A stretch of 33,705 nucleotides of DNA from Bacteroidales bacterium Bact_19 (lineage in GTDB: Bacteria; Bacteroidota; Bacteroidia; Bacteroidales; ML635J-15): the NCBI GenBank assembly GCA_001603595.1, contig LUZK01000091.1, positions 1 through 33,705 of the forward strand. The letters are read 5' to 3'. The translations under genes and the position numbers were made by a program. Positions 1-33,705 of the stretch are shown here, piece after piece. Numbering within the stretch: the stretch's first letter is position 1; each line of letters starts with the position of its first letter. Under the pieces are notes generated by a model. The model was not told the DNA's origin and searched no databases. It saw only the letters and a program-made list of their open reading frames with translations.

Positions 1-248
1 ATGGAGTTTCGACAAAATATTTGCAATTTTACGGGGATTACTTTGTATATACGAGGCAAGGTATTTTTGATGCATTAAGTCGGGAGAATATAAATCAAAA
101 GTTTGTATGGCGAAAGTTTACTGGATTGGAGTTTGTTTACAGGGACTTCTTGAATTTAAAAACTTCAATAGCATATGAAAACCCAATAAAACGTTATTGG
201 AAAACTTCGCTAAATTATTATATAGATGAATCTGCGATTCCATATTGA
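1..248 (+). CDS. C-terminal fragment of a probable outer-membrane beta-barrel protein
   Basis: An open frame runs from base 3, at the window edge, to the TGA at 246-248. The true start lies outside the window, and no ATG in this stretch needs to be the start. The roughly 82 visible residues alternate aromatic and polar residues (for example GDYFVY, LEFVYRDF, KTSLNYYI) and end in a C-terminal tyrosine. That is the usual look of the last strands of an outer-membrane barrel. No family can be assigned from so short a tail. It is followed by a 216-base AT-rich gap before the peptidase gene. Confidence 0.55.
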   Translation, partial: GVSTKYLQFYGDYFVYTRQGIFDALSRENINQKFVWRKFTGLEFVYRDFLNLKTSIAYENPIKRYWKTSLNYYIDESAIPY

Positions 249-420
249 TTGTAATGTCAATATTATATAAAAAAGTTAATTTGATCTTGCAAAATTTATC
301 TTTAAAAGAAGAATTATATTTTCATAAACAATTAATTTAGTAAATTAAATTTTTGATTGTTGATTAACATTTTTTTAAGTTAAAATATCCGAGATATTTA
401 TTAATTCTAAATTATCTTTC

Positions 421-428
421 TAATTTTG
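421..428 (+). promoter_or_regulatory. Candidate -7 box of the M16 peptidase gene
   Basis: TAATTTTG matches the Bacteroidota sigma-ABfr -7 consensus TAnnTTTG and lies 36 bases before the ATG at 465. No clear TTG -33 element is seen at the expected distance, so this is only a half-match. Confidence 0.35.
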
Positions 429-464
429 ACAAAATTTTATTTTTAAACTCAAAATTAATTTAGT

Positions 465-3263
465 ATGAAAAAGATTGTTTTCTTATTTTGTTTTATTTTT
501 CTAATATCTGGTTTATTCGCACAGAGTATTGAACTTAACGACAAATTAGCTAATGATCAAAAAGTGATACATGGGACACTAAAAAATGGAATGAAATATT
601 ATATTCGTTCTAATAAAAATCCTGAAAATAGAGCAGAATTTGCTTTAAGTGTTAATGCAGGATCAGTACTTGAAGATGATGATCAGCAGGGATTAGCTCA
701 TTTTACCGAACATATGGCATTTAACGGCAGTAAAAACTTTCCAAAAAACGAATTAATTAACTACCTTGAATCCTTAGGAATGAAATTTGGCCCGGAGGTT
801 AATGCATATACATCTTTTGATGAAACCTTTTATGGAATAAAAGTTCCTATGGATAAACCCGAATTTGTTGATAAAGGTTTGCTTGTACTTTTTGATTGGG
901 CATCGCAACTTAACCTTGAAACTGAAGATATAAATGCAGAACGGGGAATAATTCACGAAGAATGGAGAATGGGACAGGGAGCTATGGATAGAATGCAGCG
1001 AAAGTTTTTACCAGTAATCTTTCATAATTCAATATATGCTAATCGTTTGCCAATTGGACTTATGGAAATTGTAGATAATTGCGATCCAGAGGCTTTGAGA
1101 AGATTCTATAGAGATTGGTACAGACCGGATCTGATGGCAGTTATAATTGTTGGGGATTTTGATGCTAAGGAAATGGAGAAAAAAGTTATTGATTTATTTA
1201 GTCAAATTCCTGCCAGAGAAAATCCTCGAGAAAGATTTTATCCTGAAATTCCGGACCATAAAGAAACACTTGTTTCTGTGGCAACAGATCCAGAAGCTCC
1301 TATAAGCATGATTCAAATTTTTTACAAACATCCTCGTAAACAAAAAATTACTGTTGCAGATTATAAAGAAGATTTAGTATCAGCTTTGGTAAGTCAAATG
1401 ATTTCAAAAAGACTTTCTGAACTGACTCTTCTCGAAAATCCACCTTTTGCACAGGCAATGGCTGCTTATACAGATTTTATTGGCCCAAAATCGATGTATA
1501 TAAGTTTGGGAATTATTCAGAATAACGATGTTGAAAAAACTTTGAAAGCTCTTGTACGCGAAAATCAAAGAATGGTGGTTCATGGTTTCACTGCTACAGA
1601 ATTAGAAAGAGAAAAAAAGGCAATCTTAAAAATGTATGAAAAGCAATATAACGAAAGAGAAAAACGTAAATCTGAAGAGTTTTTACAGGAATATAAATCT
1701 AACTTCCTTCCACCTCATGATCCATTCCCCGGTATTGAATATGAATATGAATTAGCAAAAAAATATATTCCACTAATAACACTTGAAGAAGTTAATGCTT
1801 TTGCTTCTAAATTAACTCCTGATGAGAATTGTGTTATTGTTGTTATTACTCCCGAAAAAGAAGGCGTAAAAATTCCTGACGAACAAAAAGTTTTAGAAAT
1901 TTATAACCAAACTCGTCAGGAAAAAGTAGATCCTTATGTTGATAAGGTTGTTGACAAACCTCTTGTTGCAGAACTACCCAAAACAAAAAAAGGATCAAAA
2001 ATAATTAAAAATAAAGAAATGGGTTATGAAACCTGGATTCTTAAAAATGGAGTTAAAGTTGTTGTAAAATCCACCAATTTCAAAGATGATGAAATTCTTT
2101 TTGAAGCAAAATCAAAGGGAGGAAATTCTTTATATGAAGATAAAGATGTTTTTAATGCCTCCATTGCCGCAGATGTTGCACAGGAAAGCGGACTTGGAGA
2201 CTTCGATAAAGCAGAACTGGATAAATATCTTGCCGGAAAAAATGTTGCTTTAACTCCTTATATAGCTGAAACATCCGAAGGTTTGAGAGGAAATTCTTCT
2301 GTATCTGATTTTGAAACACTTTTACAAATGATTTATGTCTCGTTTACAAAACCGCGAATTGTTGAGTCTTCTTTCAATTCATACATAAATAAACAGAAAG
2401 CTATGTATGAAAATGCTGCTCTTGATCCTCAAAATGCATGGCAGGATACAATAACATGGCTTATGGCAAATTATCATCCTCGTAAAAAACCTTTCGATGC
2501 AGGTTCTTTTGATAATGCAGATTTAAGAATGATTAGAAGGATATATAACCAACGTTTTGCTGACCCAAATAACTTTACTTTCTATTTTGTCGGAAACATT
2601 GACGTGAAAAAACATAAACCTCTTATTGAAAAATATCTTGGAGCATTACCGGTTGTTGAAAGAAATGAAACATACAGAGATTTAGGAATCAGACCTCCAA
2701 AAACTACTGTAGATAAGGTAGTAAATAAAGGTAAAGACCAAAAATGTGTTAAAATGATTATATTCTCCGGCGAAATGGAGTATACTCTGGAAAATCGTCA
2801 AAAACTTGATGCCATTTGCAAAATACTCTCCACTCGCTTTCTAGAAGAAATTAGAGAGAAAGAATCCGGAGTTTATACTATCGGTGCTTATCCGAGAATG
2901 TCTGCAGAACCTTACGGCAACTATATGATTTACATTTTCTTTAGCACAGATCCACAACGCGAAGCCGAACTTACAGCTAAGATTTTTGATATTATCAAAT
3001 ATTTGCAAAACGATGGCTTGAATGATGTTGATCTGCAAAAAGCCGTGGAAAAACAAAAACGAGAACTAGAAACAAACTTAAAAGAAAACAACTATTGGTT
3101 GAGATTGATTATGGATCGCGAAAGTAATTTTATTAGCGACAAAGATTTTGCAGATTATAAGAATATAATTGAAAGTACTACAATTACAAGTTTGAAAGAT
3201 GCTTTCAATAAATATATCAATCTCAATAAGCATTATAAAGTTGCTTTACTTCCTCAAGAATAA
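465..3263 (+). CDS. Exported M16 family zinc metallopeptidase (pitrilysin/insulinase type)
   Basis: This 932-residue protein is a two-halved M16 peptidase. Residues 1-20 form a signal peptide (hydrophobic core, ending LFAQ), so it acts in the periplasm or envelope. The inverted zinc motif HFTEH is at residues 79-83 (HxxEH), and Glu159 in the ERG stretch is spaced correctly to be the third zinc ligand. Residues about 30-240 are the catalytic M16 domain, followed by an M16_C domain. A second M16 pair begins around residue 515 (GYETWILKNG) and lacks HxxEH, as is usual for the structural half. The length suits the PqqL/pitrilysin-like exported peptidases common in Bacteroidota. The substrate cannot be told from sequence; family members degrade or process small peptides. 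It appears to be a single-gene transcript ending at the hairpin at 3284-3314. Confidence 0.93.
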   Translation: MKKIVFLFCFIFLISGLFAQSIELNDKLANDQKVIHGTLKNGMKYYIRSNKNPENRAEFALSVNAGSVLEDDDQQGLAHFTEHMAFNGSKNFPKNELINYLESLGMKFGPEVNAYTSFDETFYGIKVPMDKPEFVDKGLLVLFDWASQLNLETEDINAERGIIHEEWRMGQGAMDRMQRKFLPVIFHNSIYANRLPIGLMEIVDNCDPEALRRFYRDWYRPDLMAVIIVGDFDAKEMEKKVIDLFSQIPARENPRERFYPEIPDHKETLVSVATDPEAPISMIQIFYKHPRKQKITVADYKEDLVSALVSQMISKRLSELTLLENPPFAQAMAAYTDFIGPKSMYISLGIIQNNDVEKTLKALVRENQRMVVHGFTATELEREKKAILKMYEKQYNEREKRKSEEFLQEYKSNFLPPHDPFPGIEYEYELAKKYIPLITLEEVNAFASKLTPDENCVIVVITPEKEGVKIPDEQKVLEIYNQTRQEKVDPYVDKVVDKPLVAELPKTKKGSKIIKNKEMGYETWILKNGVKVVVKSTNFKDDEILFEAKSKGGNSLYEDKDVFNASIAADVAQESGLGDFDKAELDKYLAGKNVALTPYIAETSEGLRGNSSVSDFETLLQMIYVSFTKPRIVESSFNSYINKQKAMYENAALDPQNAWQDTITWLMANYHPRKKPFDAGSFDNADLRMIRRIYNQRFADPNNFTFYFVGNIDVKKHKPLIEKYLGALPVVERNETYRDLGIRPPKTTVDKVVNKGKDQKCVKMIIFSGEMEYTLENRQKLDAICKILSTRFLEEIREKESGVYTIGAYPRMSAEPYGNYMIYIFFSTDPQREAELTAKIFDIIKYLQNDGLNDVDLQKAVEKQKRELETNLKENNYWLRLIMDRESNFISDKDFADYKNIIESTTITSLKDAFNKYINLNKHYKVALLPQE

Positions 3264-3283
3264 AAAGAAAAATTTAAACAATG

Positions 3284-3314
3284 ATAAGCCTGCATTTTGT
3301 AGGCTTATTTTTTT
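3284..3314 (+). terminator. Rho-independent terminator of the M16 peptidase gene
   Basis: The arms ATAAGCCTGC (3284-3293) and GTAGGCTTAT (3299-3308) pair over 10 bp with one G-U pair and a 5-nt loop. A run of T follows to 3314. It lies 21 bases after the peptidase stop codon. Confidence 0.85.
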
Positions 3315-3351
3315 GTAAATAAAAATCATAACAAAAAAACTTGAAAATTTT

Positions 3352-3378
3352 TTGTATTAAGAAATTTTTATATTTTTG
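3352..3378 (+). promoter_or_regulatory. Candidate promoter of tRNA-Ser
   Basis: TTG at 3352-3354 and TATTTTTG at 3371-3378 (TAnnTTTG) are 16 nt apart, close to the Bacteroidota -33/-7 arrangement. The expected start of transcription is just before the tRNA 5' end at 3394. Confidence 0.5.
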
Positions 3379-3393
3379 TATTCAATTTGGTAA

Positions 3394-3483
<90 letters not shown>

Positions 3484-3486
3484 AAC

Positions 3487-3514
3487 AAAAAAGCCCTTAC
3501 TTGAGGGCTTTTTT
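3487..3514. terminator. Bidirectional terminator between tRNA-Ser and the UbiD-family gene
   Basis: An 11-bp inverted repeat, AAAAAAGCCCT (3487-3497) and AGGGCTTTTTT (3504-3514), gives a hairpin with a T run on either strand. It sits between the tRNA 3' end and the stop codon of the convergent gene at 3516, so it can end both transcripts. Confidence 0.88.
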
Positions 3515-3515
3515 G

Positions 3516-5342
3516 TTAATCATTTTTTACAACCGCTCCTTCATTCGGGATTAAGAACTTGACCTTCTTTGAAGGCGAAGAAATGAATTCAAGTCCTGTA
3601 TAATTGTACCACAGTTTATCTATTTTTTTTATAATACTGTCTGACATGCAAACAACATTAGGCCATTTTCGAGAAAAACCATCTCTATCGAAATTTTTTC
3701 GCCGGCAATCAATTAAAAGTTTTTCATCAACCATCAAGCAATCATAAGCCGGATCAAAATTATTAAGAATATACCAAAATAATAAAAACGGATCATTTAA
3801 ATCAAAATCTAAATTATCTGATACAATAATTATCGAAAATTCCTCTAATTCACTTTTGTTTAATAAGTAAGAATCTTTTAAGTTCAAGGAATTCTTTTGT
3901 GTCTTAATCAAAGCTAATTTTCCATAGCTGTATAATTTGTTGTTATTTTTTAAAAACAAATTATCAAACTTTGAGTGAATTTCTAACCCCGTAAAATCAA
4001 TTAAAATTTTTCCTCCGTAACTAAAACTGTATGATGCATGTTCTAAAACATCTGCAGGTCCAGCACTAATGAAAATTCTTTGTTTAAGGTCTTTCAGATT
4101 TGCAAAATAAGTAAGTATCAAGGTATCATTATGAATATCAACGTCAGTATCAAAACAACACATCACTTTTGTGAACATCATTTGTCCGGCACCAAGAAGC
4201 GAATTCATTATCTTTATGCTTTGTCCGCGGTAACGAGTTTCTACTTTTAACAGAACAAGATTATGTGCAACCCCGTAGGAAGGTAATCTCATGTCAACTA
4301 ATTCAGGGACAATTGACAATTGAATCGGTTTTAAAAATATTTTTTCTGTGGCTTTCCCTAAATAGTAATCTTCCATTGGAGGAACCCCAACCACAGTCGC
4401 CGGATATACAGCATCATTTCGGTGAGTAATGCACGTAACATTAAAAACAGGATATTTATCTTCCAATGAATAGAATCCGGTATGGTCTCCAAATGGTCCC
4501 TCGATCCTGAATTCTTCTTTGGGATCAATATATCCTTCAATTACAAAATCCGCATTATCGGGTACATATAAATCATTGGTGATACATTTAACAAGTTTCA
4601 CCGGATTGTTCCGTAAAAATCCCGCAAGAATAAATTCATCCAAATTTTCGGGCATTGGAGCAGTCGCACAATAGGTTAAAACAGGATCGCCTCCAAGGAC
4701 CACACTTACAGGCATCAGCTTTCCTGATTTTTTGTATTTTTCAAAATGTGCAGCTCCTCCTTTATGCAAATGCCAATGCATACCCGTTGTGTTCTTGTCA
4801 AACACCTGCATTCTGTACATTCCAATATTCGACATCCCATTATCGGGGTCCCTGCTTATTACTAAAGGCAAAGTAATAAATCTGCCACCATCATAAGGCC
4901 AACATTTTAAAATAGGCAAAGCATTTAAATCAGGACTTTTAATTATTACTTCTTGACATAATCCCCGCCCTGAAGACTTTTTTGGAAGCCATTCCGAAAG
5001 TTTTTTCAATTCTCCCAAAATTGATAACTTTTGGAATATGCCTCTTTCGACATTAATAAACTTTTTAAATAAATTATCTATTCTTAAAGCAGGCTCATCA
5101 AAACTTTTTATTCCCAGTGCTTTTAGTATGCGGAAATCACTGCCGTAATGATTTATCAAAACCGGGAAACGAGTTCCAGTATTTTTAAATAATAATGCTT
5201 TGCCACCTCCTGGCATTTTACTCATTCTATCTGCAAACTCTGTAATCTCTAACTCGGGGTTAACGTATTCTGAAATCTCGATGAGCTCAAAATCCGTTTT
5301 TAATTCTTCAATGAATTTTTGAAGCGAATAATTTTTACTCAT
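3516..5342 (-). CDS. UbiD-family (prenyl-FMN dependent) decarboxylase
   Basis: From the ATG at 5342 this is a 608-residue UbiD-family enzyme, longer than the roughly 490 residues of E. coli UbiD. The length fits the extended form often annotated as menaquinone biosynthesis decarboxylase. Visible landmarks are SNIGMYRMQV around residues 171-180, HWHLHKGGAAH (189-199), and RIEGPFGDHTGFY (279-291). Arg177, Glu281 and Asp286 are the candidate catalytic Arg-Glu-Glu/Asp set. Family members decarboxylate aromatic or unsaturated acids with the UbiX-made prenylated flavin; no ubiX is in this window. The open frame extends 17 codons further upstream, but that stretch lies inside the terminator hairpin at 5347-5382, so the ATG at 5342 is the better start. 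Whether the substrate is a quinone precursor cannot be decided here. Confidence 0.88.
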   Translation of the reverse strand: MSKNYSLQKFIEELKTDFELIEISEYVNPELEITEFADRMSKMPGGGKALLFKNTGTRFPVLINHYGSDFRILKALGIKSFDEPALRIDNLFKKFINVERGIFQKLSILGELKKLSEWLPKKSSGRGLCQEVIIKSPDLNALPILKCWPYDGGRFITLPLVISRDPDNGMSNIGMYRMQVFDKNTTGMHWHLHKGGAAHFEKYKKSGKLMPVSVVLGGDPVLTYCATAPMPENLDEFILAGFLRNNPVKLVKCITNDLYVPDNADFVIEGYIDPKEEFRIEGPFGDHTGFYSLEDKYPVFNVTCITHRNDAVYPATVVGVPPMEDYYLGKATEKIFLKPIQLSIVPELVDMRLPSYGVAHNLVLLKVETRYRGQSIKIMNSLLGAGQMMFTKVMCCFDTDVDIHNDTLILTYFANLKDLKQRIFISAGPADVLEHASYSFSYGGKILIDFTGLEIHSKFDNLFLKNNNKLYSYGKLALIKTQKNSLNLKDSYLLNKSELEEFSIIIVSDNLDFDLNDPFLLFWYILNNFDPAYDCLMVDEKLLIDCRRKNFDRDGFSRKWPNVVCMSDSIIKKIDKLWYNYTGLEFISSPSKKVKFLIPNEGAVVKND

Positions 5343-5346
5343 AAAT

Positions 5347-5382
5347 AAAAAAACTGTCGGATGTAAATTTGACAGTTTTTTT
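5347..5382 (-). terminator. Terminator of the membrane-protein gene at 5414-6061
   Basis: A 12-bp perfect inverted repeat (5347-5358 with 5371-5382, core CTGTC/GACAG) has a 12-nt loop and a T run on either strand. On the minus strand it follows the stop codon at 5414 and precedes the ATG at 5342, so the two genes are probably separate transcripts. Confidence 0.85.
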
Positions 5383-5413
5383 CGTAAAATCAAAATTTTA
5401 TTGGGTGTAATAT

Positions 5414-6061
5414 CTATTTTCTCAAGAAATCAACAACAAGTTTGTAAAGTCCAGCAACAAGATACAAGAAAGCAAGATTGAAAAAAGCTATAATTATGCT
5501 TATGATCAGTAAAGCAAAACCTTGATTAAACAATTGGTTAATGTATTCTTCAAAGTTACTTACCATAAATCCGCTTAAAATTTCCGGTATTTGAATAAAT
5601 GGAATTTTAAAGAAAAACGAAATTGTTGATCCTAACGGAAAAAATGGAATTGCGGCTAACAGTGAGGAGAAAAATCCAATTAATCCAACAGCGAAAGGTA
5701 AAACAGTAAAAATAACTCCGAGAGTTCTTAATACTCCCGGAACAATATCAATCAAATTATCTTTACTTTGCAATACCAGTTTTGATCTTTGGTATAAGGC
5801 TCCAATAATGAATAAATAAGTTAAAACTGAAATAATTAAGCAGATGAAATAAAGAATAATGTGTCTGATTATTGCAAAGGCTTCGAAATCAAAAATTATT
5901 TTGAAATAATCAATTGAAATTGCAATAATAGAGTAAATACCATAAGCAGCAAATAAAATTGACAGACCTAAAAACAAATTTCGAAAATTCTTTCTAAAAA
6001 AACTTTCGGATTCAATAACTTCAATAGGTTTTGAAGTGAAAATAGCTTTTAATTTTTCCAT
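5414..6061 (-). CDS. Small polytopic membrane protein, family not recognised
   Basis: This is a 215-residue protein with about four hydrophobic segments: roughly residues 29-51, 62-90, 108-140 (possibly a broken or re-entrant pair) and 178-206. It has a short charged N-terminus (MEKLKAIFTSKPIEVIESES) and no signal peptide, so it belongs to the inner membrane. The glycine- and proline-containing central segment (GVIFTVLPFAVGLIGFF) is the most distinctive part. I do not recognise a named family and assign no function. It has its own good promoter (6090-6118) and terminator (5347-5382), so it is a single-gene unit. Confidence 0.75.
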   Translation of the reverse strand: MEKLKAIFTSKPIEVIESESFFRKNFRNLFLGLSILFAAYGIYSIIAISIDYFKIIFDFEAFAIIRHIILYFICLIISVLTYLFIIGALYQRSKLVLQSKDNLIDIVPGVLRTLGVIFTVLPFAVGLIGFFSSLLAAIPFFPLGSTISFFFKIPFIQIPEILSGFMVSNFEEYINQLFNQGFALLIISIIIAFFNLAFLYLVAGLYKLVVDFLRK

Positions 6062-6089
6062 AATTAATTTTTTTGTGGTTAAATATTTA

Positions 6090-6118
6090 CAAATATAAAT
6101 TAATTTCTAAATTACAAA
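6090..6118 (-). promoter_or_regulatory. Promoter of the membrane-protein gene
   Basis: Reading the minus strand, TTTG (6118-6115), 17 nt, then TATATTTG (6097-6090) matches the Bacteroidota -33/-7 consensus TTTG-N17-19-TAnnTTTG. The ATG lies 28 bases downstream of the -7 box. This is one of the best promoter matches in the window. Confidence 0.65.
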
Positions 6119-6171
6119 AAACGAATTACTATAAACCTTTATAATTTGATCTCATTGAAAGTATAATTATT

Positions 6172-6258
6172 TTTATTTTCTATATTTTTAGATTCTAACT
6201 GTATCGTATTGCAATCAATGTTAAATATAGTTTTTGCTTGCATGAAAATATTCTTATA
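6172..6258. repeat. Direct repeat copy 1, left edge of the IS/restriction island
   Basis: This 87-nt stretch is repeated almost exactly at 10394-10477, in the same orientation. The alignment has two substitutions (C/T at 6180, G/T in CTGTATCG versus CTTTATCG) and 3 nt of indels. The shared core runs from GATTCTAAC through TATCGTATTGCAATCAATG to GCATGAAAATATTCTTATA. It contains the 8-bp palindrome ATTGCAAT. The copy stops exactly where the insertion sequence begins (6259). Confidence 0.9.
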
Positions 6259-7661
6259 CAGTAGTGTTCGATAAAACTTTTTAGAAAAGCTGGATTTCCT
6301 TTTAAGGATCTCCCGCTTTCATGTAATTTAGTTTTACAGAACAAAATCACATGACTAAAAGTAAGTACTTTTTCGGACAATCTGTTTTCGGACAGCTGAT
6401 TTCTTTAATTGATTTAGGTAAAATCAATACCATTGCCAGAAAACACATGGCAGATCATTACGTCAAGAAGTTTGACACCTCGGATCACCTGATAAGTATG
6501 CTGTTTTCGACATTCGCTCATTGCACCTCAATGCGTGAAGTAGCCGCATCAATGCTGGGTTTGAAAGGGAAATTTAAACATTTCGGGTTGAAACATATTC
6601 CTTACAGAAGTACATTAAGTGATGCCAACAAGAGAAGAAGCCATTTGGTGTTCCAGGATGTTTATTATTCTTTGCTGAAAGAATATCATCCGATTATCTC
6701 GGACAGCCGACAGTCTTATGCATGGGAAAACAAGTTGGAAATCATCGATTCGAGCACCATATCGTTGTTTAAAGACATTTTGAGCTGCATTGGAAGGAAA
6801 CCAAACACAGGGAAGCGAAAAGGTGGAATTAAAGTGCATACACAAATCAATTTGCAAGGAAAAGTTCCCAAGCTTGTTCGGTTCTCCGCTGCCACAACAC
6901 ACGACAAACAGTTCTTAAAGCATATTCAATTGGAGAAGGGTAAGATTGCTGTATTCGACAAGGGATATAACGATTATAAAACCTTCGATGAGTTCACGGA
7001 GAACGGTGTGTTCTTCGTTACACGCTTAAAATCCAATGCTGCTTATGAATCGGTGAAAGAAAACGATATTCCTTCTTACATTGACAATGGCGTAATCAAA
7101 GATGAAATAATCCGTGTTGAGATAAAAGAGAAAGGAACCTATCTAAAAACCATTGAATTACGAAGAATAGCATACTGGGATGATGAAAATAAACGCTGCT
7201 TTGAGTTTGTAACAAACCTATTGGGCATGAATGCGGGGCACATTGCACTGATTTACAAGAAGCGCTGGCAAATAGAACTCCTGTTTAAACAACTCAAACA
7301 AAACTTTCCACTGAAATTTTTCCTTGGTGACAATGAAAACGCCATCAAAATACAGATCTGGTGTGCGCTAATCGTTAATCTGCTGCTCACCGTAATACAA
7401 AAGAAAATCAAGCGAAAATGGGCGTTTTCCAACCTTGCAAGCTTCTGCCGATTGCATTTGTTCAACTACATTCATTTGATGAAATTCCTTGAAAATCCGG
7501 AGAAAGACTGGCTCAAAGAATACAACGCTCAACTTCAATTGAAATTCAATAGTTCGTAATAAACACAGGAGCTTGCTTTTGAAATGCGCAAACCGACATC
7601 AGTAAAATCAAGGCTTTTAGAAAGCAAAAAGATTAATTTGTATTTTTATCGGACAATAGTG
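6259..7661 (+). mobile_element. IS4-family-type insertion sequence, about 1.4 kb
   Basis: The element is bounded by imperfect terminal inverted repeats. The left end CAGTAGTGTTCGATAAAAC (6259-6277) matches the reverse complement of 7643-7661 (CACTATTGTCCGATAAAAA) at 15 of 19 positions. One transposase gene fills the interior. No convincing target-site duplication is present: the left flank ends ATTCTTATA and the right flank begins GTTAATAAT. This suggests an old insertion or a rearrangement at one end. The interior looks somewhat richer in G+C than its surroundings by eye, consistent with a mobile origin. Confidence 0.85.
6351..7559 (+). CDS. IS4-type DDE transposase (DUF4372 N-terminus)
   Basis: This is a complete-looking transposase of 402 residues. 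The N-terminal part, about residues 1-75 (FFGQSVFGQLISLID, then HMADHYVKKFDTSDHL), has the look of the DUF4372 domain that precedes DDE_Tnp_1 in many Bacteroidota IS4-type elements. Catalytic candidates are the Asp in EIIDSSTISLF, the Asp in IAVFDKGYND, and the Glu in YKKRWQIELLFKQLK. The last fits the IS4 signature Y-(2)-R-(3)-E-(6)-K exactly. There is no internal stop or frameshift, so the enzyme may still be active. The gene starts 92 bases inside the left inverted repeat and ends about 100 bases before the right one. Confidence 0.95.
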   Translation: MTKSKYFFGQSVFGQLISLIDLGKINTIARKHMADHYVKKFDTSDHLISMLFSTFAHCTSMREVAASMLGLKGKFKHFGLKHIPYRSTLSDANKRRSHLVFQDVYYSLLKEYHPIISDSRQSYAWENKLEIIDSSTISLFKDILSCIGRKPNTGKRKGGIKVHTQINLQGKVPKLVRFSAATTHDKQFLKHIQLEKGKIAVFDKGYNDYKTFDEFTENGVFFVTRLKSNAAYESVKENDIPSYIDNGVIKDEIIRVEIKEKGTYLKTIELRRIAYWDDENKRCFEFVTNLLGMNAGHIALIYKKRWQIELLFKQLKQNFPLKFFLGDNENAIKIQIWCALIVNLLLTVIQKKIKRKWAFSNLASFCRLHLFNYIHLMKFLENPEKDWLKEYNAQLQLKFNSS

Positions 7662-7943
7662 GTTAATAATTTTAAATTCATCTTTGATTTGAATTTTTGG
7701 TTTTGAAGATGGAATAAATATGAATGAATTGTTTAATATTACAATTTTGGAAAGCTTTATGTTTTTATTTAGATTTATTTATCTGCATTCTTTAAGTAAG
7801 AAAGTTTGTTGCTAGGTTTAGATGAATGTTTATATTAAAATGTTTTATAAAACAATTATTTTTTACCCGACCATAAAATTGTAATAATTAGTTTTGTCCA
7901 CACCCTTAAGCAAACTGGTGATGATGCTTATTTTATAATTTTA
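7560..7943. other. Gene-free stretch between transposase and restriction enzyme
   Basis: The first 102 bases are the right end of the insertion sequence, including its inverted repeat at 7643-7661. The remaining 282 bases are very AT-rich. The only frame with an ATG of any length is a 31-codon plus-strand ORF (7720-7815) with no supporting feature. I see no RNA gene and no clear terminator for the restriction gene that ends at 7944. Confidence 0.7.
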
Positions 7944-10394
7944 TCACTTTTTTAAAAATCCGTAATCATAAACTTTTGGTTCTATTTTGTCAGCAAGTTG
8001 TCTGAGCTTTTCTCTCAAGTCGCCAATTAAGCTCATATAGGTTTCGTCTGAACTTTTGTTATTCATTTTTCCTTTTTCATCTCTGCCTTGAAAATATTCT
8101 TTTATGTCATAAAGCGAAGCGTTTACATTTACATTGGGTTTGCTGTGGTAATATTTCCAAAGTTCACGTCCTGCATCAAAAACAGCTTGGGCTTCTGTTG
8201 AAAATACAAGAGGGGAACGATTATAAGGCACTTCGGGTTCGAACAAAATAGATAAGGTATATGATGTTTTGTGTGGGGGTTTGAGTTTGCCTTTAATAAA
8301 ATCTGTCATAAAGTTGCTTTCAAATTTTTCTCTGGCATTGACTTCTTTTTCTGTAAATGGAATCCAATGGTTTGTTCCGTGTTTTGATGATATACGGTTT
8401 TGCCCATGAAAAAGCGTAAAAGCCAAACAGTCGTTCTGAAATTCTTTATCTGTTTCCCAGCCATCGTTAGGGTGGAGAAATTGGTCGCGGTCGTTTAGCC
8501 AAGTAGGTTCAATACAGTGGCGGACAGCAAAATAGATAGCTATTTGAATTAAATTAGAAAAACCTATTTTCCAGCAGTATCTTTCTTGTTGCTTTGACAG
8601 AATGGTTAATTGATTATTATGCTGAAAGTCACTTGGTGAACTAACTAATAGTCCTATTTCATCATTTGTTTCTAATTTGTATTTCACAATCCACTTATTT
8701 AAACTTTCAGGCAAGTTTCCGTAGAATTTTTTGGTGCCGATAAATTCGCCATCATGATTAAAAACATCGGCTTCTATTTCTTCGAATTTTTCTTTTTTAT
8801 CACCATTCCATACGAAAAAACCTATTGGGAATTGTCCTTTTACATTATCAAAGGTATTAGCAGGAACTACAAAAAGTTTTTCGAGTTTTGGTTTAAAAAC
8901 TTCTCGGAAGTCTGAAAAATTAGCCGCTTGCAAATTTTTCAACTTTGAAAAATTTGCAATTTTACAATTAGGGATTTCACAATAAATTCTAATTAAGAAT
9001 TGGGTAAAAAGTTCGTTACTTGCTTTGCTTATAATAGTTTTGTATTTGAGGTAAGTTTTATTGTCAGTAGCAGTTTTGGGTTTATTGGTGCCGGTTCCAG
9101 CAACTGTTCGGGCTGTAGTAGCTTCAGCATAAGGCGGATTTATATAAACTACTAATTTTTGTCTTTTTTCAGGATCAGTAATAATATTGTATAAACTATC
9201 GGGAAGTTTGCCGCCTTTAGATTTAGGGATAAAATCGTCATTTAGAAAATCAAACTGAAATACATGCTCGTCAAGCAAATTTGCTCCGTTTTTTATACGG
9301 TCGTGCATCACCTCTACATCTTGCTTATCGAGTGTTGAAGCATAAATGTTGTATTTATTGACAAGTCCGTTGAGCAGATTCCCTGTTCCAGCAGCACAAT
9401 CCCAAACATAATATTCGTCTTGCCAATCTTCGCCGAATACATCGGACAAATATTTTTGAGAAAGTTCTACCCAAATTTGCGGTGTAAAAAAACTTCCTTT
9501 TCGTTCTCTTATATCTTGCGGAACCAATAAATCTCTACGTTCAATAATATAATCCCAGTATTCTTCTTTGGGTGGTCGTTCGTATTTATTCCAAAATTGA
9601 GTATGAGCAACTTGCCCATCTGTAAAATCGGTTCTTTTACTGCTGAACATTCCTGCTTCATCTATTTTTCTGTCGAGTTCGTAATGGTCGTGTTTTAATA
9701 GAACAAAAAGTTTTTCTTTTAAAGTATTGTTTTCGTACGATAGCAAATCGGCAAGGTAAAAGTCGCCGTCAATAATTCCTGATTTTTTTGCAACTTCCCA
9801 ATTTACGGCAATGGAAGGTTTGACAATTTGAAGCCACTTATTATAAATTGCAACAAAATTATTTTTGTCGATTTTAATTTTAGTTATGCCAAATTTATCA
9901 ACAATAAAATTACTTTTTATGAATTTCTTTAGTTCCTTGTCATCTTTCAAAAAATTAAAAAGCAGTGCTTTGTTATCAATAATTGTTTGTACTTTTTCGT
10001 AAATAATTTTAAATTCTCTGGTTGTATGGTTTGAAGGTGTAACATTCCAATTGAAGTCGTTTATGTAAAAAACTTCGTGAATGTCATTGTAAGGGATAAA
10101 AGCGATTTTTTCACCGTCAAATGCACCTAAAAAAGCTGGAGGTAAATAGCTGTCAAAAGTTCTTGCTTTACCAATGGTCAATATTAGTTGAACGATAGAA
10201 TTATAAATGTCGGACGAACCTTTTTTTGCTTCTGCCCAAAGAAGCGATTCTTGTTCAAAGAGTTCTTTGTGGCTTTGGTGCATACTAACGCAAAAGTCGA
10301 CGTTACCAATTATTTTTGTGCAGTCGTATATCCAAAAGTAATCTTGTGCTACTTTGTTTTTAAGTTCTTCTTCTCTTATGTTTTTATACTTCAT
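7944..10394 (-). CDS. Type IIG restriction-modification enzyme (Eco57I-like N6-adenine methyltransferase with N-terminal nuclease)
   Basis: This 816-residue protein combines nuclease and methyltransferase. The N-terminus carries a PD-(D/E)xK-like set: Asp33, then Glu55-Ala56-Lys57 in LLWAEAKKG, 21 residues later. The methyltransferase core has KGSFFTP at 299-305 (motif X), DCAAGTGNLL at 332-341 (motif I, SAM binding) and NPPY at 419-422 (motif IV), which marks an adenine-N6 or cytosine-N4 amino-methyltransferase. The conserved block NVKGQFPIGFFVWN follows. The region beyond about residue 560 is the likely target-recognition part. No separate specificity or endonuclease gene is nearby, so it is a one-gene system. 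The likely role is defence against foreign DNA. It lies between two near-identical repeats and beside an insertion sequence, which suggests horizontal acquisition. The recognition site cannot be read from sequence. Confidence 0.88.
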   Translation of the reverse strand: MKYKNIREEELKNKVAQDYFWIYDCTKIIGNVDFCVSMHQSHKELFEQESLLWAEAKKGSSDIYNSIVQLILTIGKARTFDSYLPPAFLGAFDGEKIAFIPYNDIHEVFYINDFNWNVTPSNHTTREFKIIYEKVQTIIDNKALLFNFLKDDKELKKFIKSNFIVDKFGITKIKIDKNNFVAIYNKWLQIVKPSIAVNWEVAKKSGIIDGDFYLADLLSYENNTLKEKLFVLLKHDHYELDRKIDEAGMFSSKRTDFTDGQVAHTQFWNKYERPPKEEYWDYIIERRDLLVPQDIRERKGSFFTPQIWVELSQKYLSDVFGEDWQDEYYVWDCAAGTGNLLNGLVNKYNIYASTLDKQDVEVMHDRIKNGANLLDEHVFQFDFLNDDFIPKSKGGKLPDSLYNIITDPEKRQKLVVYINPPYAEATTARTVAGTGTNKPKTATDNKTYLKYKTIISKASNELFTQFLIRIYCEIPNCKIANFSKLKNLQAANFSDFREVFKPKLEKLFVVPANTFDNVKGQFPIGFFVWNGDKKEKFEEIEADVFNHDGEFIGTKKFYGNLPESLNKWIVKYKLETNDEIGLLVSSPSDFQHNNQLTILSKQQERYCWKIGFSNLIQIAIYFAVRHCIEPTWLNDRDQFLHPNDGWETDKEFQNDCLAFTLFHGQNRISSKHGTNHWIPFTEKEVNAREKFESNFMTDFIKGKLKPPHKTSYTLSILFEPEVPYNRSPLVFSTEAQAVFDAGRELWKYYHSKPNVNVNASLYDIKEYFQGRDEKGKMNNKSSDETYMSLIGDLREKLRQLADKIEPKVYDYGFLKK
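8928..8959. repeat. 32-bp near-perfect palindrome inside the type IIG gene
   Basis: Two 15-bp arms (8928-8942, TTGCAAATTTTTCAA, and 8945-8959, its exact reverse complement) flank a 2-nt spacer. It encodes part of the ANFSKL...AANFSDF stretch between methyltransferase motif IV and the recognition part of the enzyme. Confidence 0.85.
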
Positions 10395-10477
10395 TTATTT
10401 TTTATATTTTTGATTCTAACTTTATCGTATTGCAATCAATGTTAAATAGTTTTTGCTTGCATGAAAATATTCTTATA
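10394..10477. repeat. Direct repeat copy 2, right edge of the IS/restriction island
   Basis: This is the partner of 6172-6258 in the same orientation. It abuts the type IIG start codon (10392-10394), so it covers that gene's 5' leader and promoter zone. Beyond 10477 the sequence continues (TATTTTTTAGTATATAATAG) with no counterpart next to copy 1, where the insertion sequence begins. Confidence 0.9.
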
Positions 10478-10788
10478 TATTTTTTAGTATATAATAGTAC
10501 ATTTGTATTGTTTATTTTTATAACAAATATAATTAAAAATTTTAACTAACAAGCATATAATGAATTCATTATCACAAACCTTATGAAATAACTAAATCTA
10601 AATTTTGGAAAAATATCACAATCATCTATCATTTATTATGTTATGTTTAAAATTTTTGATTCGTTTTAAAACTACAAAAACACGAATTAAATGAATAAGT
10701 AATATTGTAAATTTTTTGTTTAATTTGAATATTGCTTTTTAGCTTTTTCAATGCTTCTGCAGTTAATGAAGTAAATTTTATTTAAAAA
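10395..10788. other. Gene-free AT-rich stretch between the restriction gene and polA
   Basis: The first 83 bases are repeat copy 2. The remaining roughly 310 bases are AT-rich with no ORF of note, no tRNA-like fold and no strong hairpin followed by a T run, so no polA terminator could be identified. No exact TAnnTTTG box is seen upstream of the restriction gene on the minus strand. Confidence 0.65.
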
Positions 10789-13602
10789 TTAGTGAGCATC
10801 GAGCCAGTTTTCTGCTATGCCATAATCAACCACTAAAGGTACTTTTAAAGAAATCACATTCTCCATTTCGAAAACAACTATTTCCTTTACTTTTTCTAAT
10901 TCCGGTTTATAAACATCAAAATTTAACTCATCATGTACCTGTAAAATCATTTTTGAATTTAAATTTTCTTCACGGAAACGGTTTGCAATTTTTACCATAG
11001 CAAGTTTTATAATATCTGCAGCAGAACCTTGAATAGGGGCATTAATAGCATTTCGTTCAGCAAAACCTCTTACAACGGAATTTCGGCTGTTAATGTCTGG
11101 TAAGTATCTTCTTCTTCCGAAAATTGTCTCAACGTATTCTTTATCCCTTGCCTTACGAATACATTCATCCATATATGATTTTACTCCGGGAAAAGATTCA
11201 AAATAGCTGTCTATTAATTGTTTTGCTTCAGTTACGGGTATGTTTAAACGCTGGCTTAATCCAAATGCGGAAATTCCGTATATTATTCCAAAGTTTGCTG
11301 TTTTAGCTTTAGCTCTCATTTCTTTAGTTACTTTATCTTCATCAACCTTGAAGATTTTTGCTGCTGTAGCTGTGTGAATATCGAGACTGTACTTATTGAA
11401 AGCTTCGAGCATATTTTTGTCGTTGCTTAGATGAGCCATTAATCTTAACTCGATCTGAGAGTAATCCGCTGAAAAGAAAATATGTTCAGAGTCTGATGCA
11501 ACAAAACACTTCCTTATTTCACGACCTCGTTCTTCTCTAATAGGAATATTTTGCAAATTTGGATTATTCGAACTTAATCGTCCGGTAGATGTAATTGTTT
11601 GATTAAAACTTGTGTGTATTTTACCGGTCTTTGGATTTACAAGCTGAGGCAACACCTCTACATAAGTGTTTAATAATTTGTTTACCGATCTGTAATCGAG
11701 TATGTCATTTACAATTGGATGTTTATCTGAAAGTTTTACAAGTTCTTCTTCTCCGGTGCTGTATTGTTGAGTTTTTGTTTTTTTAGGATTGTTTATAATT
11801 TTTAATCTTTCAAATAAAATCATTCCAAGTTGTTTCGGGGACGAAATGTTAAATTCTATTCCCGCTAGGGAATATATTTTTTGCTCTATTTTTTGTAGTT
11901 CTTCTCTGAGCTGAATGGCATAATTTCTTAAATAATCAGTATCAACTTTTACTCCTTCAGCTTCCATATCTATTAGTACATACACAAGAGGCATTTCAAT
12001 TTGATTAAACAGGAAGTATAAGTTATTTTCTTCAATTTGTTTTTTGAAAATTTTTTTGAGACGTAATGTTATATCTGCATCTTCGCATGCATAATCAGAT
12101 ACAATTTTTACGTCAATATCTTTCATGTTTCGTTGACCTTTACCTTTTTTACCTATAAGGCTTTCGATCGAAACCATTTTGTAGCCCAAATAAGTTTGAG
12201 CGAGCGTATCTAGATTGTGTTTTTGCTCGGGTTGCAAAAGGTAATGAGCAATCATGGTATCGAAAAGGCTGGTTTTAAGTCTAATGCCGTATTTGAGCAA
12301 AACTGTGAGATCGTATTTTAAATTTTGACCAATAATTAAAATGTCTTTGTTTTGAAATATAGGTTTGAATTTTTCTAAAGTCTTAATTTTTAGATCAAAA
12401 CTTTCCGGCATTAATACATAAAATGCTTCTTTTTCTTTTACCGAAATTGCCATTCCCAAAAGTTCCGCTTCCCATGGATTTAGAGAGCTGGTTTCTGTAT
12501 CTATGCAAATTTCAGTATAGTTTTTTAACTTCTCAACAAGTGTGTCAATTTCAAACTCTGTTTCTATAAGTTCGTAATCCACATCAGATTTATCAAAAGT
12601 GTAAAATTCTAATCCCGGATTTTCGTTATGTAAGGGAATATTGTTATTTCCAAATAAATCAAGTTGAACATGAGTTTGGCTAGGTGCGGAAAACTTAGTT
12701 TCGGAATAGTCGTTAAAGTTAATTTCTAATTCCGGTTTTAATATTCTTTCTTTTAGGGTTCGAAATTCAAGTTCATCAAAGATTTCAGCTAATATTTTTG
12801 TGTTTGGTTTTTCAATTTCTAAATTTTTAAGGTCAACATTAACGGGGACATCTGTTTTGATAGTTACCAATTCGCGGGATAAAATTAGTTGTTCCTTGTT
12901 GTTTAAAATATTTTCTTTTTGTTTTCCCGAAAGTTTTTCGATGTTTCTAAAAATATCATCAATACTTCCAAATTCCGATATTAGTTTTGATGCGGTTTTT
13001 TCCCCAATTCCGGGAACTCCCGGAACATTATCCGAAACATCTCCCCATAATGCTAATATGTCCCTCACTTTTGATGGTGAGTTTACTCCATAATATATTT
13101 GAATATTTTCGGAATTAATAATTTCAGCCGAGTTACCGGAACGTCCCGGCTTATAAATCAGAATATTTTTATCTACTAACTGACCATAGTCTTTGTCTGG
13201 TGTCATCATATAAACAATATTTCCATCTTCAGCATATTTTTTTGCTAAAGTGCCAATAACATCGTCGGCTTCATAACCTTCAATCTCGATAACGGGGATT
13301 TTATATGCTTCCAGAATTTTTTTAATATAAGGAACAGCTGCTCTAATGTCTTCCGGAGTGGCTTCTCTGTTTGCCTTGTATTCAGGATACATTTCATGTC
13401 TGAAATTTGGACCAGGTGGATCGAAAACTACTGCAATGTGAGTTGGTCTTTCTTTCTTTATAACTTCTTCAAGGGTATTTACAAAACCAAATATTGCCGA
13501 GGTATTAAAACCTTTGGAATTTATCCTTGGATTACGGATAAATGCATAATATGATCTAAATATTAGAGCGTAAGCGTCAAGTAAAAATATTTTATTTGCC
13601 AT
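10789..13602 (-). CDS. polA: DNA polymerase I
   Basis: This is a full-length Pol I of 937 residues. Residues 1-290 are the 5'-nuclease domain (DAYALIFRSYYAF, VVFDPPGPNFRHE, EGYEADD, and the helix-hairpin-helix GVPGIGEKTA). The 3'-5' exonuclease domain starts around 340 and keeps its first catalytic pair (IDTETSSL, Asp368 and Glu370), with a later YACEDAD motif, so proofreading is probably active. The polymerase domain has motif A DYSQIELR (713-720), motif B KTANFGIIYG (767-776) and motif C VHDE (889-892). It acts in Okazaki-fragment processing and repair. The linker at 313-317 reads QLDLF, a match to the bacterial sliding-clamp-binding motif. The gene has its own -7 box and looks monocistronic. 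Confidence 0.98.
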   Translation of the reverse strand: MANKIFLLDAYALIFRSYYAFIRNPRINSKGFNTSAIFGFVNTLEEVIKKERPTHIAVVFDPPGPNFRHEMYPEYKANREATPEDIRAAVPYIKKILEAYKIPVIEIEGYEADDVIGTLAKKYAEDGNIVYMMTPDKDYGQLVDKNILIYKPGRSGNSAEIINSENIQIYYGVNSPSKVRDILALWGDVSDNVPGVPGIGEKTASKLISEFGSIDDIFRNIEKLSGKQKENILNNKEQLILSRELVTIKTDVPVNVDLKNLEIEKPNTKILAEIFDELEFRTLKERILKPELEINFNDYSETKFSAPSQTHVQLDLFGNNNIPLHNENPGLEFYTFDKSDVDYELIETEFEIDTLVEKLKNYTEICIDTETSSLNPWEAELLGMAISVKEKEAFYVLMPESFDLKIKTLEKFKPIFQNKDILIIGQNLKYDLTVLLKYGIRLKTSLFDTMIAHYLLQPEQKHNLDTLAQTYLGYKMVSIESLIGKKGKGQRNMKDIDVKIVSDYACEDADITLRLKKIFKKQIEENNLYFLFNQIEMPLVYVLIDMEAEGVKVDTDYLRNYAIQLREELQKIEQKIYSLAGIEFNISSPKQLGMILFERLKIINNPKKTKTQQYSTGEEELVKLSDKHPIVNDILDYRSVNKLLNTYVEVLPQLVNPKTGKIHTSFNQTITSTGRLSSNNPNLQNIPIREERGREIRKCFVASDSEHIFFSADYSQIELRLMAHLSNDKNMLEAFNKYSLDIHTATAAKIFKVDEDKVTKEMRAKAKTANFGIIYGISAFGLSQRLNIPVTEAKQLIDSYFESFPGVKSYMDECIRKARDKEYVETIFGRRRYLPDINSRNSVVRGFAERNAINAPIQGSAADIIKLAMVKIANRFREENLNSKMILQVHDELNFDVYKPELEKVKEIVVFEMENVISLKVPLVVDYGIAENWLDAH

Positions 13603-13616
13603 AGTTTTTATTTTTC

Positions 13617-13624
13617 CAAAGATA
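13617..13624 (-). promoter_or_regulatory. Candidate -7 box of polA
   Basis: TATCTTTG on the minus strand (TAnnTTTG) lies 14 bases before the polA ATG, which implies a very short leader. No TTG is found at the ideal -33 distance. Confidence 0.45.
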
Positions 13625-13697
13625 TAAACAATAGTGCAATTTAAAACTTAAAGTTGTAAATTTGAAATGTAAATTTGAAAACAGTCCGAAATTTATT

Positions 13698-15419
13698 TTA
13701 CTCTTTGATAAATTTAAAAGAGTAGGTTAAATCTGCTGATTTTAATTGCAATAAATAAAAACCTTTTTGTAATCCTCCAATTAGGATATAACTCGAATTT
13801 TCCGAAACTGTCCCTTCTAATAAAATTTTACCTGTTAAATCAATTATCTTGTAGCATAAAAAAAGAGGTTCTAAACTTTCGATACGAAGATAATCAGTTG
13901 CAGGATTTGGATATATTTTTAATGTTGAGTTTTGATGGTAATTAGTAATGGATGTGATATTATTGGAATTTATTGAAAACCAATTTACTGCCTGATTTTC
14001 AGTACTATTTAAAATTATAAATAATTCATCGGAAACCAAACCGGGCTTTTCTACGCTAATATAATAAGAACCGTAGGCTAAATTTTTAAACTCAAAATAT
14101 CCACTTCCATCGGTTAATCTAAAATCCATAACGTCTTTATTTGAATTTTTTAGAAACACAACAGTGTTGGCTGCCATTCCTTCTTCAAAAACTGTTTGGC
14201 GAAACCAGTTCCTTATAAATATACTTTCTTCAAAGCTCGCAGTATCAATATATCTAACAAAGCCGCATATTTTCCCGTTGTTTATTCCAACTTCATAATA
14301 GGGATATAAAAAGCTCTGAAAAACGGTATCTGAATAAAGATTTATTAATGAAGCGTCCTGCCAGAAAACATCATTACTTTGATAAACAGGAGAATATTTT
14401 GGAAAATAGATAGTATCAATATCAAAATACGGGATTAAATGTGCGAGATATTGATTGTTTCTGTCAAGATTTTCAAATTTATACAAGCCATCTATAATTT
14501 CGCTTTGAGCAATAGCCTTAAAATATTCTCCCGATCTTTGGTATAATACTGCCATGCCTGATGGAAGCAAAGTAGAACCGGCTTTTACAATTCCATATAA
14601 ATTAGAGATATTTGGTACAACCTGATTAACTATTATATTTTTACAAATTGTTGAGGAGCAGTTATAATGAGTAAGTATCGTTAAGCATACTTCGTAATTT
14701 CCTGGATCACGATAAATATGTAGAGGATTGCGGGCATAAGAATAATTCCCGTCTCCGAAATCCCAGTAAAAATAATCTTCTTCGCCGTGAGAGTTATTTA
14801 CAAATCTATATAATCCGAAAATTTGCTGAAAACTCAAAGAATCAATACTGAAATCTGCATTGCAATTATTGTTGTATCCTATCGTTACACAATCAGTTCC
14901 ATAGCAGTTATCTCCATTTGTGAGAGTTACACAATATGTCCCCGGCGATAGGTTCTGAATTTCAGCACCAGTTTGTCCGTTACTCCAGTATGCAAAATAG
15001 CAACAAGGGATATTCGAATATCCATAAACATAAGCTCTTCCATTATTATAATTAGGTGCTGTTGCATTTTGTGTCGAAAAATAAATATCTAAATTACAAT
15101 CCGGTGATGAAGCGGGAATGCCTACTAAAATTTCCTTTTCAACATAATCAAAGCAACCTTCTTCTGTGAATATGCTAAGCCTTACAAGATATCGTCCGGG
15201 ATTAGAATATAAATTAGATGGGTGTTCTTGATAACTTGTATTTCCATCTCCAAAATCCCAGTGTTGATAAATCTGTCCTTCGTCGGAAATCTGAGATTGA
15301 TTATAGAATTGTATATACAGAGGCGAACTTTCCTGATAAATAAAATTAGCCTCGCATCCTGCAATTAAAGGATTTAATCCAAAAAATACAATTGCCAATA
15401 TCAAAAAAAAATGCCTCAA
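13698..15419 (-). CDS. T9SS-secreted PKD-domain protein
   Basis: This is a 573-residue exported protein. Residues 1-20 are a signal peptide. Two PKD domains are recognisable by WDFGDGN at 54-60 and 219-225, each followed by a typical PG-Y-V strand (NPGRYLVRLSI, DPGNYEVCLTI). Between them is a Cys-rich SprB-like repeat (YWSNGQTGAEI...PGTYCVTLTNG). Residues about 270-480 hold two beta-sandwich regions of the carboxypeptidase-regulatory type (YGIVKAG; GYFEFKNLAYGSYYISV). The last 75 or so residues are a type A T9SS sorting domain (LKIYPNPATDYLRI ... GFYLLQL ... FKFIKE). The protein should be secreted across the outer membrane and attached at or released from the surface. It begins 8 bases after the anti-sigma-like gene, so it is the third gene of that unit and may be its output. 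The ligand is unknown. Confidence 0.88.
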   Translation of the reverse strand: MRHFFLILAIVFFGLNPLIAGCEANFIYQESSPLYIQFYNQSQISDEGQIYQHWDFGDGNTSYQEHPSNLYSNPGRYLVRLSIFTEEGCFDYVEKEILVGIPASSPDCNLDIYFSTQNATAPNYNNGRAYVYGYSNIPCCYFAYWSNGQTGAEIQNLSPGTYCVTLTNGDNCYGTDCVTIGYNNNCNADFSIDSLSFQQIFGLYRFVNNSHGEEDYFYWDFGDGNYSYARNPLHIYRDPGNYEVCLTILTHYNCSSTICKNIIVNQVVPNISNLYGIVKAGSTLLPSGMAVLYQRSGEYFKAIAQSEIIDGLYKFENLDRNNQYLAHLIPYFDIDTIYFPKYSPVYQSNDVFWQDASLINLYSDTVFQSFLYPYYEVGINNGKICGFVRYIDTASFEESIFIRNWFRQTVFEEGMAANTVVFLKNSNKDVMDFRLTDGSGYFEFKNLAYGSYYISVEKPGLVSDELFIILNSTENQAVNWFSINSNNITSITNYHQNSTLKIYPNPATDYLRIESLEPLFLCYKIIDLTGKILLEGTVSENSSYILIGGLQKGFYLLQLKSADLTYSFKFIKE

Positions 15420-15427
15420 AATACGAA

Positions 15428-17023
15428 CTACAATTTATATGATATTCCTGTTCTCAGTCCATATCTCATTGAACGCAAATCAAGGGCATAATTTCCATTA
15501 AAACTATTAATAAAATTGTCTCTAAAATATGGCTCTACATAAATTCCAAATTTTTTTGTAAACGAGTAGTTTAAGTTCAATGAGAAGTAATAATCTAAAT
15601 TAAATTCTCTATATGGAATTTCAGCTATTGGCAAAATTTCGTCTGAATATAAATCATAAAAATTTCCTTTCTTTCCTGTTAACAATCCTCCAATAATTCC
15701 CGCTTTGGGAATAATTTCCAGTTTACCTGTTTTAAATGAATATCCAAAAACAACTGGTATCTCAATGTACGACATACTGTTTTCTGCAGAATAATTCAAA
15801 TTTTTTAAAACGGTATCCTTTATAGCTATCGAAATGGAATCTTTAAAAACAAAATTTGTTGAATCAACATGCGGAATGTAAACAATGTTACCATTCAAAT
15901 ATTCATCAAGATCCAAAAACCAAACAGTATCGTAAATCCAAACTGAATTATCGAAATATTGAAATTCGGTGATGGTATTTATCTCTGTTTCTACTTTTTC
16001 AAAATTTATTTTTTGGCGATTGGTGAAATATGAGATTCCACTATTTATATAAAATCGTCTGTAAAAATAATCAATTCCAAGCCCAAAACCAAATGAATTA
16101 TTGTCTTTTAAATTTTCTGATAATGTTTTAAATTCGTTTTGAAGTTCGGGATTATTTAATTTAAATCTGTATTTATTGTTAATGTAATAATCATAAAAGA
16201 TACTAAACCTTACAAAAGATTTATCCTCCACAATTGGAACTCCACCAAAGTCATAACCAATAGTATCTCTTTTTATTTCATAGTTAACAATAAAGTTGTT
16301 TAATAAACTGTCGTTTGAAATTTTTAACTCTGGATATCTCAAATATAATGGTTTATTTAGGTTGAGGAAATGTGGAATTTTAGAATATGTTTGTATTTCT
16401 CCGGTTTGAGTATTAGCGTTGTATTTGGTTATAAATAAGTTATTATTAATTTGATTTTCAACAATTTCCGAAATTTCATTATTTGTGTTTTTTGTAAAAA
16501 CTATAGTAGTAATATGAATGGGTGATGTTTTTGAGTTTTCTCCTATTAAAGTAATTTTATTTATGGATACAGAATTGTCATTTTCTTTATTGTCAGAAGA
16601 AATAGTAATTTGTGTATCTTCAGTTAAGTTATTTAATGCAGGGATGTCATTATTTTGAATTTGAGAATTGTCATTTATGAGAATTTCTCTCCCGCCATCG
16701 AAGTTAAAAAATTTGAATTCTGTATTGTTAAAAAATATTATTGAACCAACTATTGTAGTGATAATAAGTCCGGCGTAATAGATGTTAAAACTGAAAGGAG
16801 AAAAATGTAAAAATTTATTGAACCAAAGAGCAGTGGCAATTCTTCTCCAAACATGATCAGCCACACTCATTTTAAAGCCTCTGAACTTTTCCTGATAAAG
16901 ATGCTCGAGTCTCATACCGGAAATTTGATTTTCAATTCCGTCCCACACCTTATCAGAAGGTTCCAGGCTGAAATCTTTGAATTCATCCCTGAAAATGTCT
17001 TCTATTTTTCCTTTCTTACTCAT
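15428..17023 (-). CDS. Dual-membrane-spanning anti-sigma-like protein: cytoplasmic repeat, one TM, C-terminal outer-membrane barrel
   Basis: From the ATG at 17023 this is a 531-residue protein with an unusual layout. Residues 8-31 and 38-62 are two copies of a motif of the form IxDxFRxxFKDF-x6-D-x-VWDxI, seen in Bacteroidota proteins partnered with ECF sigma factors. Residues about 80-98 are the only hydrophobic helix (YYAGLIITTIVGSIIFF); with no signal peptide, the N-terminus should be cytoplasmic. Residues about 110-225 are rich in Asn, Ser and Thr and look disordered. Residues about 268-531 alternate like a beta-barrel and end RYGLRTGISYKL. This matches the Dma (dual membrane-spanning anti-sigma) layout known in Bacteroides. 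The start is set by an 8-base overlap (ATGAGTAA) with the sigma gene stop, so the two are translationally coupled. A TTG three codons upstream is less likely. Alternative: an unrelated barrel with an N-terminal anchor. Confidence 0.75.
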   Translation of the reverse strand: MSKKGKIEDIFRDEFKDFSLEPSDKVWDGIENQISGMRLEHLYQEKFRGFKMSVADHVWRRIATALWFNKFLHFSPFSFNIYYAGLIITTIVGSIIFFNNTEFKFFNFDGGREILINDNSQIQNNDIPALNNLTEDTQITISSDNKENDNSVSINKITLIGENSKTSPIHITTIVFTKNTNNEISEIVENQINNNLFITKYNANTQTGEIQTYSKIPHFLNLNKPLYLRYPELKISNDSLLNNFIVNYEIKRDTIGYDFGGVPIVEDKSFVRFSIFYDYYINNKYRFKLNNPELQNEFKTLSENLKDNNSFGFGLGIDYFYRRFYINSGISYFTNRQKINFEKVETEINTITEFQYFDNSVWIYDTVWFLDLDEYLNGNIVYIPHVDSTNFVFKDSISIAIKDTVLKNLNYSAENSMSYIEIPVVFGYSFKTGKLEIIPKAGIIGGLLTGKKGNFYDLYSDEILPIAEIPYREFNLDYYFSLNLNYSFTKKFGIYVEPYFRDNFINSFNGNYALDLRSMRYGLRTGISYKL

Positions 17024-17573
17024 TTCGAGCAATTTTTTTCAATTCAGTTAATTTTTCTTGCAACAAAGCTCTGGCTCTACTATATTGCGATTTAGAAGTT
17101 CCAACGCTGATATTAAGCATTTCTGCAATTTCGCGATGTTTAAATCCTTCAATCGCATATAGGTTAAAAATAATTTTAAATCCCGGCGGAAGCATATTTA
17201 TGCTTCTCAGTAGCTCTTCTCTGGTAAATTCTTCATTGTCAATTTCGTAGTCCCCGTCTAAAATTTGAGTTTCCTGAATACTGTCAAAATCTTTATGAAA
17301 ATCATGCTTCAATGAATTTCTGTAATGACTTATAGCAGTATTCACCAGAATTTTTTTCATCCAACCTTCAAAAGAACCTGTTTCACTATATTGATCAATT
17401 CTTGTAAGAATTTTCACAAATGCTTCCTGCAGGATATCTTCCGCATCTTCACGCGACTTACTATACCTGTATGCAATCCCCATAAAAAGTGAGGCATACC
17501 GTTCATAAAGGCATCTTTGTGCCCTTTTATCCATTTTTCGGCAGCCCGCAATTATTTCGTTCAAATCCTGCAT
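17016..17573 (-). CDS. ECF RNA polymerase sigma factor
   Basis: This is a 185-residue sigma-70 family factor of the extracytoplasmic-function type. Region 2 occupies about residues 18-88 (LYERYASLFMGIAYRYSKSR, then EDAEDILQEAFVKIL and FEGWMKKILVNTAISHYR). Region 4 is at about 122-178 (LPPGFKIIFNLYAIEGFKH, REIAEMLNISVGTSKSQYSR, a helix-turn-helix). Regions 1 and 3 are absent, as usual. It directs transcription of a specific regulon. The next gene overlaps its stop codon by 8 bases and encodes the likely anti-sigma partner. Many such factors control their own operon, but I found no clear promoter motif upstream to support that here. Confidence 0.95.
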   Translation of the reverse strand: MQDLNEIIAGCRKMDKRAQRCLYERYASLFMGIAYRYSKSREDAEDILQEAFVKILTRIDQYSETGSFEGWMKKILVNTAISHYRNSLKHDFHKDFDSIQETQILDGDYEIDNEEFTREELLRSINMLPPGFKIIFNLYAIEGFKHREIAEMLNISVGTSKSQYSRARALLQEKLTELKKIARNE

Positions 17574-17709
17574 TCAGGCATCACAGTTTTAGACTTAATA
17601 ATATAAAAAAAGGTTGCAATTGAATTTTATCCCTAAATATTTTTCAAATTGCCAAAATAATATATTTCATTTAAAGATGGAAGTTTGTGAAAATATTTTT
17701 ATAAAAAAA

Positions 17710-18246
17710 TCACTCTAAATACAATTGAATTAAGCCCTCCGGTGCAACGATTATTATTTTTTGGTTATCATAATCAATGGTTTTGATAATATCTTCATTC
17801 CAGGGAATAATTATATTTTTACCTTTGAACTCTGTTTCAAAGACGATATTGCCCGGGATTTCATTGAACAGAATGATCTTACCAATAAATCCGAAAATTT
17901 CATCAAAAACTTCAAATCCTTCTAAATCAGCAAATTCATTTTCGGAGTCTGCTTTATTCGTAATAGGTAGGTCTTCAGGCTTAACTAAAATATCAATATT
18001 TGAATATTTTTGTGCTTGTTCTTCCGAGTCAATAAATTGTAATTTTAAAACAATATTAGCAGCATTTTTAATTTCTTGAATAAAAAAAGGAACCGGTATT
18101 CCTTCGATTAGTAAGAATACCGGTTTGTTAATTTCAAAAATTTCTTCGGAAAAATTCTCGATAAGTTTTATGCTGAGGTGTCCTTTTAAACCATGAGGTT
18201 TAATTACGGATGCAACCTGAATCAGCTCAACTCCATCAAAAATCAT
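17710..18246 (-). CDS. rimM: Ribosome maturation factor RimM
   Basis: This is a 178-residue RimM. The N-terminal domain has the diagnostic VIKPHGLKGHLSIK near residues 15-28. The C-terminal PRC-barrel-like half follows (DLEGFEVFDE...GFIGKIILFNEIPGNIVFE...IIPWNEDIIKTID). RimM binds ribosomal protein S19 and aids assembly of the 30S head. It starts 2 bases after the rpsP stop, so the pair is one operon, as in many bacteria. Usually trmD follows in other phyla; here the operon ends. Its coding sequence contains an 11-bp perfect inverted repeat at 18091-18125. Confidence 0.95.
   Translation of the reverse strand: MIFDGVELIQVASVIKPHGLKGHLSIKLIENFSEEIFEINKPVFLLIEGIPVPFFIQEIKNAANIVLKLQFIDSEEQAQKYSNIDILVKPEDLPITNKADSENEFADLEGFEVFDEIFGFIGKIILFNEIPGNIVFETEFKGKNIIIPWNEDIIKTIDYDNQKIIIVAPEGLIQLYLE
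18091..18125. repeat. Inverted repeat within rimM
   Basis: AACCGGTATTC (18091-18101) and GAATACCGGTT (18115-18125) are exact reverse complements with a 13-nt spacer. They would form an 11-bp hairpin in the rpsP-rimM transcript. No T run follows, so it is not a terminator. Confidence 0.8.
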
Positions 18247-18248
18247 TT

Positions 18249-18788
18249 TTATTCCTCAGTGTTTTCTAAATTTTCGCTCGATTCGGGCTGAGTGTTTTCT
18301 TCTTGTTGTTCAGCAGCTTTAGCGGCTTGAGCAGCAAGTTTTTGTGCAATAGCTTGTGCTTTTGCTTCTCTTATTTTCTTTTCTGCTTCAAGTCTTTCTT
18401 TTTCTTCTTTACGTTTTTGATCTGCAAGGCCAACAACTTTAGCTTTAATTTTAGATTCTTTTTGTTCTAACCAGGTATTGAAACGTCTTTCAGCTTCTTC
18501 CATATCGAAAGCTCCTTTCTTTACGCCTTCGAGCAAATGTTTTTTCATTAAAACACCTTTGTAAGATAAAATTCTTCTTACTGTAGGAGAAGGTTGAGCT
18601 CCTTTTGTTAACCAATCCAAAGCTCTATCAAAATCTAATTCGATAGTTGCAGGATTTGTCATTGGGTTATAAATTCCCAGCTTTTCGATAAGTTTACCAT
18701 CACGTGGTGCACGGCTATCAGCAGCAACAATGTGATAAAACGGTTTGTGCTTACGGCCATGTCTTGCAAGTCTTAATCTAACTGCCAT
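18249..18788 (-). CDS. rpsP: 30S ribosomal protein S16
   Basis: Residues 1-80 are a typical S16 (AVRLRLARHGRKHKPFYHIV, ADSRAPRDGKLIEKLGIYNP). The protein is 179 residues long, about twice the E. coli length. The extra C-terminal 95 residues form a charged Lys/Glu/Ala-rich helix (EAEKKIREAKAQAIAQKLAA) ending in a Gln/Glu/Ser tail. Long S16 forms of this kind are common in Bacteroidota. It is the first gene of the rpsP-rimM operon and has a -7 box upstream. Confidence 0.97.
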   Translation of the reverse strand: MAVRLRLARHGRKHKPFYHIVAADSRAPRDGKLIEKLGIYNPMTNPATIELDFDRALDWLTKGAQPSPTVRRILSYKGVLMKKHLLEGVKKGAFDMEEAERRFNTWLEQKESKIKAKVVGLADQKRKEEKERLEAEKKIREAKAQAIAQKLAAQAAKAAEQQEENTQPESSENLENTEE

Positions 18789-18840
18789 AATTTCAAATTT
18801 AAAGTTAATAACTATATTTACGGTTTCTCGAACCGGGCTG

Positions 18841-18848
18841 CAAAGTTA
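18841..18848 (-). promoter_or_regulatory. Candidate -7 box of the rpsP-rimM operon
   Basis: TAACTTTG on the minus strand, followed by CAGCCCGG, is a consensus Bacteroidota TAnnTTTG box. The rpsP ATG is 52 bases downstream. The -33 element is not evident at the usual spacing. Confidence 0.55.
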
Positions 18849-18877
18849 AAATATTTTTTTTATAAAAGAATCTTTTG

Positions 18878-20365
18878 TCAAAGATTTTTATTTTTTGTTT
18901 TAATTCTTAAAAGAAGCTTTCGTTCGTTCAAATAAACAAAAAACAAAAATCCAGAGAATAGTACTGTATTCAATATCATATTAAGGTATAGTTTTTCCAG
19001 TTTTATTAATATGCTTATAAAATAAATGAATAAGCTTAAAACTAAATAAATTATCGAGTTCTTAATTTTATATGGTACATAATAATATTTTTGTCCCCAG
19101 AAATATGAAAGTAGGGTCATTAAAAAGTAGCAAATAAATGTTGCCCATGCCGAACCTACATATCCATAAATAGGAATAAGTATCAGATTCAAAATTATTG
19201 TTACTGCTGCTCCAAAAACAGCTAGATAGGCTCCGTAACGTGTCATGTCGTTGAGTTTATACCAAATAGAAAAATTATAAAAAATTCCGAGGAAAAGATT
19301 TGCCAGCAATAAAATAGGAACAACCTTCAATCCCTCATGAAATTTTGACCCGATAAAATATTTTATGATATCTAGATAAAGCATTACGCCTAAAAAGATA
19401 ATTAATCCGCAAATGATAAAATATTTTGTTGCTAGTGCATAAAGATCTTTAGCATTTTCTTCGTTTTTGTTGCTGAAGAAAAACGGATCGGCAGCATACC
19501 TATACATTTGTATAAATAAAGTCATCAAAATGGCAAGTTTGTAATTAGCTCCATATATTCCTAATTGTTCCATCGGGTTGTTTTCGAGTGGTACCAGGTA
19601 TTTAAGCATCGCTCTGTCGAGTGTTTCGTTTATCATTCCAGCAAAACCTGCTATTAACAATGGCCACGAATAAGATAAAATTTCTTTTAGAAGTTTTCGA
19701 TTAAAATCAAACTTTACATCTAAAATTTCGGGTAATAAAATTACGAGAGTTATGATATTTGCAACTAAATTCGAAATAAAAACATAACCAACCCCAATAT
19801 TACCATCATAAATATATAGAAGTAAGGAATTAGGATTGGAGATTTCGAGTTTGGGACATAGCAAATAAAAATATAAATTCAAGATGATATTAATAGATAT
19901 ATTAATTAGTTTAAAGATTGCAAATTTCCATGCTTTATTTTGTAGTCTTAGTTTGGCAAATGGGATTGAAGTAAATGCATCTATTGAAACAATTATAGCC
20001 ATCCACATTATAAACTCAGGATGTTCTGAATACCTTAAAATTTCGGAAATCGAAGATAAATTTAACTGTATTAGAATTACAAATAATATAGAAGTTGTTG
20101 CAAGACTGGTTAAAATTGTGGAATAAACACTGTTAAATTTTGATTTATCTTGTGCAAATCTGAAAAAACCTGTCTCCATTCCGTATGTTAGCAATATCAA
20201 TAAGAAACTGACATAAGCGTATAATTCGGTTACAATTCCGTAAACTTCAGGTATAAATATTCTTGTGTAAAGAGGTACAAGAAGATAGTTTAGTAATCTC
20301 CCTATTATACTGCTAAGACCGTAAATTGCAGTTTGTCCTGCTAATTTTTTTATAGCTTTGTTCAC
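18878..20365 (-). CDS. Wzx-like oligosaccharide flippase (MOP superfamily)
   Basis: This 495-residue polytopic protein has about 12-14 hydrophobic segments from end to end. The N-terminal signature (LAGQTAIYGLSSIIGRLLNY, LLVPLYTRIF, EVYGIVTELYAYVSFLLILLTYGME) is typical of the polysaccharide biosynthesis/flippase family in Bacteroidota. Such proteins move lipid-linked glycans across the inner membrane. It is near, but on the opposite strand to, the nucleotide-sugar genes at 22033-24896. A shared role in surface polysaccharide or O-antigen assembly is plausible but not shown. The substrate cannot be predicted. The gap to the symporter gene is 82 bases. Confidence 0.9.
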   Translation of the reverse strand: MNKAIKKLAGQTAIYGLSSIIGRLLNYLLVPLYTRIFIPEVYGIVTELYAYVSFLLILLTYGMETGFFRFAQDKSKFNSVYSTILTSLATTSILFVILIQLNLSSISEILRYSEHPEFIMWMAIIVSIDAFTSIPFAKLRLQNKAWKFAIFKLINISINIILNLYFYLLCPKLEISNPNSLLLYIYDGNIGVGYVFISNLVANIITLVILLPEILDVKFDFNRKLLKEILSYSWPLLIAGFAGMINETLDRAMLKYLVPLENNPMEQLGIYGANYKLAILMTLFIQMYRYAADPFFFSNKNEENAKDLYALATKYFIICGLIIFLGVMLYLDIIKYFIGSKFHEGLKVVPILLLANLFLGIFYNFSIWYKLNDMTRYGAYLAVFGAAVTIILNLILIPIYGYVGSAWATFICYFLMTLLSYFWGQKYYYVPYKIKNSIIYLVLSLFIYFISILIKLEKLYLNMILNTVLFSGFLFFVYLNERKLLLRIKTKNKNL

Positions 20366-20447
20366 TTGTTTTTTTTGCGAAATTAGTAAAGTTAACTTTG
20401 AAAATCATTAAATATACTAATATTTTTTAACTTACTGTTGTTTGTTA

Positions 20448-21938
20448 TTATGAACTAAGCGCGTCAAAATATTTTTGTTCATCATTGTCTTTAGTTAGTA
20501 AACTTACAATAATTGTTACAATTAGGGAAACAAAAAATCCCGGAATTAGTTCGTAAACAAAACTTTTTAGAGTAGGGATTTGATTCCAGACAATTACCGT
20601 AAAAGCTCCCGTAATAATTCCTGCAATTACGCCGGTACGTGTTGTTTTTTTCCAGAAAAGCATTAAAATTGAGGTAGGTCCGAAAGCAGCTCCAAGCCCT
20701 CCCCAGGCAAATAAAACAAGCCAGAATACAATATCTTTTGCAAAAAACGCTAGTAATAAGCTTATCCCAACTATGATTAAAATAGTTATGCGGCTTAGTA
20801 AAACTAACTTTTCTTGAGGTATTTCAATGTTTTTTTTCAATGTTTTTTGATAAATGTCTCTTACAACACATGAAGCAGCAACTAATAACTGAGAATCTGC
20901 AGTTGACATTATTGCAGCAAAAATTGAAGATATAACTATTCCAAAAATTATTGGGCTGAATTTGTATGCAGCTAAGGCCGGATAAACATTTTCTACATCC
21001 CCGCCAGGTAACATTAAAACTTCTGGAAAATAAATTTTGGCGGCAATACCTGTAAAAACTGCTCCTACTGCCATGAGTATATTCATAATGGTACCTATAA
21101 ATGCAACTTGTGATAAGTTTTTTGTTTTATCAATGGACATATACCTCACAACGATATGAGGATTGCCTGCCGATCCTAATCCTATTCCAAGAAAACCGAT
21201 CAATGTTCCGAGTGAAATTGCGGATAGACTGCCAAAATTACTGCCTCCTATAGATAAGGCTGCATTCCAGAAATTGGATATTCCACCAAGTTTAAAAATT
21301 GCAATTATAGGCAAAGCAAGCAAGGCAAAAAGCATGAAAAAACCTTGTATCGTATCAGTTAAACTGACCGCCAGAAATCCACCTAAAACAGTATAAAATA
21401 AAATTATTGCAGCAGTTGCAAGCAAACCTTCGTTTGAAGATATATTGAAGCTAGTTGAAAAAGTTTTTCCACCAGCTACAAATTGTGCTGAGAGGTAGGA
21501 AATCATGAACAGTAAAATTATAATAACAGTAATAATTCTTAATATGGATTTTTTATCGCTAAATCGTTCGCTGTAGAAATCCGTGATTGTGATACAGTCG
21601 TATTTTTCACTGAAGCGGCGGATGCGTGGAGCATAACTAAAAAACAACCAGAATTCAGCTAAAATATAACCAACCGCAGCCCATATTGCAGAAATTCCCA
21701 TTTTGTAAGCCATCCCCGTAACTCCTAATAGTAGCCATGCACTTCTTCCGCTGACAACTGCCGACATTGCTACTACCAGCTTATTCATTTTTCTGTCACC
21801 AATGAAAAAATTATTAATCCCTTTTGACGAAAATTTTGTAGCAAAAATTCCGATTAAAATCATTAATCCCAGATATCCCCAAAATGTGGCAATTGTTACA
21901 AATCCAGATTCAATAGCTATGTCTGTTGTATGTTCCAT
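20448..21938 (-). CDS. PutP-like sodium:solute symporter (SSS family)
   Basis: From the ATG at 21938 this is a 496-residue transporter with about 13 membrane segments. It aligns by eye with the E. coli Na+/proline symporter PutP over blocks such as ITDFYSERFSDKKSILRII, YLSAQFVAGGKTF, LGGFLAVSLTDTIQGF and GSAGNPHIVVRYMS. It would import a small solute, perhaps proline, driven by a cation gradient. In PutP the sodium site includes Asp55 in SDMSGWLL; here the aligned stretch is SGRSAWLL, so the aspartate is replaced by glycine with an arginine next to it. The cation dependence is therefore uncertain. The frame extends 18 codons upstream to a TTG, but that region overlaps the promoter at 21990-22022, so the ATG is preferred. 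Confidence 0.88.
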   Translation of the reverse strand: MEHTTDIAIESGFVTIATFWGYLGLMILIGIFATKFSSKGINNFFIGDRKMNKLVVAMSAVVSGRSAWLLLGVTGMAYKMGISAIWAAVGYILAEFWLFFSYAPRIRRFSEKYDCITITDFYSERFSDKKSILRIITVIIILLFMISYLSAQFVAGGKTFSTSFNISSNEGLLATAAIILFYTVLGGFLAVSLTDTIQGFFMLFALLALPIIAIFKLGGISNFWNAALSIGGSNFGSLSAISLGTLIGFLGIGLGSAGNPHIVVRYMSIDKTKNLSQVAFIGTIMNILMAVGAVFTGIAAKIYFPEVLMLPGGDVENVYPALAAYKFSPIIFGIVISSIFAAIMSTADSQLLVAASCVVRDIYQKTLKKNIEIPQEKLVLLSRITILIIVGISLLLAFFAKDIVFWLVLFAWGGLGAAFGPTSILMLFWKKTTRTGVIAGIITGAFTVIVWNQIPTLKSFVYELIPGFFVSLIVTIIVSLLTKDNDEQKYFDALSS

Positions 21939-21989
21939 AAAAACTTTAAATAATTTTCCTTTAAAATATAAAAAGATTTTTGCTCTAAA

Positions 21990-22022
21990 CAAAGATAAAA
22001 GATAAAATACTATTTTTGCAAA
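21990..22022 (-). promoter_or_regulatory. Promoter of the symporter gene
   Basis: On the minus strand TTTG (22022-22019), 21 nt, then TATCTTTG (21997-21990) fits the Bacteroidota -33/-7 pattern. The ATG is 52 bases beyond the -7 box. It overlaps the divergent -7 box at 22011-22018. Confidence 0.6.
22011..22018 (+). promoter_or_regulatory. Candidate -7 box of the nucleotide-sugar operon
   Basis: TATTTTTG (TAnnTTTG), followed by CA, lies 15 bases before the ATG at 22033. It sits inside the divergent symporter promoter, so the two transcripts start back to back. Confidence 0.5.
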
Positions 22023-22032
22023 AAAAAAATCT

Positions 22033-22605
22033 ATGGCTGAATATTTTGCTCACCCAACAGCTGTTATTGATGAAGGCTGTAAAATAGGAAAAGGAACCAG
22101 AATATGGCATTTTACTCATATTATGCCAAATTGTATCATCGGCGAAAATTGTAATTTAGGTCAAAATGTTGTTGTATCTCCGGATGTTGTTTTGGGTAAT
22201 AATGTTAAAGTACAAAACAATGTCTCGATTTATACCGGAGTTATTTGCGAGGATGATGTTTTTTTAGGACCTTCAATGGTATTTACAAATGTTATAAATC
22301 CTCGTTCAGCGGTAAACAGGAGAGACCAATACCTCAGAACACTCGTTAAAAAAGGTGCAACTATTGGTGCAAATGCAACAATTGTTTGCGGAAATACTAT
22401 TGGCAAATTTGCATTCATAGGAGCAGGAGCAGTTGTAACAAAAGATGTCCCGGATTATGCTCTTGTAATAGGGAATCCTGCTCGCCATGTTGGTTGGATG
22501 AGTGAATACGGTCATCGTCTTTTTTTCGACGAAAATGGTATTGCTATTTGTCCCGAAAGTAAAGAAAAGTATAAATTGGAAAATAATAATGTTGTAAAAT
22601 TATAA
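22033..22605 (+). CDS. wbpD: WbpD/WlbB-like UDP-3-amino-glucuronate N-acetyltransferase
   Basis: This 190-residue left-handed beta-helix acyltransferase is built from hexapeptide repeats (for example [52 protein letters not shown]). The opening ERT-like segment [12 protein letters not shown] and the [18 protein letters not shown] end are typical of the WbpD/WlbB group. That group acetylates the 3-amino group of UDP-2-acetamido-3-amino-2,3-dideoxy-glucuronate. Assignment to this reaction rests on the neighbours: a WlbA/WbpB-like dehydrogenase starts 4 bases downstream and a WbpA-like dehydrogenase follows. Other hexapeptide acetyltransferases look similar, so the exact substrate is inferred. 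Confidence 0.88.
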
Positions 22606-22609
22606 ACTA

Positions 22610-23560
22610 ATGGCAGGAAAAAATTTTGCATTGATAGGTGTTGCCGGTTATATCGCTGTACGTCATGTTAAAGCAATTAAAGAAACAGGTAATAATTTGG
22701 TAGCTACTCTCGACCCTTTTGACAGTGTTGGTTTCTTAGATTCTTACTTCCCCGAAGCAGATTTTTTTCACGAGTTCGAAAGATTCGACAGGCATATATA
22801 TAAGCTTAGTCAAACTGATAAAAAGATTGATTATGTAAGCATCTGTTCTCCTAATTATTTACATGATGCCCATATACGATTTGCTCTTAGAAATAAAGCC
22901 GATGCAATTTGTGAAAAACCTCTGGTTCTAAATCCATGGAACGTTGATGCTCTAAAAGAACTCGAAAAAGAAACAGGTAAGAAAATTTATAATATTCTTC
23001 AACTGCGATTGCATCCTTCAATTATAGAATTAAAAAAGAAAATTGAAGAAGGCCCGAAAGACAAAATTTATGATATTGACCTTGCTTATATAACATCTCG
23101 CGGAAAATGGTATCATTATTCTTGGAAAGGTGATGTGCAAAAATCAGGAGGAATTGCTACTAATATCGGCGTTCATTTTTTTGATATGCTTACTTGGATT
23201 TTTGGATCGGTAAAAAATTCTGTAGTTCACCACAGCTCTAATGAAACAACAGCCGGATTTCTGCAATTGGAACGTGCAAATGTTCGCTGGATATTGTCAA
23301 TTAATTATGATTTAGTACCTGAAAATATTAAAGCTAAAGGTCAAAGAACATATCGCTGTATTATGATTGAAGGCAACGAAATAGAATTTTCCGAAGGTTT
23401 TACAGATTTACATACTGAAATTTATAAAAATATTTTAGCAGGTAAAGGTTTTGGTTTAGACGAAGCCAGAACTGCTATACAAACGGTTTATGATATACGT
23501 AATGCTATTCCAGTGGGAAAAAAAGGAGATTTTCATCCATTATTACAAGAATCATTTTAA
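22610..23560 (+). CDS. wbpB: WbpB/WlbA-like UDP-GlcNAc-uronate 3-dehydrogenase
   Basis: This is a 316-residue Gfo/Idh/MocA-family oxidoreductase. The N-terminal Rossmann motif is FALIGVAGYIAVRHVKAI. The EKP motif gives Lys103, and NIGVHFFDML gives His189; their spacing matches the catalytic Lys and His of WlbA. The enzyme would oxidise C3 of UDP-N-acetylglucosaminuronic acid with NAD, producing the 3-keto sugar used by an aminotransferase (WbpE). That transaminase gene is not in this window. The gene sits 4 bases after the acetyltransferase and 46 bases before the nucleotide-sugar dehydrogenase. The family is certain; the substrate is inferred from context and the WlbA-like residues. Confidence 0.9.
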   Translation: MAGKNFALIGVAGYIAVRHVKAIKETGNNLVATLDPFDSVGFLDSYFPEADFFHEFERFDRHIYKLSQTDKKIDYVSICSPNYLHDAHIRFALRNKADAICEKPLVLNPWNVDALKELEKETGKKIYNILQLRLHPSIIELKKKIEEGPKDKIYDIDLAYITSRGKWYHYSWKGDVQKSGGIATNIGVHFFDMLTWIFGSVKNSVVHHSSNETTAGFLQLERANVRWILSINYDLVPENIKAKGQRTYRCIMIEGNEIEFSEGFTDLHTEIYKNILAGKGFGLDEARTAIQTVYDIRNAIPVGKKGDFHPLLQESF

Positions 23561-23606
23561 TTTGAGAAATTATATTTTATTTTAGCCGCAATTAAATTTT
23601 AAGGTT

Positions 23607-24896
23607 ATGTACGAATCAATAATTAAAAAAGAGAAAAAGATTTCAGTTATCGGACTTGGTTACGTTGGTTTACCAATCGCGTTAGAATTTGCAAGAAAAG
23701 TTAAAGTTGTAGGATTTGATATTAAGCCCGAAAGAATCGAGATGATGAAAAATAAAATTGACCCCAGCAACGAATTATCTCCGGAAGAATTCGAAGGTTG
23801 TGATATTTTATTTACATCTAATCCAGAAGATCTTAGAAATTGCCATTTTCACATTGTTGCAGTTCCTACTCCAATTGATGAACATAAACTTCCGGATCTG
23901 ACACCGGTTATCAAAGCATCTGAAACTGTTGGTAAAATTTTGAAAAAAGGCGATTATGTCGTCTATGAATCAACCGTATATCCAGGATGTACAGAAGAAG
24001 ATTGTGTCCCTGTGTTGGAAAAATTCAGCGGATTGAAATATATCGAAGATTTTAAAGTCGGTTTTTCTCCCGAAAGAATTAATCCAGGCGACAAAGTTCA
24101 TACCCTACCTAATATCATAAAAGTTACTTCCGGTTGCGATCATGAATCAGCAGAAAACATTGCAAAAGTTTATGAATTAATCATTAAAGCCGGTGTACAT
24201 CGAGCAAGTTCAATTAAAGTTGCAGAAGCCGCCAAAATTATTGAAAATACTCAACGCGATGTTAATATTGCTCTTATGAACGAGCTTTCAATGATTTTTG
24301 ACATTATGGGAATAAATACTTTTGAGGTTTTGGAAGCTGCCGGAACAAAATGGAATTTTCTTAAATTTATTCCAGGTTTGGTTGGCGGACATTGTATAGG
24401 CGTTGACCCGTACTACTTGTTGCATAAGGCAAAAGAACTTGGTTATCATGCAAAAATGATTGGCTCAGGTCGTGCTATTAATGATGGAATGGGAGCACAT
24501 GTAGCTCAAAAAGTTGTTAAACTTATAATCTCCAAAGGGAAAGAAATCACTACTTCGAGAGTACTTATTATGGGTATGACATTCAAGGAAAATGTTACAG
24601 ACATTAGAAACTCAAGAGTTATTGATATAATTGAAGAATTGAAGAAATATAATGTAAAGGTAGATGTTGTTGACCCTTATGCCAATAAGCACGAGGTACT
24701 TGAAGAGTATGGTGTTGAAATGGCAGATGCTCCTTCAGGAAAATATGATGCTATTATTGTTGCTGTAAGTCATGATAAATTTACAGATTTAACCGAAGAT
24801 AATTTTAAAGAACTATCTGCTCCAAACGGTATTTTTGCTGATATTAAAGGTATTTTTAGAAATAAAATAAAAGATTTAACATATTGGAGTCTGTAA
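23607..24896 (+). CDS. wbpA: UDP-N-acetyl-D-glucosamine 6-dehydrogenase (WbpA/TviB type)
   Basis: This is a 429-residue UDP-sugar dehydrogenase. The NAD-binding motif GLGYVG is at residues 16-21. The central region has GFSPERINPGDKVHTLPNII, and the catalytic cysteine is Cys263 in GGHCIGVDPYYL. The C-terminal domain has the usual GMTFKENVTDIRNSRV. It oxidises C6 of a UDP-sugar to the uronic acid in two NAD-dependent steps. UDP-GlcNAc is the expected substrate given the adjacent WbpB- and WbpD-like genes. It would feed UDP-GlcNAcA into UDP-2,3-diacetamido-2,3-dideoxy-glucuronate synthesis for a surface glycan. A TviB-like role cannot be excluded from sequence alone. Confidence 0.92.
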   Translation: MYESIIKKEKKISVIGLGYVGLPIALEFARKVKVVGFDIKPERIEMMKNKIDPSNELSPEEFEGCDILFTSNPEDLRNCHFHIVAVPTPIDEHKLPDLTPVIKASETVGKILKKGDYVVYESTVYPGCTEEDCVPVLEKFSGLKYIEDFKVGFSPERINPGDKVHTLPNIIKVTSGCDHESAENIAKVYELIIKAGVHRASSIKVAEAAKIIENTQRDVNIALMNELSMIFDIMGINTFEVLEAAGTKWNFLKFIPGLVGGHCIGVDPYYLLHKAKELGYHAKMIGSGRAINDGMGAHVAQKVVKLIISKGKEITTSRVLIMGMTFKENVTDIRNSRVIDIIEELKKYNVKVDVVDPYANKHEVLEEYGVEMADAPSGKYDAIIVAVSHDKFTDLTEDNFKELSAPNGIFADIKGIFRNKIKDLTYWSL

Positions 24897-24961
24897 GATA
24901 AATTTATTTGAACATTTATGCTTTGACTTTTGTTAAACTTTTATTTATAAATTTTTATAAA

Positions 24962-26062
24962 ATGAGCACAGAAATTACGAAGATTCAAGAATTATTAAAG
25001 GATATAATTCATCCCGAAACTGGTTTAAATATCGTTGAAAGTGGAATCTTAGCTGAAGTAAAAGAAGAATCCCGAGAATTATTTATTACTTTGGAATTTA
25101 CCAAATCTACAGATCCATTTTTAAATTCGATAAAAAATTCAATAAAAGAAAAACTTGAAAACAATTTCGGTAGTACCTATATAATTAATATTGTTACTAA
25201 AACAAAAAAAGTCGTTAAGCCAAAAATTAAAACTACAGCAGGAGTAGAAGAAGTTGCTAATATTATTGCAATTGCAAGCGGGAAAGGTGGTGTAGGGAAA
25301 TCAACAATAACTGTTAATTTGGCTGTGGCATTAGCTCAGATGGGCTATAAATGCGGAGTTGTTGATGCCGATATTTTTGGACCGAGTATTCCAAAAATGT
25401 TTGGTATCGAAAATGAAAAGCCCTCGGTAGTTGTGGAGAACGGTAAAGAATTAATTGTTCCTGTTGAGAAATATGGTATAAAAATACTCTCTATAGGATT
25501 TTTTATTGACCCTAAGAATGCTGCAATTTGGAGAGGGCCTATGGCAAGCGGAGTATTGAAACAGTTTATTAACGATGCTAAATGGGGTGAATTAGATTTT
25601 CTTTTATTTGATCTTCCTCCGGGCACAAGTGATATTCATCTTACTCTTGTGCAAAGTGTTCCCGTAACAGGGGCAGTTATTGTAAGCACTCCTCAACAAG
25701 TGGCAATCGCTGATGCACGTAAAGGTGTTGCAATGTTCAGGGCTGATGGTATAAATGTGCCGGTGTTGGGAATTGTGGAAAATATGTCATGGTTTACTCC
25801 CGAGGAGTTGCCTGAAAATAAATACTATATTTTCGGAAAAGGCGGTGTTGAAGCACTTGCTGAAGAAACACAAATACAGATTTTAGGACAAATTCCTATA
25901 GTTCAATCAATTTGTGAAAGCGGAGATATAGGTAAACCGGTGGCTTCAAATCCGAGAACAATACAGGGAAAAGCTTTTGAAGATCTTGCTGTTAAATTTG
26001 TGGAAGCAGTTGAAAAACGAAATAAAGAATTGCCAAAAACTCAACAAGTAGTAGTAAAATAA
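24962..26062 (+). CDS. Mrp/ApbC-type P-loop ATPase, Fe-S cluster carrier
   Basis: From the ATG at 24962 this is 366 residues. A frame extension back to a TTG at 24908 adds an atypical hydrophobic leader and is rejected. Residues 1-80 are a MIP18/DUF59 domain. The deviant Walker A ASGKGGVGKST is at about 105-115, with DADIFGPS and LFDLPPGTSD downstream. The family binds and transfers Fe-S clusters to apoproteins. Most members have a CxxC near the C-terminus that holds the bridging cluster. Here the equivalent stretch is NMSWFTPEELPENKYYIFGK with no cysteine, a change I believe is seen in other Bacteroidota. It is followed 18 bases later by an Nfu scaffold, which supports a joint role. Confidence 0.93.
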   Translation: MSTEITKIQELLKDIIHPETGLNIVESGILAEVKEESRELFITLEFTKSTDPFLNSIKNSIKEKLENNFGSTYIINIVTKTKKVVKPKIKTTAGVEEVANIIAIASGKGGVGKSTITVNLAVALAQMGYKCGVVDADIFGPSIPKMFGIENEKPSVVVENGKELIVPVEKYGIKILSIGFFIDPKNAAIWRGPMASGVLKQFINDAKWGELDFLLFDLPPGTSDIHLTLVQSVPVTGAVIVSTPQQVAIADARKGVAMFRADGINVPVLGIVENMSWFTPEELPENKYYIFGKGGVEALAEETQIQILGQIPIVQSICESGDIGKPVASNPRTIQGKAFEDLAVKFVEAVEKRNKELPKTQQVVVK

Positions 26063-26080
26063 TAATTTAAACATTAAATC

Positions 26081-26311
26081 ATGGAAGAAATCGTTAAAAA
26101 AATAGAAAAGTCAATTGAAGAAGTTCGTCCTTATTTACAGGCCGACGGTGGAGATATAGCTTTGGTTGAAGTTACTTCGGATTTCATTGTAAAAGTAAAA
26201 TTAAAAGGAGCTTGCGGATCATGTCCATTTAGTATTCAAACATTGAAATTAGGTGTTGAAGATAAACTAAAACGAGACGTTCCCGAAGTTAAGGAAGTTG
26301 TAAGCGTTTAA
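26081..26311 (+). CDS. NifU C-terminal-domain (Nfu-type) Fe-S scaffold protein
   Basis: At 76 residues this is essentially one NifU C-terminal domain. It has the characteristic RPYLQADGGDIALVEV and the cluster-binding CGSCPFS (CxxC). Nfu proteins carry a 4Fe-4S cluster and hand it to targets. The gene lies 18 bases after the Mrp-like ATPase and is probably co-transcribed with it. Its CxxC may compensate for the missing CxxC in that ATPase, but this is an inference. It ends 21 bases before the stop of the convergent gene. Confidence 0.95.
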   Translation: MEEIVKKIEKSIEEVRPYLQADGGDIALVEVTSDFIVKVKLKGACGSCPFSIQTLKLGVEDKLKRDVPEVKEVVSV

Positions 26312-26332
26312 TAATATTTTTAAGAAATTAGG

Positions 26333-27046
26333 TTAAAATTTGTAATTTATACCTATGCTCATTCCTGTAAAGTAAAATGGAAGATCGTTCCCATCTGAAT
26401 CTTTTATTGTATTTAGTTTGTAAAATCTCCATAAATCTCTTTTTGTATTAAAAAATAAACTGTAGTTGTCGTTTATTTTATATTCGATTCCTAAACCTAA
26501 TCCTGCATTGAGTAAATTGATATTGGAAGAATTGTCCTGATTTAAATTTACATCAGGAATTAAACCGCCTTCTCCAACCTGAACCTTTATAAAAATCAAA
26601 TCCTTGTGAATTATATTAAATTTTGAGTACAGATTAGTATAAATAATTATTTTATCACAAAGTTTATACGACAAAATTATGTTTGGAATAATATAAAATA
26701 GACGGGTGTGTCCTTCAATAAAAGTGTAGTAATATGTGGGAACCATTACGGTGTTCCCTAAAACCACACTTTCAACAATAGTATCTTTTTTGTCCTCGTT
26801 TAAATAATAATTATAGGCGGTAAAGCCCAGTTCTAATTCTGTTTTAATTACTATTTTGTTAAAACCTGTAATTTGTGTTGTTAATCCAAGGTTGCCCCCC
26901 GGAAATATTTTAGCAGTACTATTTTTTTGAGATTTATTAGGAATTGCACCTCCAAAATTTGTTGAAACAGATAAATATGTTTGTCCAAAAATATGTAAAT
27001 GGAAAGCTATAAGAATAAAAAATATTGTAAAATGTAATTTAATCAT
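26333..27046 (-). CDS. Small outer-membrane beta-barrel protein
   Basis: This 237-residue protein has a signal peptide (residues 1-21, ending HIFGQ). The rest is a series of amphipathic beta strands (YLSVSTNFGGAIP, NLGLTTQITGF, AGLGLGIEYKINDNYSLFF), ending in FTGMSIGINYKF with the C-terminal phenylalanine typical of barrels. An 8-10 strand barrel is likely. It is the third gene of an operon and overlaps the preceding lipoprotein gene by 8 bases (ATGATTAA), which also fixes its start. It may anchor or export the two upstream surface proteins, but that is inference. Confidence 0.82.
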   Translation of the reverse strand: MIKLHFTIFFILIAFHLHIFGQTYLSVSTNFGGAIPNKSQKNSTAKIFPGGNLGLTTQITGFNKIVIKTELELGFTAYNYYLNEDKKDTIVESVVLGNTVMVPTYYYTFIEGHTRLFYIIPNIILSYKLCDKIIIYTNLYSKFNIIHKDLIFIKVQVGEGGLIPDVNLNQDNSSNINLLNAGLGLGIEYKINDNYSLFFNTKRDLWRFYKLNTIKDSDGNDLPFYFTGMSIGINYKF

Positions 27047-27731
27047 ATCTTAAACTCAATTTGTCAACAATCAATACTGAACCGGGATGTCCTTTAAAAT
27101 CTTTTCCTGAGACGCTTGCAAGTAATATAATATGAATAGAGTCCGGAGTGTTCTCACTATTATAAACTATTGGCACATTAAAATTCTTATATGTATTTTG
27201 AACTTCGCTTGAAACAAATTCTCCTCTCCCTATAGTGTCTCTAAGATTTTGGGCTGAATTATATTTTGTTAGAGCTATAAAAATAACAAGAGTGTCATTA
27301 TTTGCAGGTGAATATTTATAATAACCTTGAAAAGCCGTAGGTCTTTTTGAAAAAGGCTTACCAATAACGAGATTTTCACCAATAGGAAGATTTGGGTCAA
27401 AATAACCTGAGGCAATAATACCGGGAATGCTTAATTCGTCGCCCCATAATTTTGTCTCAATTCTAAGAGCGTAATTGCCATTGTATGAGTCGGTTGTTCT
27501 TTCCAAAGTGATTGGTCCTCCGATAACAGCTAAATAGTTTAATCCGTCCCACCAATCACCGGCCGGTTTATGAAAAGATATTTCTCCTTGAGATATTGTT
27601 ATCCAGTTTTCAAAATCTCCTTGTACAATATCTTCTATTACAGGATCATCAATAGGAGGTTTTGTATCACAAGAAACAAAAAACAATGCTAATAAAACAA
27701 AAATTGTTATGCTGAATAATTTTGTAGTCAT
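27039..27731 (-). CDS. Lipoprotein with a PCMD-like beta domain
   Basis: This is a 230-residue lipoprotein. The signal peptide ends in a lipobox, LFFVSC, with Cys21 as the lipidation site, followed by DTKPP. The rest is one beta-sandwich domain resembling PCMD (putative carbohydrate metabolism domain). Landmarks are FENWI, RTTDSYNGNYALRIETK, GYYKYSPANND and the closing GSVLIVDKLSLRYD. The same landmarks occur in the upstream gene (27728-28618), so the two are paralogues on different anchors. It overlaps that gene by 4 bases (ATGA) and the next by 8. A carbohydrate-binding surface role is plausible but not demonstrated. Confidence 0.82.
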   Translation of the reverse strand: MTTKLFSITIFVLLALFFVSCDTKPPIDDPVIEDIVQGDFENWITISQGEISFHKPAGDWWDGLNYLAVIGGPITLERTTDSYNGNYALRIETKLWGDELSIPGIIASGYFDPNLPIGENLVIGKPFSKRPTAFQGYYKYSPANNDTLVIFIALTKYNSAQNLRDTIGRGEFVSSEVQNTYKNFNVPIVYNSENTPDSIHIILLASVSGKDFKGHPGSVLIVDKLSLRYD

Positions 27732-28618
27732 AATTTTATGAATTTTTGTGAATGAATAATATTTGAAGTATAAACTTTAATTACGTAAGTTCCTTTTTGT
27801 AAGGAGTTTATATCAATGCCATTTTCAATATTATTGTCGAATTCAAAAAGCGTTTTTCCTTGAATGTCAAAAATTTTTATTAAATCAATGGAATCATAAT
27901 CGAATAAATCATTAAGATAAATTATATCTGATGCAGGACTGGGAAAAATTAAAGATCTCGGTTTATCGTAAGTAGTTGATTGTGATAGGGTAGAATATTC
28001 TAATTCAATTTTATCGACAATAAGAACGCTTCCGGCAACTGGAGCATCTGGATTTGATGAAACAGCAATAATATTTAAAATTTCCGGAGTAAAATCATTT
28101 CTGTAAACAAGTTCTATTTCGAGTGGGGTAAATGAATTTTTTGGTTCAGAACCTTCATAAAGTGCTGTTGCAACAGTATCAGGAATTTGAGTTCCATCGT
28201 TTCTGAGCATCCACAATCCTATTCTGAAAAAGTCTCCCTGTGAAGGTGTGTATTTGTAATATAGTTTAAGTTTTTCGGGTTTTAAATAAAAATTTATACC
28301 TCCCGTGATACTTGTCTGTTGAGTAAAAAGATTTATATTGAAATCTCCTAATGTTATAAACCCCGGAGCTACAAATGTTAATACTGTTTTTGAAGTGAGT
28401 TTAACTGCAAAATTTCCATCATAAGCATCATCGGTTCTTTCTGTTGTAACTTTGTTAATGGGGTAAACATTTGTTGTTGGATTTGCTGTATTCCAACCAA
28501 CCGGATCTAAATGACCTGCAGAGTGCTGATACCATTCCTCGAAACTATTATTAGGAATAGCTTGTCCGGAAATAAAACCGTAAACAAAAATTAAAGGTAA
28601 AAATAATAAATTTTTCAT
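27728..28618 (-). CDS. T9SS-secreted protein with a PCMD-like domain
   Basis: This 296-residue protein has a signal peptide (1-19, ending ISGQ). A PCMD-like beta domain occupies about residues 22-210 (NNSFEEWYQHS, RTDDAYDGNFAVKLTSK, YYKYTPSQGD, GSVLIVDKIELEYS). The last 75 or so residues are a type A T9SS sorting domain (SLIFPSPASDIIYLND, IFDIQGKTLFEF, LQKGTYVIKVYT, SQKFIKL). It should be exported through the T9SS to the cell surface. It is the first gene of a three-gene operon whose second gene encodes the same domain as a lipoprotein. No clear -7 box was found upstream. Confidence 0.86.
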   Translation of the reverse strand: MKNLLFLPLIFVYGFISGQAIPNNSFEEWYQHSAGHLDPVGWNTANPTTNVYPINKVTTERTDDAYDGNFAVKLTSKTVLTFVAPGFITLGDFNINLFTQQTSITGGINFYLKPEKLKLYYKYTPSQGDFFRIGLWMLRNDGTQIPDTVATALYEGSEPKNSFTPLEIELVYRNDFTPEILNIIAVSSNPDAPVAGSVLIVDKIELEYSTLSQSTTYDKPRSLIFPSPASDIIYLNDLFDYDSIDLIKIFDIQGKTLFEFDNNIENGIDINSLQKGTYVIKVYTSNIIHSQKFIKL

Positions 28619-28709
28619 AACTACTTTTTTTTAGTATAAACCGAGTTATTTATGTATTGTTCAACAAAATATTGAAAATGTTAAACAATAATAAATTTTA
28701 ATAATTTTA

Positions 28710-29879
28710 TTATCTCAAATTTTTAAACCCATTTTCTATTTCAAAACTTATTCGTTCAAAAACTTCCTCGAAAGTTCCCATTCCATCAATTTTTACAACA
28801 CCATGTAGTTCCTGATATTTTTTTATTACGGGAATCGTTTTGTTTTCATGGTCTTTTAGCCGTTGTACTATTTTTTCTATGCTAGAATCATAAGGCATAC
28901 ATTCATCTGTTTGGCTTCTTTTCACTAATCTCTGGATTAGTTCGAGAATGGGAACTTCGAGTTCAATAATTTTTGCAATTGAAGATCCGTGTTTCTTTAG
29001 AAGTCCGTCAAGAATATAAGACTGCACGAAAGTTCTTGGAAACCCTTTGAAAATATATCCTCTCACTCCTTTAGAATTTTCCAGTTTTTTTTCTATAAGA
29101 GGCACAACAATTTCATCCGGAACTAGTAATCCGTTTTCGTAAAGATTAAGAACTTTTTTCCCTATTTCGGTACCTTTTTTTATTTCTTCATCAAGCATTG
29201 GTCCTGTTGCAATGTATTCGAGTCCGTATTTTTTTGCGATGGCTTTACCTTGAGTTCCTCTTCCTGAACCGGGGTATCCGAAAAGTACAATATTAAGAAG
29301 TCGTTTGCTGAGTTCGGCCTGAATAATTTCTTTTATTTGTTGATGAACCTCTTCGATGCTTAGCATGGAGTTTACTTCTTTGTAAAGACCTTTTTCCTTA
29401 TAAAAATTCAAAACCGGCAAAGTCTTTTCGTAGTATTCTTTAAGTCTGTTTCTAATAACTTCTTCGTTGTCGTCGCTGCGACCTGAAGTTTTTCCTCTAT
29501 GCAATAATCTGCGTATTGATTCTTCCTCAGTTACATTTAAACTGATGAGGCAATTTAAAGATGTGTTTAATTTTATCATTAACCCCTCGAGAATGTATGC
29601 CTGAATATATGTTCGCGGGAATCCGTCAAATAAAAATCCATTAGCATTTGGATTATTGGTAATAGTTTTTTCGATTATCTGAACAATAATTTCGTCCGGA
29701 ACCAATCCTCCAGTAGCGATTATGCTTTGAGCTTCTTTACCAAGTTGAGTTTGTTCTTTGATTTCTTTTCTCAATAGATCTCCGGTTGAAATGTAAAACA
29801 AATTGTATTCTTTTACCAGGAATTCCGACTGAGTTCCTTTTCCTGCACCGGGTGGTCCGAATAATGCAATGTTTAACAT
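28710..29879 (-). CDS. adk: Adenylate kinase, tandem fusion of an active and a degenerate domain
   Basis: This is 389 residues, twice the normal short-form length. Domain 1 (1-190) is complete: P-loop GPPGAGKGTQ (8-17, Lys14), AMP-binding TGDLLR (32-37), FDGFPRT (84-90) and GRSDD with Arg134. It lacks the long LID insert, as in other short forms. Domain 2 (about 194-389) is clearly homologous but has lost the key residues: GYPGSGRGTQ (P-loop Lys to Arg207), TGPMLD (Asp to Pro, Arg to Asp230), FKGFPRT (Asp to Lys) and no GRSDD. It should not catalyse phosphoryl transfer and may be regulatory or structural. No frameshift or internal stop separates the halves. The protein interconverts ATP, AMP and ADP. 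It is the last gene of the rluB-rbfA-lolC/E-adk operon. Confidence 0.93.
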   Translation of the reverse strand: MLNIALFGPPGAGKGTQSEFLVKEYNLFYISTGDLLRKEIKEQTQLGKEAQSIIATGGLVPDEIIVQIIEKTITNNPNANGFLFDGFPRTYIQAYILEGLMIKLNTSLNCLISLNVTEEESIRRLLHRGKTSGRSDDNEEVIRNRLKEYYEKTLPVLNFYKEKGLYKEVNSMLSIEEVHQQIKEIIQAELSKRLLNIVLFGYPGSGRGTQGKAIAKKYGLEYIATGPMLDEEIKKGTEIGKKVLNLYENGLLVPDEIVVPLIEKKLENSKGVRGYIFKGFPRTFVQSYILDGLLKKHGSSIAKIIELEVPILELIQRLVKRSQTDECMPYDSSIEKIVQRLKDHENKTIPVIKKYQELHGVVKIDGMGTFEEVFERISFEIENGFKNLR

Positions 29880-29892
29880 AGTATTTTGGGTT

Positions 29893-31125
29893 TTATGACT
29901 CTAAATTAGCAAATTTTCTCGTTATATATCGTACAGGGAACCAGGCAGCAAAAAGTCCTATAACAATTACCGTAATAAATACAAATCCCACATCAACAGA
30001 TTTCACCATAACCGGATAGTTTTCAATAATAAATGAACCTTCATTTCCTAATTTCACTAATCCAAATTCCATTTGTAACCAACAGATTATCAATCCGAAA
30101 ATTAATCCCATAATTGCCCCTGCTATTGAAATTAAAATCCCTTCGTAGAAAAAAATATTTCTTATTGTTTTAACATCTGTTCCCAAACTTCTGAAAATGT
30201 TAATGTCTTCTTTCTTCTCAACAATCAACATTGTGAGCGAACCAATCACGTTAAAAGAAGCTATTAAAAGAATAAAAACCAGAATCATGAAAATTGCCCA
30301 TTTTTCGGACTTCATGATTTTGTATGCATATTCGTGTTGCATATTCCTATCAAGAACTTTAAAATCGGGACCAAATATTTTTTTTAGTTCGGACAGAGCA
30401 ATTGAGTTTTTAATATCTTTTTTTAGCTTAATTTCTATTGCTGAAACTTCATTTTCATATTCAAGTAATCTTCGTGCTAAATTTATATCAATCAAAAAGT
30501 ATTTTGTGTCGTATTCCTGTTGAATAGAAAAAATCCCTGCATTATACACTATTGCTTTGTTAATTGCGTCAGTAGCATCCAGAATATTTCCCCGTAATTC
30601 AGCTTTTCGGCTTGGCACATAAATACTTACCGGACTTGCAGTTTGAACATCCAGACCTAAATTATATGCAATACCCTGTCCACAAACTGAATAAAATATA
30701 TTTTCGTTTTTTAATAAAAATTCGCCTCGAACCAACATTGTGTCAATCCCTGTTACTCGTGTGTAGTTTTTATCAACCCCTTTAATTGTTGTAACAACTT
30801 GTTTTTGATTATATTCAATCATAGCATTTTCTTCGAGGCTCAGAGAATAATATTCAATAAAGTCTGATTGATTTAAACTTTTGATTATATTTTGATCTAT
30901 TACAAAGTGTTTGGATTTTTGAGATATAATTTTTATATCAGGGTCAAAAGAATTATAAAGTTTTTTCAACAAGTCGTCGAAACCATTGAAAACAGAAAGT
31001 ATTATTATAAGTGCTGCTGCTCCTACCGAAACACCAATTATCGAAATAAATGAAATTATATTAATCGCATTATGCGATTTTTTACTAATCAGATATCTTT
31101 TTGCAATAAAAAACGAGAAATTCAA
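29893..31125 (-). CDS. LolC/LolE-like ABC transporter permease (FtsX family)
   Basis: This 410-residue permease has the MacB/FtsX layout: one N-terminal TM segment (about 22-46, INIISFISIIGVSVGAAALI), a large periplasmic domain (about 47-270), and three C-terminal TM segments around 275-300, 320-345 and 375-400. The N-terminal FFIAKRYLISKKSHNAINII motif is typical of the lipoprotein-releasing LolC/E group. With a LolD ATPase (not in the window) it would extract lipoproteins from the inner membrane. It starts 2 bases after rbfA, so it is co-transcribed and probably translationally coupled. Confidence 0.9.
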   Translation of the reverse strand: MNFSFFIAKRYLISKKSHNAINIISFISIIGVSVGAAALIIILSVFNGFDDLLKKLYNSFDPDIKIISQKSKHFVIDQNIIKSLNQSDFIEYYSLSLEENAMIEYNQKQVVTTIKGVDKNYTRVTGIDTMLVRGEFLLKNENIFYSVCGQGIAYNLGLDVQTASPVSIYVPSRKAELRGNILDATDAINKAIVYNAGIFSIQQEYDTKYFLIDINLARRLLEYENEVSAIEIKLKKDIKNSIALSELKKIFGPDFKVLDRNMQHEYAYKIMKSEKWAIFMILVFILLIASFNVIGSLTMLIVEKKEDINIFRSLGTDVKTIRNIFFYEGILISIAGAIMGLIFGLIICWLQMEFGLVKLGNEGSFIIENYPVMVKSVDVGFVFITVIVIGLFAAWFPVRYITRKFANLES

Positions 31126-31127
31126 AG

Positions 31128-31466
31128 CTATGATTTTAAAAGTTTATCAATTTTTTCAATGTAATCAAGAGAGTCGTCAAGATAAAAAATAAGTTCGGGA
31201 ATTTTTCGAAGGTTATTCTTCAGAGCTTGTCCAAGTTCGAAACGGATTTTTGATTTTACTTTATTTATTTCTTCAACGATTTTATTGGCATCATCCGAAG
31301 GGAAAATGCTTAACCAAACTTTAGCGATACTTAAATCGGCAGTTACGGTAACATTTGTAACGGTAACCATACGGCCGGGAACAAGCCCGTTGAATTTAAT
31401 CATTATAATATTTGCTAATTCTTCTTTTATTTGTCCTGCAATTTGTATTTGTCTTTTGTTATTCAT
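31128..31466 (-). CDS. rbfA: Ribosome-binding factor A
   Basis: This is a 112-residue RbfA with its KH-like fold. It has the typical N-terminal RQIQIAGQIKEELANII, then VTVTNVTVTADLSIAKVWLS and the closing RKIPELIFYLDDSLDYIEKI. It helps mature the 5' end of 16S rRNA and the small subunit, especially in the cold. It lies 12 bases after the pseudouridine synthase gene and 2 bases before the permease, within one operon. Confidence 0.95.
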   Translation of the reverse strand: MNNKRQIQIAGQIKEELANIIMIKFNGLVPGRMVTVTNVTVTADLSIAKVWLSIFPSDDANKIVEEINKVKSKIRFELGQALKNNLRKIPELIFYLDDSLDYIEKIDKLLKS

Positions 31467-31478
31467 AATTATAATATT

Positions 31479-32549
31479 TTATTCGTACATACCGGTTTTT
31501 AATCTAACAATTTCACTCTGAGTTAGAAACCTCCATTTCCCTCTAGGTAGATTCAATTTTGTTAAGCCGGCATAATAAACTCTGTCGAGTTTCACAACCT
31601 CATATCCCAAATGTTCCATCATTCTGCGTACAATTCTGTTTCTACCTGAATGTATTTCGATTCCAATTTCGAATTTTGAATTGCCAACATAACTTATGGC
31701 ATCAACAGCTATCATGCCGTCTTCGAGTTCAATACCATTTAGTAATTCTTCCATGTGTTCGGGATGGAATGGTTTATCTAGAAAAACATGGTAAATTTTC
31801 TTTTTATTGTAAGAGGGGTGTGTGAGTTTTTCAGCTAGTTCCCCGTCATTTGTAAGTAAAAGCAATCCGGTTGTATTTCTGTCTAATCGTCCAACCGGAT
31901 AAACTCTTTCTTCGCAAGCTCCTTTTATTAAATCCATTACTGTTCGTCTTCCTTCGGGGTCATCAGTGGTGGTTACACAATCTTTTGGTTTATTTATCAG
32001 AATATAAACTTTTTTTTCGGGATTAACCTTCTCGTTATTAAATTTCACAACATCGCCTGGCATTACTTTTGTTCCGAGTTCGGTAACAACTTTTCCATTA
32101 ATTGTAACAAGTCCTGCAGAAATGAATTTGTCGGCTTCGCGGCGAGAACATATACCTGCATTTGCAAGGTATTTATTCAATCTTTCACCTTCATTTTTTT
32201 TAGTAGCCGATGTCCCTGATTTTTTTTGTTTTCCGATTTTTTTGATTTTCGCTAATCTTGTATCAATACCCGACAATTCTTCGCCTGATAATTCATAATC
32301 CATATTATGCGGTGTTTTCTTGCCAACTTTTTCCGACGTTTTCTTTTTTATGTAATCAGGCTTTTCTGAGTACTTTGATGCTTTGTCGTATTTTTTTTTC
32401 TTAAAACCCAAATTATCCGGTTTTTTTAAAATATCTTCCAAAGCATCGCCTCGGTTAGTTTTAGTTTTGTTTTTTTGTTTTTTCTGTTGATCTTTGTTCC
32501 GGAGTTTGTCGGAACCACGGCTTTGATTTTTACGATTATCTCTCGACAT
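31479..32549 (-). CDS. RluB-family rRNA pseudouridine synthase with a long basic N-terminus
   Basis: From the ATG at 32549 this is 356 residues. The first 120 are a low-complexity Lys/Arg/Asn/Asp extension, probably an RNA-binding disordered tail. An S4 domain follows at about 122-175 (ERLNKYLANAGICSRREAD). The catalytic domain has GRLDRNTTGLLLLTNDGE, with Asp223 as nucleophile, and HSGRNRIVRRMMEHLGYEV. RluB-type enzymes modify one uridine in 23S rRNA. A TTG six codons upstream is the other possible start. The -7 box at 32581-32588 places the transcript start close to that TTG, which favours the ATG. It is the first gene of a four-gene operon. Confidence 0.93.
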   Translation of the reverse strand: MSRDNRKNQSRGSDKLRNKDQQKKQKNKTKTNRGDALEDILKKPDNLGFKKKKYDKASKYSEKPDYIKKKTSEKVGKKTPHNMDYELSGEELSGIDTRLAKIKKIGKQKKSGTSATKKNEGERLNKYLANAGICSRREADKFISAGLVTINGKVVTELGTKVMPGDVVKFNNEKVNPEKKVYILINKPKDCVTTTDDPEGRRTVMDLIKGACEERVYPVGRLDRNTTGLLLLTNDGELAEKLTHPSYNKKKIYHVFLDKPFHPEHMEELLNGIELEDGMIAVDAISYVGNSKFEIGIEIHSGRNRIVRRMMEHLGYEVVKLDRVYYAGLTKLNLPRGKWRFLTQSEIVRLKTGMYE

Positions 32550-32580
32550 GATAAATTTGTTTTTCAAATTATATTAAACG

Positions 32581-32588
32581 CAAAATTA
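32581..32588 (-). promoter_or_regulatory. Candidate -7 box of the rluB-rbfA-lolC/E-adk operon
   Basis: TAATTTTG on the minus strand (TAnnTTTG) lies 31 bases upstream of the ATG at 32549. No convincing TTG sits at the -33 distance. Confidence 0.45.
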
Positions 32589-32673
32589 TTTAAAATGTTT
32601 CTTAATAAAACCTGTAATCTACAAATTAACTAAATTTATGCTAATTTTAGCCAATAAAAATTATTTTTGTGTC

Positions 32674-33627
32674 ATGAATTCATTAGTATTAAAAAAATAC
32701 AAAGACATTATTTCTTTAGTTGAAAACAAAACAAAAATGCACTCTGAATTAATCTTTTTAAACGGAAAAGATTTTTCGGATGGCATGAAAAGTGTTTCTA
32801 AGCTTGTAAAGATTTTAATTGCTATAGCAAATTCAGGTGGAGGAGAGGTTTTTATTGGAATTTCCACAAAAAATAAAAGAGCTGATAAAATTATTCCGGT
32901 AAGAAATTTCAATTTTTCCATTGATTGGTTGATGAATGAAATTCAATCAGAAGCAGATCCTAAAATTAAAGATTTGTTTATTGATTACATTTCCGTTTAC
33001 GAAAAGGGAGAGGAAAAAATAATTTACTTTAGAATTCCTTTCGCAAATGGACAACCTCACATGTATAGTGATTTCAGGTATTATAAATTTGAGAAATTAA
33101 AAGTTTTTCCTTTAACGGAAAAAGAGATTAGAATGCTTTATGGGTTTAATCGCACAAGTGATATTGAATTACTTGGAATTTATAATACAAACGGATTGCC
33201 TGTTTTACAGTCAGGTAAATTTGCTTCAATGACTTTTTATCCGAAAATTTTAATCAGAAATTCTGGGAATATTATTGAAAAGGATTACAAAGTAGAGATT
33301 TCATTTCCTGTCAATTTGTATGAGGAAAATTTTTTGCCTTTGCAATCTAATTTTATTCGCCATGATGGAAATTATATAGTTTTTGGAATTACTGGCAGAT
33401 CCCCGCTTTTTCAAAACGAGACTTCAACTATTATTGAAGCAAAACTATCTGTTAATCAAAAAAATTACAAAGACTATGAAAGCGGAGAGATACGTTTAAT
33501 TTTATACTATGGTAGTGGAGTAAAAAAATATAATTTTAAGATATCCGAAATACTAACCTATAATGGTAAAATCCTTCAAAAAAACGATTTTGTAGATTTG
33601 AATCAACTACCTACTTTTAATGACTAA
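32674..33627 (+). CDS. AlbA_2/Schlafen-type putative DNA- or RNA-binding protein
   Basis: From the ATG at 32674 this is 317 residues; an in-frame ATG at 32638 would add 12. I prefer the later one because a -7-like box (TATTTTTG, 32662-32669) lies between them, though this is not decisive. Residues about 20-160 resemble the AlbA_2 domain: LIAIANSGGGEVFIGI matches the AxANxxGGxxxxGV signature, followed by an IIYFRIPF...YSDFRYYKF region. The usual acidic ESxxLEFK motif is degenerate (HSELIFLNGKDF). The C-terminal half is beta-rich with no family I recognise. AlbA_2 proteins include transcription regulators and nucleases; I do not assign a function. Its stop overlaps the stop of the convergent gene by 3 bases. 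Confidence 0.75.
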   Translation: MNSLVLKKYKDIISLVENKTKMHSELIFLNGKDFSDGMKSVSKLVKILIAIANSGGGEVFIGISTKNKRADKIIPVRNFNFSIDWLMNEIQSEADPKIKDLFIDYISVYEKGEEKIIYFRIPFANGQPHMYSDFRYYKFEKLKVFPLTEKEIRMLYGFNRTSDIELLGIYNTNGLPVLQSGKFASMTFYPKILIRNSGNIIEKDYKVEISFPVNLYEENFLPLQSNFIRHDGNYIVFGITGRSPLFQNETSTIIEAKLSVNQKNYKDYESGEIRLILYYGSGVKKYNFKISEILTYNGKILQKNDFVDLNQLPTFND

Positions 33628-33705
33628 AAAATGGATTGTATTTTATTTCGTCTTTTACCGTTGTATCAGGACCGTGTCCGGGGAAGATAATCGTTTCGGG
33701 TGGTA
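33624..33705 (-). CDS. C-terminal end of an MBL-fold hydrolase (partial)
   Basis: On the minus strand the window's last bases translate to PPETIIFPGHGPDTTVKDEI followed by KYNPFF and a stop (TAG at 33626-33624). PGHG-x-T-x3-E/DE-x3-NP is the standard C-terminal signature of GloB/YcbL-like metallo-beta-lactamase-fold hydrolases, and the His of PGHG is a metal ligand. Only about 26 residues are visible; the start is outside the window. Convergent with the AlbA_2-type gene. Confidence 0.85.

Follow-up and report, generated by a model that had tools for sequence, protein, structure and literature searches.

What could allow a transcription factor in the cytoplasm to be controlled from the outer membrane is the question raised by a gene pair in the window (the whole stretch of DNA analysed, 33,705 nucleotides), in which an ECF sigma factor gene is followed by a gene for a 531-residue protein. 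A preliminary description had read that protein as a Dma-like anti-sigma factor spanning the envelope in a single chain. The features of the locus are the following.

17592..17617, reverse strand: predicted ECF promoter, GCAACC (-35, 17612-17617), 17-nt spacer, GTC (-10, 17592-17594), from pattern
17016..17573, reverse strand: ECF sigma factor gene, 185 aa, from Pfam matches and alignment A2
17016..17023, reverse strand: ATGAGTAA, stop/start overlap of the sigma and anti-sigma genes, from sequence
15428..17023, reverse strand: putative Dma-type anti-sigma factor gene, 531 aa, from sequence
16916..17008, reverse strand: anti-sigma unit 1, residues about 6-36, canonical, with E8 (unit position 7) and W27, from profile
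16826..16912, reverse strand: anti-sigma unit 2, residues about 38-66, a diverged copy, with W59, from profile
16727..16789, reverse strand: predicted TM helix, residues about 79-99, starting with the conserved juxtamembrane FNIYY (79-83), from hydropathy, conservation and a motif census
16238..16717, reverse strand: Asn-rich, poorly conserved tether, residues about 103-262, from composition and conservation
within 16238..16717, reverse strand: conserved DTIGYDFGGVPI stretch, residues 253-264, at the end of the tether, from conservation
15431..16237, reverse strand: predicted C-terminal outer-membrane beta-barrel-type head, residues about 263-531, from profile-profile comparison and Pfam on relatives
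13698..15419, reverse strand: third gene, a 573-aa PKD-domain protein with a T9SS type-A sorting tail, from Pfam

The 185-aa sigma factor matches both Sigma70_r2 (1.5e-17) and Sigma70_r4_2 (2.9e-15) in Pfam, and its stop codon lies within ATGAGTAA (17016-17023), which also opens the 531-aa frame, so that the proposed order of an ECF sigma gene and an overlapping anti-sigma gene is borne out. Of 280 related pairs, 192 have such an overlap, an upper estimate since the count uses the most upstream start codon. None of the Pfam and NCBIfam matches listed for the proteins of the locus is to an ECF21 model.

The N-terminus of the 531-residue protein was studied with a profile (A5) of 24 N-termini, each spanning unit 1 or the sole unit; in its two-copy rows the tails also take in the first residues of copy 2. 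In a whole-genome search this profile finds the second unit of the window (E 1.8e-4, profile positions 8-38), and residues 38-75 score 25.6 bits against it, compared with 9.6 for the best of 20,000 shuffles. When copies 1 and 2 were compared by hhalign in alignment A1 (14 rows, window included), a probability of 97 was obtained (E 8.2e-11), against 0 to 0.3 for four control region pairs, and W27 and W59 are invariant in all 14 rows. Judged by these alignments, units 1 and 2 are homologous, and the tandem motif first placed at residues 8-31 and 38-62 stands with slightly wider limits (about 6-36 and 38-66), none of the 20,000 shuffles having reached its score. The unit is about 35 residues long and probably consists of two helices. 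In proteins with two closely spaced copies, the contact residues are retained by copy 1, and copy 2 retains mainly the core. A search of PDB sequences with the unit profile gave seven matches (E 0.34 to 2.1), none of them a sigma or anti-sigma factor, and the full-length profile gave no match there.

Which parts of sigma the unit may touch was approached by covariation, on 272 sigma-unit pairs (effective number 222). Twelve couplings between sigma and unit have z > 5, versus none between sigma and the TM region. Unit position 7 is coupled to sigma 166, 162 and 138, and unit positions 17, 22, 28 and 29 to sigma 32, 45, 31 and 49; the sigma residues named here include R166 and Y162 in sigma4, and 31, 32, 45 and 49 in sigma2. 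The combinations at unit 7 and sigma 166 (n=193) are D-R in 100 pairs, E-K in 45, E-R in 36 and D-K in 4. Of about 18 D/E swaps that are independent on the tree, 7.9 are accompanied by the matching change at R/K166 and 0 by the opposite one, as given by an all-branch pair count, which is less strict than the supported-branch pair test; the latter yields only 3 pairs and has no power. By the independent-pair count, S166 ranks first among the 185 sigma columns on 193 pairs and third on 272. A nearest-neighbour table of D/E holds both agreeing and non-agreeing pairs and was not used as a test.

Part of this covariation is shared ancestry, as seen when partners were permuted inside clades (272 pairs, 74 permutations). 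Only five of the 14 strongest couplings exceed the maximum of their own-pair null, namely S166-U7 (9.7 vs 9.2), S32-U17 (7.3 vs 7.2), S16-U34 (4.4 vs 3.7), S35-U19 (4.1 vs 3.8) and S9-U9 (4.3 vs 2.4), the last of which lies outside the two-sided arrangement. S119-U9 equals its own null (5.0, 5.0), and S162-U7, S138-U7, S45-U22, S49-U28/29 and others on the 272 pairs are not above theirs. On this set all couplings are below the global null maximum of 10.4, and the two-sided arrangement, seen in 11 of the top 12, is within the null (mean 8.7, maximum 12). On the 193 pairs, S166-U7 reaches 12.5 and exceeds the global null maximum of 9.6 (53 permutations), and the number of couplings above z 5, namely five, lies within the null (mean 4.7, maximum 8). 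Taken together, the covariation suggests that a single 35-residue unit touches sigma4, through D/E7 and R/K166, and, less surely, that it also touches sigma2.

Beyond the units, hydropathy shows a single maximum in the whole protein (1.75, residues 79-99), which agrees with the one TM helix first placed at about 80-98. No N-terminal signal peptide is seen by hydropathy because this maximum comes after the charged residues 1-80 (13 K+R and 12 D+E), and the cleavable signal peptide that had been raised as an objection to a cytoplasmic N-terminus is thus not apparent. The following tether of about 160 residues has a mean hydropathy of -0.52, and mean identity among homologues is 17% for residues 105-245 and 31-47% for other regions; it is long, and by composition and low conservation of a disordered type. 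It had been described as Asn/Ser-rich, of which only the first half holds, since residues 105-262 contain 17% Asn but 7% Ser. A Pfam scan of the whole 531-aa protein gave no barrel match, and the head compared with OMP_b-brl_2 gave E 0.0056, below the Pfam cut-off. It is, by profile-profile comparison, homologous to the heads of 120 relatives with a probability of 99.9 (one of these, L003, belongs to the window's own family). When the C-termini of 125 relatives were scanned at E 0.01, 68 matched OMP_b-brl_2 and 41 OMP_b-brl, in a set which includes the window's own C-terminus and in which one protein may match both models. The predicted outer-membrane-type barrel is therefore supported through homology to the heads of relatives only. 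The family barrel showed no homology by hhalign to the four barrels of its own genome that pass the Pfam cut-off (probability 7.9), nor did T9SS-type heads to barrel heads (probability 0.1).

Searches with the N-terminal profile found the unit in 91 of the 105 genomes sampled from the class (Bacteroidia) and in 1 of 287 others sampled from the phylum; at this scale the whole-length profile is insensitive (29 of 392 genomes, compared with 92 of 392 for the N-terminal one). An ECF sigma gene lies directly before 280 of the 287 distinct unit proteins fetched, and in those 280 the copy number is one (247), two (29) or three to six (4). Units in tandem, first described as a possible variation on the known layout, are indeed one, and the variation reaches further, with 1 to 6 copies among relatives. 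Arrays of four and six units occur in L138, L139 and L140, and L029 has four by eye; array units are joined by short linkers and each keeps the acidic position 7. The outer end also varies: out of 267 complete unit proteins, 180 carry a long head, mostly of barrel type, 36 have a T9SS type-B-like end and 51 are short, with a larger gene next in 22 of the 24 checked. In the split form found among relatives, the barrel is encoded by a separate gene. At least 19 changes of head class fall on the sigma tree.

The predicted promoter starts 44 bp before the sigma ATG and is the only match to its pattern within the window (0 in 100 shuffles). Among 268 loci, 77 carry GCAACC-N16/17-GTC upstream of the sigma gene, against a shuffled mean of 0.1, and in 67 of those 77 the spacing is 17. 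Searching the window's own genome gave 3 sites, compared with 6 for a reversed control pattern, and the operon itself is therefore the only target claimed. One of the extra sites lies just after a 477-aa ORF, and the other has no ORF of at least 80 aa around it. Folding of the leader RNA revealed nothing beyond shuffles (z 0.39). The third gene begins 8 bp after the anti-sigma gene and is likely to be co-transcribed with the pair; its product matches PKD_4 (9.3e-22) and Por_Secre_tail (3e-12) in Pfam and is predicted to be secreted by the T9SS. Of the 14 family loci (L001-L014), 11 have a PKD-type gene, recognised by eye, adjoining the anti-sigma gene, with a stop/start overlap in 7.

With gene order, overlap, unit duplication, TM helix, head homology and conserved promoter read directly from sequence, we consider it probable that the pair forms an autoregulated trans-envelope switch, in which unit 1 clamps sigma and a trigger at the barrel releases it. 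At rest, helix 1 of unit 1 would hold the DNA-binding part of sigma4 via Glu8, a contact supported by covariation, and its second half (F18 to about G29) may cover sigma2 regions 2.1/2.2, for which the support is weaker; sigma clamped in this way would reach neither RNA polymerase nor promoter. Unit 2, a diverged copy which seems to have kept the fold core and lost the N-terminal contact consensus, would most likely pack against or brace unit 1 at the membrane beside FNIYY rather than hold a second sigma. The chain would cross the inner membrane once, pass loosely through the periplasm as the tether and be anchored in the outer membrane by the barrel, where a change (ligand, assembly state or load) would free sigma. 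Freed sigma would then transcribe its own operon from GCAACC-N17-GTC, giving more sigma, more anti-sigma and more of the T9SS-secreted PKD surface protein.

The role given to unit 2 bears on whether both units could bind sigma, one chain then holding two sigmas (the same or different) as a stoichiometric buffer and not as a braced clamp. Arrays of four and six units, each with its acidic position 7, fit such a buffer, as does the nearly equal fit to the single adjacent sigma shown by seven of the eight units of L138 and L139 (3.2-3.5, the remaining one 1.35), and copy 2 of the window retains both its acidic position 7 and the invariant W59. However, in proteins with a tight pair the N-terminal contact consensus is missing from copy 2 (position 8 is acidic in 0%, vs 84% for copy 1), copy 2 is the poorer fit to its own sigma in 21 of the 25 two-copy proteins (truncated local alignment accounting for some of the low copy 2 scores), and the best fit in L140 belongs to the unit nearest the membrane (3.9 vs 0.2-1.4), as if binding fell to one unit; we regard the buffer as unlikely. 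The nature of the trigger in the proposed switch is a separate matter. In Escherichia coli, RseA is handled by stepwise proteolysis, which frees sigma. The barrel here could similarly bind no ligand and report outer-membrane assembly, an uninserted chain being cut in the tether and sigma freed by stepwise proteolysis. This is possible, though we lean against it: a long, poorly conserved tether would suit a protease, the split form indicates that fusion to the barrel is unnecessary, and a head that does no more than report delivery to the outer membrane or along a secretion route would be expected to change class repeatedly, as is seen, but the conserved DTxGxDxxGxPI stretch before the barrel is left unexplained.

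Inhibition as such, on which the clamp depends, could be questioned given that covariation can suggest binding alone, and the N-terminal unit might then be a membrane tether or co-activator keeping sigma near the envelope. The suggested contacts, however, cover the polymerase-binding and DNA-binding faces, like those of class I domains, and in B. thetaiotaomicron the dma2 operon is expressed more strongly once dma2 is deleted, the vesicle phenotype requiring das2 (PMC13088901), which makes a non-inhibitory role very improbable.

A broader reading, which we put forward tentatively and at somewhat less than an even chance, is that the unit is a minimal two-helix equivalent of the class I domain and a main anti-sigma class of Bacteroidia, used in 1 to 6 copies and with exchangeable outer ends. 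Tight pairs would form one braced clamp, long arrays would perhaps be sigma buffers, and the outer end would be a barrel, fused to the chain or encoded by its own gene, or else a T9SS sorting domain. In a published survey only 6% of Bacteroidetes ECF genes have a class I domain beside them, compared with 32% on average, and that survey leaves the control of the remainder open (PMC7406223). Considering its presence in 91 of the 105 genomes sampled from the class and, among the loci fetched, beside an ECF sigma in 280 of 287 cases, the unit is a concrete candidate for that control. One protein seemingly reaches from the cell interior to the outer membrane while restraining a gene-switching factor, which suggests how many such switches may be controlled in this group. 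Unit E8 and sigma R166 are the candidate contact residues to mutate. From the T9SS-headed relatives one would predict that secretion is wired directly to transcription: if the reading is true, an inner-membrane anti-sigma factor with a T9SS end would make transcription follow the state of the type IX machinery.

Among known systems, the class I anti-sigma domains (RseA, RsiW, ChrR, RskA) show coupling of a single acidic residue in helix 1 to two residues of sigma4, and of their helix 4 to sigma2.1/2.2 (PMC7406223). The unit would resemble them in its acidic helix-1 residue coupled to sigma4 and, less surely, in a later part coupled to sigma2.1/2.2, but they have four helices where the unit has about 35 residues and probably two. 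No four-helix class I domain is recognisable by family models in the 531-aa protein, which, scanned whole, has no Pfam match up to E 10 and, in NCBIfam, just a single match, which is below cut-off and concerns an unrelated sporulation protein. In cell-surface signalling, a FecR-type anti-sigma factor works with a TonB-dependent transducer (PMC9249621); there, as proposed here, an outer-membrane barrel controls an ECF sigma via an inner-membrane anti-sigma factor, and the split relatives are also in two pieces. Here, by contrast, barrel and anti-sigma would be one chain, the predicted barrel is of a small OMP_b-brl type, and no FecR or TonB-type domain was matched in the protein by Pfam or NCBIfam. 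In PorA-PorXY-SigP of Porphyromonas gingivalis a protein with a T9SS C-terminal domain likewise feeds into an ECF sigma, but through a two-component system (PMC7712824), whereas the T9SS-headed relatives have this domain within the anti-sigma chain itself.

The closest likeness is to Dma, whose layout is an N-terminal sigma-binding domain, a TM helix, a long disordered tether and a C-terminal barrel (PMC13088901). All four have a predicted counterpart here at the level of sequence, the barrel by homology only, in one chain beside an ECF sigma, in line with the initial reading. The Dma2 operon is also described as having three genes (PMC13088901), the third one here being a PKD/T9SS protein and not the DUF4943 one of that account. 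The unit profile, furthermore, weakly matches proteins with one unit from two further families of the order (E 1.9e-6 to 0.07), and 4 of the 5 neighbour genes scanned beside them are NigD-like, a gene type tied in print to Dma1. The window protein differs from Dma in the FNIYY stretch at its TM helix, and from most relatives, which have a single unit, in its two tandem ones. The comparison supports the 531-residue protein as a Dma-type anti-sigma factor, probably a two-unit variant of a wider modular class.

The preliminary description had proposed that a short motif is repeated at the N-terminus of the 531-residue anti-sigma protein, and the duplication is real: a profile (A5) of 24 first or only units finds copy 2 of this protein, shuffling and profile-profile tests also support it, and the tryptophan of each copy is invariant in the alignment of 14 window-family proteins (A1). 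Searches with A5 matched 206 of 294 genomes across the order (E 0.001), a looser cut-off giving a match in three of the same-order genomes otherwise without one, and 92 of 392 across the phylum. The latter divide into 91 of the 105 genomes of the organism's own class (Bacteroidia, by inference) against 1 of the 287 others, a split counted from the listed rows and assuming that the remaining rows are sorted by kinship like them. The final sample comprised 352 loci, some mutually overlapping, with 287 distinct unit proteins. An ECF sigma gene lies directly upstream of 280 of these, and the two genes overlap in 192 of the 280 pairs when the start codon furthest upstream is taken. By copy number, the 280 proteins comprise 247 with a single unit, 29 with two, one with three (L029, three by profile and four by eye), two with four and one with six; because loci were picked by score, the shares are not population frequencies. 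On the sigma tree (FastTree), copy number changed at least six times and the type of the outer end (head) at least 19 times.

The source genome of the window (contig C9) measures 3.07 Mb and is 98.75% complete, and most of its closest named relatives are MAGs of Bacteroidales. Genes resembling rpsP and rimM (by eye) precede the following set:

17573-17016 (-), ECF sigma gene
17023-15428 (-), anti-sigma gene
15419-13698 (-), PKD protein gene, third in the operon, with PKD domains, an SdrD_B-like domain and a T9SS type-A tail

The overlap of the first two genes was confirmed as ATGAGTAA, and 8 bp separate the anti-sigma gene from the PKD gene. Of the 14 loci of the family (L001-L014, L001 being the window), 11 have a PKD-type gene (by eye) 3' of the anti-sigma gene and seven show a stop/start overlap; the PKD protein could be what the response chiefly produces. 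The closest relative of the window protein is 82% identical (genome G025), and 14 of the 31 genomes of the host family match the protein or part of it. Elsewhere in the window, an 816-aa protein (7944-10394, (-)) has no match in Pfam (E 1e-5) or in NCBIfam (E 1e-3), and a transposase (6351-7559, (+); DDE_Tnp_1 with DUF4372) separates the gene of this protein from a UbiD-type gene region (3516-6061).

How the unit might hold sigma was approached by mean-field covariation on sigma-unit pairs (193, later 272). Unit position U7 couples to sigma4 positions 166, 162 and, in the 272-pair set, 138, while U17, U22, U28 and U29 couple to sigma2 positions 32, 45, 31 and 49; the TM regions of these proteins, with equal ancestry, gave no coupling to sigma above z 5. 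The residues at S166-U7 (n = 193) are D-R in 100 pairs, E-K in 45, E-R in 36 and D-K in 4. Permuting partners inside clades weakens the covariation case. With 193 pairs (53 permutations), S166-U7 exceeds all permutations and the tally of strong couplings does not exceed the null. With 272 pairs (74 permutations), S166-U7 and S32-U17 are narrowly above their own nulls, and three weaker couplings also exceed theirs, one of which (S9-U9) falls off the two-sided pattern; no other coupling among the top 14 does so, every real coupling is below the global null maximum, and the two-sided arrangement, followed by 11 of the 12 strongest couplings, is within the null (mean 8.7, maximum 12). Tree-independent swaps favour S166 by 8.0 to 0 (first among 185 columns; 7.9 to 0 and third in a later count) and S162 by 5.7 to 0 (later 5.0 to 0). 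The sigma4 contact is better supported than the sigma2 contact. Class I anti-sigma domains have the same two-sided coupling pattern: in the published account, two sigma4 residues are coupled to D11 in helix 1 of RseA, and sigma2.1/2.2 to helix 4 (PMC7406223). The unit is therefore read as a functional analogue, in minimal form, of class I domains, a reading that concerns function and makes no claim about descent.

Pair scores trained on single-unit proteins place copy 1 above copy 2 against sigma in 21 of 25 two-copy proteins. In copy 2, P21 and W26 of the unit and the hydrophobic residues at positions 29 and 33 are retained (88-100%), but the acidic residue at position 8 is lost and often that at position 7, the latter being partly a local-alignment effect. 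Longer arrays, each preceding one TM helix, were found at three loci:

L140, 893-2902, six units
L138, 300-2093 (-), four units
L139, 982-2711, four units

Seven of the eight units of L138 and L139 score 3.2-3.5 and one scores 1.35, and three units of L029 have similar scores; in L140 the membrane-proximal unit reaches 3.9 and the other five 0.2-1.4. These patterns suggest that duplication is used in two ways, for a braced clamp in the window protein and for a string of more equal units in L138 and L139.

The heads also vary. Among 267 complete proteins, 180 have at least 330 residues and no type-B domain, 36 have a C-terminus of the CHU_C-like T9SS type-B kind, and the remaining 51 are below 330 residues. 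Pfam hits on 125 C-termini (the complete proteins of an earlier, smaller set, all head types) were to OMP_b-brl_2 (68), OMP_b-brl (41), CHU_C (20) and the type-A tail (2), so that most, not provably all, of the 180 long heads are barrels. In the short form the barrel may be encoded separately: for 22 of the first 24 short proteins (of 51) the next gene exceeds 200 residues, 12 of these matching OMP_b-brl_2 and one OMP_b-brl, and as a group the 22 resemble the window barrel (hhalign 93.4%, E 2.5e-7). Split-form loci are:

L067, sigma, then a 200-residue inner-membrane-type anti-sigma (3986-4588) and a separate gene (4622-5530) whose barrel match is below cut-off
L198-L213 and L215-L217, short inner-membrane anti-sigma, then a second gene that is often of barrel type

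Relatives of the window head consisting of the barrel only, with a signal-peptide-like start, occur in same-genus genomes (L020, L022, L024, L025, L026), and those of L022, L025 and L026 adjoin secreted-looking repeat proteins (by eye).

In the T9SS-headed form, a chain anchored in the inner membrane and encoded beside an ECF sigma gene ends in PKD and a CHU_C-like sorting domain, with no barrel:

L068, 3980-5266
L069, 3980-5323
L066, 4001-5671
L071, 1-1492 (-), own genome, CHU_C 6e-8 (above cut-off), protein cut by the locus end
L072, 234-1478 (-), own genome, by eye only, PKD match and no CHU_C match

Against the NCBIfam type-B model, L068, L069 and L071 score below the cut-off, and L072 gives no match. 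A full-length SprA gene shows a T9SS to be present in the own genome. Among complete long proteins, a FNIYY-like stretch at or before the TM helix occurs in 20 of 24 with two copies against 3 of 153 with one copy, and among T9SS-headed proteins in 3 of 3 with two copies and 10 of 33 with one; this shared stretch links the window type with the T9SS-headed type.

Of the 268 loci with sufficient sequence ahead of the sigma gene, 77 have GCAACC-N16/17-GTC there (controls: 0.1 in shuffled loci, 3 on the opposite strand), with a spacing of 17 in 67 of the 77. The window has a single site, beginning 44 bp before the sigma start. This arrangement fits autoregulation. In Flavobacterium psychrophilum, T9SS genes and one ECF/anti-sigma pair are driven by an ECF motif that contains a CGT box (PMC9723704); this lends plausibility to a T9SS connection, but is not evidence for the window pair.

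Among the matches listed from the open-licence literature, neither T9SS-headed anti-sigma factors nor tandem anti-sigma units were found. The initial reading as a Dma-type pair was correct, the window protein having, at sequence level, the layout common to the Dma family. A5 also finds, weakly, single-unit proteins adjoining ECF sigma genes in two other families of the order; four of the five neighbour genes scanned there are NigD-like and the fifth is DUF4840, and both heads scanned exceed the Pfam barrel cut-off. We infer that these single-unit proteins are Dma1 orthologues. New here are the two-unit form, the likely (predicted) grip of the unit on sigma, and the modular class that surrounds this Dma-like protein.
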